Assembly: GCA_902542855.1 (NCBI GenBank)
Contig: CACBWE010000003.1
Span: 1 to 64,000, forward strand
From: an uncultured Pelagibacteraceae bacterium
GTDB lineage: Bacteria; Pseudomonadota; Alphaproteobacteria; Pelagibacterales; Pelagibacteraceae
DNA: 64,000 nucleotides
Direction of reading: 5' to 3'
Of the stretch, positions 1-64,000 are shown one piece after another. Under the pieces are notes generated by a model that made no database searches, was not told the DNA's origin, and was given only the letters and a program-made list of their open reading frames with translations. Position 1 is the first letter of the stretch. The number at the start of each line of letters is the position of its first letter. The position numbers were made by a program, and so were the translations under genes.

Positions 1-11
1 ATACCACTAAA

Positions 12-590
12 TCAAATTTGTTTAATAGATCTAATGTCTCTATCAGGAAGTAGAGAAATCAAGGTTTTAACATCAATTTGTTTATCAGGATGGATCCAAT
101 TTTTTTGAATTTCAAATAAAGGAAATAATACAAAATTTCGTTTATGCATCATTTTATGAGGTAAACTTACTTTAGCTTTTTTTTTCGATACCAATTTATT
201 AAAATCGATTATGTCTAAATCGCATATGCGGGGAGCGTTTTTTTTTGCTTTTTTTCTACCTAATTGAGTTTCTATAGATTTACATATTTTTAAAAGTTCT
301 TGAGGATTATAATAGCATCTTAATTTTAGAATAATATTTAGGAACTTGGGTTTTTTTGGATCTGGCCAGGAAGGAGTTTCATAATAGCTTGATACTGAGA
401 GAAAATCTAAATTATACTCTGCTAATAAAAATTTTGCCTTTTCTATATTTGTTTTTCTAAGACCTAAATTTGACCCCATTCCTAAAAAAACAATTTTAGC
501 TTGATTTTCTAATATATCTTGCCTTTTCACGGTTCCAATCTCTACTTTTTTTGGTTGCTCTTTTATCATATTGTTTTTTTCCTTTAGCAA
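12..590 (-). CDS. folK: 2-amino-4-hydroxy-6-hydroxymethyldihydropteridine pyrophosphokinase; start uncertain (true start probably downstream of 590)
   Basis: GMGSNLG near the N-terminus, SSYYETPSW and [10 protein letters not shown] motifs typical of HPPK; called 5' end overlaps smpB. Confidence 0.85.
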
Positions 591-966
591 CAGCTAATTC
601 TATTTTGGCCTTTCCTTTTTTAAAATACATTTTTGTTGGAACTAATGTAAAACCATCTCTTTGCATTTTACCTATTAATTTATTTATTTGCTTTTTATTT
701 AGAAGTAACTTTCTATCATCATTTGGATTATGATTAGAATAACTGGCATGCTTATATGGAGATATGTGTGAATTAATTAAAATAATTTCACCCCCCTTTT
801 CAACAGCGTAAGACTCGGCAATATTCACCTTTCCATCTCTTACTGATTTAATCTCAGATCCTTTTAAAACAATTCCAGCTTCAAAAAGATCTTCAAAAAA
901 ATAGTTAAAACTAGCTTTTCTGTTTAAACAAATGATTTTTAAACCAGGATTGGTTTTTTTGTTCAT
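496..966 (-). CDS. smpB: SsrA-binding protein SmpB
   Basis: [33 protein letters not shown] and C-terminal [15 protein letters not shown]. Confidence 0.95.
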
Positions 967-1847
967 TAAACTAATTTAGCAGACTGTAGCGCTTTTTTTA
1001 CAATTTCTTTTGTTGTCTCTGTTACTTTGACAAGTGGCAATCTTACATTGTCATCACAAAGTCCTAAAAGTTTAGCAGCAAATTTTACAGGACTAGGATT
1101 GCTTTCTACAAACATTGAGTGATGAACTGGTTGTAGTATTTTATCTAGTCTCTCTGCTTCTTTTATCTCATTATCAGTATCTGACTTTGAAAATCTTTGA
1201 AAATCAGAGCAAAGTTTAGGTGCAATATTTGCTGTTACACTAATAGTGCCTACACCACCACGCTTATTAAATTCAAAAGCATTATCATCATTACCTGTTA
1301 ATTGAATAAAATCCTTTCCCATTTTTTTAAGTGTTTGATTTACTCTATCTAAATCACCTGTTGCGTCTTTAACACCAACTATATTTTTTAATTCATACAG
1401 CCTAGCCATTGTATCCACAGACATGTCAATTACAGATCTACCAGGAATATTATAAATTATAATTGGAATCCCACACTTATCATTAATTGCTTTATAATGT
1501 TGATACAAGCCTTCTTGCGTTGGCTTATTGTAATAAGGAGTAACTATCAAAGCTCCATTAGCTCCTGCTTTTTCTGCATGAGAAGTTAAGGAGATCGCTT
1601 CGTCTGTTGAGTTAGAACCTGTTCCAGCAATTACTGGAATTTTTCCATTACTTTCTTTAATGCATAAATCTATTATTCTTTGATGTTCATCATGACTTAG
1701 AGTGGGAGATTCACCTGTTGTACCAGCTGGAACAAGTCCATTGGTACCATTATCAATATGGAAATGGATTAATTTTATATATGCATCCTCATCTAGACCA
1801 TTATTTTTAAATGGTGTAATTAAAGCAACATTTGATCCTTTAAACAT
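966..1847 (-). CDS. dapA: 4-hydroxy-tetrahydrodipicolinate synthase
   Basis: [43 protein letters not shown] motifs. Confidence 0.95.
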
Positions 1848-1890
1848 AAATACTTATAACATAGTTTAAGGATTCATATACTAAAAGATT

Positions 1891-4116
1891 ATGTTCAGAA
1901 AAATATTAATTGTAGGTTTCACTATATCAATATTATTGTTTTCAAATAATCTCTTCGCAGAAATTAATTCAGTTGTACCCTTAAAAAAACCTGTTTTAAG
2001 TAAAGAAGAAATTCAAAAGAAAATATCTATAAATATCCTTAAACCTTTAAAGAAACCCTCGAAAACTAAAGAAGTTAAAATCGAAGATGTGATTGTTAAA
2101 AAAGAGTTGGTTTTAAAAGAAAAAAAATTAAGTTTTAAAATACCTAAGAAAAAGCCAACTGTAGCCGGCATTAGCTCAGCAATGAATATAAAGATTTCAA
2201 AATATTATAGTAAAAGAGACTTCGGGTTAGCTAAAAAAGCTATTTCAGAAATGCAGAAAAGTAAATGGTCATCTGCACTTAAAATAGCAAAAAAAGCAAA
2301 AGACAACTCAATTTATAATTTTATACAATGGAGACATCTTTTAACCTCTGGTAATCAAGCTTCCTTCTACGAATATCAAGTTTTTTTAAATAAAAATTCG
2401 GATTATCCTAGGATAGACAGAATTAGATATCTTGCTGAACACAAACTAACAACAGAAAGTGTTTCACCTAAAAAAATAATAAATTGGTTTAGAGAAAAAG
2501 ATCCATTAAGTGGTTATGGAAAAATGATACTAGGAGAAAGTTATATTTTAGTTGGAGACAAAAACAAGGGTACCAAACTAATTAAAGAGGGCTGGATAAC
2601 AGCAGATTTATCAAAAAATGAATTAAAATATTTTAGAAAAAAATTTAAAAAATATTTAAATGCAAATGACTATATTAAACGAGCTGATTATTTAGCTTGG
2701 AACGGAGATCGTTGGGATTTACAGAGATTAATAAGGTATCTGCCAAAAGATTACGAACTTTTATACAATGCAAGACATCTTTTAATGAGTAAAGGATATG
2801 GGGTTGACCAAGCCATAGCAAATGTTCCTCAAAAATTTAAGAATGATGCTGGGTTAAACTATGATCGATTGAAATGGAGAAGAAAAAAAGGACGTGTAGA
2901 TTCTTCAGCAGAAATCTTATTGAAAATAAGAAATGATAAAGAGTATTTAGTTAGACCTGATAAATGGTGGAAAGAAAGAGAAATTATTTCTAGAGCATTG
3001 CTTTATAAAAAGAAATATGAAATTTCATATAAAATTTCAAGTAACCATGGAATGACCAAGGGAGCTGAATATGCAGCTGCAGAATGGATGAGTGGTTGGA
3101 TAGCATTAAGTTTTTTAAATGATCCAATGACTGCTAAAGATCATTTTAAAAATTTTTATAAAAATGTAAGTTATCCAATAAGCTTATCTAGAGGTGCTTA
3201 TTGGCTTGGAAGAGCAAATGAAAAAATAGGCGAAATAGAAAAATCAAATAATTGGTACAAAGAAGCCGCAAAATATCTAACCACATACTATGGTCAATTA
3301 GCCTTTTTAAAATTAAATCCAAATGGAAAATTTGAGTTAGAAAAAGATATTGAAATTGATCCAAAATATAGAATTCAATTTTTTAATAAAGAGCTTGTAA
3401 AAATTTCTTATCTTTTAGACGAATTAAAGAAAGATAAATATACAAAACATATTTTAAGACATTTAGCTAACGACAATATAGCTAAAGGCAGTGAAGTTTT
3501 GGCTGCAGAATTAGCTACAATTATAAACAGATATGATTTTGCTATTCAGGTTTCAAAAATTGCATCCTATCAAAAAAGATTTCATAATAAATACAACTAC
3601 CCAATAATTAGCACTCCTAAATATATTAATAAAAGAAAAATTCCAGAAAGTGCTTTGATCTTATCAATAATTAGACAAGAAAGTGAATTTGATTTGGAAG
3701 CTAATAGTCATGCTGGTGCAAAAGGATTAATGCAATTGATGCCATACACTGCAAAATTAGTTTCGAAACAAGCTAAACTTCCTTATTCAAAATCAAGATT
3801 AACCACTGATCCAGAATATAATATTAATTTAGGTTCACATTATATTGCAGGTTTAATTTTACAATATGATGGTGCTTACCCATTTGCAGTAGCTGCTTAC
3901 AATGCTGGACCTAATAGAGTTAAATATTGGAAAAAAATAAATAAAGATCCACAAAAAAAACAAGTTGATTATGTTGATTGGGTTGAATTAATAAAATTTA
4001 GAGAAACAAGAAATTACGTTCAACGTGTAATGGAAAATTATAATGTCTATAGATATATCCTGGAACAACGTCCTGTGACAATGAAAAACTTTTTTATAGA
4101 TCAGCCTCTATTTTAA
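1891..4116 (+). CDS. slt: Soluble lytic murein transglycosylase (SLT domain)
   Basis: N-terminal signal-like segment, helical repeat region, C-terminal IIRQESEFDLEANSHAGAKGLMQLMPYTA and AVAAYNAGPNRV. Confidence 0.85.
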   Translation: MFRKILIVGFTISILLFSNNLFAEINSVVPLKKPVLSKEEIQKKISINILKPLKKPSKTKEVKIEDVIVKKELVLKEKKLSFKIPKKKPTVAGISSAMNIKISKYYSKRDFGLAKKAISEMQKSKWSSALKIAKKAKDNSIYNFIQWRHLLTSGNQASFYEYQVFLNKNSDYPRIDRIRYLAEHKLTTESVSPKKIINWFREKDPLSGYGKMILGESYILVGDKNKGTKLIKEGWITADLSKNELKYFRKKFKKYLNANDYIKRADYLAWNGDRWDLQRLIRYLPKDYELLYNARHLLMSKGYGVDQAIANVPQKFKNDAGLNYDRLKWRRKKGRVDSSAEILLKIRNDKEYLVRPDKWWKEREIISRALLYKKKYEISYKISSNHGMTKGAEYAAAEWMSGWIALSFLNDPMTAKDHFKNFYKNVSYPISLSRGAYWLGRANEKIGEIEKSNNWYKEAAKYLTTYYGQLAFLKLNPNGKFELEKDIEIDPKYRIQFFNKELVKISYLLDELKKDKYTKHILRHLANDNIAKGSEVLAAELATIINRYDFAIQVSKIASYQKRFHNKYNYPIISTPKYINKRKIPESALILSIIRQESEFDLEANSHAGAKGLMQLMPYTAKLVSKQAKLPYSKSRLTTDPEYNINLGSHYIAGLILQYDGAYPFAVAAYNAGPNRVKYWKKINKDPQKKQVDYVDWVELIKFRETRNYVQRVMENYNVYRYILEQRPVTMKNFFIDQPLF

Positions 4117-4208
4117 TGGCGGAAGAGGAGGGATTCGAACCCTCGGTACAAGTTTCCTCGCACGGTCATTTAGCAAACGACTGGTTTCAGCCTCTCACCC
4201 ACTCTTCC
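4117..4208 (-). tRNA. tRNA-Ser (anticodon GCU)
   Basis: Minus strand GGAAGAG...CTCTTCC-G-CCA acceptor stem; anticodon stem GTCGT/ATGAC with loop TTGCTAA (GCT); long variable arm; GGTTCGAATCC T-loop. Confidence 0.93.
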
Positions 4209-4275
4209 GTATGACATTGTGTATTAAGCGATTGTATTGAAAATTCAATATATATAAAGTAATTATTCAATTATT

Positions 4276-5529
4276 ATGAGAAATAAGTACTCAGTATTTT
4301 CGCTAATCAAGAATGCTCTTTCGTATCATGAAAACTGGCAAAGGGCGTGGAAAGATCCTGCTCCTAAAAAAAAATACGACGCTGTTATTGTTGGTGGTGG
4401 TGGCCATGGATTAGCAACGGCTTACTATTTAGCAAAAAAACACAATATGAATAATATTGCTGTAGTCGAGAAAGGTTGGATTGGTGGAGGAAATACTGGA
4501 CGGAATACTACAATTATTAGATCAAATTATCTATGGGACGCCAGTGCAGGATTATATGACCATGCATTAAAAATTTGGGAAGGTTTATCTCAAGAACTAA
4601 ATTACAATGTAATGTTTAGTCAAAGAGGTGTAATGAACCTTGCACATAATTTACAAGATATTAGGGATTTAAAAAGACGAACACACGCTAATAGACTAAA
4701 TGGAATTGATGCAGTCTACTTGAGCACTGAAGAAGTTAAAAAGTTTTGTCCAATCATAAATACATCACCAGATATTAGATACCCTGTTTTAGGAGGAACT
4801 TTGCAACGTAGAGCTGGTACGGCAAGACACGATGCAGTTGCTTGGGGATATGCTAGAGGAGCAGATGCAATGGGTGTTGATATTATTCAAAATTGTGAAG
4901 TTAAAGGAATTAAAAGAAATGGAAATTGCGTTGAGGGAATAGAAACAACTAAAGGATTTATTAAAACTAATAAAGTTGGTGTTGTTGCAGCTGGTCATTC
5001 TAGTGTAATAGCTAATATGGCTGGTTTAAGACTTCCACTTGAAAGTAAACCTTTACAGGCTTTAGTTTCTGAGCCTGTAAAACCAGTTATTGATACAGTT
5101 GTAATGTCTAACGCAGTGCATGCTTATGTCAGTCAATCTGACAAAGGAGAATTGGTCATTGGTGCTGGAACGGATGATTACGTTTCTTACACTCAAAAAG
5201 GAAGTCACCAAATAGTTGAAGGAACATTAAATGCTATTTTAGAATTATATCCAATTTTCAGTAGAATGAGAATGTTAAGACAATGGGGAGGAATAGTAGA
5301 TATTTGTCCTGACGCTAGTCCAATTTTAAGTAAAACTTCAATTAAAGGATTATACTTTAATTGTGGTTGGGGTACTGGAGGATTTAAAGCAACTCCTGGA
5401 TCTGGAGATTTATTTGCTCATACTATTGCAAACGATGAACCTCACAAACTTAATGCTGCATTTAATTTAAATAGATTTGTAAGCGGAGACCTTGTTGATG
5501 AACATGGTGCTGCAGCGGTTGCTCATTAA
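4276..5529 (+). CDS. soxB: Sarcosine oxidase beta subunit
   Basis: Rossmann FAD motif [60 protein letters not shown]; operon with soxD/A/G. Confidence 0.93.
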
Positions 5530-5804
5530 TGTTTTTAATAAATTGTCCATATTGTGGAGAAAGAGATCAGCAAGAATTTAAGGCTGGTGGGGAAGCTCAT
5601 ATCGAAAGACCAAAGCAACCAACTGAATTAAGTGATGATGAATGGGCAGAATATTTATTTATGAGAAAAAATATTAAAGGTGTTCAATTTGAAAGATGGA
5701 ACCATGCACACGGTTGTCGTAAATGGTTTAATATGGTTAGAGATACATCTAACGATGAAATAAAAGCAATTTACAAAATGGGTGAAAAACCACCTTCTCA
5801 ATAA
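5529..5804 (+). CDS. soxD: Sarcosine oxidase delta subunit
   Basis: CPYCGERDQQEFKAGGEAHIERP and HAHGCRKWFNMVRDT. Confidence 0.93.
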   Translation: MFLINCPYCGERDQQEFKAGGEAHIERPKQPTELSDDEWAEYLFMRKNIKGVQFERWNHAHGCRKWFNMVRDTSNDEIKAIYKMGEKPPSQ

Positions 5805-5805
5805 A

Positions 5806-8800
5806 ATGACTAAAAACTTAAGAGTAAAATCCAGCGAGTACATTGATGAAACTAATAGAATTTCCTTTAAATTTAATGGCAAAACTTACCATGGATTTAA
5901 AGGCGATACTTTAGCATCAGCATTACTTGCAAACGATGTTCATTTAGTTGGAAGAAGTTTTAAATATCATAGACCAAGAGGAATTATGACGTCTGGTTCT
6001 GAAGAACCGAATGCTATAGTTCAAGTAAACCCTGGTACCAATAGAACGGAACCCAATGTTAGAGCAACTGAAGTAGAGATTTATGAAGGTTTGGAGGCAT
6101 CAAGTCAAAATTGTTGGCCAAGTGTTGAATTTGATATTGGTGGAATAAACAATTTTCTCTCCCCTTTTTTTCCAGCGGGTTTTTATTATAAAACTTTTAT
6201 GTGGCCTGCCAGTTTCTGGGAGAAATATGAATTTTTTATCCGACACTCAGCGGGTTTAGGAAAATCACCAACATCAAGCGACCCTGACATTTATGATCAC
6301 CGTAATGTTCACTGTGATGTATTAGTTGTAGGTGCTGGTATATCGGGAATACTGGCAGCAAAATATGCAGCAAAAAATAATTTTAAAACGTTGATAGTTG
6401 ATGAAAAAAATGAACTTGGTGGCTCAACTATTTTTGAAAATAACGAATTTAACAAAATTGATAATAAAACTCCTTCTGAATGGTTAAAAAAAGAAATAGA
6501 GGAGCTTAAAGGCATTAAAAATCTTGAGATAAAAACTAGAACAAGTGTGGCTGCTTATCATCAATATAATTATCTTCTAGCTAGAGAAAACCTAACTGAT
6601 CATTTAGAGACTAAAGATAAAACAAATAAAATCAGACAAAGACTTCTTAAAATTAGAGCTAAGAAAGTTATTTTAGCTACAGGTGCATTGGAAAGACCTT
6701 TAATATTTAATAATAATGATAGACCAGGAATAATGCTTTCATCTGCTATAAAAAGATATAGTGAATTTTATGGTGTTGCATGTGGTAGTAAAAATATATT
6801 TTTTACTAATAATGATAGTGCCTACGAAAGTGCTTTATCATTATACAACAAAGGTATCCATGTTGAAGCAGTCATTGATATTAGAGATCAATCTGAAAGT
6901 AAAATTGTAAAAAAAGTAGAAGAAGCAGGTATTAAAATTTACTGGTCACATACAATTGTGGACACAGCTGGATACAAAAGATTAAATAGTGTTTCAATCA
7001 TGAAACTATCTAATGATGGCACTTCAGTTACTGGAAGTAAAATTTCTATTTCATGTGATTGCTTAGGAGTTGCTGGTGGTTGGACGCCTGCGGTGCATTT
7101 ATACACACAATCAGGTAGTAAACTTAAGTTTGATGAGGAAAAACAGATTTTCTTACCAAATCAAAATACATCCGAACAAATAAGTGTAGGATCTTGTGGT
7201 GGAGATTTTAAAATTGATGAAATCATTAAAAATTTAAATCAAAAGCTTAAAGATAAACTAAATATTAAAGAAACAAATTTAGATAATATTAAAGTTGAGA
7301 TCGATCAGGAAAATTCAAAAAGAAATATTTGGTTACTTCCTTCTGATATACCTTTAGGTAAAACTAAACCATTTGTAGATTTTCAAAACGATGCAACAGC
7401 TAAAGATATCAAATTAGCATTAAGAGAAGGTTTTAGATCTATCGAACATGTTAAGAGATACACAACTACTGGAATGGGTACTGATCAAGGTAAACTAGGA
7501 AATATGCATGCATTGGGGATAATTGCTGATACAGCCGGTGTTAAAATGGGAGAATTAGGGACGACTACATTTAGACCTCCTTACACACCATTAACATTTG
7601 GAACTATTGTAGGTCGAAATGTAGGAAAGTTTTTTGATATTTTTAGAAAAACCCCAATGAATGATTGGCATGTTGAAAATAAAGCTGAATTTGAAAATGT
7701 CGGTCAATGGAAGAGAGCATGGTACTACCCTATTAACGGAGAAAATATGCATCAGGCAGTTCAAAGAGAAAGTAAAGCTGCAAGGGAAAGTGCTGGTATA
7801 TTAGATGCCTCAACTCTTGGTAAAATTGATATTCAAGGAAGTGATGCTTCTGAATTTTTAAACAGAATTTATACTAATGCTTGGTCAAAACTAGCTATAG
7901 GAAAATGTAGATATGGCCTAATGCTAAATGAAGATGGTATGGTTTATGATGATGGTGTTACCACTAGATTGGGTGAAAATCATTACCTTATGACCACAAC
8001 AACTGGTGGTGCTGCTAATGTTTTAGGTAAACTTGAAGATTATCTTCAAACAGAATGGCCTGAGCTTGATGTTTACTTAACTTCTGTAACAGATCATTAT
8101 GCTACAGCAAGTTTATGTGGACCTAATAGTAAAAAAATTCTTAAAAAAATAATTTCCAATTTAGATTTATCAGATGAAAGTTTTCCTCACATGTCATTCA
8201 AAGAAGCGAAGATCGGCAACATTCAATGCAGAATAATGAGAATTAGTTTTACTGGAGAACACAGCTACGAAATAAATGTTCAAGCAAGCTATGGAAAAGA
8301 TTTATGGGAAAAGTGTATGGAGGCAGGCAAAGAGTTTAACATTACACCTTATGGAACTGAAACAATGCACTTATTAAGAGCAGAAAAAGGTTTCATCATC
8401 GTAGGTCAAGATACAGACGGAACAATGACCCCTATTGATCTTCAAATGGATTGGATTATAAGTAAAAAAAAATATGATTTCATAGGAAAAAGATCTCTTT
8501 ATAGATCTGATACAATGAGAGAAGATAGAAAACAATTAGTTGGATTATTAACTGATGATCCAAATATTGTTTTAGAAGAAGGAGCGCAAATAGTTTCAGA
8601 ATTAAATCAAAATCCAGTTGAAATGCTTGGACATGTAACATCAAGTTATTTCAGTCCTAATCTAAACAAATCAATTGCACTTGCAGTCGTTAGAGGTGGA
8701 AAAGATATGATGGGAAAAAAACTTTTTGTGCCCATGGAAAATAAAAATATTAATGTCACTATTGCAAATCCAGTATTTTATGATGAGAAAAATGAGAGAT

Positions 8801-8811
8801 TAAATGCTTAA
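5806..8811 (+). CDS. soxA: Sarcosine oxidase alpha subunit
   Basis: FAD motif VVGAGISGILAAKYA; C-terminal aminomethyltransferase-like domain. The provided ORF starts at 5782; the in-frame ATG at 5806 just after the soxD stop is more likely. Confidence 0.92.
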   Translation: MTKNLRVKSSEYIDETNRISFKFNGKTYHGFKGDTLASALLANDVHLVGRSFKYHRPRGIMTSGSEEPNAIVQVNPGTNRTEPNVRATEVEIYEGLEASSQNCWPSVEFDIGGINNFLSPFFPAGFYYKTFMWPASFWEKYEFFIRHSAGLGKSPTSSDPDIYDHRNVHCDVLVVGAGISGILAAKYAAKNNFKTLIVDEKNELGGSTIFENNEFNKIDNKTPSEWLKKEIEELKGIKNLEIKTRTSVAAYHQYNYLLARENLTDHLETKDKTNKIRQRLLKIRAKKVILATGALERPLIFNNNDRPGIMLSSAIKRYSEFYGVACGSKNIFFTNNDSAYESALSLYNKGIHVEAVIDIRDQSESKIVKKVEEAGIKIYWSHTIVDTAGYKRLNSVSIMKLSNDGTSVTGSKISISCDCLGVAGGWTPAVHLYTQSGSKLKFDEEKQIFLPNQNTSEQISVGSCGGDFKIDEIIKNLNQKLKDKLNIKETNLDNIKVEIDQENSKRNIWLLPSDIPLGKTKPFVDFQNDATAKDIKLALREGFRSIEHVKRYTTTGMGTDQGKLGNMHALGIIADTAGVKMGELGTTTFRPPYTPLTFGTIVGRNVGKFFDIFRKTPMNDWHVENKAEFENVGQWKRAWYYPINGENMHQAVQRESKAARESAGILDASTLGKIDIQGSDASEFLNRIYTNAWSKLAIGKCRYGLMLNEDGMVYDDGVTTRLGENHYLMTTTTGGAANVLGKLEDYLQTEWPELDVYLTSVTDHYATASLCGPNSKKILKKIISNLDLSDESFPHMSFKEAKIGNIQCRIMRISFTGEHSYEINVQASYGKDLWEKCMEAGKEFNITPYGTETMHLLRAEKGFIIVGQDTDGTMTPIDLQMDWIISKKKYDFIGKRSLYRSDTMREDRKQLVGLLTDDPNIVLEEGAQIVSELNQNPVEMLGHVTSSYFSPNLNKSIALAVVRGGKDMMGKKLFVPMENKNINVTIANPVFYDEKNERLNA

Positions 8812-9367
8812 CTATAATTCAACTATTAAAAATAAAATTAATCAAGAAAGTATTTCTGTAAAAGAGATTTTTCCGGTAATGAAAATTAATTTAAGAGGTA
8901 AAAAAAGAGAGTTTTTAACAAATGTTGGTAAAAATCTTAATATAATTTTACCTACAGAAGCAAACACTTCATCAATAAGTGATAAATTAACAGCAATATG
9001 GCTTAGTCCTGATGAATGGATGATAGTCTCAAATGAGCCTTTAAGCAAAGAAACTAACAAATACGAACTATATGAAGTGTTATTTAACAGTATTTCAAAA
9101 TCAAACTTAGGTGCTGTTATTGATGTAACAGACCAATTTGTTCAATTAGAACTCAAAGGTGAAAATATCTATGAAATCTTTTCAGCAGGATCTCCCTTTA
9201 ATTTTAATGAATTTAAAGAAAAGAAAGGATCAACAACTCAGACAGTATTAAATCACATTGATGTAATTTTACACCATAAAGATGAAAATATTGTAAACCT
9301 ATTTGTTAGAAGATCTTTTGCAGAACATCTTTACTCATGGATTGAGGATTGTTGCGCTAAATTATAA
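8804..9367 (+). CDS. soxG: Sarcosine oxidase gamma subunit
   Basis: Position directly after soxA with 8-bp overlap; LSPDEWMIVS; VIDVTDQFVQLELKG; FVRRSFAEHLYSWIED. Confidence 0.85.
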   Translation: MLNYNSTIKNKINQESISVKEIFPVMKINLRGKKREFLTNVGKNLNIILPTEANTSSISDKLTAIWLSPDEWMIVSNEPLSKETNKYELYEVLFNSISKSNLGAVIDVTDQFVQLELKGENIYEIFSAGSPFNFNEFKEKKGSTTQTVLNHIDVILHHKDENIVNLFVRRSFAEHLYSWIEDCCAKL

Positions 9368-9943
9368 ACTATCCAGCCATTCACTAAATTCTTTTGTTGC
9401 AATTATTACCTCTAAAGTGCTCACCAAATCACCATGAATTTTTTTATCTTTATCACTGACTATCATGCACTCAACACGAGTATGATCGCTTGTGTTTGCA
9501 TCAGATGTTGCAGAAAATTGAGATATGTATTGTGTGCTATTTTTGTAATAATAATGTTTTTGACTACCTTCTAAAAAATAAAATTTAGGAAATAATTCTT
9601 TTAAATCTTCAGCAATTATTTTTTTTATTTTTAAACAATCTTTTTTATTTTCAACGATGTTAATTCCTCTAATAAAATAAATCTTAAAATTACTATCGTT
9701 CCTTTTTATAGCAAGGTTAACATATTCATATTGTTTTAAATCTCCTGAATAGGAAACTTCATAAAATTTACTATCTAAAGGGTAATGTCCTTGATCATTA
9801 TTAATAATTTCATTAATTGTCATATATTTGGTTAAATTATCACCTATACTAAGTCCCTCTAATTCAAAATCTCTAATATCATCAGCTTTAACCCATGATT
9901 GAAAACCAAATATCAAAATTAATAATGATAAGAATATCCTCAC
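9362..9943 (-). CDS. Secreted DxxDFExEGxSxGDSLL-family protein, array copy 8 (last in transcription order)
   Basis: Signal-peptide-like N-terminus then ADDIRDFELEGLSIGDNLTKYM; proposed GTG start at 9943 (VRIFLSLLILIF); the called ORF to 10066 includes the array spacer. Confidence 0.75.
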   Translation of the reverse strand: MRIFLSLLILIFGFQSWVKADDIRDFELEGLSIGDNLTKYMTINEIINNDQGHYPLDSKFYEVSYSGDLKQYEYVNLAIKRNDSNFKIYFIRGINIVENKKDCLKIKKIIAEDLKELFPKFYFLEGSQKHYYYKNSTQYISQFSATSDANTSDHTRVECMIVSDKDKKIHGDLVSTLEVIIATKEFSEWLDSL

Positions 9944-10062
9944 AACTATTACTTTCTCATTGCGTCCTGTGCATGTCAATATTTTTAGAATCAGAATCAA
10001 TCTTATGGCTTTGCTTATCAGACTACAATACATAGGATTATGAGAGCAGCAATTAGTGAATA

Positions 10063-10644
10063 TCAATATGCTTCTTCATTAATCCAATTCATATGTTTAA
10101 GCGGTGTTAGAGAAATAGAAAAATTATCTCCATAATTTAAATTATTCTCAACTTGTTCTGACCAATTGACACACCACATTCTTATTAAATCTCCGTTAGG
10201 ATATTTAAATTCAACTACATCAGCATAACTTTTTCCATCCTCAACATTTTCATAATAATATCTATAACTATCTTCAGTCAAATTTTGAGTAATTGATTTT
10301 ATATCATTTATAACTTTTTCTTTATACTTTTTGCACTTCGTGAAATTTTTAGAAAAAAATGTACCACCAGAAATTTCATAAATCTTAAATTTAGGGTCAT
10401 TTTTTTTTAAGTGAAAAGAGATATTATCATATTCACTATTACTAATAGTAAATTGATATTTAATATATTTGTCACTCTTAGGATATTTCATTTGAAGAGC
10501 GTTTGATATTTCGTCCATGTTGTAATGATCAAGTAAACTATCCCCTACACTAAATCCCTCCATCTCGAAATCTCTGATATCATCAGCTTTAATCGGGGAC
10601 TGAAGGTAAATCATTAAAACCAATAAAAATAGAAGTATCTTCAT
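10063..10644 (-). CDS. Secreted DxxDFExEGxSxGDSLL-family protein, array copy 7
   Basis: MKILLFLLVLMIYLQSPIKADDIRDFEMEGFSVGDSLLDHY; two cysteines in predicted mature chain. Confidence 0.8.
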   Translation of the reverse strand: MKILLFLLVLMIYLQSPIKADDIRDFEMEGFSVGDSLLDHYNMDEISNALQMKYPKSDKYIKYQFTISNSEYDNISFHLKKNDPKFKIYEISGGTFFSKNFTKCKKYKEKVINDIKSITQNLTEDSYRYYYENVEDGKSYADVVEFKYPNGDLIRMWCVNWSEQVENNLNYGDNFSISLTPLKHMNWINEEAY

Positions 10645-10759
10645 AAAAACATTTTCCCACTATGATGTATCTGTGTCAAGATTTTGAAATAGTTGAAATT
10701 AGTTATTTATACTTTTTAATCTGATCACAACTGATAACATAGTATTTTGAAGTCTGTGC

Positions 10760-11329
10760 TTATTTGTATGCCTCATTAGTTAAAAAATCATTTGATTTAT
10801 TTGTTCTTAAATTTACAGCTAGATGATCTTGACCACCATGTTTTTCTGAATAATCGTTACAATGGACTGAAGCTATACCAGTATCTAGCCAAAATGTAAT
10901 CTGTCTATTTCGTGATCCTTGCCATTGATTATCATTATAAATTTTATCCTGTTCAGTTTTTTTTGCATTTGGAAAAGCAATTTCTAAATCACTCACAATA
11001 GAATTTTGTTTTTTAATGCATTGCTCCATATCTTTGGTTAGAAAAATACCAGCCAATGATTGTATTAAATATTTTTTATCGTTAGTTTCGTACATAAAAT
11101 CTACAGCATCATACACTTCAAAAAAACTCATATTATCATTTTGAGCTCTTTTATATTTATTACTGCCTGGGTAATCCCAGGTATTTTTCACAATAGATGA
11201 TTTTTCAAAAAAATTTAAAGCACTATCCCCAATGCTCATTCCTTCAATTTCAAAATCACTTATATCATCGGCAATGGTTAAGGATTGAAAACAAATTAAT
11301 AAAGCTAAAAATGTTAATAATATTTTCAT
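10760..11329 (-). CDS. Secreted DxxDFExEGxSxGDSLL-family protein, array copy 6
   Basis: MKILLTFLALLICFQSLTIADDISDFEIEGMSIGDSALNFF. Confidence 0.8.
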   Translation of the reverse strand: MKILLTFLALLICFQSLTIADDISDFEIEGMSIGDSALNFFEKSSIVKNTWDYPGSNKYKRAQNDNMSFFEVYDAVDFMYETNDKKYLIQSLAGIFLTKDMEQCIKKQNSIVSDLEIAFPNAKKTEQDKIYNDNQWQGSRNRQITFWLDTGIASVHCNDYSEKHGGQDHLAVNLRTNKSNDFLTNEAYK

Positions 11330-11349
11330 AAAATTAATAATTTTTATTT

Positions 11350-11943
11350 TTAATAAACAGTATCAAGATATTTATCAAATTCCTCTGAGTCTACAGCAAC
11401 TACTAATCGTGTATATTTATCACCATTCCTATTTATATCGAAGCAAACAATTGAAATCGGCTTTCTATCACTATCTATTATTTCAAAATCAATGTACTTT
11501 ACAGCTAATTGTTCTTTTGTTTTTCTATTTTTTTCTAAAAACCATCTCTTTAAATTATATTTATCACCTGTTACAATTAAAATTTCTTTCGCAATGCTCT
11601 CTTGTTTTTTATAACAATCATCTATGTTTCCATCTTGATTAATCAATAATCCCTCAAGACCATAAATTTTATATGTAGAGTCATCTTGCTTTAAAATAAT
11701 TCCAACATTGTCATATGTTTCGTATTTATCTCTATTATCCCAAGAAGAAATTGTTACAAATTTATTTTCATAAAAATAAGCTTTTTCACTTCCTAGTGCT
11801 TCTTTTATTTGTTTTTCAGACATAAAATTAAGCAAACTTTCTCCAATACTCATACCTTCAATTTCAAAGTCACTAACATCATCAGCCTTAGTAAACGATT
11901 GAAGACAACAGATTAAAATTAAGACTGACAGAAATGTTTTCAT
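11350..11943 (-). CDS. Secreted DxxDFExEGxSxGDSLL-family protein, array copy 5
   Basis: MKTFLSVLILICCLQSFTKADDVSDFEIEGMSIGESLLNFM; ATG at 11943 chosen over ORF start 11979. Confidence 0.78.
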   Translation of the reverse strand: MKTFLSVLILICCLQSFTKADDVSDFEIEGMSIGESLLNFMSEKQIKEALGSEKAYFYENKFVTISSWDNRDKYETYDNVGIILKQDDSTYKIYGLEGLLINQDGNIDDCYKKQESIAKEILIVTGDKYNLKRWFLEKNRKTKEQLAVKYIDFEIIDSDRKPISIVCFDINRNGDKYTRLVVAVDSEEFDKYLDTVY

Positions 11944-12055
11944 ATTAAATAGTGTCTCATTACCACCTATGTGTGTCAAGGTTTTGGGTTAATTTTAATT
12001 TGTTAAATGAACTATAAATAAAATTACCAAACACATCATTAGGATAGCGCAGTAA

Positions 12056-12682
12056 TTAATTATTACCGTAATTACTTCTTAGCCATTTTTCAACTTCGGT
12101 AGTTCCAATTTCAACATCAACATTATCCGAAAAATCCGTTTTATCTGACCAATCTGTATATCTAACTGTAATATATCCTTTGTTTAAATTCAAAAATAAA
12201 AGTTCCACAACACTTTCACCTGTTTTATCATCTGGATGTTTAAATTTTTCTGAACTTGAATTATTAAAATCTGTGAATGAATTTTTTAAATCATTTATTA
12301 TTCTTTTATGTTGATTTATGCAGTCATTTTTATTTTTACAAAGAAGTGCTCCTCTAATACCTGAAATTATATATTGCTGATCATTAGGTTTATAATAGAC
12401 CTGCATCACATCATAATTATCTATTTTAAAATTACCAGTTTCAGAAAATTCAGATATTCGAAACTTTAAATCAGTACCTTCATCATAGTTTGGAAAATTA
12501 TCTATTTGATTTTTACTGAAAAAATCAAGCAAACTATCACCTATACTAAGTCCCTCTAATTCAAAATCTCTAATATCATCAGCCTTGGTCCAGGATTGGA
12601 AACTAAAGATTAAAATTAATACAGTTAGAAAAAACCTATATTTTAAAAAATTTATTTGTTTAAGTTTACTGATTTGCAACAT
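12056..12682 (-). CDS. Secreted DxxDFExEGxSxGDSLL-family protein, array copy 4
   Basis: YRFFLTVLILIFSFQSWTKADDIRDFELEGLSIGDSLLDFF; usual ATG position is not ATG, so upstream start at 12682 overlapping copy 3. Confidence 0.75.
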   Translation of the reverse strand: MLQISKLKQINFLKYRFFLTVLILIFSFQSWTKADDIRDFELEGLSIGDSLLDFFSKNQIDNFPNYDEGTDLKFRISEFSETGNFKIDNYDVMQVYYKPNDQQYIISGIRGALLCKNKNDCINQHKRIINDLKNSFTDFNNSSSEKFKHPDDKTGESVVELLFLNLNKGYITVRYTDWSDKTDFSDNVDVEIGTTEVEKWLRSNYGNN

Positions 12683-13277
12683 TTCTTAAAAAATTTTCAT
12701 ACTCATTTGATGTAATTTCAACAGAGATTTGATCCGAATAATCAAGATCCTCATTCATATCGTATACGCTTACTGCAATTAATAATTCCTCATTTTTTGA
12801 TAATATTTCCATAACGTTTACTATAGATTTACCAGTGTCATCAATCCAATGAGAATCCTTATATTCATCTAGAATTACGTTATTATTAAAAAAAACTTTC
12901 AAATCAGTGATAATTTCTTTTTGTTTTGTATAACAATATTTAATATTGTCTTTACACATAATATCTCCACTCAAACCGTAAATAATAAAATTTTTATCAT
13001 CTGGTTTAATTGTAACTGCAATTTCATCATAAATATTTAAATTTGTTCTCATAGAATATTCATTAGAAGTACCAATTGCTAATCTGACAAACTTATTATC
13101 TTTATAAAAATGCGCATAACCGCTGTTCATTTCTGTATTTATTTGTTTTTTAGTAAAAAAATTTAAAAGACTATCACCCAAACTAAATCCTTCTAACTCA
13201 AAATCTTTTATATCATTAGCCTTAGCCCATGATTGAAAACTAAAAATTAAAATCAAAATTATTAAAAAAAACCTCAT
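12666..13277 (-). CDS. Secreted DxxDFExEGxSxGDSLL-family protein, array copy 3
   Basis: MRFFLIILILIFSFQSWAKANDIKDFELEGFSLGDSLLNFF; ATG at 13277 chosen. Confidence 0.78.
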   Translation of the reverse strand: MRFFLIILILIFSFQSWAKANDIKDFELEGFSLGDSLLNFFTKKQINTEMNSGYAHFYKDNKFVRLAIGTSNEYSMRTNLNIYDEIAVTIKPDDKNFIIYGLSGDIMCKDNIKYCYTKQKEIITDLKVFFNNNVILDEYKDSHWIDDTGKSIVNVMEILSKNEELLIAVSVYDMNEDLDYSDQISVEITSNEYENFLRNVANQ

Positions 13278-13393
13278 ACAAATCACTCTCTCACTGTGTC
13301 TTATCAGTGTCAAGATTTCAGAATAAATGAAATTAAAATTAAAAACTCAAGTAATCAAAACGCTATACCCTGGATTATGAGAGTGGTGCGCGA

Positions 13394-13984
13394 TTATTTG
13401 TAAGCTTCGTTCTGAATCCAAAATCTTAATTCATCAGTTGTTGAATTTACAGAGAGTGTATTTGTATAAATTTTATTATATTTTTCCTCCATAAATTTTT
13501 TATCCCAATCAGTGCAAAATACTCTAATTACACCATCTTTTATATAATAGTCACTTATATAGGCCTTACTCTCTCCCAAATTATTATCATAACGATTTGT
13601 GTGATTTCTAATTTCAGCATTTGGAACAATTTTTTGAATTTCGGCATCCACATCTTTTTTTATTTTTAAACATTCTTCAGGCTCTAAATTTATCATTCCC
13701 TTAACTGAATAAATTACATATTTTTTATCATTTTTTTTTATATGAAAATTTAAGTTTTCGTATTGCTTCATATTTTCTGGTATTAAACTTAATATCATAA
13801 AAGTTTTAGAATTTGGATAAAAGGCAGCTTCCTTAATTTCATTTTCAATTAGATTTTCATCAAAAAAATCCAACAAACTATCCCCAACACTAATACCCTC
13901 TATCTCAAAGTCTCTAATATCATCAGCCTTGGTCCAGGATTGAAGACCAATAATTAAAACTATTAATGATAAAAATATTCTCAT
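13394..13984 (-). CDS. Secreted DxxDFExEGxSxGDSLL-family protein, array copy 2
   Basis: MRIFLSLIVLIIGLQSWTKADDIRDFEIEGISVGDSLLDFF; ATG at 13984 chosen; the first 40 codons of the called ORF are array spacer. Confidence 0.78.
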   Translation of the reverse strand: MRIFLSLIVLIIGLQSWTKADDIRDFEIEGISVGDSLLDFFDENLIENEIKEAAFYPNSKTFMILSLIPENMKQYENLNFHIKKNDKKYVIYSVKGMINLEPEECLKIKKDVDAEIQKIVPNAEIRNHTNRYDNNLGESKAYISDYYIKDGVIRVFCTDWDKKFMEEKYNKIYTNTLSVNSTTDELRFWIQNEAYK

Positions 13985-14103
13985 ATTCAACACTTTCTCA
14001 CTGTGCCTTATATGTATCAAGATCTCATGGAAATTAAAATTAATATTGGTAACCTGCTTGATCAAACTACTAGACCTAGGATTATGAGGGCCATGCTCAA
14101 GCA

Positions 14104-14673
14104 TTATTTAATAGATACTATCCAATCATCTAATTCTTTCCTAATAATACCTAATCTACCGTGATTTGTATAATCACTAATATATTTATTTTTATATTTG
14201 TAACAAGTTACTTGTATAAAATCTCCATTAGAAAAATAATATTCATTTAAATCCATAAAACCACGCCCAGAGGACATATCTGAATTTAAAGCTTCTTCAT
14301 ATTTTAAGTTAGTAAAAATACTTGAAATTTCATTATTTATTTTTAACCTTTTAGCATTGCAATCCTCTGGTAATTTATCCCAAGAAAAAACTCCATCAAT
14401 TGAATATATTTCATAATTTTTATCATTGGTTTTGTAATGAATCTGTATAAATTCATAATTATTACTTAAATTATAAATATCTACAGAAGTAAATTTTTTA
14501 TTAGTCTCCTCATAATTATAACTAATATTTTCTTTTATTTCTTTTTCTGTAAAATGGTCTAATAAACTGTCTCCAATACTGATTCCTTCTATCTCAAAAT
14601 CACGTATATCATCTGCTTTGGTTAATGATTGAAGGCTAACAATAAATGTAATTATTATTATAATTATTCTCAC
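14104..14673 (-). CDS. Secreted DxxDFExEGxSxGDSLL-family protein, array copy 1
   Basis: MRIIIIIITFIVSLQSLTKADDIRDFEIEGISIGDSLLDHF. Confidence 0.8.
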   Translation of the reverse strand: MRIIIIIITFIVSLQSLTKADDIRDFEIEGISIGDSLLDHFTEKEIKENISYNYEETNKKFTSVDIYNLSNNYEFIQIHYKTNDKNYEIYSIDGVFSWDKLPEDCNAKRLKINNEISSIFTNLKYEEALNSDMSSGRGFMDLNEYYFSNGDFIQVTCYKYKNKYISDYTNHGRLGIIRKELDDWIVSIK

Positions 14674-14677
14674 TTGA

Positions 14678-15253
14678 TCATGCTCCTTCAGATTTTAATA
14701 ACATTATAAAGAAATCTCTCAATTTTATCATTTCATTTGTGGGATTTGGATTATATTGATTTATCTCATCTAAAAGCTCTTGAGCAGTAGCATCATGTAA
14801 ACCATCTGAATTTACCCATTGGGAGGCACTTAATAACCAAAATTTTTTTGCCATTGAAAGATCCTGATCTAACCCAGCTAACCCAGAATAATAAAAAAAT
14901 CCCATATTATAACTTGCTATTGTAAAACCTAAATCGGATGCTCTTTGGTTCCAGTATATAGCTTGTTCATTGTCTTTTGGAGCCCCATGTTCACCTGTGA
15001 AATAAGTCCAACCAACTGTTGTCATTGCATTAACCTGTTCTTGTTCAGCTGCTGCATTAAGATAATAAATTGCTTTATCTAAAAGCTCTTTATCGTCAGG
15101 ATTATCATCACTCAAGTATAGATAATAATGACCTAGATTATTTTGCGCTATAGGATCACCATTATCAGCTAATTTTGTAAGTTTATCTATCTCGTTAGCG
15201 CTAACTGAAAAGGTAAAAATAGAAAAAAGTATTAAAAATAAAATTTTTTTCAT
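14678..15253 (-). CDS. Secreted Sel1-like repeat (TPR-like) protein
   Basis: Signal peptide; AQNNLGHYYLYLSD, AIYYLNAAAEQEQVNAMTTVGWTYFTGEHGAPKDNEQAIYWNQRASDLGFTIASYNMGFFY. Confidence 0.8.
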   Translation of the reverse strand: MKKILFLILFSIFTFSVSANEIDKLTKLADNGDPIAQNNLGHYYLYLSDDNPDDKELLDKAIYYLNAAAEQEQVNAMTTVGWTYFTGEHGAPKDNEQAIYWNQRASDLGFTIASYNMGFFYYSGLAGLDQDLSMAKKFWLLSASQWVNSDGLHDATAQELLDEINQYNPNPTNEMIKLRDFFIMLLKSEGA

Positions 15254-15257
15254 AAAT

Positions 15258-16031
15258 TTAATTAAATTGACACTTGCTATTTTTTAACTTTATAAAATCA
15301 TTAAAACTAACATTTAAAGTCTCTAAATGATATTTGCTTACTATTGGTTGTTCGCTTCTATCACCTAGTTCAACCACACTTAAATCATCTCTACCTGGAA
15401 ATGTTACATAACAATTAATTGGGTCAGATCCATCTGTTTTATTTGGACTTAAATTTGACGGGTCATCGTAATGTAATCTAGTAGTAACAGAGACTCTAAT
15501 TCCATTTAATTTACTATCTACGTATTGAAAATGAATAACATTGGTTTTTACTTCTCTTTTTTCTACTAATTGTTTTTGTAAATCTAATTTTTCACGCTCA
15601 ATTTGTTTCTTTTCTTCTTCTAGTTTTTCTTTTAATTCTAAATCGTCCTTATTAACATTTTCTAGTTCTTCTTTTAATTTAGCTATTTCTAAATCCTTTT
15701 CATTAATTTTGCCTTGAAGGATATTGCTTGAAGTTGATGTGTTCACTTCCTCATCTTTTGGAAGTTTACGTTCTGCGTTTATAATTCTATCTTCGTTATT
15801 AATAACTTTTTGCTCAATATCACTTAAAGATACTAATCGATGTGGCTTTTTATAAAGATAATAGGCCCAAGCTAATAATACAGGTAAAATACCCGCTGCT
15901 ACTAATATCAATGCTGTTGCTTTTGCATATCTCCAAGTGCTTGCTGATCTTTTTAGACGAGCTTGATCTTCGATATACTTATTTACTGGACTATAATCAT
16001 GAACATCATATTGAATTTTATCATCTGACAT
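15258..16031 (-). CDS. Single-TM coiled-coil protein of unknown function with C-terminal soluble domain
   Basis: TM segment ATALILVAAGILPVLLAWAYYLY, then coiled coil EKDLEIAKLKEELENVNKDDLELKEKLEEEKKQIEREK. Confidence 0.6.
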   Translation of the reverse strand: MSDDKIQYDVHDYSPVNKYIEDQARLKRSASTWRYAKATALILVAAGILPVLLAWAYYLYKKPHRLVSLSDIEQKVINNEDRIINAERKLPKDEEVNTSTSSNILQGKINEKDLEIAKLKEELENVNKDDLELKEKLEEEKKQIEREKLDLQKQLVEKREVKTNVIHFQYVDSKLNGIRVSVTTRLHYDDPSNLSPNKTDGSDPINCYVTFPGRDDLSVVELGDRSEQPIVSKYHLETLNVSFNDFIKLKNSKCQFN

Positions 16032-17779
16032 TATTTCTTCTTATCGTAGTCTGTAGCTTTTATAGGTCCTTTTTTTATAAGCTCCTCATCATCAGTAGGA
16101 AGAGGAACATAAACTAATTCTTTTCTTATAACTTCTTTTGGAACCTCGACCTTTTCATAAACTATTTTTTCTCCAACGTTTTTTTCAACTATTTTTTCAA
16201 CTTCTTTTTCAACTATAACTTCCTTTTCAACAATTTTAGGTTTAGTAAGTCTCTTTACACCAGCCCATATATATTTATTTATATAAACTGGTATCCAAGC
16301 AATATTTCGAAAGAAACGACCAAATCTCTCTTTAATTGGTCTGTTTCTTATCTCATGCATTCTCTCATCTTGTAAATGAAATCCTGCTAATGCCACTAAT
16401 GAACCAATAATCGATATAATGAATGCCATACTTCCAAACCACAACCAAAAAGCTTTATCAACATCTTTTTGAGAAAGATCAGACTCATCTATTTCATTAT
16501 CAAGACTATCGGTAAATTTATTTTTAAGTTGATTGCTTTTTGCAATTTTGTTTTCAAGTTTAATTTTTAGTATTTCGTTTTCTGGATTTTCTATAACTAA
16601 TGTGTTTAACTCATCAATTTCCTTTGTAATCTCTTCAATTTGCTTTTCTAAATTTCCTCCAGATATAAACTCACCTACAACTTTAATTTTAATTGCTATT
16701 CTATATATTTGATTTTCCCTAGCCTTTTCTTTTAACTCCTTTTTTTGCTTTACAAGTAAGTCATTTAAATCATCGTAGGTTGTTTTTTGATCGTTCGAAT
16801 TTTGTATTACATCTGCTTTTTTCTTTAAAAGTGGTTCTAACTGATTTTCTTCAATATTTCTTATTTCATCATTAATTTGAGCTATTCTTAAATTTGCTTT
16901 TTTATTAATTCGCTCAATTTCCTTGGTATTTTTTCCACCACTAACAGCAGAAGCTTGAGCTAAATCATTCTCATATTTTTGAATTAATTTTTCTTTTTTA
17001 TCAATATCATTACTAATTTTATCCTTGTCTTCTCTTAATTTTTTTCTTTTACCACCAAAAACATCTCCCTTAACATTAAATTTGTCGATTTGTTCTTGAA
17101 TTCTATCTCGCTCTTCAATTAAACCTTCTAATTTATCATTTTCTCGTGCTATAGTTTTATTTAATCTTTCAATATTTGGATCTGCTATATCTACCTGACT
17201 ATTAAGTAAAGTAATGTCATCAATTCTTTGTTGTTCTATCTCAGATTTTTCTTGATTTTTAATTTTTATATCATTTCGTATATTTTCTATATCTAAATTT
17301 AATTTAGTTAAATCAGATTTCAAATTTATATTTTTTATTTTCTCTTTTGTGTCTTCAATTAATTTTCTTTGATCTTCAACTATTTGAGATCTTTGATTAT
17401 AAGCAAGCTCAAATCCTTGAAGTATTGTTTCAAATGTAATGAAAGTTACAGCAACCAAAGCTAGTAAAAAAACTATTTTCCATACCAATCTACCTGCGTA
17501 ATAAAAAACTGATGCTAATGGTATTTTTGTTAATTCAATTAAGGTAACAACAAGAAATGATAAGCCAACAATTATACTATTAATATCTAGATCATTAGCA
17601 GCTTCTGCTAATTTTAAATCACTTTGACCTTTGCTTAAAAAGAATAACATTGCAATCATAAAACTTACTGATGCAACCATTATTTCAATTGCCCATGCCA
17701 TAATTATTAATTTTTTACCCCACGGTGCTGTTTTAGCTTTTGGAAAAAATCTGAAATGTATATTATCTAAATTTACCAT
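16031..17779 (-). CDS. Multi-pass membrane protein with long central coiled coil (unknown function)
   Basis: N-terminal TM helices, roughly 300-residue coiled coil, C-terminal TM FGSMAFIISIIGSLVALAGFHL and VEKEV-rich low-complexity tail. Confidence 0.65.
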   Translation of the reverse strand: MVNLDNIHFRFFPKAKTAPWGKKLIIMAWAIEIMVASVSFMIAMLFFLSKGQSDLKLAEAANDLDINSIIVGLSFLVVTLIELTKIPLASVFYYAGRLVWKIVFLLALVAVTFITFETILQGFELAYNQRSQIVEDQRKLIEDTKEKIKNINLKSDLTKLNLDIENIRNDIKIKNQEKSEIEQQRIDDITLLNSQVDIADPNIERLNKTIARENDKLEGLIEERDRIQEQIDKFNVKGDVFGGKRKKLREDKDKISNDIDKKEKLIQKYENDLAQASAVSGGKNTKEIERINKKANLRIAQINDEIRNIEENQLEPLLKKKADVIQNSNDQKTTYDDLNDLLVKQKKELKEKARENQIYRIAIKIKVVGEFISGGNLEKQIEEITKEIDELNTLVIENPENEILKIKLENKIAKSNQLKNKFTDSLDNEIDESDLSQKDVDKAFWLWFGSMAFIISIIGSLVALAGFHLQDERMHEIRNRPIKERFGRFFRNIAWIPVYINKYIWAGVKRLTKPKIVEKEVIVEKEVEKIVEKNVGEKIVYEKVEVPKEVIRKELVYVPLPTDDEELIKKGPIKATDYDKKK

Positions 17780-18238
17780 TTAAAATTCCTTGTAATATTG
17801 CATTATTTTTTTATCTTCATCCTTTTTTCTTATATATAAACCTGCAAGTGCAAAAATACTTCCAACTATAGAGAGCACAAAACTTAAAAAGAAAAATATT
17901 AAATTGTAATTTTGGTTATATTCATCAATAAAATTATAATTAACAATATAAAGCTCAAAAGTTTGAAGATATGTTTCGAATGAAACAAAAACTAATAACA
18001 ATAAAGTAAATAAAAATAATAATTTATAAAAAAACTTTTGTGCAAATATTACTGCTGTTGCAACGGGTATTTTACACAAATTCACAAGTAAAATTATGAT
18101 ATACATTGCTATTATTAATATTTTATCTGCATTATCAAGATTTTTAAATATAAAGTAATGACTAAAGAGTATTAGAGTAGCAGCTAATATTAATTCAGTA
18201 CTCAAGCTTAATTTTATTAAAAAATTATCTATTTTCAT
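17780..18238 (-). CDS. Small membrane protein, apparent paralog of 16031..17779 lacking the coiled coil
   Basis: LVNLCKIPVATAVIFAQKFFYKLLFLFTLLLLVFVSFETYLQTFEL aligns with LIELTKIPLASVFYYAGRLVWKIVFLLALVAVTFITFETILQGFEL of the neighbour; C-terminal TM also aligns. Confidence 0.7.
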   Translation of the reverse strand: MKIDNFLIKLSLSTELILAATLILFSHYFIFKNLDNADKILIIAMYIIILLVNLCKIPVATAVIFAQKFFYKLLFLFTLLLLVFVSFETYLQTFELYIVNYNFIDEYNQNYNLIFFFLSFVLSIVGSIFALAGLYIRKKDEDKKIMQYYKEF

Positions 18239-18722
18239 TTCTATTTTTAAATTTTTGGAAAAACATAATTGTTTTTCTTTTAATACTTTGCAAAAAACTT
18301 TCCTCTATCCCAAAAATTTCTGCAACTTTTTTAATATCTCTGTCTTCTTCTTCGCTATAAACATGATCTTCGTGGGCTAATTGAAATAAGACTGCAATTA
18401 TAAACTCTAAAAAATCTTTATGTTCATCTCCAATTAATTTTTTTAATCTCAAAGCGTCATAATCAATCGGATTATCATCAGCATTAGCCTCTTCCATTAT
18501 TCTTACCAAAATCCTTTTTTGGGTGGGATCGTGTGGAATAATTTTTAATATAGCTTCTTCTTCGATTTCACTAAAATGACCATCAGCTTTACATAGTTTT
18601 GTTGCTAACGTTAAAACACCAATTATACAAATAGTTTGCTTACTTTCGTGTCTATACTTTTCCCACATACAAGTTCCTGATTTCTCTAAACTAACCATAT
18701 TTTGAATTGAATGAATACTCAT
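18225..18722 (-). CDS. TerB-like (tellurite resistance TerB / DjlA-N-like) protein
   Basis: LATKLCKADGHFSEIEEEAILKII and a second motif IAVLFQLAHEDHVYSEEEDRDIKKVAEIFGI. Confidence 0.7.
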   Translation of the reverse strand: MSIHSIQNMVSLEKSGTCMWEKYRHESKQTICIIGVLTLATKLCKADGHFSEIEEEAILKIIPHDPTQKRILVRIMEEANADDNPIDYDALRLKKLIGDEHKDFLEFIIAVLFQLAHEDHVYSEEEDRDIKKVAEIFGIEESFLQSIKRKTIMFFQKFKNRNENR

Positions 18723-18725
18723 AAA

Positions 18726-18992
18726 TTAATTATAATTATAGCCCTTCCTTAGCATGCAGTTCTGAAATACAGCCTCATATTGAGTTAATTCATTAATAAC
18801 AATATTGAATTCTTCAGGAGCACACATCAATGGATTTTTACAAATATAACCTGGATGCTTTGATCGTGCTAAAGACTTACAATACATAGTATCATGATTT
18901 AAATTTGAATTATCACCATCTCTACTAGTGTAGGTACCAGTTGCACAACCACTTAATAGAATTAAAAACATTATTGTAATTATTTTTTTCAT
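18726..18992 (-). CDS. Small putative lipoprotein
   Basis: MKKIITIMFLILLSGC lipobox. Confidence 0.65.
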   Translation of the reverse strand: MKKIITIMFLILLSGCATGTYTSRDGDNSNLNHDTMYCKSLARSKHPGYICKNPLMCAPEEFNIVINELTQYEAVFQNCMLRKGYNYN

Positions 18993-19022
18993 AATTCTAA
19001 TTTAATTTTTTTATTTTTAATT

Positions 19023-19091
19023 GCTTGTCCAAGATAAGATTATTTTTTGGACAGATTATTTGTCCAAAATATTTTTTAAAGATGGACAAGC
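19023..19091. promoter_or_regulatory. Concentric nested palindrome with four TGTCCA/TGGACA half-sites in a divergent promoter region
   Basis: Outer arms GCTTGTCCA (19023-19031)/TGGACAAGC (19083-19091); inner arms TTTTGGACA (19045-19053)/TGTCCAAAA (19061-19069); both centred on 19057. Confidence 0.7.
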
Positions 19092-19151
19092 TATTTCAAT
19101 TTAATCATCTAAATAAGAGTCATGACAAACAACAACAAAAGGAGAAAAAAA

Positions 19152-19364
19152 ATGAGTAAAGTAAATACAAGAACACAGGAAAATAACTTTTCTGTATTGC
19201 AGATATTAGGAAGTTTATTTTTAATATTTGCGGTTGCAGATTTTGCATTATCATGGATGGGTGTGAACCTTACACCTTTTATGGGTTCTGCATCGAGATT
19301 CTCACCGATTATCTTTGGTGTTATTGGTTCTGTATTAATCAATATGAATAAGGAGGATGGCTAA
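19152..19364 (+). CDS. Small membrane protein of unknown function
   Basis: AAAAGGAG Shine-Dalgarno-like sequence before ATG at 19152 (ORF track start 19122); two hydrophobic segments. Confidence 0.65.
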   Translation: MSKVNTRTQENNFSVLQILGSLFLIFAVADFALSWMGVNLTPFMGSASRFSPIIFGVIGSVLINMNKEDG

Positions 19365-19375
19365 TCTTATGTAAG

Positions 19376-19399
19376 TCTCCCCTATTTATTTAGGGGAGA
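19376..19399 (+). terminator. Intergenic hairpin, candidate terminator/attenuator
   Basis: TCTCCCCTA-TTTATT-TAGGGGAGA perfect 9-bp stem followed by TAAGATTTTATT; lies between ORFs 19152..19364 and 19412..19789. Confidence 0.6.
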
Positions 19400-19411
19400 T
19401 AAGATTTTATT

Positions 19412-19789
19412 ATGAAACTAGTATTCTCTTCAATTGCAAGATTGTTTTTTTCTTATAGTAAATTTTTATCTACATTAGTATTAATGAGTACATTAGGTAC
19501 TACTGTAAATGCTTCTGAACCTAAATACACTTATTTAAAGTGTGATGACAGATATTACCGTCTTAGTGGTCATTACTTATCAAGCAATTACAACATAAGA
19601 ACAAAAAAATTTAAAAACCATTACAACGTTACAGATTACAAAACAAACTATATTAGAATTCAATATGGTTCTATTATTGATAGAAATACTGGTGAGTATA
19701 AAAATTCTAAAGGAGAAGTGATTTGCCAATTTGAAGTAATTAATTCAAAAGACCTTCCAAAGGTAAATGATGGGGGTAAATTATTTTAA
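19412..19789 (+). CDS. Secreted hypothetical protein
   Basis: N-terminal hydrophobic segment ending TVNA; ORF coupled to the next gene (1-nt overlap). Confidence 0.55.
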   Translation: MKLVFSSIARLFFSYSKFLSTLVLMSTLGTTVNASEPKYTYLKCDDRYYRLSGHYLSSNYNIRTKKFKNHYNVTDYKTNYIRIQYGSIIDRNTGEYKNSKGEVICQFEVINSKDLPKVNDGGKLF

Positions 19790-19986
19790 TGAAAAAAATA
19801 ATTCTATTATTATTTTTATTTATTACTGGATGTGACAATATTCAAAATAACAATCCAAATGTGAAAAAATCAACTAGTAACATCTGTCATGAAAAAGGAT
19901 CACAATATTACAAACAAACAAAGAAATACATGAGTTATAGTACAATTGAAGATTGTCTTAATTCAGGTGGAAGATTACCAAGATAA
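19789..19986 (+). CDS. Small putative lipoprotein
   Basis: MKKIILLLFLFITGC lipobox. Confidence 0.55.
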   Translation: MKKIILLLFLFITGCDNIQNNNPNVKKSTSNICHEKGSQYYKQTKKYMSYSTIEDCLNSGGRLPR

Positions 19987-20030
19987 TTAAGAGGTATTTA
20001 AATTATCTAAATTTTTATGTAATATTTATT

Positions 20031-21443
20031 ATGCAATATTTAAAAAATATAATTATTGCCCTAATCATTTTATTGGGTTTAATCACTTTTGCCCAATCAG
20101 AAACTTCTTGGATAAAAAAGAAAGATAAATCCGAAACAGTCAAAAAAGTTGAAGAAAAATCTAATTCAACCTGGATAAAGAAAAAAATTAAGGAAGATAA
20201 AAAAGAATATAAAAAAGAAGAAAAGGAAATTACTAAAGAGGTAAAATCTTGGATAACAAAAAAATCTAAAGATAAATATATTGATAGTATTGATAAGCTT
20301 CCTGAAAATGCAATTTACTTTACAGCTTCAAATGAAACAAAAAATCTTTTGGTTTATGGATATGTCCAACCAGATGTTAATTCAAAATTAATTAATGGTT
20401 ATTATGAAACAAGCAAAGGTTTTGGTTATTTTAATGACGGCAAAACTACTTGTAAAATTGGATCTACAGTAATCGATGTGTCTTCGGGAGAAGTTACAGC
20501 AAGAGTATCAGGTGAATGTACTAACGGTATAAAATTTACAGGTAAAACATCTCAAAATCAAAATACTGGAATGGGATTTGCTAAGACTAAGGATGGTAAG
20601 AATAGATTTCTTTTTGATTTTAATATTCAAAGAACAGAAATTGCTAAATTATATGATTTAAATTTAAATTTTTCTAAAAATAATTCTTTATTAGCTAGTA
20701 ATCAAAATAATGAAGATGACCAGATCGATATTAAACCCAAAGGTAAATACTATGCTCTTTTAATAGGTAATTCTAATTATATTAATTGGGCTTCTTTAAA
20801 ATCACCCAAAAATGACGTTAATGAAATACAAAAAGTTTTAAATAGTAAATATAATTTTGAAGAAATTATAACTATTATAAATGGTACTGAAAAAGATATC
20901 ATGAAAGGCTTTAAAAAATTATCTAAAATAACAACTGACTCTGATTATGTTTTAATTTATTACTCTGGACATGGTGATAACACGGGACTAAATAATTACT
21001 GGATACCTGTGGATGGTGAAAAAGAGTCTGGACTAGGGGATTGGATAAATACAGCTGAAATTGCAGATTATATCATGGATAAAATTCCAAATAGACATAT
21101 AGTTTTGATGTCAGACTCCTGTTATTTTGATGTAAAAACCAAAGGTGGTTCAATTACAAACAGAAAAACAATGTCATATGAAAAGTTATTAAAAAGACGT
21201 GCAATTATGTTAGTACAATCTGGTAGCAATGAACCAGTATTAGATACATCAGATGACGAACACTCAATGTTTGCAAAAAGCTTTATTAATTCAATAAAAA
21301 ACAATCAAAAAATTATCAGAATGTCAGAAATAATTGAAGAAATTATTTTATCTCATTCTGGTATGCAACAGCAACCACTTGGTGTTCGAATGAAAGGTTG
21401 GGGTGACACAAGTGGAGACTTTTTATTCATAGCAAAAAAATAA
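20031..21443 (+). CDS. Secreted caspase-like (peptidase C14 / metacaspase fold) protein
   Basis: Signal peptide; YALLIGNSNY, YYSGHGDN (His codon 20970-20972), LMSDSCYF (Cys codon 21120-21122); three (S/T)WI(K/T)KK motifs near the N-terminus. Confidence 0.85.
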   Translation: MQYLKNIIIALIILLGLITFAQSETSWIKKKDKSETVKKVEEKSNSTWIKKKIKEDKKEYKKEEKEITKEVKSWITKKSKDKYIDSIDKLPENAIYFTASNETKNLLVYGYVQPDVNSKLINGYYETSKGFGYFNDGKTTCKIGSTVIDVSSGEVTARVSGECTNGIKFTGKTSQNQNTGMGFAKTKDGKNRFLFDFNIQRTEIAKLYDLNLNFSKNNSLLASNQNNEDDQIDIKPKGKYYALLIGNSNYINWASLKSPKNDVNEIQKVLNSKYNFEEIITIINGTEKDIMKGFKKLSKITTDSDYVLIYYSGHGDNTGLNNYWIPVDGEKESGLGDWINTAEIADYIMDKIPNRHIVLMSDSCYFDVKTKGGSITNRKTMSYEKLLKRRAIMLVQSGSNEPVLDTSDDEHSMFAKSFINSIKNNQKIIRMSEIIEEIILSHSGMQQQPLGVRMKGWGDTSGDFLFIAKK

Positions 21444-21446
21444 TTT

Positions 21447-22736
21447 ATGAAATATCGACTATATTTAGTAAGTTTAATTTATATTTTTTTTGCCTTTTCA
21501 GCTCAAGCTTTTGATATCAGAAGTATAAATAACAATAAAATAATATCCAAAGCTGCTTATGATATTAATGATACTAATTTAGTTGATATTGAAAATGCTG
21601 AAAATCTTTTTAAACATAATAAAAATACTAAAAAAGCCTTAACTGAAAAACAAAAAGACATAATCAAAAATAATAAAAACAGGAGTCAACCTAAATACAA
21701 AGGTGGTGCTGAAGAACTTTATGACCAATACATAAATAGCGTAGTTTTTATTGGAAACTTAAAAAACAATAGACTAATTGGTATGGGCTCAGGTTTTGTG
21801 ATTAAAGATAAAGGGAAACTAAAAATAATTACAAACTGGCATGTAATAGATGGCGCAGACAGCTTAAAAGTTTGGTTGAAACCTGAAGTAATGGTTGATG
21901 AAAATTATTTGATCAATGAAGTAGACTCTTACTCGGCTAAAATAATAAATACTAATGAAACAAAAGATTTGGCTATACTTAAAGTTGAAAACCTACCTTT
22001 GAAATTAAAACCTGTTAATTATGGCAAATTCAGAAGTGTCAGACCTGGGCAAACAGTTTTTGCAATGGGACATCCTGAGGGGCTCCTCTGGACCTTTTCA
22101 CCTGGTTATGTAAATCAAGTTCGACCAAACTATAAATGGAGATATAAATCATCCTCACATAAAGCAAATGTAATTCAAACTGATGCCAACATTAACCCAG
22201 GTAACTCTGGTGGTCCTTTATTTGATAAAAATAAAAAATTAATTGGCGTTAATACATTCATTGCTGAAGGAGAAGGTTTAAATTTTGCTATAGCAATTGA
22301 TGATGTTATTGAATTTATAAATGAAAAACCTAAGCCAATTAAAAAGAAAAAAAGCAAATATATTCAAAAAAAAGATAAAGGAAATACCTGGATAAAGAAG
22401 AAGGAAAAGAAAAAGTCTGAAAAAGGATCAATTGATTTATCTGATGCGAGAGAAGTTGATATGAATAAAAATGGTACTATTGATGCTTGGCTTGTAGATG
22501 AAAACGACAATGGTATTTATGAAATTGCATATGGAGATGAAAACGAGGATGGTATTATCGAAATTGTAGCTATAGATAAAAATGAAGATAATAATTTTGA
22601 AGTTATTTTAATTGATACAAATAAAAATGGTAATGCTGACGAAGCTGAAATCGATGAAGATGAAGATGGTAAAACAGATGTTATTGCCTATGATTACAAC
22701 GAAGATGGGGAATGGGATAAATTTGAAAATGTATAA
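21447..22736 (+). CDS. Secreted trypsin-like (DegP/HtrA-type S1) serine protease with C-terminal Ca-binding-like repeats
   Basis: TNWHV (His codon 21840-21842), DLAIL (Asp codon 21966-21968), GNSGGPLF (Ser codon 22206-22208); seven 13-residue DxNxDGxxD repeats at the C-terminus. Confidence 0.88.
   Translation: MKYRLYLVSLIYIFFAFSAQAFDIRSINNNKIISKAAYDINDTNLVDIENAENLFKHNKNTKKALTEKQKDIIKNNKNRSQPKYKGGAEELYDQYINSVVFIGNLKNNRLIGMGSGFVIKDKGKLKIITNWHVIDGADSLKVWLKPEVMVDENYLINEVDSYSAKIINTNETKDLAILKVENLPLKLKPVNYGKFRSVRPGQTVFAMGHPEGLLWTFSPGYVNQVRPNYKWRYKSSSHKANVIQTDANINPGNSGGPLFDKNKKLIGVNTFIAEGEGLNFAIAIDDVIEFINEKPKPIKKKKSKYIQKKDKGNTWIKKKEKKKSEKGSIDLSDAREVDMNKNGTIDAWLVDENDNGIYEIAYGDENEDGIIEIVAIDKNEDNNFEVILIDTNKNGNADEAEIDEDEDGKTDVIAYDYNEDGEWDKFENV
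22458..22730 (+). repeat. Seven in-frame 39-bp (13-codon) DxNx(D/N)Gxx(D/E) repeats
   Basis: DMNKNGTIDAWLV/DENDNGIYEIAYG/DENEDGIIEIVAI/DKNEDNNFEVILI/DTNKNGNADEAEI/DEDEDGKTDVIAY/DYNEDGEWDKFEN. Confidence 0.85.
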
Positions 22737-23204
22737 TTACTTTTGATCGACTGTAATTTTTATTTTCATAATTTTATCTTCTAAATTTTTAATAGCTTCC
22801 ATTATTTTCTTTTTTTCCAATTTAGATATTTCAATACCTTGATCACTTTTTGGATCTTCCGCCTGTTTAACAACTTCAGTGAGTTTACCATGGAGTATGG
22901 TTGACTTAACTAACATTTCATCTATATCGTTAAGTTTGTGAGACTCTAAATTATCTGCAACATTTGCAACGATATATTCATGAGCAATTAATAATGGAGG
23001 TGCTTTACCTTTCTTTATACAGGCAACATCAAGTTTGATTGAATCATGATGATCTATGTGTCTTTCAGGATCATTAGGATTGCTACACTTTCTCAAATAA
23101 GATGCGGATTTTCCGATTGCTGCTTGAACTTCGTCTTCATTTAAAATCTTTAAAACTTGCATAATACCATTTTCAATTGATGCAGTTTTTCTTATCGTAG
23201 CCAT
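22737..23204 (-). CDS. Putative phage CII-like / HTH regulatory protein
   Basis: AAIGKSASYLRKCSNPNDPERHIDHHDSIKLDVACIKKG resembles CII/CP76-type regulators; weak, from pattern only. Confidence 0.45.
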   Translation of the reverse strand: MATIRKTASIENGIMQVLKILNEDEVQAAIGKSASYLRKCSNPNDPERHIDHHDSIKLDVACIKKGKAPPLLIAHEYIVANVADNLESHKLNDIDEMLVKSTILHGKLTEVVKQAEDPKSDQGIEISKLEKKKIMEAIKNLEDKIMKIKITVDQK

Positions 23205-23256
23205 AGAATTAATTCTTTAATTTACAACTTCATTATAACTAATTAAATTCATTTTT

Positions 23257-24756
23257 GTGAGAATAAAAAAATTTATAAAAAATATAATATTCTATACATT
23301 TTTGCTTAGTTTAGCTTTTTTAAATACTAATTCTTATTCAGATGAGAGAATTTGTGAAAATAATCTAATTGATCATATAATCAAATTTGGCGAAAGAAAT
23401 TTTGAATATAATGAATTAAGAAATGATGCAGGCATTCATTTTGCTTATGATTGGGATAGAAAAAATAATAAAATTATAGTTAGAAGGGACAAAAATAATT
23501 ACCCAATAATTAGATATTCTTTATTTGATAATAAAAATTTTATACCTAATAAAACAATTATAAAAAAAATAGATAATGTTGACTTATCCACTATCAAAGA
23601 TGAAGATTTAATTAAACGTACTTATTATTCAGGAAATGTAAATTTTGAATTAGATAACGGTAAAAATATTTTGATTACTGCAGGAAAATATAAATTTAAT
23701 AATTTTAAATTATCTAATTTTGAAATTTTAAGTATACAAAATATTGATACTACCAAAGGTATATTGGAGATGTCTTTTACATCTCAATTTACAAATATAA
23801 GAAATGATTTAAAAAAAGATTTAAAGGATACTGATTTCCTTAATAATTCTTCTTTACATTCAATATGTAATGAAGCTCGAAAATTTGAAACCTGGCCTCT
23901 AGAGTCAGTTATATTTGATGAATACAGATACGATGCTGATGTTAGAGAAGGTCTAAAAAACAAAGAACTTCTGATTAGTGAAATATTTCAACTTACTATT
24001 GACAATAATTTACTTCGAACTTTGAGAACTGAAAAAGGAGTTGGTTTTTTTAGACAATCATTTGATTTTAGAAAATTTCCATTTGATAAACAAAAACTTG
24101 TTATTAGAATTGAAAGTGGGGCTGGAAATTATTCTAATAGTAATTTAGAGGACTCTAGTAATATTGGATCACTTACATTTATTACACCAGAACCTGGTGT
24201 TTTTCTAAATTTAAATAAATTTTTAAATCCTGAAGTTAATAAACTTAAAGCATGGAAAATAAGTGAAAATGGAATTAAAGTACAAAGCAAAGTATTATCG
24301 GAAGATAGATATGATATTTATGGTCAAAAAATTGTACCACGCACAGAAAATGTTCTCGATATAGAAATAAATATTGAGAGAAATTTCCAGCATTACTTAT
24401 TAAAGATAATGTTACCAGTATTTTTAATTCTTTGTGTTGCCTGGTACGTTTTATGGATACCAACAGAAAAATATGAAGCCAGACTCAACACTTCAATAAT
24501 AGCTCTATTAGCATTGATTGCTTATAACTTTGTATTCCAAGATGATATTCCTAAATTAGAATATTTAACTGATCTCGATTGGTTTATTTTATTGTCCTAT
24601 ATATTTTGTCTGATACCTGTATTTCTGAGTATTGGTTTCAGCAAGTTTATTGCAACAAATCAAAAGAAGATAATGAAAATAAATAAATTAATCAAAATTT
24701 GGGGTGGATTACTTTATTTGATTTTAACTTTACAAATCTTTTATCCTGTAATTTAA
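23257..24756 (+). CDS. Pentameric ligand-gated ion channel (Cys-loop superfamily) homologue
   Basis: Signal peptide; FRQSFDFRKFPFDKQKLVIRIES (FPFDxQ signature); ERNFQHYLLKIMLPVFLI TM1; RLNTSIIALLALIAYNFVFQDDIPKLEYLTDLDWFILLSY TM2-TM3; four TM helices in the C-terminal half. Confidence 0.88.
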   Translation: MRIKKFIKNIIFYTFLLSLAFLNTNSYSDERICENNLIDHIIKFGERNFEYNELRNDAGIHFAYDWDRKNNKIIVRRDKNNYPIIRYSLFDNKNFIPNKTIIKKIDNVDLSTIKDEDLIKRTYYSGNVNFELDNGKNILITAGKYKFNNFKLSNFEILSIQNIDTTKGILEMSFTSQFTNIRNDLKKDLKDTDFLNNSSLHSICNEARKFETWPLESVIFDEYRYDADVREGLKNKELLISEIFQLTIDNNLLRTLRTEKGVGFFRQSFDFRKFPFDKQKLVIRIESGAGNYSNSNLEDSSNIGSLTFITPEPGVFLNLNKFLNPEVNKLKAWKISENGIKVQSKVLSEDRYDIYGQKIVPRTENVLDIEINIERNFQHYLLKIMLPVFLILCVAWYVLWIPTEKYEARLNTSIIALLALIAYNFVFQDDIPKLEYLTDLDWFILLSYIFCLIPVFLSIGFSKFIATNQKKIMKINKLIKIWGGLLYLILTLQIFYPVI

Positions 24757-25286
24757 TTTTTATTAGATTTTCGATAATCCCAAGGCATTTCAAATTTTCC
24801 CTGCCACATCCCCTTCTTATCTTGTTTAGCAAGTATTTCATCTGGAACGTATTTTTTAGAATATTTTCTATAGGCAACTGCATGTCCGTTTGCAACTAAC
24901 CATGCATTTAAATTAGTTTTTCTTTTATAACACTCACCTATTAGCCTTTTAAAGTAGTCAACATCAGAAATTTTACAGGTAATTTTTTGATTATTTATTT
25001 TCTTAATTAATGCTTCGGTTGATTTTTGGCCACATGAATAATCTTCGTAAATTTTAAACATAAAAATTGTTAAATAAGGTCTTTTACATTTTTGTTTTTT
25101 TTCAGGAGCATCTATTCCATCAAGTCTTATTTTGAAAGTATCTATTTTTATTGTGTCCCCATCTGTAACTTTAGCAAAACCTGAAACAGATGTGATTTCA
25201 GATGATTTGACATCTTGGTAAGTTAGAAAGAAAAATATTAAACAAATTACAAATAATAATATTGCTTTTCTTTTTGTAAAAAACAT
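24753..25286 (-). CDS. Staphylococcal-nuclease-like (thermonuclease) protein, membrane anchored or secreted
   Basis: KVTDGDTIKID, IRLDGIDAPEKKQKC, GECYKRKTNLNAWLVANGHAVAYRKYS. Confidence 0.9.
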   Translation of the reverse strand: MFFTKRKAILLFVICLIFFFLTYQDVKSSEITSVSGFAKVTDGDTIKIDTFKIRLDGIDAPEKKQKCKRPYLTIFMFKIYEDYSCGQKSTEALIKKINNQKITCKISDVDYFKRLIGECYKRKTNLNAWLVANGHAVAYRKYSKKYVPDEILAKQDKKGMWQGKFEMPWDYRKSNKN

Positions 25287-25299
25287 TTTTTAAATAATT

Positions 25300-26637
25300 T
25301 TAAATACTAGCTAGTTTATGTTTAATATAATATTTAACATAAAATAGTAATATCAATGATATCAACCATTGAAAGATAGCCCAAATATAAAAAAAGGTTT
25401 TAAAATCTGCATTTAGATACTTTGCAATGTAAAAGGATAAAACTGGTACTATAACGTTTCTGGCAATATTATTAATCATGGCTTTTTCAGATTTTTTTAA
25501 TGCCATAAAAAACCCATTAGATAAGAAAAATATTGGATAAGCAGGTAAAATAAATGCAGAAATCTTAAGGTACATTGAGCCATGCATAATTACATCTGGA
25601 TTTGAGGAAAAGAATTTAGGAACAATGTCAGCACTTATAAAAATAACTACACCAGCGATCAACATTATAAATAGACCGTATTTTATCGAAGTAAAATAGG
25701 ATTGCTCCACTCTATCGTAATATTTTGCTCCAATATTTTGGGCTATTATAGAAATTATTGCTGTATTAATTCCTAATATTGGTAACAAAACTACTTGCTC
25801 AATTCTAGTTGCAGATCCATAACCTGCTACGGCATATTCACCAAATAATCCAACATATGTAAAAACAACTGTAGCGGCAATAGAATACCCTAATATAGCA
25901 ATTGAAATTGGCATTGATTGAAAAAAAATATTTTTTAAGAAAAAAAATTTAGCTTTGAAATGGTCAAAAGTTATTTGTTTAATTCTTTGATTATTTAATA
26001 TTTTTATCAAAATAACCAACAAAGATACAAATTGAGCAATTAAAGTTGCTATCCCAATACCAGTTATTCCTAATGGTGGTATAAATAAAAAACCAAATAT
26101 AAAAATTGGATTTAAAATAATGTTTAAGAAAAAAGAAAATATTAGAACATTTCTGTAAGTTTTAGTATCTCCTTCTGCGTGTAAGAATGAATTTAATGCT
26201 ACTACTAAAATAAATAATATCGTACCTAAAAAAATTACATTTATATATTCAAGTCCAAGAATTGTTACTTCTTTAGAGGAATTCATTAATAAGAATATCT
26301 TTTCACCAAAGGCAAATCCTAAAATAGATACAACTATTGAGATTATAATCGAATAAATGATTACATTTCCAAAATAACTTAAAACATTTTTTTCGTTTTT
26401 TTCTCCTATACTACTGCCAATCAATGATGTTCCTGCTACGGTAACTCCAATGGATGTCGCAATGATCAAAAAATATATCGGAAAAGACTTACTCAAAGCT
26501 GATAAGGCTTCTGGCGATATTTTTCCTGCATAAAAAGTATCTACGATTGTATAAAGTGTTTGGAATAAGGTTCCTACACTTGCTGGTACAGCAAGTTTTC
26601 TTACTAACAACGAAACTTCATCTTTTAATAAATTCAT
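25300..26637 (-). CDS. MATE family efflux transporter
   Basis: About 12 hydrophobic segments; PASVGTLFQTLYTIVDTFYAGKISPEALSALS. Confidence 0.88.
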   Translation of the reverse strand: MNLLKDEVSLLVRKLAVPASVGTLFQTLYTIVDTFYAGKISPEALSALSKSFPIYFLIIATSIGVTVAGTSLIGSSIGEKNEKNVLSYFGNVIIYSIIISIVVSILGFAFGEKIFLLMNSSKEVTILGLEYINVIFLGTILFILVVALNSFLHAEGDTKTYRNVLIFSFFLNIILNPIFIFGFLFIPPLGITGIGIATLIAQFVSLLVILIKILNNQRIKQITFDHFKAKFFFLKNIFFQSMPISIAILGYSIAATVVFTYVGLFGEYAVAGYGSATRIEQVVLLPILGINTAIISIIAQNIGAKYYDRVEQSYFTSIKYGLFIMLIAGVVIFISADIVPKFFSSNPDVIMHGSMYLKISAFILPAYPIFFLSNGFFMALKKSEKAMINNIARNVIVPVLSFYIAKYLNADFKTFFYIWAIFQWLISLILLFYVKYYIKHKLASI

Positions 26638-26651
26638 TAATTTAAGATTTG

Positions 26652-27557
26652 TTAATACTCTTTTTGGAAGATATGTCTTTTTCCTGCTTCTTTAGCAAGA
26701 TTAATTTGTTTTTGTCTCATCCTAAATCTTGATTTTTGATGATCTGTTAGATTATCGTGACAATTTGGACACGAAACACCCTCTTCATATTTTTTTGATT
26801 TTTTGTCCTTACGAGATACAGGCTTCCTGCAACCGCTACACATTGAGTAAGAACCAACTTTTAGACCATGTTTTAAACTAATCCTGTTATCAAAAACAAA
26901 ACATTCACCTTTCCATAAACTTTTTTTCTTATTTGTTTTTTTAAGATAATTTAAAATTCCACCATTTAACTGATAAATGTTATTAAACCCTTTATTCTCC
27001 AAATAAACAGATGCCTTTTCACAACGAATTCCACCAGTACAAAACATAGCAATAGGTTGATTTTTTTTTAATTTTTTTAGATATTTTGGAAAATCTCTAA
27101 AGTTATCAACATCAGGATTGATTGCTCCCTTAAATGTTCCAACATCGTACTCAAATGGTTTTCTCGCATCTATAAGAACAGTATCCTTTTCTTTAATCAG
27201 CTTATTCCATTTGATTGGATCTATATGGCTATCTTTTTTCTTTATTCTTTTATTTAAAGTTAAATTCATAGGAACAACTTCATTTTTAATTTTAACTTTA
27301 GGTTTGTGAAACGGTTGAAATAAATTTTTGGAGACATTACTGCTATTAAATTCTTTAAATTTAAGAGTTCTTTTTAAATTGTTAATTGTGAATTTAATGT
27401 CTGCAGCTTTACCAGAGATAGTTCCATTTACTCCTTCTTTAGAGATAATTATTGTACCTCTAATGTTTTTCTTTTTTAAAGTTTTTAATAAAACTTTTTG
27501 ATTTTTCTTTAGATAAGAAATTTTGACAAATTTATAAAAACCAACTACTTCAAACAT
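26652..27557 (-). CDS. trhO: tRNA uridine(34) hydroxylase, rhodanese family (YceA/UPF0176)
   Basis: IIISKEGVNGTISG; MFCTGGIRCEKASVYLENKGF; C-terminal CxxC motifs. Confidence 0.9.
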   Translation of the reverse strand: MFEVVGFYKFVKISYLKKNQKVLLKTLKKKNIRGTIIISKEGVNGTISGKAADIKFTINNLKRTLKFKEFNSSNVSKNLFQPFHKPKVKIKNEVVPMNLTLNKRIKKKDSHIDPIKWNKLIKEKDTVLIDARKPFEYDVGTFKGAINPDVDNFRDFPKYLKKLKKNQPIAMFCTGGIRCEKASVYLENKGFNNIYQLNGGILNYLKKTNKKKSLWKGECFVFDNRISLKHGLKVGSYSMCSGCRKPVSRKDKKSKKYEEGVSCPNCHDNLTDHQKSRFRMRQKQINLAKEAGKRHIFQKEY

Positions 27558-28207
27558 TATAATTTTCTACAAACAGTCATACCATCACCAAGAGGAATTA
27601 TTAACTTTTCAACCCTTGTATCCTTTGAGATATGACTATTAAACTCTTTAATATTTTTAGTAAATTTATCATTATTATTTTCATTCACAACTTCTCCATA
27701 CCATAAAACATTATCAATGATTATTAGACCATTTTTGTTCAATAATTGTAAAGAACGTTCATAGTATTCAATGTAATTCATTTTATCAGCATCAATAAAA
27801 ACTAAATCAAACTTTTCATTTTTAATTTCATCTAAACTTTCTAAAGCAGGTTTAATTAATGTTTTTATTTTATGATCTTGATTAGCTTTTTTAAAAAAAT
27901 CTATTGCAACTTTATTAGTTTCTTCATTTTTATCTAAAGCAATTATTTTGCCGTCATCTGATAATGCCAAAGCCATAGATAACGTACTTAATCCTGTAAA
28001 TGTACCTATCTCTAAAATTTTTTTGATATTTGAAATTTTTATAATTAAATGCAGAAATTGACTTTGTGAAATTGAGATTTGCATTCTTTTGATATCACCA
28101 AGAGAAGTGTTGTAATCAATTATTTCTTTTTGAACTGGATGTAAATTAAATCCATGACTTAAAATATACTCTTGGAGTTCTTTAGTTATATTTAGGTCTG
28201 AACCCAT
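27557..28207 (-). CDS. O-methyltransferase family 3 (SAM-dependent)
   Basis: ILEIGTFTGLSTLSMALAL, FDLVFIDADKMNYIEYYE, IIIDNVLWYGEV. Confidence 0.88.
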   Translation of the reverse strand: MGSDLNITKELQEYILSHGFNLHPVQKEIIDYNTSLGDIKRMQISISQSQFLHLIIKISNIKKILEIGTFTGLSTLSMALALSDDGKIIALDKNEETNKVAIDFFKKANQDHKIKTLIKPALESLDEIKNEKFDLVFIDADKMNYIEYYERSLQLLNKNGLIIIDNVLWYGEVVNENNNDKFTKNIKEFNSHISKDTRVEKLIIPLGDGMTVCRKL

Positions 28208-28212
28208 AAATT

Positions 28213-29676
28213 CTAAAGTTTTTTCTTTAAAATCTCATTAACTAATTGAGGATTTGCTTTTCCACCAGAAACTTTCATTACTTGACCTACAAAGAAACCA
28301 AATAATTTAACTTTACCTGATTTATATTCAGTAGCTTTGTCTCTGTTATCATCAATAACCTTATCTATTAGTGCCTCAAGTGCTTTTGGATCACTCTCTT
28401 GTTTTAAACCTTTTTCTTCAACAATTTTCTTAGGATCTTTATCTCCTTCCATCATTTGTTCAAAAACTGTTTTTGCAATTTTTCCAGAAATTGTTCCATC
28501 TTTAATTAAATTAATTAATTTTGATAAGTTGCCTGCGCTTATAGGGCTTTCAGTTATTTCTAAATTTTTTTCATTTAAGGCTGCAAATAATTCACCAATT
28601 ATCCAATTTGTTGCAAGTTTTACATCCGATTTCTTAATTACATTTTCAAAGTAATTTGACGTTTCAATATCAGAAACTAAAATATTTGCATCGTAAGGTG
28701 ATAGTTTGAATTTTTCTATAAACCTTTTTTTCTTTTCATCTGGTAGCTCTGGAATTTCTGATTTTAAGTTTTCAATAAAATCATCTGAAACTTCTAATGG
28801 CAATAAGTCTGGATCTGGAAAATATCTATAATCATGAGCATCCTCTTTTGATCTCATTGATCTAGTTTCATTCTTTTTAGTATCAAAAAGTCTTGTTTCT
28901 TGATGAATCGTTTGACCATCCTCGATTAAATCAACTTGCCTGTTAGCCTCGTATTCAATTGCCATCTGCATGAACTTTATTGAGTTAACATTTTTAATCT
29001 CACATCTAGTTCCAAACTCTTTTGAACCTTTTTTTCTAACAGATACATTTACATCTGCTCTCAAAGATCCTTCCTGCATGTTTCCATCACAAGTTCCTAA
29101 ATATCTCATTATAGATCTTAATTTTTTAATATATGCATTTACTTCATCTGGGGATCTTAGGTCGGGTTTACTTACAATTTCCATTAAAGCCACACCTGAT
29201 CTATTTAAATCTACAAAAGTATTTTTCGGATCTAGATCATGAATGCTTTTGCCCGCATCTTGCTCCAAGTGTAATCTTTCTATACCTACTTCTTTTTGAC
29301 CATCTGGCATATCAAGAATTACTTTACCTTCACCTACAATTGGATCTTTGAATTGTGAGATTTGATACCCCTGAGGTAAGTCAGCATAAAAATAATTTTT
29401 TCTATCAAAGACAGATCTCTTGTTGATTTTAGCTTTTAAACCAATCCCTGTTTTAATAGCTTGTTTTACGCAATACTCGTTTATTACTGGCAACATTCCT
29501 GGAAATGCTGCATCAACTAAACTTACTTGAGTATTTGGCTCAGCTCCAAATTTAGTCGCTGATGTTGAGAATAATTTTGACTCCGATGTGACTTGTGCAT
29601 GAACTTCTAAACCAATGACAACTTCATATTGATTATCATGTCTATTAATTAGATATTCAGATTTGTTTTTACTCAC
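28213..29676 (-). CDS. gatB: Asp-tRNA(Asn)/Glu-tRNA(Gln) amidotransferase subunit B
   Basis: [44 protein letters not shown]. Confidence 0.97.
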
Positions 29677-31130
29677 TTAATCCACCAATCAGTAATATTG
29701 TTTTTAAAATTAATTTTTTCTTCCATAGCATATGCAATGTTTAAAATATTTTGTTCATCAAAAGCTTTGCCAATTATCTGTAATCCTAATGGATATCCTT
29801 TAGCATCATGGCCTGCAGGTATAGAAATTCCAGGTAAACCTGCTAAATTTACAGGAACAGTAAAAATATCATTTAAATACATTGAAACCGGATCATTTGT
29901 TTTTTCACCAATTTTAAAAGCTGAACTTGGAGTGGATGGGGTTAAAATTGCATCTACTTTTTTATAAGCTTCATCAAAATCATTTTTAATAAGTTTTCTT
30001 ACCTTTTGTGCTTTAAGATAATAAGCATCATAATATCCTGAAGATAAAACATAAGTTCCAATCATTATTCTTCTTTGTACCTCAGCACCAAATCCTTCAG
30101 ATCTAGTTTTTTCATACATATCAATAAGATTTTCTCCTTCAGCTCTAAAACCGTATTTAACACCGTCGTATCTAGCCAAATTAGATGAGGCCTCTGCTGG
30201 TGCTACTATGTAATAAGTTGGTAATGCATAATTAGTATGAGGTAGAGATATATCGATAATCTCAGCACCACAATCTTTTGCATATTCAATACCTTTTTTC
30301 CATAGGTCTTCTATTTCTTTAGGCATGCCATCTACTCTATATTCTTTGGGTATTCCTATTTTTTTACCTTTAATATCTTTTGTTAATTCTTTGCTGTACT
30401 CGTTTCTTTTAAAGTCTATTGATGTAGAATCTTTTTCGTCATAAGTGCTAATAACTTCCTGCAACAACGCACAATCTCTAACATTTTGCGCCATTGGACC
30501 AGCTTGATCTAGGGATGATGCAAATGCTACAATTCCGTATCTAGAGCAACTACCATAAGTAGGTTTTAATCCGACAGTTCCAGTAAATGAAGCAGGTTGT
30601 CTTATAGATCCACCTGTATCTGTTCCAATAGTTATTGGTGTTAATTGAGCTGCTACAGCAGAAGACGATCCACCAGAGGATCCTCCTGGAACTAAATTTT
30701 TATCAATTGGGTTTTGTACATTACCAAAAAAACTAGTTTCATTAGATGAACCCATTGCAAATTCATCACAATTTAATTTACCCATTAGGATAGCTCCTTC
30801 ATTCCAAATGTTTTGTGTGACTGTTGACTCGTATGTTGGAACAAAGTTATTTAAAATCTTACTACCTGCCGTAGTTCTTAAATCTCTTGTACAAAATAAA
30901 TCTTTTACTGCCATTGGAATGCCAGGTAATTTTAAATCCAGATTAGGTTTTTCATCAAATTTTTTTGCTTTATTTAAAGCATTTGCATAATCTTCAGTTA
31001 TATATGTATTTAATTCTTTTGATTTTTCTGATCTTTCAACAAATGCTTTAGTAACATCACTTGAGGAAAGTTTTTTACTTTTTATATTTTCTACTAACTC
31101 AGATAATGATTGTTTAGTTATATCTGACAT
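29673..31130 (-). CDS. gatA: Asp-tRNA(Asn)/Glu-tRNA(Gln) amidotransferase subunit A
   Basis: Amidase signature [35 protein letters not shown]. Confidence 0.97.
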
Positions 31131-31417
31131 TATTCAATTACCTTTGGTACTACAAAATAATCCTCATTTTCCTTTGGAGAATTTTTTATTACTTGATCTC
31201 TTAAGTTTTTACTTTTTACTTCATCTGATCTTAGTTTTAGAGTTGTTTCAGCAACAGAAGTTAATGGTTGAACATTGTCAGTTTTTAATTCATTAAGTTT
31301 TTCAATAAAATCGAAAATTGAATTTAAATCTCCTGCAAGTTTTTCTGCTTTTTTCTCATCTACAGAAATTCTTGATAGTTTAGATATGTGCTTTATTGTT
31401 TTAAGATCGATGCTCAT
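31130..31417 (-). CDS. gatC: Asp-tRNA(Asn)/Glu-tRNA(Gln) amidotransferase subunit C
   Basis: ISKLSRISVDEKKAEKLAGDLNSIFDFIEKLNE; ATG at 31417 preferred. Confidence 0.92.
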   Translation of the reverse strand: MSIDLKTIKHISKLSRISVDEKKAEKLAGDLNSIFDFIEKLNELKTDNVQPLTSVAETTLKLRSDEVKSKNLRDQVIKNSPKENEDYFVVPKVIE

Positions 31418-31467
31418 ATGGTATTTAAATATGTCGCAAACTATCACTTAAGTTTAAAATATACAAT

Positions 31468-31923
31468 ATGATCACTATTGAAGAATTCAAAAAAAAACAG
31501 TCTGAAACCTCTAGATTGATTGGTTTAGATCTTGGTTCAAAAAGAATCGGTGTATCAATTTGTGATGAAAAACAGTCAATAGCCACACCATTTAAAACGA
31601 TCAATAAGACCAATAATAATGATCTAATCAATGAATTAAAAAAAATAATAAAGGAAAACAATATTAAAGGAATTGTGATTGGATATCCAATTAACATGGA
31701 TGGTACGTTAGGTTCTTCTGCTCAATCAGTAAGTGATGTGTCTAAAAATATAGACAAAAATGTTGATGTAGATGTTTGTCTTTGGGATGAAAGACTTTCA
31801 ACTGTTGGGGCATTTAATCTATCCAGTCAGCTAGATATTAATGTATCGAAGCGTGAAAAAAACATAGATCAGAACGCAGCTGCATTTATTCTTCAGGGGG
31901 CTATAGATTATTTAAACAATTAA
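31468..31923 (+). CDS. ruvX: Holliday junction resolvase-like RuvX (YqgF)
   Basis: LIGLDLGSKRIGVSICD, WDERLSTVGA, DQNAAAFILQGAID. Confidence 0.92.
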   Translation: MITIEEFKKKQSETSRLIGLDLGSKRIGVSICDEKQSIATPFKTINKTNNNDLINELKKIIKENNIKGIVIGYPINMDGTLGSSAQSVSDVSKNIDKNVDVDVCLWDERLSTVGAFNLSSQLDINVSKREKNIDQNAAAFILQGAIDYLNN

Positions 31924-31965
31924 TCCTTGCCATTTAGAGGCTTTATAGCTATAGAGTTAGTTTTA

Positions 31966-32907
31966 ATGGCAACCAAAACCAATAACGCTATTAAAATCTC
32001 ACAAAAGCATCTGTTAGGTATCCAAGATTTATCAGTTAATGATATTAATTATATCCTAGATGAGTCAGAAGCTTTCATAAAATTAAACCAGAGTAAAAAT
32101 AAAAAAATCGATGTGTTAAGAGGCAAAACACAAATAAACTTATTCTTTGAGCCATCGACTAGAACTCAAAGCTCATTTGAACTTGCTGGAAAAAGACTTG
32201 GTGCAGACGTCATGTCAATGAATATGGGTAACTCAGCTATTAAAAAAGGTGAAACTTTGATTGATACGGCCATGACCTTAAATGCAATGCATCCTGACAT
32301 AATTGTGATCAGACATCAAGACTCCGGTGCTTGTAATCTGTTATCTCAAAAAGTTAATTGTGTCGTTCTAAACGCTGGTGATGGTAGACGTGAGCATCCT
32401 ACTCAAGCGTTATTAGATGCATTAACAATTAGAAATCGAAAAAAAAAAATTCAAGGTTTAAAAATAGCAATATGTGGAGATATCCTTCACTCGAGAGTAG
32501 CTAGATCAAATATTTACCTCCTTACAATGTTAGGAGCTGAGGTTAATATTGTTGCACCATCAAATCTGATGCCAAAAGAAATTGAAAAAATTGGTGTAAA
32601 CACTTTTACAGATATGAAAAAAGGTCTCAAAGATTGTGATATTGTGATGATGCTTAGATTGCAAAGTGAAAGGATGACCAGTTCATATCTTTCATCCAAT
32701 AGAGAGTACTACGAATATTATGGATTAACCCCTGACAAACTTGATCATGCAAAAGCAGATGCTCTAATTATGCATCCTGGTCCAATGAATAGAGGAATAG
32801 AAATTGATACAAGATTAGCAGACGACATAAATAAAAGTGTAATTAAGGAACAAGTTGAATTAGGTGTTGCTGTAAGAATGGCATGTTTAAAAATATTTTG
32901 TGAATAA
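31966..32907 (+). CDS. pyrB: Aspartate carbamoyltransferase catalytic subunit
   Basis: [53 protein letters not shown] at 31966 preferred to TTG at 31927. Confidence 0.95.
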
Positions 32908-34194
32908 ATGAAAAAACAATACTTTATAAATGCAAACATTATAGATCCTCATAATTCCATAAACGAAAATGGTGGATTAATAATTGGAGAAGACGGAAAG
33001 ATAGAAGCAATAGGAAAAAAGGTAAATACAAACAATTTACCAACTAGAGAAAAACCTACTGACTTAAAAGGTAAATATATATTTCCTGGTATAGTGGATA
33101 TGAGAGTTTTTGTAGGCGAACCAGGTTATGAATATAAAGAGAATTTTAGGACTTTAAGTAATGCAGCATTATCTGGAGGAGTAACTTCCGTCGTAACCAT
33201 GCCTAATACAGATCCAATTATAGATAATGTATCAATTGTAGATTTTTTAAAAAGAAGAGGACGTGATAAGTCTAAAATAAATATCTTTCCTTGCGCTTCA
33301 TTAACTCAAAACACTGACGGCACCAATATGACTGAATTTGGGTTACTAGCTAAAAAAGGAATTATTGCTTTTACAGACGGATTAAAAACAATTCAAAATA
33401 CAAGACTTATGTCTAGAATTATGAATTCAGCTAAAGATTTGGGATGTCTTATAATGCAACATGCTGAAGATTACGACTTAGCTAAAAATGGCATGATTAA
33501 TTCTGGTATTATTGCAACAAAACTAGGCTTATCAAGCATACCAGATATTGCTGAAAGAATTATAATAGAAAGAGATCTTACTCTGTTAGAAAAAACTAAA
33601 TGTCGATATCATATATCTCAACTATCAGTAGGAAAATCTGTAGATATAATTAAAGAACGTAAACAAAACATTAAATTTACTTGCGGTGTATCAATAAACA
33701 ATCTTTCATTAAATGAAAATGATATTGGAGATTTTAGAACATTTTTAAAATTATCACCTCCACTGAGAAGAGAAGAAGATCGAGAAGCTTTAGTTCAAGG
33801 ATTAAAAGATAAAACTATTGATGTAATTGTTTCTGACCATAAACCTGAAGATGAAGAATCTAAAAGATTAACTTTTGCACAAGCTGCAACTGGTGCATCT
33901 GGTATTGAAACATTGTTATCCTTAAGTTTAGAATTATTTCATAATGGATCTGTAAAACTTGAAACTATAATTCAAGCTTTAACCTCTAATCCAGCAAAAA
34001 TATTAAATATAAATAAAGGAAACCTGTCTATTGGTAATGATGCGGATTTTTGTATAGTAGATATCAATAAACCATGGATTGTAAAAAAAGAAAATTTAAT
34101 CTCTAAATCTAAAAATACTTCAATTGAAGATAAGAAACTGCAAGGAAAAGTAACCAATACATTTGTAAAAGGTATAGAATTATTTAAAATATAA
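32908..34194 (+). CDS. pyrC: Dihydroorotase
   Basis: YIFPGIVDMRVFVGEPGYEYKENF; IVSDHKPEDEESKRLTFAQAATGASGIET; follows pyrB. Confidence 0.92.
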   Translation: MKKQYFINANIIDPHNSINENGGLIIGEDGKIEAIGKKVNTNNLPTREKPTDLKGKYIFPGIVDMRVFVGEPGYEYKENFRTLSNAALSGGVTSVVTMPNTDPIIDNVSIVDFLKRRGRDKSKINIFPCASLTQNTDGTNMTEFGLLAKKGIIAFTDGLKTIQNTRLMSRIMNSAKDLGCLIMQHAEDYDLAKNGMINSGIIATKLGLSSIPDIAERIIIERDLTLLEKTKCRYHISQLSVGKSVDIIKERKQNIKFTCGVSINNLSLNENDIGDFRTFLKLSPPLRREEDREALVQGLKDKTIDVIVSDHKPEDEESKRLTFAQAATGASGIETLLSLSLELFHNGSVKLETIIQALTSNPAKILNINKGNLSIGNDADFCIVDINKPWIVKKENLISKSKNTSIEDKKLQGKVTNTFVKGIELFKI

Positions 34195-34196
34195 AA

Positions 34197-34775
34197 ATGG
34201 AACTATTTATAATAGGTATAATCTCATACCTAATGGGATCAATTCCTTTTGGATTAATTTTAACCAAAGTATTTTTAAAAAAAGATATTAGAGAAATCGG
34301 TTCTGGTAATATTGGCGCAACAAATGCTTTAAGAACTGGTAACAAGTTAATTGGTTATTCAACACTAATACTTGATGTGTTAAAGGCAGTAATAGCTGTT
34401 TTATTCGTTAAAATTAATTTTCCTGATGCAGTATATATATCAGCTTTATGCGCTTTTATAGGTCATGTGTTTCCAGTATGGTTAAAATTTAAAGGTGGCA
34501 AAGGTGTAGCGACATATGTTGGGATACTTTTTTCTCTAAATATTATTTTTGGTTTAGTATTTGGGGTTTGTTGGTTAATAATTTTTTTTATTTTTAAATA
34601 TTCATCCTTAGCTTCCTTGATAGGATCAATTTCTATACCTGCTTATATTTTAATTATGAAAGGATCAGAAAATGTATTTTTTTACATAATAATGTTTATT
34701 TTGATATTTTTTACACACAGAGAAAATATTAAACGCCTGAAAAATAAAGAAGAAACTAAGACAAAAATTTATTAA
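34197..34775 (+). CDS. plsY: Glycerol-3-phosphate acyltransferase PlsY
   Basis: YLMGSIPFGLILTK, IREIGSGNIGATNALRTG, FKGGKGVATYVG. Confidence 0.95.
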   Translation: MELFIIGIISYLMGSIPFGLILTKVFLKKDIREIGSGNIGATNALRTGNKLIGYSTLILDVLKAVIAVLFVKINFPDAVYISALCAFIGHVFPVWLKFKGGKGVATYVGILFSLNIIFGLVFGVCWLIIFFIFKYSSLASLIGSISIPAYILIMKGSENVFFYIIMFILIFFTHRENIKRLKNKEETKTKIY

Positions 34776-34812
34776 TTTGACTATCAAACTCTTTTGAGTA
34801 GTTTGTTATTTT

Positions 34813-37398
34813 ATGAATCTAGTCATAGTTGAAAGCCCTGCTAAAGCTAAAACAATTAATAAATATTTAGGCGATAACTATACCGTTTTAGCAAGCTATG
34901 GTCATATTAGAGATCTTCCTTCAAAAAATGGGTCTGTTGATCCTGATCAAAATTTTAAAATGGAATGGGAAATTGATAGCTTTTCAAAAAAATATTTAAA
35001 AGAAATTACTGATGCTGCAAAAGACTCTTCAAAAATAATTCTTGCTACTGACCCAGATCGTGAGGGCGAAGCAATAGCATGGCATGTAAAAGAATATTTA
35101 GATGAAAAAAAACTTTTAAAGGATAAAGAAATTGAGCGTGTTGTATTTAATGAGATAACAAAAAAAGCTGTCACACATGGTATTGAAAATCCAAGACAGA
35201 TTGAGCCCTTATTAGTCGATGCATACATGGCTAGAAGAGCATTAGATTATTTGGTGGGATTTAATATATCACCAATACTTTGGACTAAACTACCTGGTTC
35301 AAAATCTGCCGGTAGAGTTCAATCTGTAGCGCTGAAATTGATCACTGAAAGAGAGCATGAAATTGAATTATTCAAGCCAGAAGAATTTTGGACTTTAAGT
35401 ATTAATTTTCAGGATAAAAACAAAAGCAATATTACAGCAAGTATTTCTCAACTTGACGGAGAAAAAATTGAAAAATTTTCATTTAAAAAAAAAGAAGAAA
35501 TTGAAAAGGCAATTGATAATATTAAGAACAAAAAATTTAACATAACCGATATATCCTCTAAAATTGTTAGTAGAAATCCCTCAGGGCCATTTACTACTTC
35601 AACACTTCAGCAAGTTGCTTCTAGTAGATTGGGCTTTGGTGCATCAAGAACAATGCAAATAGCACAAAAACTTTATCAAGGAATAGAAATTGAGGGAGAT
35701 ACAGTTGGGCTAATTACTTATATGAGAACGGATGGAACTAATTTATCAGCTGATGCTGTCACAGATTTTAGAAATTTTATTAAAAAAGAATATGGTAACG
35801 AATACTTGCCACAAAATCCAAATAATTACTCAGGAAAAAAAGCAAAAAACGCTCAGGAAGCTCATGAAGCAATAAGACCAACTGATATTAATAGAAACCC
35901 AGATTCTGTTAAAAAGTATTTAAGTTCTGACCAGCAAAAATTATATTCTTTAATTTGGTCTAGAGCTTTATCGTCTCAAATGGAAACAGCAAAATTTGAT
36001 AGAAATACAATAACGATTGAATCTGAAGACGGTAAAACTATATGTAAATCAAGCGGATCGGTTTTGAAATTTGATGGATTTTTAAAAGTTTATTCAAATC
36101 AAGGCAAAGATGATGATGAACAAATTTTACCTGAGATGTCAAAAGGACCAATTAATATAGAAGCTCTTATTGATGAACAACATTTTACCCAACCTCCCCC
36201 ACGTTACTCTGAAGCGAGTTTGGTTAAAAAATTAGAAGAGTTAGGAATTGGTAGACCCTCAACTTATGCAAGTATAATTTCAACAATAGCAAATAGAGGT
36301 TATGCAGAAATAGTTAATAAAAGATTTTTCCCAACTGACAGAGGTAAATTAATTTCTGCGTTTTTAGAAAAACTGTTTTCAAAGTATGTGGATTATAACT
36401 TTACAGCTGGATTAGAGGATCAACTAGATGAAATAACTTCTGGAAAAGAAAGTTGGTTAAAAGTTCTAGAAATGTTTTGGAAAGATTTTAATAGTAATGT
36501 TTCAGAGGTAAAAGAAAAAAGAACTAGAGAGGTTTTAGATCTCTTAAATGAAAGTTTGGGAGCACTGATATTTGACACTGATAAAGAGGGAAAGATAGTT
36601 AGAAAATGTCAGTTATGTGACACAGGTTCCCTTAGTTTAAAAAACAGTTTTAGAGGAGGTGCGTTTATTGGATGTTCAAACTATCCAGAATGTAAATTTA
36701 CAAGACCACTATCAAAAGCTAAAGCGGCTGCTCAATCACAACTTGCTGAACCAAAATTTCTTGGAAAACATGAAAATGGAAATGATATTTTTCTAAAAAA
36801 TGGAAGATTTGGTCCTTATCTTCAATATGAGAAAGTTCTTGAAGAAAATGTTGAGGAAGAAAAACCACAAAAGAGAAAAAAAACAAAAAAAAAGAAGACT
36901 GAGGTAAATGAACTATTAAAAAATGTATCAATTCCAAAAGGTATAGAGTTAGAAAGTATAGATTTAGAAAAAGCTAAATTTCTATGTTCTTTACCTAAAT
37001 CACTAGGTGTTAATCCAGAGAATCAAAAAGAAATCACCTTAAATTCAGGTAGATTTGGACCATATTTAAAATGTGAAAATAAATCAGCTAGAATAGAGAA
37101 TGTAGAAGAAATTTTTTCTATAGGGTTAAATAGAGCTATTACATTAATTGCTGAAGCAAAACCTGGAAGAATGTCATCTTCAATTATAAAAGACTTGGGA
37201 GAACACCCTGAAGACAAAAAGCCGGTTCGAATCATGAAAGGTCAATATGGACCTTATATTAAATATAAATCTCTTAACGCAACAATACCTGAGGAAAAAG
37301 ACCCAGTAGAACTGACAATGGAAGAAGCTCTTATATTAATTGAGAAAAGAAGAGAATACGATAAAAATAAAAAATCTAAAATTAATAAAAAAAAATGA
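34813..37398 (+). CDS. topA: DNA topoisomerase I
   Basis: MNLVIVESPAKAKTINKYLG; ATDPDREGEAIAWH; GLITYMRTDGTNLS; zinc-finger GCSNYPECKFTRPL. Confidence 0.97.
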   Translation: MNLVIVESPAKAKTINKYLGDNYTVLASYGHIRDLPSKNGSVDPDQNFKMEWEIDSFSKKYLKEITDAAKDSSKIILATDPDREGEAIAWHVKEYLDEKKLLKDKEIERVVFNEITKKAVTHGIENPRQIEPLLVDAYMARRALDYLVGFNISPILWTKLPGSKSAGRVQSVALKLITEREHEIELFKPEEFWTLSINFQDKNKSNITASISQLDGEKIEKFSFKKKEEIEKAIDNIKNKKFNITDISSKIVSRNPSGPFTTSTLQQVASSRLGFGASRTMQIAQKLYQGIEIEGDTVGLITYMRTDGTNLSADAVTDFRNFIKKEYGNEYLPQNPNNYSGKKAKNAQEAHEAIRPTDINRNPDSVKKYLSSDQQKLYSLIWSRALSSQMETAKFDRNTITIESEDGKTICKSSGSVLKFDGFLKVYSNQGKDDDEQILPEMSKGPINIEALIDEQHFTQPPPRYSEASLVKKLEELGIGRPSTYASIISTIANRGYAEIVNKRFFPTDRGKLISAFLEKLFSKYVDYNFTAGLEDQLDEITSGKESWLKVLEMFWKDFNSNVSEVKEKRTREVLDLLNESLGALIFDTDKEGKIVRKCQLCDTGSLSLKNSFRGGAFIGCSNYPECKFTRPLSKAKAAAQSQLAEPKFLGKHENGNDIFLKNGRFGPYLQYEKVLEENVEEEKPQKRKKTKKKKTEVNELLKNVSIPKGIELESIDLEKAKFLCSLPKSLGVNPENQKEITLNSGRFGPYLKCENKSARIENVEEIFSIGLNRAITLIAEAKPGRMSSSIIKDLGEHPEDKKPVRIMKGQYGPYIKYKSLNATIPEEKDPVELTMEEALILIEKRREYDKNKKSKINKKK

Positions 37399-37646
37399 AA
37401 AAAATACTACTAACTTTTATATTCTATTTATTATCTTCGAATGTTTCTGTTGCTAATGAAAGTGATTGTTCAGGAATTAAAAAGCTCTCAAAAGAATATC
37501 TGGTGTGCAAGGCTAAAAATATTAAAGATGGTGCCAATAATGTAAATAATAAAATAAAAGAAGGTTCTGCTAATAAAACTAGCCAAATAAAAGAAGGAAC
37601 AAAAAATATTTTTAATAATATTAAAAATAAAATAAAAAAGAATTAA
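37395..37646 (+). CDS. Small secreted protein with KIKEG-type repeats
   Basis: ATGA overlap with topA stop; signal peptide; NNKIKEGSANKTSQIKEGTKNIFNNIKNKIKKN. Confidence 0.5.
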   Translation: MKKILLTFIFYLLSSNVSVANESDCSGIKKLSKEYLVCKAKNIKDGANNVNNKIKEGSANKTSQIKEGTKNIFNNIKNKIKKN

Positions 37647-37653
37647 ATTTATT

Positions 37654-38115
37654 ATGAATTTTGAAAGAAAAATTGAAGAGCTCAAGATAAAACTGCCAGA
37701 AGCTAAGCCTCCAGTAGGTTCTTATGTTGCAACAAAAATTACAGAGAACCTTTTATTTATATCTGGTCAAATCTCTATAGCTGAAAATGGTGATCTAATA
37801 AAAGGCAAAATTGGGAAAGATTTATCAACGGAGCAAGGATACAATGCTGCCAAAAGATGTGGATTAAGTATTGTCGCCCAGGCAAAAGTAGCGTGTAATG
37901 GTGACCTTTCTAAAATTAAATCTTGTCTAAAATTAACAGGTTTTGTTAATTCTACAGATAACTTTACCGACCAACCAAAAGTAATTAATGGTGCATCAGA
38001 TTTAATCGCATCCATTTTTGGTGATGCTGGAATGCATACAAGGGCTGCAGTAAGCACTAATAGCTTACCACTTGGTGTGTCAGTTGAAATAGATGCAATT
38101 TTTGAATTAAACTAA
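37654..38115 (+). CDS. RidA / YjgF family protein
   Basis: VATKITENLLFISGQIS; GDAGMHTRAAVSTNSLPLGVSVEIDAIFEL. Confidence 0.88.
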   Translation: MNFERKIEELKIKLPEAKPPVGSYVATKITENLLFISGQISIAENGDLIKGKIGKDLSTEQGYNAAKRCGLSIVAQAKVACNGDLSKIKSCLKLTGFVNSTDNFTDQPKVINGASDLIASIFGDAGMHTRAAVSTNSLPLGVSVEIDAIFELN

Positions 38116-38116
38116 A

Positions 38117-39415
38117 TTATCTTCCAATACCAAAATATTTGAACCCAAGTTTTTTAATTTTACTTGGTGAATAAATATTTCTCATATCATAAATAATAAG
38201 TTTTTTATTTTTCGTAAATTTTTTAAAATTAATTGACTTAAAATCATTCCATTCTGTATGTATAATTACAATATCTGATCCTTTGATTGACTCTTGTATT
38301 GAATTAGAAAATTCAACATTTTTTAATTTTTTAAATTCTTTTTTTGATCCAGTGGGGTCATAATATTTAATTTTGGCACCTTTTTTGGATAGAAATGGAA
38401 TTAATTTTAGACTAGATGAATCTCTCATATCATCAGTATTTGCTTTAAAAGTTACACCTAAAAAAGATACAATTTTATTTTTAATCTTTTTTTTTAAAAT
38501 TAAATTTATTCTTTTAGATAATAAATCAGATCTTTTATCATTAGATTTAATAACACTTTTTATAATTGATAGATTGGTTTTAAATTTTTGAGCAGTAGAA
38601 ACTATAGCTTTAGTGTCTTTCGGAAAACATGATCCACCATATGAAGGTCCGGCCCTTAAAAATCTGCTTCCAATTCTTTTATCAAGTCCAATACCAATCG
38701 ATATATCTTCGACATCAATGCCTGTTTTTTCACATAAATTTGCTATTTCATTTATAAAGGAAATTTTTGTTGCTAAAAAAGCATTTGAGGCATATTTAAT
38801 TAATTCAGCAGCTCTTCTTTGTGTAGAAATAAATTTTGCACCTTTGGAAATTAGTGGTGAATATAAATTTTTTAGTATGATTTGAGATCTTCTATCGTTT
38901 GAACCTACTACAATTCTGTCAGGATAAATAAAATCTCTAATAGCCTCACCTTCTCTCAAAAATTCAGGATTAGAGACTACTGAAAAATATTTATTATTTA
39001 CTTTTTTTGATATGATTTTTTCAAGTTCATCACCAGTTGTAACAGGTACTGTAGATTTATTTATTATAATTTTAAATTTATTTATAGATTTTGATATTTC
39101 ATTCCCAACAGCGTATACTTGACTTAAATCTGCACTATTGCTATTTTTTTTTGTTGGAGTACCCACACAAATAAAAATAATATCTGATTTTCTTACAGAG
39201 TCTTTTAAATTAGATGAGAAATTTAATCTTTTATTCTTAAAGTTTTTTAAAACCATTTCTTCTAGACCTGGTTCATAAATTGGAATAATACCTTTTTTTA
39301 AATTATTTATTTTATTTATATCTTTATCAACACATATTACATCATTACCTAAATCTGAAAAACAGACACCAGTTACCAAACCAACATAACCAGTGCCGAT
39401 CATACATAGTTTCAT
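38117..39415 (-). CDS. ugd: UDP-glucose 6-dehydrogenase
   Basis: MKLCMIGTGYVGLVTGVCFSDLGNDVICVD; GPSYGGSCFPKDTKA; ATG at 39415 preferred (ATGA overlap with galU). Confidence 0.94.
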   Translation of the reverse strand: MKLCMIGTGYVGLVTGVCFSDLGNDVICVDKDINKINNLKKGIIPIYEPGLEEMVLKNFKNKRLNFSSNLKDSVRKSDIIFICVGTPTKKNSNSADLSQVYAVGNEISKSINKFKIIINKSTVPVTTGDELEKIISKKVNNKYFSVVSNPEFLREGEAIRDFIYPDRIVVGSNDRRSQIILKNLYSPLISKGAKFISTQRRAAELIKYASNAFLATKISFINEIANLCEKTGIDVEDISIGIGLDKRIGSRFLRAGPSYGGSCFPKDTKAIVSTAQKFKTNLSIIKSVIKSNDKRSDLLSKRINLILKKKIKNKIVSFLGVTFKANTDDMRDSSSLKLIPFLSKKGAKIKYYDPTGSKKEFKKLKNVEFSNSIQESIKGSDIVIIHTEWNDFKSINFKKFTKNKKLIIYDMRNIYSPSKIKKLGFKYFGIGR

Positions 39416-40227
39416 ATCTTTCCTATTTCTTTTGAAGAGTTGATATAGCCACTCATTGTTCCACAATCTAGATACTTTCCATCAAAAATATGAGCTAAAA
39501 ATTTTTCTTTATCATTAATTAATAATTGTATTGCGTCAGTTATATGTATCTCATTACCTTTTGCAGGTTTAAGGGATTTAATTTTTTTAAAAATTGTACG
39601 TGGTAATATGTATCTTCCAATAACAGCATTATTTGATGGAGCATTTTTTACAGATGGTTTTTCAACAACACCATCAATAATATAATTTCTTTTATCTAAT
39701 TTTTTATTAATTTTATATATTCCCCATCTTGCAACGTTATTTCTTTTAACTTTCATAGATGCCATAACTGATGCTTGGTATTTCTTATGAACCTTAATCA
39801 TTGACTTTGAGCAGTTTCTTTTAATTATTAGATCGTCTGGTAACAACATTAAAAAATATTTATTTTTAATGTATTTTTGTGTTTTAAGAACAGCATCACC
39901 TGTTCCCTTTGGAATGTTTTGATATACAAATTTAATTTTATTTTTATATTTAAGTATTTTCTTGTATTCATTAATAATTCTGGGATCTTTCTTTTTTCTA
40001 ATAATATTTTTATAAAATTGATCACTATAAAAATACTTTTTTATCATTAATTTTTTAGTGGAAATAATAAATATAATCTCTTTAATACCTGCTTCAATAC
40101 ATTCTTCGAGAATATATTCAATTCCAGGTCTTCCATTAATTGGTAGAAGTTCTTTAGCAAAAACACTTGTTAAAGGTAACAACCTAGTTCCAAGTCCAGC
40201 TAAAGGAATAATTGCTTGTTTAATCAT
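39412..40227 (-). CDS. galU: UTP-glucose-1-phosphate uridylyltransferase
   Basis: AIIPLAGLGTRLLPLTSVFAKELLPI; KGNEIHITDAIQLLI; DCGTMSGYINSS. Confidence 0.94.
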   Translation of the reverse strand: MIKQAIIPLAGLGTRLLPLTSVFAKELLPINGRPGIEYILEECIEAGIKEIIFIISTKKLMIKKYFYSDQFYKNIIRKKKDPRIINEYKKILKYKNKIKFVYQNIPKGTGDAVLKTQKYIKNKYFLMLLPDDLIIKRNCSKSMIKVHKKYQASVMASMKVKRNNVARWGIYKINKKLDKRNYIIDGVVEKPSVKNAPSNNAVIGRYILPRTIFKKIKSLKPAKGNEIHITDAIQLLINDKEKFLAHIFDGKYLDCGTMSGYINSSKEIGKI

Positions 40228-40261
40228 TTAAATGTTTTACTTATTTAATATTTTTATACAA

Positions 40262-41077
40262 ATGAAAATTTTATTAAACAATAAATCATTATTTGAATCA
40301 TTAAGGCCATTTAATGACCTTGGCTTTGTTCCAACTATGGGTGGAATACATAAAGGTCATTTATCACTGATAAATAAATCAAAAAAACTTTGTAAAAAAA
40401 CAATAGTAAGTATTTTTGTTAATCCAAAACAATTTAATAACAAAAAAGATTTAAGATCCTATCCAAGGAACATTAAGAAGGATTTAAAAATTCTTAAAGA
40501 AAGCAAAAAAGTTGATTTTGTTTATCTTCCTAAATTTAAAGACGTATACAAAGATAAAAAAAAATCAAAAATTACATTGCTTAAAAAAGATAAGATTTTA
40601 TGTGCAAAATTTAGATCAGGTCATTTTGAAGGTGTTTTAGATGTAATGAATAAATTAACTAAAATTATAAACCCTCAAAAGATATTTATGGGAGAAAAAG
40701 ATTTTCAACAACTATATTTGGTAAAAAAACAATTAGAACGAATATATAAAACCAATGTCATTCCTTGTAAAACTATTCGTGACAAGAATAATGTAGCACT
40801 TTCATCAAGAAACTTTCTTTTAAATAAATCTAGTTTAGAGATAGCAGCAAAAATTTATAAAAAAATAGTACGTATTAAAAAAAATATTAAAAATAAGAAA
40901 AATATTTCAAACTTTTTAAAACTTCAAAAAAAAGAATTAAAAAATAATTATAAAATTAAAATTGATTATTTAGAATTAAGAAATATACATAATTTAAAAA
41001 TTTCAAATACAAATAAAAATTCAAGATTATTTATTGCTTATTATTTAAATAACATCAGATTAATTGATAACCTGTAA
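40262..41077 (+). CDS. panC: Pantothenate synthetase
   Basis: LGFVPTMGGIHKGHLSLINKSKK; FVNPKQFN; MGEKDFQQL; ALSSRNFLL. Confidence 0.94.
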   Translation: MKILLNNKSLFESLRPFNDLGFVPTMGGIHKGHLSLINKSKKLCKKTIVSIFVNPKQFNNKKDLRSYPRNIKKDLKILKESKKVDFVYLPKFKDVYKDKKKSKITLLKKDKILCAKFRSGHFEGVLDVMNKLTKIINPQKIFMGEKDFQQLYLVKKQLERIYKTNVIPCKTIRDKNNVALSSRNFLLNKSSLEIAAKIYKKIVRIKKNIKNKKNISNFLKLQKKELKNNYKIKIDYLELRNIHNLKISNTNKNSRLFIAYYLNNIRLIDNL

Positions 41078-41079
41078 CT

Positions 41080-42453
41080 TTACAAAAAATATGCTCCCAC
41101 ACCTAAAAAAGAGACAAAACCAATTACATCTGTAATTGTTGTCACAAAAACACTTGAGGCAATCGCTGGATCTATATTCATTTTTTTTAAAGTAAAAGGA
41201 ACTAGTATGCCAAATAATCCGGCTATGATCATTGTTAGTACCATTGATATTGCTATGATCAATGAAAGAATACTATCTTGAAACCATATCTGAACAATTA
41301 AAGCACTTATTGCTGCAAATATAATTCCATTTAGAATACCAATAGAAAATTCTTTAATTACATTTGATGAAAAATTGTTTTGTGTCAAATCATTTGTCGC
41401 TATAGTCCTTACCGTAACTGCAAGTGTTTGCATTCCAGCATTTCCACCCATTGAGGCTACAATAGGCATTAAAAAAGCTAACACGACCATTTGTTCAATT
41501 GTTGCTCCAAATAAACTGATGCACCAAGTGGCTAGAAAGGCAGTAAATAAATTCAGCAAAAGCCAGTTAAATCTTCTCTTAGTTTTTTTTACGACTCCAT
41601 CTGTAATTTCCTCATCTCCTACCCCTGCTAATCTTAAAGCATCCTCTTCAGCTTCCTCTTTCAAGACTGTTAAAACATCATCGTTCATGATCATGCCAAC
41701 TAATTTGTTATTTTTATCAACAACTGCAGCAGAATTTAAATTGTAATTTTCAAATAAGTTCGCTACTTCCTCCTTGTCCATTTCAACAGGAATTAATAAT
41801 TGAGATTCTGACATAATTGTTGCCATTTTAGTTTCACGTGGTGTTGTTAAAACTTTAGATGAAGGAACAGTTCCTATGGGTTTAAAATCCTCATTAACAA
41901 TAAAAATTTCTAAAAATTCTTCTGGTAAATCTTTGTTTTCTCTTAAATAATCAATTGTTTGACCAACAGACCAATTACTTGGTATAGCTGTAAATTCACG
42001 CTGCATAAGTCTTGCTGCTGTGTCTTCTGGATAGCTTAAGCTTTCCAATAAAGCAAATCTATCCTTTGGCGGTAGGGAACTAAGAATTGCATTTTTGTCC
42101 TCTTCAGGAACATTTTCTAATATAGATATTGCATCGTCTGACTCTAGACCCTTTAGAATACTAACTATAGAGTCTGAGGATAAATAAGTAATAATTTCGG
42201 ATTGAATAGACTCATTTAATTCAACAAAAACCTCCGGATCAACATTAAAATTATTCAATTTAATTAAACTTTCTCTGTCCCCTTCACTAAGGTGCTCAAT
42301 AATATCTGCAGCATCAGCAGGGTGCATTTCATTAAATGAATTTGTAATAAATTGAGCGTCATTGTTAGCTATTTTGCTAGTAACAACTCTTATATATTCT
42401 TTATTAAATTCAAAATTTACTTTTTTATCTTTAGTTTTTTTAGTTAAAGACAT
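41080..42453 (-). CDS. mgtE: Magnesium transporter MgtE
   Basis: N-terminal MgtE_N repeats, CBS pair, C-terminal TM domain with MPIVASMGGNAGMQTLAVTVRTI. Confidence 0.95.
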   Translation of the reverse strand: MSLTKKTKDKKVNFEFNKEYIRVVTSKIANNDAQFITNSFNEMHPADAADIIEHLSEGDRESLIKLNNFNVDPEVFVELNESIQSEIITYLSSDSIVSILKGLESDDAISILENVPEEDKNAILSSLPPKDRFALLESLSYPEDTAARLMQREFTAIPSNWSVGQTIDYLRENKDLPEEFLEIFIVNEDFKPIGTVPSSKVLTTPRETKMATIMSESQLLIPVEMDKEEVANLFENYNLNSAAVVDKNNKLVGMIMNDDVLTVLKEEAEEDALRLAGVGDEEITDGVVKKTKRRFNWLLLNLFTAFLATWCISLFGATIEQMVVLAFLMPIVASMGGNAGMQTLAVTVRTIATNDLTQNNFSSNVIKEFSIGILNGIIFAAISALIVQIWFQDSILSLIIAISMVLTMIIAGLFGILVPFTLKKMNIDPAIASSVFVTTITDVIGFVSFLGVGAYFL

Positions 42454-42514
42454 AAATCTTCCTATAATTTAGATTTGCACTATTAATACATAATAAAGAT
42501 AATACAAATTATAA

Positions 42515-43132
42515 ATGAACATAGAGATCAAAAAGTCAATAAAACCAGTAAATTATTTTGATGCTATTAATATACTAGAGTCAAGATTAAAGGATTTATA
42601 TGAAAATAATGAGCAGGAATTAATTTGGACTTTGGAACATAATGAAGTTTTTACTGCAGGAACATCCTATAAAGAGAATGAGATTATTGATAAATCTATT
42701 AAAATATTAGAAACAAATAGAGGTGGAAAAATTACTTACCATGGGCCAGGTCAATTAATTTGTTATTTTGTTTTAGATTTAAGGAAAAAAAAAGATATCA
42801 GAAAATTTATAAATATTATCGAAAAAACAATAATTCAAACTTTAAAATTTTATAAAATAGAAACTTTTCCAGATAAAGATAATATCGGTATATGGCATAA
42901 ATATAATGATGAGATTAAAAAAATTGCTGCAATAGGTATAAGGGTTAGTAAATGGATTGCATATCATGGATTTGCAATAAACATAAATAATGATCTAGAA
43001 AATTATAAAAAAATTATTCCATGTGGTATTTCAGATAAAGGAGTAACTAATTTAAAAAATATTTTAGATCAGGATTACTCGAATCTAGATGATATATTAA
43101 TCAAAAATTTTATTTCAAATTTGAAAATCTAA
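42515..43132 (+). CDS. lipB: Lipoyl(octanoyl) transferase
   Basis: [54 protein letters not shown]. Confidence 0.94.
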
Positions 43133-44027
43133 GTCTTTTAGATTTTAAAAGTTTTTTAAAATAATCAGGTAACAATGCTGAATAAGTATGTTTTATGTCC
43201 TTAATTTTGAATTTAATTTTGTATGAATGTAGCATTAAATTTTTATTAATTCCTTTATTGTAATTTGATAATTTATATTTTGTGTCTCCAAATATAGGAT
43301 TTCCAATTGCGTATAGTTGTTTTCTTAACTGATGTTTTCGGCCAGTAATAGGTTTTAATTCTACTAAACTTGCTTCAGAATTTTTATCAATAACTTTGAA
43401 AATTGTTTTTGCTTTCTCAATTATTTTTTTTTCACCGTCATATCTAATTAAATCATCATCCCATACACCAGATTTTTTATTAATTTCACCTTGACATATA
43501 GCCAAATAAGTTTTGTGCACTTTTCTTAGTCTAAATAAAGAAGTAATCAATTGAGCGCTCTCTCTGTTTTTGGCCATAATGAAAACTCCAGAAGTATCTT
43601 TATCTAATCTATGAACGGAATATGGTTTTGTTCCATCAAAAATTTGACTTTTGGTAAAAATATCGACTAGATTTTTTTTTGATTTAGTTCCACCTTGAAC
43701 AGGTATACCTGAAGCTTTATTTAAAACTACAAAATTATCATTATTGTCAATAATTTGATCTTCATTTGATTTGATAATTTCTTTTGAGGGAGAATACTTA
43801 ATTTTTTTTTGCTGAATTGACTCCTTAAATTCAATATTAAATAAATTTATCTCATCTTTTGTTTTTACTTTAAAAGAACTTTTTACTTTCTTTTTATTAA
43901 TCTTTATTTTTCCTGTTCTTAAATATTTCTCAACTAGACCTTGAGGAATTTTTCCAATTTTTAATCTCAACCATCTGTCCAAACGCATTTCGTTACACGT
44001 TGAATCAACGATGTAAGATTTTTTCAT
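43110..44027 (-). CDS. rluC: Ribosomal large subunit pseudouridine synthase, RluC/RluD family
   Basis: S4-like N-terminus [65 protein letters not shown]. Confidence 0.88.
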
Positions 44028-44037
44028 GATCTAAGAT

Positions 44038-44481
44038 TTAAACTGTAGCTTGTTTTTTCTCTTCTGTTTTAGGAGTTTCTTTTGATGTATCTTTTTTTGG
44101 TTTATCAACTCTTTTTGCTTCAACATCTCTATCAACAAATTCAATTATTGCCATTGGAGCATTATCTCCATATCTAAACCCAGCTTTAATTATTCTTGTG
44201 TAGCCACCTTTTCTATTTTGATATCTTTTAGAAAGTGTTTTTTTAACTTTATTAGCTGATTTAATATCTTGTAGTTTGGAGACCAACATTTTGGTTGTTT
44301 GCAAAGTTTCTTTTTTACCTAATGTTATTATTTTGTCCGCTTGAGGTTTTAAAAATTTAGCTTTCGGCAAAGTGGTCTTAATCTGCTCATACTTAATTAA
44401 AGAATTCAGCATATTCTTGAGAAGGGCTTTTCTGTGCTCTGATGTTCTATTTAACTTCTTATTTGCCAAACTATGTCTCAT
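44038..44481 (-). CDS. rplQ: 50S ribosomal protein L17
   Basis: [24 protein letters not shown]. Confidence 0.97.
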
Positions 44482-45509
44482 TAAATTGCTTCCTCCAATT
44501 TCTTAGACATTTCCGCAATATTGTCTGGTGGCCAATTAGGTATTTCCATTCCTAAATATAAAGACATACCAGTTAATACTTCTTTAATTTCATTTAATGA
44601 TTTTCTTCCAAAATTAGGTGTTCTTAGCATTTCACCTTCAGATTTTTGAACCAGGTCACCGATATAAATTATATTATCATTTTTTAGACAGTTCATTGAT
44701 CTAACTGATAACTCTAACTCGTCCACTTTTCTTAGTAAGTTTTTATTAAATTCAGGTTCAGTAGAAACTTCTTTTACAGGAGTTTCAACTGGCTCGTCAA
44801 AGTTTATAAACATTTTAAGCTGATCTTGAAAAATTCTAGCTGAATAAGCTACAGCATCTTCAGCAGAAATTGATCCATTAGTTTCAACTTCCATTATTAA
44901 TTTATCATAATCTAATGCTTTACCTTCTCTGGCAGTACTTACTGAATATGAAACTTTTTTAACTGGACTATAAAGTGAGTCTATAGCAATAAGGCCTAAT
45001 GGTGGCTCCTCAGGTTTATTTAGCTCTGCAGGAACATAACCTTTACCTGTATTAACATTCATCTCCATATGAAAAGTAGTATTTTCGTCTAGATTACAAA
45101 TAACTAAATCAGGATTTAAAATCTCAACATCTGTAACTGGGGCTATATCTGAAGCTTTAATTTCTCCAGGTCCTTTTGCGTCTAAAATTAATTTTTTTGT
45201 ACCCTCGGAATTACTTTTCAATGCTAAAGATTTTACGTTTAAAACGATATCGGTCACATCTTCTCTAACACCTTTTATTGAAGTGAATTCATGTAAAACT
45301 CCATCAATTTGAATTGATGTTACTGCAGCTCCTCTTATAGATGATAATAAAATCCTTCTTAGAGAATTTCCTAAAGTTAATCCGTAACCTTTTTCTAAAG
45401 GTTCAGCTACAATTTTTGCATGGGTTAAGTCATCACTTATTTGAACATCTAATTTAGATGGCTTAATTAACGACTTCCAATTTTTTACATTAACATTTTC
45501 GACTTCCAT
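44481..45509 (-). CDS. rpoA: RNA polymerase subunit alpha
   Basis: [41 protein letters not shown]-terminal [12 protein letters not shown]. Confidence 0.98.
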
Positions 45510-45958
45510 TAAACTCTCCTTTTCTTTGGTGGTCTAGTTCCATTATGAGGCATAGGAGTAGTGTCTTTAATTGACAAAATCTTAAATCCTCTGGCTTGCA
45601 ATGCTCTTAGAGCTGTTTCTCTTCCTGATCCAGGTCCTTTAACTTCAACTGATAAAGTTTTCATTCCGTACTCAAGAGCTTTTGAAGCTGCAGAGTCAGC
45701 TGCTATCTGAGCAGCGTAAGGAGTTGATTTTCTTGATCCCTTAAACCCTTTTTGTCCTGCAGACGCCCATGAAATTACATTTCCATTTGTATCAGCAATA
45801 GAGATGATGGTATTATTAAATGTTGATTGCACATAAGCAATTCCATTTAAAATATTTTTCTTAACTTTCTTTTTTTTTGAGTAAGAACTTTTTACACTTT
45901 TCTTAGTAGATTTTTCTACTTTCTGATCTTTATTCTCAACCTTATCAGTCTTAGCCAT
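45509..45958 (-). CDS. rpsK: 30S ribosomal protein S11
   Basis: [44 protein letters not shown]. Confidence 0.98.
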
Positions 45959-45960
45959 AA

Positions 45961-46344
45961 CTATTTTTTAGTTGGTGTTAATTTTTTTCCAGCAATAGCG
46001 ATTGCTTTTCCTTTTCTTGTTCTAGCATTACATCTAGTTCTTTGTCCTCTAACAGGTAATTTTTTTCTATGTCTTGCTCCTCTATAACAAGCTAGATCAA
46101 TTAATCTTTTAATACTTAATGAATAATCTCTCCTTAAATCACCTTCTACTTTAAAGTTTTGATCAATATACTCTCTAATTTTTAAAATCTCATCATCTGT
46201 TAGTTCATTTACTCTTTTAGCTCTTGGAATTTCTAAAGATGAACAAATTTGCTGAGAGAATTTATCACCAATTCCATAAATATAAGTTAGACCGATATGA
46301 ACAAGTTTATTCTGTGGAATGTTTATACCTGCGATACGAGCCAT
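45961..46344 (-). CDS. rpsM: 30S ribosomal protein S13
   Basis: [40 protein letters not shown]. Confidence 0.98.
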
Positions 46345-46399
46345 AATTTTTGTGATAAATTGTGCCTTTTATATAAGAAGATTAATCAAAGTCAACGTC

Positions 46400-46963
46400 T
46401 TATACATTGATAAAAGCGTCTATTTTCCTTGTTATTTCCTCAATTTCTAAGCTTCCATCAATCTCTTTAAAATTTGGATTCTCAGAGAAGAAATTTAGAA
46501 CTGGTTGGGTTGTTTTCATGTATTTCTCATACCTTGCAACTATTGTATGAGTATCATCATCAGACCTATTTTCTATAATTTTTCTCTTCTCAAGTCTTTT
46601 GAGAATTGTTTCTTTATCTACGTTTAGAAATAAAATTAAATCTATGCTCTGATTTGAATTTTTTAGTAGCACTTCTAATTTTTTAGCCTGGCTTAATGAT
46701 CGAGGATATCCATCAAAGATTAAGTTATTTTTTTTTTGAGGATCAGATATTAAATTTTCTATAAGTTTGTTAACAATATCATCACTTATAAATTTTCCAT
46801 TCTTCATGTCATTGGTTATTGCTTTACCAATGTCTGAATTTTTTTTAATTTCTTCTCTTAAAAGATCACCAGTTGAAATTTGAAAAGCATTTAATTTGTT
46901 TACAAGATATTTAGACTGAGTACCTTTTCCAGCACCAGGAGGTCCAAATAAAATTATATTCAC
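46400..46963 (-). CDS. adk: Adenylate kinase
   Basis: MNIILFGPPGAGKGTQSKYL; FDGYPRSLSQA. Confidence 0.97.
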   Translation of the reverse strand: MNIILFGPPGAGKGTQSKYLVNKLNAFQISTGDLLREEIKKNSDIGKAITNDMKNGKFISDDIVNKLIENLISDPQKKNNLIFDGYPRSLSQAKKLEVLLKNSNQSIDLILFLNVDKETILKRLEKRKIIENRSDDDTHTIVARYEKYMKTTQPVLNFFSENPNFKEIDGSLEIEEITRKIDAFINV

Positions 46964-48244
46964 TTACTTACCAAATTTTGTTTTTTTAATCAGTTGTTCG
47001 TATTGTGAACTCATTAATCTTGTTTGTATTTGTGTTACAGTATCGATAGCTACTACAACAACAATTAGTATAGATGCACCACCTAAATAAAAAGGTATTG
47101 GATAGTTTGCAATTAAAAATTCTGGCATCAAACAAACTAGAGTTAAATATAGAGCACCAATAGTAGTCAATTTTGTTGAAATATTCTCAATATACAAAGC
47201 AGTACTTTCACCTGGTCTAATTCCTGGCACAAATCCTCCATACTTTCTAAGATTCTCGGCAGTTTCAGTTGGATTGAATGTAATAGAGGTGTAAAAAAAA
47301 GTAAAAAATATTATACCTGATGCATATAACAACATATAAAGAGGTTGTCCCTGAGTAAAATAAGAGCTCAAGTTTAAAAATGTTTCATTATTAGAAAATG
47401 AAAAATTTGAGAATGTTATTGGTAGTAATAGAAGTGCAGATGCAAAAATTGCAGGAATTACTCCAGCCTGATTTATTTTTAAAGGTAAATGTGATGACTC
47501 TCCTCCATACATTTTGTTACCCATTTGTCTTTTTGGATAATTTATAAGAATTTTTCTTAATGCTCTCTCCATAAAAACTACAAAAAGAATTGTTAATATT
47601 AATAGAACAAATATAGCAAGGATCATAAATGTTGAGACTGCACCCGTTCTACCTAATTCAAAAGTTGTAACTAAGGCTCTTGGTATTTCAGCTACGATAC
47701 CAGCAAAAATTATTAAAGATATACCGTTACCAATTCCTCTTTGAGTAATTTGCTCACCTAACCACATTAAAAATATTGTTCCTGCAACAATAGTTGTAAC
47801 AGTAGTTATTTTAAAAAAGGCTCCTGGATTAATTACTAAGTCAGCTGATGACTCTAAACCAACAGATAAACCATATCCTTGAACTGTTGCAAGTAATACT
47901 GTTCCATATCTAGTGATTTGTGTAATTTTAGCTCTTCCTGTCTCACCTTGGGACTTTAGGTTTTTAAAATAGTCAGAAACCCCTGTTAAAAGTTGTACAA
48001 TAATTGCAGAGGAAATGTAGGGCATTATACCTAATGCAAATATCGCCATTCTACTAACTGCACCTCCCGCAAAAACATTAAACATGCCTAGCAATCCCTT
48101 TTGATTACCTTCCATCATAATTTTCAATTGCTCAGGGTCTATACCTGGTAAAGGTACAAAAGTTCCAAATCTATAAACGGCTAATATTAAAATAGTAAAT
48201 ATAATTCTATTTCTTAAATCATTTGTTGATGATGATGCGCTCAT
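46964..48244 (-). CDS. secY: Preprotein translocase subunit SecY
   Basis: FGTFVPLPGIDPEQL; ALGIMPYISSAIIVQLL; Sec operon context. Confidence 0.98.
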   Translation of the reverse strand: MSASSSTNDLRNRIIFTILILAVYRFGTFVPLPGIDPEQLKIMMEGNQKGLLGMFNVFAGGAVSRMAIFALGIMPYISSAIIVQLLTGVSDYFKNLKSQGETGRAKITQITRYGTVLLATVQGYGLSVGLESSADLVINPGAFFKITTVTTIVAGTIFLMWLGEQITQRGIGNGISLIIFAGIVAEIPRALVTTFELGRTGAVSTFMILAIFVLLILTILFVVFMERALRKILINYPKRQMGNKMYGGESSHLPLKINQAGVIPAIFASALLLLPITFSNFSFSNNETFLNLSSYFTQGQPLYMLLYASGIIFFTFFYTSITFNPTETAENLRKYGGFVPGIRPGESTALYIENISTKLTTIGALYLTLVCLMPEFLIANYPIPFYLGGASILIVVVVAIDTVTQIQTRLMSSQYEQLIKKTKFGK

Positions 48245-48253
48245 ATAAACAAA

Positions 48254-48706
48254 CTATTTTTTTAATTGAATAGATCCACCAATTTTTTCTAGTTTTTCTA
48301 TTGCTGATTTAGAGGCCAGGTCAGCTTCAATATTAATTTTATCTTTTACTTCCCCAGATCCTAAAATTTTTAATTTTTTTGAGTTTTTATTTATTAATTT
48401 AAGTTTTTTTAATAATTCTGAGTTCAATACTTCATTTGGATTAATATTTTTTTTGTCTATATAAGATTGAATTTTATCAAGATTTAAAATTGCAACACTC
48501 TCACTTGATATTGGATTAAAACCCCTTTTTGGAAGTCTTCTATATAATGGCATTTGACCACCTTCAAAACTTTTAATAGCCACACCAGATCTTGATTTTT
48601 GACCTTTAACACCTCTACCTGATGTTTTCCCTTTTCCAGAACCAATTCCTCTTCCAACTCTTATTTTAGATTTTTTGATTTTTTCTCTATTATTTAAAGT
48701 AATCAT
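48254..48706 (-). CDS. rplO: 50S ribosomal protein L15
   Basis: RVGRGIGSGKGKTSGRGVKGQKSRSG. Confidence 0.97.
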   Translation of the reverse strand: MITLNNREKIKKSKIRVGRGIGSGKGKTSGRGVKGQKSRSGVAIKSFEGGQMPLYRRLPKRGFNPISSESVAILNLDKIQSYIDKKNINPNEVLNSELLKKLKLINKNSKKLKILGSGEVKDKINIEADLASKSAIEKLEKIGGSIQLKK

Positions 48707-49221
48707 TATCCTCTTTTTTCAATTATTTCAGAAATTTTTTTATTTCTAATTGCTGATATTTGTTTTGGTGAACTTTGTTTCATCAACGCTTTCATTGTAG
48801 CTCTAATAACATTGTGAGCATTAGAAGTTCCCATAGATTTTGCAACAATATCTTTTACTCCTAAAACTTCACAAACTGCCCTAACAGGACCACCTGCAAT
48901 AATACCTGTACCCTTAGAAGCAGCTCTTAGCACTATTCTACCCGAGCCATCTTTTGCCCTAACATCATGATGTATCGTTCTACCTTCTCTTAATGGTATA
49001 TGAGTAAGTTTTCTTCTTGCCATCTCATTTGCCTTTTTTATAGCATCAGGTACTTGTTTAGCTTTTGCGTGAGCAACACCAATTTTACCTGCTTGATTTC
49101 CAACAACTACAAGTGCTGAAAATCCAAATCTTCTTCCACCTTTAACAACTTTAGTAATACGATTTATGTGGACTAATTTTTCTAATATATCGTCAGTTTT
49201 TTTATCTTTTAAATTTTCCAT
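48706..49221 (-). CDS. rpsE: 30S ribosomal protein S5
   Basis: RITKVVKGGRRFGFSALVVVGN; AGGPVRAVCEVLGVKDIVAKSMG. Confidence 0.98.
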   Translation of the reverse strand: MENLKDKKTDDILEKLVHINRITKVVKGGRRFGFSALVVVGNQAGKIGVAHAKAKQVPDAIKKANEMARRKLTHIPLREGRTIHHDVRAKDGSGRIVLRAASKGTGIIAGGPVRAVCEVLGVKDIVAKSMGTSNAHNVIRATMKALMKQSSPKQISAIRNKKISEIIEKRG

Positions 49222-49223
49222 AA

Positions 49224-49580
49224 TTAAAATTCCATTCCGTTTTTTCTTAAAGTTTCTGCAAAAATTTTAATTCTACCGTGATATTTGTAAGAACCTCTAT
49301 CAAAGTAAATTTTAGTTATTTTTTTCTCATGAGCTTTTTTAGCTAATTTTTGAGCAACCAATTTAGATAATTCTGTTTTATTAATTTTATCACCTGATTT
49401 AAGATCTTTTTCTATAGATGAAGCTGATAACAAAGTTATTTTTTTTGTATCATCTATTATTTGAGCTGAAATATTTTTTGATGATCTAGAAATACTTAAT
49501 CTAAATCTGTCTTTTGGAGCTACACTTTTAACTTTATTGCTAACTCTAAATCTTTTTCTGATACTAGTGTTAAGTTTCAT
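49224..49580 (-). CDS. rplR: 50S ribosomal protein L18
   Basis: [40 protein letters not shown]. Confidence 0.95.
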
Positions 49581-50119
49581 TACTTTTTCTTTCCCTCTTT
49601 TTTAAGAACATATTGACCTTTTTCTCGAACACCTTTCCCTTTATATGGTTCGATTTTTCTTAATGTTTTAATTTTAGATACAACTTCACCAACTAGTTGC
49701 TTGTCAGAGCCTGTGATTTTTAATGATGTTTGTTTTTCAACAGCAATTTTAATACCCTCTGGAATATCAAAATTAATATCGTGACTATAACCCAATTGTA
49801 AATTTAACTGATTTCCTTTTAACGCTGCTCTGTAACCAACACCAACTAATTCTAAAGTTTTTTCATAACCTGTACTTGATCCTATTACAGCGTTATAAAT
49901 TAAACTTCTATTCATTCCCCAAAGTCTTTTTGAGTTTTGATCTACTTTTTTTGGTTTGATTGAAATTTCTTTTCCTTCTATTATATCTAAATTAAACATA
50001 TCTAGATCAACATTAATTGATTTTTTTCCAAGAGGTCCCTCAATATTTATAATATTGCCAGCTAAAGCAACTTTAACTTTTTCAGGGATCGATATATTTA
50101 TTTTACCAATTTTAGACAT
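49580..50119 (-). CDS. rplF: 50S ribosomal protein L6
   Basis: [42 protein letters not shown]. Confidence 0.97.
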
Positions 50120-50514
50120 TAAAATACCTTACAAATTATTTCGCCACCAACTTTCTGTTTTCTAGCATCTATATCAGTCATTACTCCTTTTGGAGTTGAA
50201 ACAATAGCAATTCCTAAACCATTATTTATTTTAGGCAAACTATCAGCAGATGAAAAAATTCTTCTCCCAGGTTTTGATACTCTTTCAAAAGCACTAATTA
50301 CAGGGTTACCAGAATGATACTTAAGTTCTAATGATAGCATTGGTTTTTTTTCTTCTGAACTTACTTTAAAGTCTTTTATAAAACCTTCATTTTTAAGTAT
50401 ATCAGCAATTTTTGTTTTAAAATTAGATGACGGTAATTCTACTTTTTTATGATTTCTAGCTTGAGCGTTCTTCACTCTTGCAATCATATCTCCTATTGGG
50501 TCACTTAAACTCAT
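50119..50514 (-). CDS. rpsH: 30S ribosomal protein S8
   Basis: MSLSDPIGDMIARVKNAQ; GIAIVSTPKGVMTDIDARKQKVGGEIICKVF. Confidence 0.97.
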   Translation of the reverse strand: MSLSDPIGDMIARVKNAQARNHKKVELPSSNFKTKIADILKNEGFIKDFKVSSEEKKPMLSLELKYHSGNPVISAFERVSKPGRRIFSSADSLPKINNGLGIAIVSTPKGVMTDIDARKQKVGGEIICKVF

Positions 50515-50525
50515 ACTTTTCCTTT

Positions 50526-50831
50526 CTACCAGCTAGATTTAACTAAACCAGGTATCTTTCCTTGTAATCCTAATTGTCTTAATGCAATTCTTGAAATCTT
50601 TAATTTTCTGTAAACACCATGAGGTCTTCCAGTAATTTCACATCTATTCATAACTCTAATCTTTGCAGAGTTTCTTGGTAATTTTGATAATTTTTGCTGC
50701 GCTTTAAATCTTTCTTCTAATGGAAGCTTTTTATTCATTATAATTTTCTTTAATGCTTGTCTTTTTTTATAAAGCCTATCTGAAAGCTTAATTCTTTTTT
50801 TATTTTTATTAACAGCGCTTAACTTTGCCAT
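50526..50831 (-). CDS. rpsN: 30S ribosomal protein S14
   Basis: NRCEITGRPHGVYRKLKISRIALRQLGLQGKIPGLVKSSW. Confidence 0.97.
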   Translation of the reverse strand: MAKLSAVNKNKKRIKLSDRLYKKRQALKKIIMNKKLPLEERFKAQQKLSKLPRNSAKIRVMNRCEITGRPHGVYRKLKISRIALRQLGLQGKIPGLVKSSW

Positions 50832-50833
50832 AT

Positions 50834-51388
50834 TTAATTATCTCCTTTTTTAGTAAATGGAAAATTCATCTTCTCTAGTAACGCTAAACTATGTTCTTTA
50901 TTGATAGCTTTAATTACTATTATTATATCTAAACCTCTAACTTTATCTGCTCTATCAAAGCTTACTTCTGGGAATATAATATGCTCTTTAATTCCAAATG
51001 TATAATTACCAAATTTATCAAAGCCTTTTGGTGACAAACCTCTAAAATCTTTAATTCTTGGTAATGCAATATTCACTAATCTGTCTAAAAATTCATACAT
51101 TCTATTTTTTCTTAATGTTACCTTTAAACCAGCATTTGATCCTTTTCTTGTTTTAAAATTTGCTACTGATTTTTTAAATTTAGTTGTCACTGGTTTTTGT
51201 CCAGTAATTTTAGCCATATCTTCTTCGCATGATTTTAAAATCTTAGAGTCTGTAGCATCTAAACCAAGACCCATATTTAAAACAACTTTCTCAATTCTTG
51301 GAGCCATATAAATATTTTTAAAACCAAACTGATCTTTTAATGCAGGCTGAATTTCTTTATTGAATATTTCTTTTAATCTTGGTGTCAT
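50834..51388 (-). CDS. rplE: 50S ribosomal protein L5
   Basis: VVLNMGLGLDATD; GQKPVTTKFKKSVANFKTRKGSNAGLKVTLR. Confidence 0.97.
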   Translation of the reverse strand: MTPRLKEIFNKEIQPALKDQFGFKNIYMAPRIEKVVLNMGLGLDATDSKILKSCEEDMAKITGQKPVTTKFKKSVANFKTRKGSNAGLKVTLRKNRMYEFLDRLVNIALPRIKDFRGLSPKGFDKFGNYTFGIKEHIIFPEVSFDRADKVRGLDIIIVIKAINKEHSLALLEKMNFPFTKKGDN

Positions 51389-51633
51389 TATTTTTTAGCC
51401 TCTTTCTTCTTAGCCGCTTTTTCATCAATTAGTTTTAAGTTAGAAATATGAATAAAACTTTCCTTTGGAAAAATTCCACCTTTTTTCTCTTTTGTTGTTT
51501 TAACGTGTTTTTTAACCATGTTTATTTCTTTAACTTTAGCTCTGTTATTAACTCTATCAATTTCAATAACTTCACCTTCTTTTTTTTTATCTTTCCCAGT
51601 TAAAACTCTTACTTTCAAACCTTTTTTAATCAT
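51388..51633 (-). CDS. rplX: 50S ribosomal protein L24
   Basis: [43 protein letters not shown]. Confidence 0.96.
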
Positions 51634-52001
51634 TATAAAACCTCCGGTGCTAAAGAAATAATTTTCATTTGACCTCTACTTCTTAGTTCTCTTGTAACTG
51701 GGCCAAAAATTCTTGTTCCTACTGGCTCCCCTTTGTCATCAACTAAGACAGCAGCATTATTATCAAATCTTACTTTAGAACCATCATTTCTGTGAATTCC
51801 CTTTTTAACCCTTACAACTACAGCTTTATGGACAGATCCTTTTTTAACTTTTCCTTTGGGTATCGCCTCTTTAACTGCAATTACAATTGTATCACCAATA
51901 CTAGCGTATCTTCTTTTTGATCCACCTAGAACTTTAATGCACTCAATTCTTTTTGCACCAGTATTATCAGCTACTTGTAATTCTGTTTGAACACCAATCA
52001 T
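51633..52001 (-). CDS. rplN: 50S ribosomal protein L14
   Basis: [37 protein letters not shown]. Confidence 0.98.
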
Positions 52002-52237
52002 TACTTTGTACTCTCCATAACTTGAAATTTTTTATTTTTAGAAAAAGGTTTACTCTCAATAATTGAAACTTTGTCACCAGTTTTGAACTTATTATTTTCA
52101 TCATGAGCGTTATAGTTTTTTCTTACTCTGACTACTTTTTTTAGAACTGGGTGAGAATATTTACGTTCTACCATAACAGTAACTGTTTTATTTGGTTTAT
52201 CGCTTATAACTACACCTGTAAGTATTTTTTTAGGCAT
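52001..52237 (-). CDS. rpsQ: 30S ribosomal protein S17
   Basis: [32 protein letters not shown]. Confidence 0.97.
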
Positions 52238-52421
52238 TTGCTTTTCCTTTTAAAATTGTTTTTAATCTTGCTATTGTTTTTCTAGTTTCCCCAATTTTAG
52301 CTGGGTTTGTTACTTGTGAATTCATTTTTTGAAATCTGAAATTAAAAAGATCTTTTTTAAGCTTATCTATGTTCTTCACAATTTCATCCTTTGATAATTT
52401 TTTAATTTCTTGTTTTTTCAT
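52230..52421 (-). CDS. rpmC: 50S ribosomal protein L29
   Basis: [33 protein letters not shown]. Confidence 0.96.
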
Positions 52422-52831
52422 TATGCAAATCTCTTAATTGTTTTGGTCTTAATAGGTAATTTTGCTGACGCTTTGTATAAAGCTTCTTTTGCAATTTGTT
52501 CAGAAACACCGTCAACTTCAAATAATATTCTTCCTGGTTTTACTCTGCATGCAAAGTACTCAGGTGAACCCTTTCCTTTACCCATTCTGACTTCAATTGG
52601 TTTTTTCGAAACTGGTATATTTGGAAATATTCTTGTCCAAACTCTTCCTTGTCTTTTCATGTGTCTTGTTAAAGCAACTCTTGCGGCTTCAATTTGTTTT
52701 CCGGTAACTCTTTCAGGCTGTAAAGCTTTTAATGCGTAAGCACCATAATTAATAGTGCTTGCTCTAGTAGCAGTACCATGAATTCTGCCTTTATGAGCTT
52801 TCCTCCATTTTGTTCTTACTGGTTGAAGCAT
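52421..52831 (-). CDS. rplP: 50S ribosomal protein L16
   Basis: [46 protein letters not shown]. Confidence 0.98.
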
Positions 52832-53511
52832 TATTGTTTACCTTCCTTTAGTGTTACCTTGTTTGTCTCTTGGCTAAATTCTCTTGCAAAAACTTCACCT
52901 TTATAAATCCAAACTTTAATACCAATAATTCCATAAGTTGTAAGAGCTTCTGCTTCCGCATAATCTATATCAGCTCTTAAAGTATGTGATGGAATGCTTC
53001 CATCTCTTAACCACTCTGTTCTAGCTATTTCATTTCCGCCAAGTCTTCCACTCACTGAAACTTTAATTCCTTTTGCTCCTAGTCTAATGCATGATTGCAT
53101 TGCTCTTTTCATAGCTCTTCTATAAGAAATTCTTTTAACAAGCTGCTGTGCAATATTTTCTGCTACCAAATAAGCATTAGTTTCAGGTTTTTTAACTTCT
53201 TTAATATTTAGATTAACTTCATTTGTTGTGAATTTTGAGAGATTATTTTTAATTTTGTCTATATCACTCCCCTTTTTTCCAATAACAAATCCAGGTCTAG
53301 AGGTATAGATAGTAACATAACATTTGTTAGATGTTCTTTCGATCATTACCTTAGATACTCCAGAGTTAATTACATTTTTCTTTATATATTCTCTAATTTT
53401 AAAATCTTCTATTAGATAGTTTCCAAAATCTTTTTTCTTAGCATACCATACAGAGTCCCATCCTCTGTTGACACCTAATCTAAAACCTACCGGATTAACT
53501 TTTTGTCCCAT
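52831..53511 (-). CDS. rpsC: 30S ribosomal protein S3
   Basis: [31 protein letters not shown]-type KH motif; [30 protein letters not shown]. Confidence 0.98.
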
Positions 53512-53893
53512 GTTTCTCCATTTGTTTTGCTTCTGATAAAATTATTGTAACAGTTGACCAAGGTTTTAATATTGGTGCTGCTCTTCCTTTTGCTCTAGGT
53601 CTAAATCTTTTCATAACTATTTTTTTTCCACAAAATGCCTCTTTAACTATTAATTTATCAATATCATATTGAAAGTTATTTTCAGCATTAGCAACTGCAG
53701 AGCTTATTGTTTTTCTAACATCTCTAGTAACTCTCTTTTCAGAAAACTGTAAATCTCTAATAGCAACATCAACTTTTTTACCAACGATACTTCTAAGTAT
53801 TGGATTTAACTTTCTAACGCTTGATCTAATACCATTGTTAACAGACTTCACTGTTTTTTCGTTCGATTTGTCTATTTTCTTTTTTTTGCCCAT
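53495..53893 (-). CDS. rplV: 50S ribosomal protein L22
   Basis: [56 protein letters not shown]. Confidence 0.96.
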
Positions 53894-53895
53894 AA

Positions 53896-54192
53896 TTATT
53901 TCTTCTCTGCTGTTGCTGGTTTAGCTTTTTTGTCAGCTGGTGTATGACCAAAGAATGTTCTGGTTGGTGCAAACTCACCTAGTTTATGACCAACCATATC
54001 CTCTGATACAGTTATTGGTATAAATTTTTTGCCATTATAAATTTGGAAACTGACTCCTACAAAATCAGGTAAAATTGTAGATTTTCTTGACCAAGTTTTA
54101 ATAGGAATTTTTTTTGGATCGTCTTTATACTTATCTACTTTCTTCATTAAGCTTTCTTCTACGAACGGTCCTTTCCAAACTGCTCTAGCCAT
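53896..54192 (-). CDS. rpsS: 30S ribosomal protein S19
   Basis: [38 protein letters not shown]. Confidence 0.98.
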
Positions 54193-55031
54193 TACTTAGT
54201 ATCCTTCCTCTTATTTCTTCTCTTAACTATAAATTTATCTGTTCTTTTATTATCTCGAGTTTTTAAACCTTTAGCAGATTGTCCTGTAGGTGATACTGGA
54301 TGTCTTCCTCCAGCGGACTTACCTTCACCACCTCCATGAGGGTGATCAACTGGGTTTTTAACAACACCTCTGGTATGAGGTCTTCTACCCAACCATCTTG
54401 ATCTACCTGCTTTTCCAATTTTAATATTTTTTTGATCTGGATTACTTAAAATTCCAATTGTAGCTAAAGCTCTTGAATCTATTCTTCTCACTTCACCTGA
54501 GGCTAATTTTATTAAACTATAGTTTCCATCTAGACCACTAATAGTAACTGATGAACCAGCTGCTCTAGCGATTTTTCCACCACCACCTGGCTGTATCTCA
54601 ACATTATGTATATTGATACCCACTGGAATATCTTGCAATGGCATACAATTACCTACTTTAATTTCTTTTTTAGAACCGCTTTCAACTTTATCTCCAACTT
54701 TAATTTTTTGTGGTGCCAAGAAATATGAATGAGTACCATCCTCAAATTTAACTAACATAATGTAACATGATCTATTCGGATCATATTCAATTCTTTCAAC
54801 TGTGGCTTCCATGTCGAATTTTTTTCGATAAAAATCCACATGTCTGTACATTTTTTTATGTCCACCAGCTCTATTAATAGACGTAATATGACCGTTATTA
54901 TTTCTACCTTTCATTGCATTTTTAGGTGAAACTAAGGTCTTGAAAGGTTTACCCTTCCATAAACCAGTTCTATCGACTAAAATAGTACCTCTTGTAGATT
55001 TTGTGTATGGTTTAAAAGTTTTTAATGCCAT
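54192..55031 (-). CDS. rplB: 50S ribosomal protein L2
   Basis: [54 protein letters not shown]. Confidence 0.98.
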
Positions 55032-55034
55032 TTA

Positions 55035-55328
55035 TTAAATTCCTGTTGTTAGGTCAATGCTCTGACCTTTTTTTAAAGTAATTATTGCTTTTTTATATCC
55101 AGATACTTTTACCTTTCTCCCTCTCGTAACTTTTGTTCTGTTCTGTTTGTTAATAATATTTATCTTTGTCACATTTACTTTGAATATTTTTTCAATATTT
55201 TTTTTTAAATTTTTTTTATTTGCTCCATCTGGAACTTTAAATACAATTTTATTTAGTTCAGATAAATTAGTTGATTTCTCAGTGACCACAGGAGAAAGAA
55301 TTTTATCGTATAAATGAATTTTTTCCAT
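55035..55328 (-). CDS. rplW: 50S ribosomal protein L23
   Basis: YDKILSPVVTEKSTNLSELNKIVFKV; KVNVTKINIINKQNRTKVTRGRKVKVSGYKKAIITLKKG. Confidence 0.96.
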   Translation of the reverse strand: MEKIHLYDKILSPVVTEKSTNLSELNKIVFKVPDGANKKNLKKNIEKIFKVNVTKINIINKQNRTKVTRGRKVKVSGYKKAIITLKKGQSIDLTTGI

Positions 55329-55329
55329 A

Positions 55330-55953
55330 TTATGAATATCTCTTTTCTAGTTCTTTTACAGAACTTTCTGTAAAAACTACTTTTTTAAATTTAATAATGT
55401 CATAAGCGCTGAAATGATTTACATCTGTAACTTTTACATTTGGAATATTTCTTACTGATTTTTCAATTTTTTCTTTAGAATTTTTATCTAAAATTATTAG
55501 TGAATTTGTAATTTCAAGTTTATTAATAATTGAGTTCATCTCTTTTGTTTTTTTAATTTCAGAACTAAAATCATTTAAGATTAGTAAATTTTTATTATTA
55601 TTTTTTTCAGTAATTAATGAAGCCACGCTTTGTTTTTTCTCTGTTTTGTTTAGTTTTCTTTTTTTATAAGCCAATTCACCTTTTGGTCCATGAGCAATTC
55701 CACCGCCGACAAATATAGGAGCTTTTCTACTAGCATGCCTTGCGCCACCAGTCCCTTTTTGAGCATATATTTTTGAAGTTGGCCCTCTTACTTCATTTTG
55801 TTGTTTAGTTTTGGCATGTCTTCCTTTGTAATTAGCATTTGTTTTATAAAGAACAGCGCTAACTAATTTATGGTTAATTTTTGCAGAAAAAATCTTATCC
55901 AAAACTTCAATACTATCTTTTTTCCCATCTATGCTCATTTTATTTAATTTCAT
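55330..55953 (-). CDS. rplD: 50S ribosomal protein L4
   Basis: GRHAKTKQQNEVRGPTSKIYAQKGTGGARHASRKAPIFVGGGIAHGPK. Confidence 0.97.
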   Translation of the reverse strand: MKLNKMSIDGKKDSIEVLDKIFSAKINHKLVSAVLYKTNANYKGRHAKTKQQNEVRGPTSKIYAQKGTGGARHASRKAPIFVGGGIAHGPKGELAYKKRKLNKTEKKQSVASLITEKNNNKNLLILNDFSSEIKKTKEMNSIINKLEITNSLIILDKNSKEKIEKSVRNIPNVKVTDVNHFSAYDIIKFKKVVFTESSVKELEKRYS

Positions 55954-56663
55954 TATTTTTTCTTTTTCTCAGGTGTTTTTTTAGCCTCTTCTGCAGCTGC
56001 TTGTTTCTCAACAATTGTCATTTTGCTTATATTTTTTACCGATTTTTTAACCATTACTTCAGAATTTTTTGAACCAGGTATTGATCCTTTTAAGTAGAGA
56101 AGTTCGTTTTCTAAGTCAGTTTTTATTATTTCGATATTTTGCATTGTTCTTAGCTTGTCACCCATATGACCAGCCATTTTTTTTCCTTTAAAAACTTTTC
56201 CTGGATCTTGACTATGCCCAGTTGAACCATGTGCTCTGTGTGATATTGAAACACCGTGACTTGCTCTTAAACCACCAAAATTTTGTCTTTTCATAGCACC
56301 AGCAAAACCTTTACCAATTGTCTTTGATCTTGTGTCCACAAATTTAATATCTTTGAATATTTCTAAACCGAACTCGTTTCCTTCTTTGTAAACAGATGTG
56401 TCAATTACTCTAAATTCTTTTAATTTTTTCTTAGCTTCTGTATTTTTTTTAGAAAAAACACCTTTCATTGCTTTTGTTAATTTTGAATTTTTAATTTTTC
56501 CATATCCAAGCTGAACAGCTTTGTATCCTCTTTTTTCCTCTTCAATAACCTGAATAACTCTAGCTTTTTCAACCTTAAGCACAGTCACAGGAACTAACTG
56601 ACCTGATTTATAGAATTCTCTCGTCATTCCTATTTTTTTTCCTAATAAAGCTATCTCGCTCAT
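55953..56663 (-). CDS. rplC: 50S ribosomal protein L3
   Basis: LLGKKIGMTREFYKSGQLVPVTVLK; SHRAHGSTGHSQDPGKVFKGKKMAGHMG. Confidence 0.98.
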   Translation of the reverse strand: MSEIALLGKKIGMTREFYKSGQLVPVTVLKVEKARVIQVIEEEKRGYKAVQLGYGKIKNSKLTKAMKGVFSKKNTEAKKKLKEFRVIDTSVYKEGNEFGLEIFKDIKFVDTRSKTIGKGFAGAMKRQNFGGLRASHGVSISHRAHGSTGHSQDPGKVFKGKKMAGHMGDKLRTMQNIEIIKTDLENELLYLKGSIPGSKNSEVMVKKSVKNISKMTIVEKQAAAEEAKKTPEKKKK

Positions 56664-56665
56664 AA

Positions 56666-56974
56666 TTAAATTTTAATCTCCACATCTACACCAGAAGCTA
56701 AATCAAGTTTCATCAATGCTTCTACAGTTTGTGGTGTTGGTTCAATGATATCTATTAATCTTTTGTGAGTTCTTGATTCAAATTGTTCTCTACTTTTCTT
56801 ATCTATATGAGGTGATCTTAATACAGTATATCTTTCAATTCTTGTAGGTAATGGAATAGGTCCTTTAATTGTAGCTCCAGTTCTTTTAACTGTGTTTACA
56901 ATTTCTTCGGTAGATGCGTCTAGAACTTTATTATCGTACGCTCTTAGTTTTATTCTTATGTTTTGCTTTTCCAT
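56666..56974 (-). CDS. rpsJ: 30S ribosomal protein S10
   Basis: [39 protein letters not shown]. Confidence 0.98.
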
Positions 56975-59052
56975 TATCCTGCTACCTTTTTAGTTACTTC
57001 GTCTTGAACGTTTTGAGGAACTTTAGAATAATGATCAAAGAACATTGAATATTGTGCTCTTCCTTGTGACATTGATCTAAGATTATTAATGTAACCGAAC
57101 ATATTGGCCAGAGGAACCATAGCTGTAATTACAGTTGCATTACCTCTTTGCTCTTGAGTGCTAATTTGCCCTCTTCGACTGTTTAAATCACCAATTACAT
57201 CTCCCATATAGTCTTCAGGAGTAACGACTTCTACTCTCATTATCGGTTCTAGAAGTTTTAATCCACCTTGAGTACAAGCTTCTTTAAAACATGCTCTACT
57301 TGCAAGTTCAAAAGCTAAAACGCTTGAGTCAACATCGTGATGTAAACCATCAACAATAGTTACTTTGTAATCAATCATTGGAAATCCTGCCAAAATTCCA
57401 CTATCAGAGACAGTTTCAATACCTTTTTCAACACCAGGAATGAATTCTTTTGGAATAGCTCCACCCTTTATAGCACTTTCAACTTCTCTTCCTTTTCCTG
57501 GTTCTTGTGGTTCAACAAATAATTTAACCTTAGCAAACTGGCCAGCACCACCACTTTGTTTTTTATGTATGTATTCATACTCAGCGGATTTTTCTATAGT
57601 TTCTCTGTAAGCAACTTGTGGAGCACCAACGTTTGCTTCAACTTTAAATTCCCTTTTCATTCGATCAACAATAATATCTAAGTGAAGTTCACCCATGCCT
57701 TTAATGATTGTTTGACCCGACTCTTCGTCTGAAGAAACTCTAAATGATGGATCCTCTTTAGCTAATCTTGCTAATGCTTCGCCCATTTTTTCTTGGTCAC
57801 CTTTTGTTTTTGGCTCTACAGCAATTTCAATTACTGGGTCTGGAAATTCCATTGGCTCTAATAAAACTGGATTTTCCTTATCACATAAAGTGTGACCAGT
57901 CATAGTATTTTTTAATCCAGCTAGTGAAACAATATCACCTGCGTTAGCTTCTTTAATATCTTCTCTTGAATTAGCATGCATTAAAAGCATACGGCCAACT
58001 CTTTCTTCTTTGTCAGATGAAGAGTTATATACGGCAGTACCAGACTTAATTGTTCCAGAATAAATTCTAACAAATGTTAAAGAACCTACAAATGGATCGT
58101 TTGCAACTTTGAAGGCCAAACCTGAGAAAGAGGAACCATCATCAAATTTCATCTCAACTTCATCTTCTGAACCAACTTTTGTTCCTTTAATTGAGCCAAT
58201 ATCTACTGGGCTTGGCAAGTAATTTACAACTGCATCTAATAAAGGTTGAACACCTTTATTTTTAAACGCAGATCCAGTTAAAACTGGGACAAAACTAAAG
58301 TTCAATGTTCCTTTTCTTATACACTTAACTAAATCTTCCTCTTTAATTTCCTCTCCATTTAAATAAGACTCCATTAATTTTTCGTCTTGTTCTACAGCAG
58401 TTTCAATTAATTCTGTTCTATATTTTTCAGTAATTTCTTTAATATCATCAGGAATATCTTTGTATTCCCATTCGGCACCTAATGCCTCATTTTTCCAAAC
58501 TTGAGCTTTCATTTTAACTAAATCAACAACTCCAGTTAAAGAAGCCTCAATTCCAATTGGAACCTGTAATACTAATGGCTTAGCGCCTAATCTATCTTTA
58601 ATCATATCAACACATCTAAAGAAATCAGCACCTGTTCTATCTAGTTTATTTACAAAACAAATTCTTGGAACTTTATATTTGTCAGCTTGTCTCCATACTG
58701 TTTCAGATTGTGGCTCTACACCTGCTACACCATCAAAAACAGCTACAGCACCATCCAAAACTTTCAAAGATCTTTCTACTTCAATAGTAAAGTCTACGTG
58801 ACCTGGGGTATCAATGATGTTAACTCTGTGATCATTCCAAAAACAAGTAGTTGCTGCAGAAGTAATTGTAATTCCCCTTTCTTGTTCTTGCTCCATCCAA
58901 TCCATGGTTGCTGCACCATCATGCACTTCACCAATTTTATGGCTCTTACCTGTATAATATAAAATTCTTTCTGTTGTAGTTGTTTTACCAGCATCTATAT
59001 GGGCCATGATCCCAATATTTCTATATTTATCTAATGAATGAGTTCTAGCCAT
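56974..59052 (-). CDS. fusA: Elongation factor G
   Basis: [50 protein letters not shown]. Confidence 0.98.
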
Positions 59053-59058
59053 ATCTTA

Positions 59059-59529
59059 TTACCACCTAAAATGAGCAAATGCCTTGTTAGACTCTGCCAT
59101 TTTATGTACATCCTCTCTTTTTTTAACAGCAGCTCCTTTTTTTTCATAAGCATCATAGAGCTCATTAAAAATTTTATCTGCCATATGTTTGTCTTTTCTT
59201 TTTCTTGCTGACTCTACTAACCATCTAATTGCTAAGGCTTGAGCTCTTTTACTTTTTACTTCAACAGGAACTTGATAAGTTGCACCACCAACTCTTCTAG
59301 ATCTAACTTCTACAGTTGGTTTGATATTGTTAATTGCTTCATTAAAAATATTTATTGGCTCATCTTTTGTTTTTGTTTTTATTTTGTCAATTGCATCATA
59401 AACTATTTTAGCAGCAATACCTCTTTTACCGTCATACATTATATTGTTGATTAATTTTGGAATGATAGTTGATTTAAATTTTGGATCTGGAACTACATTT
59501 TTTTTTGGTTGAGTTTTTTTTCTAGACAT
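59059..59529 (-). CDS. rpsG: 30S ribosomal protein S7
   Basis: VEVRSRRVGGATYQVPVEVKSKRAQALAIRWLVESARKR; NKAFAHFRW. Confidence 0.98.
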   Translation of the reverse strand: MSRKKTQPKKNVVPDPKFKSTIIPKLINNIMYDGKRGIAAKIVYDAIDKIKTKTKDEPINIFNEAINNIKPTVEVRSRRVGGATYQVPVEVKSKRAQALAIRWLVESARKRKDKHMADKIFNELYDAYEKKGAAVKKREDVHKMAESNKAFAHFRW

Positions 59530-59900
59530 TATTTACCTTTTTTTGTTCCGTATAAAGATCTTCTTTGTTTTCTGTTTGCAACACCTTGCGTATCTAGATT
59601 ACCTCTTAAAATATGATAACGAACTCCTGGTAAATCTTTTACCCTACCACCTCTAATCAATACTACCGAGTGTTCTTGTAGATTGTGACCTTCACCAGGA
59701 ATATAAGCTGTAACCTCAAATCCATTTGACAATCTTACCCTAGCAACTTTTCTTAATGCAGAGTTTGGTTTCTTAGGAGTTGTTGTATAAACTTTTACAC
59801 AAACACCTCTCTTTAAAGGTTGTTTTTGTAAAGCAGGAACTTTGTTCCTTGCAGCTGGTTTAACTCTTTTTTTTCTTAACAACTGATTAATAGTTGGCAT
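59529..59900 (-). CDS. rpsL: 30S ribosomal protein S12
   Basis: [70 protein letters not shown]. Confidence 0.99.
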
Positions 59901-60068
59901 AAATATTTTAAAAATTAATTAATTTATTTTTAGATGAAAATAACTGACAGGTTATTTTGTGGCAGCGTTTAGTACTGTTAGAAGCACTACATTCCAACCA
60001 AAAACATCGCCAAATTACTTATTAATAACCCTTTGTCAAACTAAAACTGCAATTTTTAAGCGATTTTT

Positions 60069-63000
60069 TTATTGATTTGTTTGTGTTTCTTCAGGTTCTG
60101 AAGCTTCTATTTTTTCCTGCTCTGCTAAGAAGTTATTATCATCCTCAAGGGCTTTATTGTTCCATCTATTTTTAATATTACCAGTACCTGCAGGAACTAA
60201 TCTTCCAACTATTACGTTCTCTTTTAGACCATTTAATGGATCAACTTTTCCTTTAATTGCAGCATCTGTTAGTACTCTTGTAGTTTCTTGGAACGAAGCA
60301 GCTGAAATAAATGATTCAGTTTGAAGTGAAGCTTTAGTGATACCCATTAGAACTCTCTCACCAACCGCTGGAGTTTTACCCTCTGCAACTAATTTTTCAT
60401 TGGTATTATCAAACTTAATTCTATCAATTACTTCACCTGGTAAATAATTGGAGTCACCTGATACTTTAACTTCAACTTTTTTAAGCATTTGTCTTAAAAT
60501 AGTTTCTATATGCTTATCGTTTATTATTACACCTTGTAATCTATAGACTTCTTGAACTTGATTAACAAAATATTCTGTTAATTCCTTAATACCTAAAATT
60601 CTTAAAATATCATGTGGTAAAGGTTGTCCATCTAAAAGATATTCTCCTTTTTGAATTTTTTCACCTGGATTAAAATTAATATGTTTGCCTTTCGGAATTA
60701 AATAATTTGAAGGCTCTGAGCCATCTTCAGGAACAATAGAAACTCTTTGTTTACCTCTCACCTCTTTACCAAATACTACGCTACCATCATTTTCAGCAAT
60801 GATTGCACTATCTTTAGCTTTTCTTGCTTCAAATAACTCAGCAACTCTTGGAAGTCCTCCAGTAATATCTTTCGTTTTTGTAGTTTCCTTAGGTAGTCTT
60901 GCAATTACATCGCCTGCATAAACTTTTTGACCATCTTTAATTGATAAAATGGAATCTGGTACTAAATAATATCTAGCTTCATTATCGTCAGCTTTTTTAA
61001 TTACATTTCCTTTTTCATCTCTAAGAGTAACTCTAGGTTTTAAATCAGTACTTTTTGATTGGCCTCTCCAATCAATTACTGATTTAGAAGAAATTCCTGT
61101 TGCATCGTCAGTAGTTTCTTGAATTGAAACACCATCTATTAAATCTACATAACTAGCTGTACCACTTTTCTCTGCTATAACTGGTGTTGTGTAAGGATCC
61201 CATTCACAAATTTTAGTATTCGCTTTTACTTTATCACCGTTATTAAAAAATAATCTTGATCCATATGCAACTTTGTAAACTGCAATTTGAACTCCATTAT
61301 CATCCTCAATTGAAAGCTGAGTATTTCTACCCATTACAATTAAATTCTTTTTAGAGTCCTCTAATATATTTGAGTTTATAATTTTTAATGTTCCTTCATT
61401 TTTAGTTACAATTTGTGAGTCCTGTTTAACTGAAGCAGTTCCACCTACGTGGAAAGTTCTCATTGTTAACTGTGTTCCTGGTTCACCGATTGACTGTGCA
61501 GAAATCATTCCAATAGCTTCACCAACGTGAACCATTTTACCTCTAGATAAATCTCTTCCGTAAGAAGTAGCACAAACACCTTCTTTTGAACCACAAGTCA
61601 TAACTGAGTAAACTTTTATTGATTTTACCCCTGCAGCATCAATTTTATCGCATCCAGCCTCATCGATCATAGTTTGTTTTTTGATTATTACTTCACCAGT
61701 TAAAGGATGTTTAACCTCATCAAATGTAATTCTACCTAGCGCTCTTTCAGATAGGCTAACTACTACATTACCACCTTCTAAGATTTCAGAAAGCTCGATA
61801 AATCCTGGATTTTTACAGTCACAAGCTTTCTTGGTAACAGTTAAATCTTGAGCTACATCACATAGTCTTCTCGTTAAATATCCAGAACTAGCTGTTTTAA
61901 GTGCTGTATCTGCTAACCCTTTTCTAGCTCCGTGAGTTGAATTAAAGTACTCTAAAGCAGTTAATCCCTCTTTAAAGTTTGAAATAATTGGACTTTCAAT
62001 AATTTCTCCTGAAGGTTTGGCAATCAAACCCCTCATTCCTGCTAATTGTTTCATTTGAGCAGCAGATCCTCTGGCTCCGCTGTCTGCCATCATAAATACT
62101 GAATTTATTTTTAATCCTTCATCAGTTTTTTCTGTAGCTGAAATTCCCTTCATCATTTCACCGGCAACTTTATCTGTACACTTGGACCATGCATCGACAA
62201 CTTTATTATATTTTTCACCTCTTGTGATCAAACCTTCAGCATATTGGGTTTCATAATCTGAAATTAATTTCTTAGTGTCATCAATTAATTGAGTTTTATT
62301 TGCTGGAATTACTAGATCATCTTTTCCAAATGAAATTCCTGCTTTAAATGCATGTTTAAAACCTAAATCTTTAAGTTTATCACAGAAAATCACAGTTGTC
62401 TTTTGACCACAAAATCTAAACACAACATCAATTATTTCTGAAACCACCTTTTTAGGTAATAATCTATCTACTAAAGAAAACTTAATGTTACTATTCTTGG
62501 GTAATAAATTTGCTAATAAAAATCTTCCAGCTGTGGAAGTATATTTTTCCATTTTCTTGTTACCTTGATCATCTACAGTCTCAAATCTTGAAATAATAGT
62601 GCTATGAACATTTATTTGGCTAGATGATAATGCAAATTCAATTTGATCTGAATTTGTAAAGTATCCAGCTGGTTTATCAGAAATAGGTTCTTGTGATAGA
62701 TAATAAATTCCTAAAATCATATCCTGACTTGGAACGATAATTGGTTTTCCATTTGATGGAGAAAGAATATTATTTGTAGATAACATTAAAATTCTTGCTT
62801 CTAGTTGTGCCTCTAAACTTAATGGAACATGAACCGCCATTTGGTCACCATCAAAATCAGCGTTAAATGCTGCACAAGTTAAAGGGTGTAATTCAATTGC
62901 ATCACCTTCAATTAATTTTGGCTCAAATGCTTGAACTCCAAGTCTATGAAGTGTTGGCGCTCTATTTAAAAGTACAGGATGTTCTCTAACTATCAATTCT

Positions 63001-64000
63001 AGAGCATCCCAAACTGCATTAGTCTCTTTTTCAACTAATTTTTTAGCTTGTTTAATTGTAGAAGCTAAGCCTAGTTTATTTAATCGTGCATATAAGAATG
63101 GTTTAAATAATTCTAAGGCCATTTTTTTTGGTAAACCACATTCATGAAGTTTCAAATCTGGACCAACAACGATCACAGATCTTCCAGAATAATCAACTCG
63201 TTTGCCTAGAAGATTCTGTCTAAATCTACCTTGTTTCCCTTTTAGCATTTCTGCAAGCGATTTAAGTGGTCTCTTACCTGTACCTGTAATTACTCTACCT
63301 CTTCTACCGTTATCAAATAGTGCATCTACCGACTCTTGAAGCATTCTTTTTTCATTTCTCACAATGATATCTGGAGCTTTAAGATCCATTAGTCTTTTCA
63401 ATCTGTTATTTCTGTTGATTACTCTTCTATATAAATCGTTAAGATCTGAAGTAGCAAATCTTCCACCGTCTAAAGGAACCAAAGGTCTTAATTCAGGTGG
63501 TATAACAGGAACTACTGTCATAATCATCCACTCAGGTTTTTGACCAGTTTCAATAAATGACTCGATTAATTTTAATCTTTTTATTGCTCTTTCTTCGTTG
63601 ACCTTTGATTTAGTTTCTTTAATAAAGTTAACAAGATTCTTTCTTTCTAATTCTAGATCTAAATTCTTTAACATCTCTAAAACTGCTTCAGCACCAATCC
63701 CTGCTGTAAAGCTCTCTTCACCAAATTCATCTTGGTATTTTGCTAATTCTTCCTCATTTAAGAGTTGATTTTTTTGTAGACCAGTTAGACCTGGTTCTAT
63801 CACTATAAAGTTTTCAAAATAAAGAACTCTCTCTATTTCCTTTAATTTCATATCAACTGCTAAAGCAATTCTACTTGGAAGAGACTTTAAAAACCAAATA
63901 TGTGCTACCGGTGTAGCAAGATTAATGTGACCCATTCTCTCTCTTCTTACATTTGATTTTGTAACTTCAACACCACATTTCTCACAAATGATTCCTCTAA
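60069..64000 (-). CDS. rpoC: RNA polymerase subunit beta' (5' end truncated by window edge)
   Basis: [20 protein letters not shown]; the frame continues upstream of the called Met at 63935 as [19 protein letters not shown] to the window end. Confidence 0.97.

Follow-up and report, generated by a model that had tools for sequence, protein, structure and literature searches.

The window analysed here is a stretch of 64,000 nucleotides from an uncultured Pelagibacteraceae bacterium, in which eight consecutive minus-strand genes occupy positions 9362–14673 (Table 1). As the original prediction had described, each product (189–203 aa from profile-anchored starts) carries a signal peptide followed by a D(D/N)(I/V)xDFE(I/L/M)EG motif, and the copies are diverged, with 28–39% pairwise identity to copy 8. 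Copies 1 and 3 differ at the ‘LL’ that closes the longer motif (GDNLTK and GDSALN). Some open reading frames taken from the first start codon run past the true start, because the leaders upstream are themselves open. A profile built from the eight proteins finds exactly these eight members in the window's own genome (E 1e-66 to 5e-74). Over 25 genomes, each assembled independently, show the same architecture, so an assembly artefact is unlikely; the host belongs to SAR11, its relatives being Pelagibacteraceae single-cell genomes. The boundary formed by soxG is conserved in loci L045, L047, L048, L049, L053 and L060. The array abuts the sarcosine oxidase operon, and a tRNA-Ser gene lies at 4117–4208.

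Table 1. Features of the array and its surroundings, in window coordinates
Feature	Position	Strand	Evidence
soxG, fixed array boundary	8804..9367	+	Pfam SoxG E 1.4e-12
Array gene 1	ORF 9362..10066; profile-anchored 9362..9949	-	82–84% identical orthologue in L048
Leader upstream of gene 1	9945..10054	-	nhmmer E 1e-13
Array gene 2	10063..10644	-	~80% identical orthologue in L053; AF2 pLDDT 94.3
Leader upstream of gene 2	10646..10761	-	nhmmer E 1.1e-15
Array gene 3	10760..11329	-	ORF list and family profile
Array gene 4	ORF 11350..11979; profile-anchored 11350..11946	-	85–87% identical orthologue in L053
Leader upstream of gene 4	11947..12050	-	nhmmer E 1.4e-12
Array gene 5	ORF 12056..12682; profile-anchored 12056..12640	-	91% identical orthologue in L053 (AG-360-K10)
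Array gene 6	ORF 12666..13313; profile-anchored 12666..13280	-	90–91% identical orthologue in L060 (AG-898-M09)
Leader upstream of gene 6	13281..13390	-	nhmmer E 2.6e-20
Array gene 7	ORF 13394..14104; profile-anchored 13394..13987	-	start from profile
Conserved family-specific leader of gene 7	13987..14098	-	nhmmer E 5e-23 and alignment
Array gene 8	14104..14673	-	189 aa, signal peptide; directly after Sel1-repeat gene; mature-form AF2 pLDDT 90.6
Exported Sel1-repeat protein, directly upstream of array	14678..15253	-	Pfam Sel1 E 2.4e-15; at 6/28 loci
Membrane-anchored coiled-coil protein (c14)	15258..16031	-	Pfam scan and locus comparison
Two membrane/coiled-coil proteins (c9)	16031..18238	-	Pfam scan and locus comparison
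TerB-domain protein (c12)	18225..18722	-	Pfam TerB E 1.7e-9
Exported caspase (c1)	20031..21443	+	Pfam Peptidase_C14 E 4.4e-20; PDB MALT1 E 1.5e-8
Exported trypsin-like protease (c2)	21447..22736	+	Pfam Trypsin_2 E 1.3e-28
CII/CP76-like regulator (c6), convergent with c2	22740..23204	-	Pfam Phage_CP76 E 2.8e-4, below cut-off
Pentameric ligand-gated channel (c3), extra N-terminal domain	23257..24756	+	Pfam Neur_chan_memb E 8.7e-6, just under cut-off

Across the family, 144 of 146 adjacent pairs share one orientation, their gaps cluster at 0–20 and 100–120 nt, and no toxin gene lies between array genes. The pattern of the leaders upstream of the array genes was absent from IMG/VR. The 5' part of the leader resembles a tRNA anticodon arm (loop CTCATAA). 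Derivation from a tRNA was rejected: Rfam places no tRNA there, stem pairing is 0.49 as against 0.52 in shuffled arms, and RNAalifold gives no structure.

The mature proteins, of about 170 residues, are predicted from their signal peptides to be exported. All eight copies have the residues Q15, S16, A20, D22, D25, F26, E27, E29, G30, S32 and G34, and across 211 family members the best-conserved segment is the N-terminal one (residues 20–48), with a mean pairwise identity of 57% compared to 24–29% in later segments. The family also has a near-invariant cysteine pair that the original prediction had missed—C104 in 210 and C158 in 194 of the 211 members—whose conservation suggests a periplasmic disulfide. 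The earlier failure to recognise a named Pfam family is borne out, in that the eight have no sequence relative in Pfam, NCBIfam or the PDB. Searches of Pfam and NCBIfam returned no above-cut-off match for the eight and none to Imm families; weak single matches to DUF7738, DUF4783 and Csd3_N were dropped as not reproducible across 145 members, over which there is no consistent Pfam match.

Two AlphaFold models (pLDDT 94 and 91) share one common topology, well ordered throughout: hairpin, helix, three strands, helix, three or four strands, helix. This is the order of elements assigned to the Mog1p/PsbP-like fold, and PsbP/DcrB-type structures take the top Foldseek ranks for both models, albeit weakly (TM 0.3–0.5). 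For the first model a PsbP-family match scores E 0.006, probability 0.95 and TM 0.34; for the second the most probable PDB match is DcrB (probability 0.99, TM 0.43–0.50, E 0.09). Several Mog1p/PsbP-like proteins (PsbP/CyanoP, DcrB, Apa) are periplasmic or exported, as the array proteins are, but identity to them is only ~10%, no sequence profile match to them was found, and the cysteine pair, the DFEIEGxSIGDSLL motif and the arrangement in arrays set the family apart. The array proteins are alpha/beta proteins and probably Mog1/PsbP-like, a fold that the models support but do not prove. A BLIP-like fold was set aside, as it appears at ranks 17–18 with the first model and is missing from the top matches of the second, and nothing convincing was found among BFVD viral structures. 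In both models the conserved start folds into the beta-hairpin at the N terminus and the first helix, so its conservation probably reflects the fold. Homogenisation of 5' ends may also contribute, because signal peptides from one locus resemble each other more closely (0.50) than those from different loci (0.38).

A conserved start with a diverged remainder had first been read as a sign of paralogues under diversifying selection, and the array as an eightfold expansion; neither reading is supported. Pairwise dN/dS between orthologues is 0.14–0.37 (median 0.20), stays below 0.4 in every segment and is 0.13–0.24 in the diverged later part; values above 1 are absent, overall and by segment, and orthologous array genes are under purifying selection (dN/dS ~0.2). 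The eight copies are old lineages: their closest relatives sit in other genomes, as do the nearest relatives of 199 of the 211 members, which rules out a recent tandem expansion and makes the array an assortment rather than a duplication burst. Its variation arises through whole-gene replacement at a fixed site beside the sarcosine oxidase operon. L049, for example, has flanks 92–100% identical to those of the window (soxG 82%) and no counterpart above 43% to any array gene, so that near-identical flanks are compatible with sharing none of the eight. Number and type of genes likewise vary among the close strains represented by L045, L048, L049, L053 and L060. The repertoire is open: at 55% identity the 211 sequences fall into 163 lineages. 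Arrays outside the window reach 13 genes, and mean identities are 24–57% by segment. That a whole exported array is replaced between such flanks suggests strong frequency-dependent selection in the ocean.

The family is present in 24 of 248 Pelagibacteraceae genomes and therefore missing from ~90% of those sampled. Outside SAR11 no member was found among 386 other genomes of a class sample with a narrow profile, or among 199 others with a wide one; two distant copies occur in another family of the order. A phage origin was rejected, since 50,697 phage records hold no copy of the family and a pattern scan of IMG/VR gave no relative.

Beyond the array lies a cassette encoding a caspase, a trypsin-like protease and a ligand-gated channel; it falls outside the interval covered by the original prediction and was not mentioned there. 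The caspase consists of a signal peptide, a Lys-rich WIKKK/WITKK linker (24–92), a variable middle domain (93–225) and a caspase domain with SGHG and DSC motifs. It looks intact: the SGHG-type motif is found in 35/35 homologues and DSC or DTC in 34/35, so that the His-Cys dyad is kept. The trypsin-like protease has a WIKKK linker and acidic DxNxxG repeats at its C-terminal end, and nearly all true homologues keep its NWHV and NPGNSGGP motifs. The channel carries an FPFDxQ motif (Pro-loop type ligand-binding domain), and its profile matches ELIC and similar PDB channels over residues 251–485 at 1e-13 to 1e-17 (9ftg 8e-18; ELIC-type 2e-16). PADLOC returned generic protease matches only.

Linkage between array and cassette is established across genomes. 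All 12 caspase-bearing genomes, seven of them from genus g278, fall within the 24 that bear the family (hypergeometric 3e-14 over the 248, kinship ignored). In 11 of the 12 the caspase has a family gene no more than 5.4 kb away, and in the twelfth (G607) the caspase is at a contig edge. The caspase is found in 11 of 13 genomes with arrays of at least five copies, as against 1 of 11 with one to three. The cassette recurs across loci and often lies between family genes. Of the 24 genomes with the family, ten have one to three copies and no detected caspase, which indicates that the family also does something independent of the cassette. Within the cassette, compared over 16 loci, the caspase linker tracks trypsin, channel and regulator (rho 0.6–0.76), and the trypsin pro-region co-varies with the extracellular domain of the channel (rho 0.82, partial 0.67). 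The caspase middle domain (17–96% identity) and catalytic domain vary independently of the rest (rho ≤0.3). A one-to-one correspondence between array lineages and caspase types is not supported, as a shared family lineage does not predict a shared caspase type.

An immunity or recognition repertoire, as originally proposed, is still the best functional reading and is strengthened by the caspase/trypsin/channel neighbourhood. We infer, with a confidence just short of even, that the eight proteins serve as variable modules for recognition and that the locus is an extracytoplasmic conflict locus of SAR11, concerned with self/non-self recognition or defence. More tentatively, it may belong to an undescribed SAR11-wide immune or kin-recognition system, in which exported recognition proteins of a hypervariable repertoire, drawn from an extensive common stock of genes, control a caspase–trypsin cascade that is likewise exported and is linked to a pentameric ligand-gated channel. 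Each genome would then hold a changeable hand of modules, whole genes being exchanged by recombination at the fixed site while each array lineage keeps its own partner. The modules would act with an exported effector cassette: the caspase, with its middle and catalytic domains exchanged between genomes, its partner trypsin-like protease and the inner-membrane channel. The variable face of a module would first bind a foreign or cognate partner—a protein of a phage or competitor, or one allele of a protease—and binding would then free or restrain the proteases. One protease might cut the Lys-rich linkers and so activate the other, and the channel might pass or execute the signal across the membrane, with a defensive outcome.

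SAR11 genomes are streamlined, and the bacteria suffer heavy phage infection and are generally credited with few defence systems; the array and its neighbours make up a candidate locus for recognition or defence, not described before, in a group that is among the most abundant bacteria on Earth. The grouping of an exported caspase with a trypsin-like protease and a ligand-gated channel of the animal type is unusual. To our knowledge, bacterial channels of the pentameric ligand-gated class are mostly without a known role, into which the linkage of array and cassette offers a concrete way.

Among other explanations, an unlikely one is a periplasmic polyimmunity locus, in which each protein neutralises one competitor toxin delivered to the periplasm and the caspase cassette is a mere island neighbour. 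Distant tandem paralogues that share an orientation, the small gaps between them and strain-to-strain change would suit such a locus, and whole-lineage shuffling under purifying selection suits fixed cognate partners. However, none of the 248 genomes has the caspase without the family, known immunity proteins are mostly cytoplasmic (PMC3482391), and there is neither an Imm family match nor a polymorphic toxin among the neighbours examined. Phage exclusion, in which the array proteins coat or block stages of entry in the periplasm or at the outer membrane and each acts on its own type of phage, is distinctly improbable. It fits a secreted hypervariable repertoire in a phage-pressured host and the DcrB match of the second model, DcrB being a periplasmic protein tied to infection by phages C1 and C6. 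It leaves the linkage to proteases and channel unexplained, and the phage records and IMG/VR scan held no phage-borne copies.

A little less probable again, the array proteins might be substrates that the caspase or the trypsin-like protease cuts, the fragments gating the channel or signalling to neighbours. Proteases, channel and array are tightly linked and share a compartment, and the co-variation of trypsin pro-region and channel extracellular domain would fit, but no conserved basic or acidic cleavage site is evident outside the fold, and the models are ordered throughout. Least probable are periplasmic proteins of an ordinary kind, for housekeeping or ligand binding, whose expansion would widen the range of nutrients: the adjoining operon is metabolic, low-copy members occur without the cassette and selection is purifying, but the proteins are small for solute-binding proteins, have no transporter partner among recurrent neighbours, are replaced as whole arrays beside a conserved metabolic operon and are absent from most sampled Pelagibacteraceae.

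The position of the putative conflict locus recalls the hypervariable region HVR4 of SAR11 strain HTCC1062, which has a sarcosine dehydrogenase gene at its end and tRNA genes at its flanks (Wilhelm et al. 2007, PMC2217521). The likeness, to the array beside the sarcosine oxidase operon and tRNA-Ser, is one of described position; the reported content of HVR4—pilins, a globin and a sulfotransferase—is unlike the array. In its organisation the array resembles the homogeneous polyimmunity loci of polymorphic toxin systems, which also consist of distant paralogues in tandem, closely spaced and facing the same way, differ in number and type between close strains and exchange whole genes (Zhang et al. 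2012, PMC3482391). Unlike those loci, its members are all exported and outside the described Imm families, and it is linked to an exported caspase, trypsin and channel, with no polymorphic toxin seen. Caspase effectors also occur in the diversified loci of NTP-dependent conflict systems (Kaur et al. 2020, PMC7159879); among the SAR11 cassette genes no NTPase or STAND module was found, and the components are extracytoplasmic. Caspase or trypsin-like proteases act as activators in bacterial immunity in the caspase-nuclease (canu) and trypsin-nuclease antiviral pairs, where a protease is paired with a gated nuclease (Tuck et al. 2025, PMC12799240). Pfam finds no nuclease beside the caspase in the window, and none is evident among the part of the recurrent neighbour genes that was scanned. 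In contrast to canu, both SAR11 proteases carry signal peptides, and the channel and the secreted array replace the nuclease.

ORF calling fills 9362-14673 with eight minus-strand ORFs, and anchoring on a family profile gives each product a signal peptide, then the motif ADDIxDFEIEGxSIGDSLLD, then a body of ~150 residues; the eight-gene array of motif-bearing, signal-peptide proteins described in the original prediction stands. The original prediction recognised no named Pfam family, and none of the eight proteins has an above-cut-off match in Pfam or NCBIfam. No Pfam family recurs among 145 family members, and the family profile has no significant match in the PDB. A conserved alanine (alignment position 20) precedes the DD of the motif, which on reading of the sequences is compatible with a type I signal peptidase site; no lipobox cysteine was seen in the family proteins. 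Since C104 is retained in 210/211 and C158 in 194/211 distinct members, a disulfide between them is likely.

Two copies were taken through the proposed AlphaFold and Foldseek comparison. The AlphaFold2 models of gene 2 (145 sequences; pLDDT 94.3) and mature gene 8 (50 sequences; pLDDT 90.6) both open with a beta-hairpin and a helix, continue through three strands, a long helix and three to four further strands, and close with a C-terminal helix, the defining order of the Mog1p/PsbP-like fold. Of the six PDB entries that match the gene 2 model best, five are named PsbP or CyanoP (E 0.006 to 0.03, TM ~0.3) and the sixth is a chain of a plant NDH-photosystem I complex. For gene 8, PsbP, Apa and DcrB lie near the top, DcrB with a probability of 0.99 and TM of 0.43-0.50. 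This backing is weak but repeated in two models, and the array proteins are likely to adopt a Mog1/PsbP-like fold. The N-terminal motif builds the hairpin and first helix of the models, so its conservation can be structural.

The host is placed in SAR11 because its relatives are named Pelagibacteraceae single-cell genomes; its assembly comprises 836 kb in 49 contigs and is 60% complete. The copy-number comparison suggested earlier was run on 248 Pelagibacteraceae genomes, all at least 80% complete except the window's own. The profile matches 24 of them, in 5 of 10 genera (one genome, G497, is a marginal match with many stops), with 1 to ~13 copies per locus. Beyond this group the family was found in one genome from another family of the same order, in 0/199 other genomes sampled across the phylum and, with the narrower profile, in 0/386 other genomes of the class; the phage and viral collections searched held no copies.

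The array occupies a fixed site, in a neighbourhood with sarcosine oxidase genes and a tRNA-Ser (4117-4208), and its content turns over. At locus L049, from another genome, identity to the window is 92-100% for soxA and the membrane genes in the flanks and 82% for soxG, yet all seven array genes stay at or below 43% against every one of the window's eight. A similar pattern holds at L045, L053 has three array genes in common with the window in a changed order, and L048 and L060 have one each. In a tree of 211 members, the nearest relative lies in another genome for 199, and the common ancestor of the eight window copies takes in 118 leaves; an eightfold expansion, as first proposed, is not what this placement indicates. 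Clustering at 55% identity gives 163 lineages, 129 of them single sequences. Diversifying selection also fails to find support, with dN/dS between orthologous pairs of 0.14-0.37 (median 0.20) and, by segment, a maximum of 0.37 in the signal peptide and 0.13-0.24 elsewhere. Tree placement, lineage counts and low dN/dS together argue that the copies are old lineages, each constrained, distributed in differing combinations.

Gaps within the array are mostly 0-20 nt or 100-120 nt, and the long ones contain a leader ending in AAATCTTGACACACATAGGaCACAGTGAGAAAGTGTT, which adjoins the start codon. Across all loci, 82/86 leader matches sit before family genes; each of the remaining four is a gene fragment, an array end or a weak match. 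The leader was not found in ten near-complete family-negative genomes or, at the mismatch level applied, in three family-bearing genomes of genus g278. Together with the conserved 5' end it makes up ~190-250 nt of DNA repeated in each unit, enough to seed homologous exchange, and signal peptides are more similar within loci than between them. The leader is a candidate promoter, 5' UTR or recombination site. The conservation of this 110-nt element is far above that of the downstream genes, and its use is almost confined to the family. A tRNA-like reading failed.

Leaders and cassette genes in the window
Feature	Position	Remarks
Leader before gene 1	9945-10054	
Leader before gene 2	10646-10761	
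Leader before gene 4	11947-12050	
Leader before gene 6	13281-13390	
Leader before gene 7	13987-14098	
c1, exported caspase	20031-21443	Pfam E 4.4e-20; Lys-rich WIKKK/WITKK linker
c2, exported trypsin-like protease	21447-22736	WIKKK motif as in c1
c3, pentameric ligand-gated channel	23257-24756	added N-terminal domain

The array is linked to a cassette of a caspase, a trypsin-like protease and a channel. In the least biased test, in which the search started from the caspase and not from the array, c1 or PF00656 occurs in 12/248 genomes, all 12 within the 24 that bear the family (hypergeometric 3e-14, and 3e-13 once the window's own genome is left out, phylogeny not being corrected for). The caspase lies at most 5.4 kb from a family gene in 11 of these genomes and at a contig edge in the twelfth, G607. 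It is present in 11/13 genomes with at least five family copies and in 1/11 with one to three. Among neighbour genes around 28 loci, clustered by single linkage, c1 recurs at 21, c2 (which takes in a few looser members) at 19 and c3 at 13. Close c3 homologues (E < 1e-50) are confined to array genomes; more distant ones are present in other, array-free SAR11 genomes.

The closest solved relative of c1 is the MALT1 paracaspase, and its catalytic motifs are intact, with the His motif in 35/35 homologues and Asp-Ser/Thr-Cys in 34/35. The Asp that lies two positions ahead of the catalytic Cys suggests a metacaspase-like Lys/Arg specificity. Among the window's genes, the lysine-rich WIKKK/WITKK repeat is found only in c1 and c2, where it may serve for mutual cleavage or for binding to the envelope. 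Around the cassette lie a CII-like regulator, TerB, Sel1 and membrane coiled-coil proteins and, in other genomes, a membrane protease that on reading of the sequence is PrsW-like; in many genomes (L141, L142, L143, L151, L152) family genes bracket it on both sides.

The caspase is modular. Across 16 loci, a small sample, its middle domain shows identities between 17 and 96%; the middle and catalytic domains correlate poorly with the trypsin, channel and regulator (rho at most 0.3), and the signal-proximal linker tracks them (0.6-0.76). This pattern indicates that the C-terminal part is swapped on a constant N-terminal base. In the same loci the trypsin pro-region co-varies with the channel's extracellular domain (rho 0.82; 0.67 with the regulator's trend removed), which predicts a contact between them.

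Other cassettes vary in content. A membrane protease read from its sequence as PrsW-like and a conserved exported protein (c26, c27) recur at L051, L060, L065 and L148. A second type (L140, L046, L052, L068, L155) carries exported caspases of ~700 to >1000 aa with added domains and, in several loci, the small exported genes c15 and c24; family arrays adjoin most of these loci. No caspase was seen in the L148 cassette; the exported product of L148:1443-2765, in which sequence reading shows two HxK motifs of phospholipase D-like type, adjoins this cassette and a family gene and could be an alternative effector. Intact tmRNA genes adjoin family genes at L145 and L153. Two partial matches to the 3' part of the alphaproteobacterial tmRNA, under the Rfam cut-off (L050:4707-4787 and L050:3810-3891, minus strand; E 6e-5 and 6e-4), lie upstream of neighbouring genes and are possibly integration-site remnants.

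Overall, the sequence comparisons indicate old lineages that are swapped one whole gene at a time, at a hypervariable site to which an exported cassette of caspase, trypsin and channel is linked. Each array protein would bind its own partner and restrain or trigger the proteases, which may activate each other at their lysine-rich linkers; the channel would link a periplasmic event to the membrane, for a putative role in defence or kin discrimination.

In open-licence literature on SAR11 and metacaspases or tandem paralogues, no title or abstract describes such a locus; an earlier description elsewhere is possible. Pelagibacter is mentioned in one survey as a microbe that carries pentameric channels (PMC4795631). 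The published border of the SAR11 hypervariable region HVR4 resembles the sarcosine oxidase and tRNA-Ser surroundings of the array and offers a lead (PMC2217521). With its exchanged C-terminal part, the caspase is similar to polymorphic toxins and their variable ends. Releasing peptidases of such toxins are listed in PMC3482391, and both PrsW and caspase are among them. The nearest published concept, the homogeneous polyimmunity locus (PMC3482391), shares the layout of the array but differs from it in family and toxin features. The nearest published use of such proteases is in caspase- and trypsin-activated nucleases of antiviral immunity (PMC12799240); here, in contrast, the proteases are both exported and have no visible nuclease next to them.
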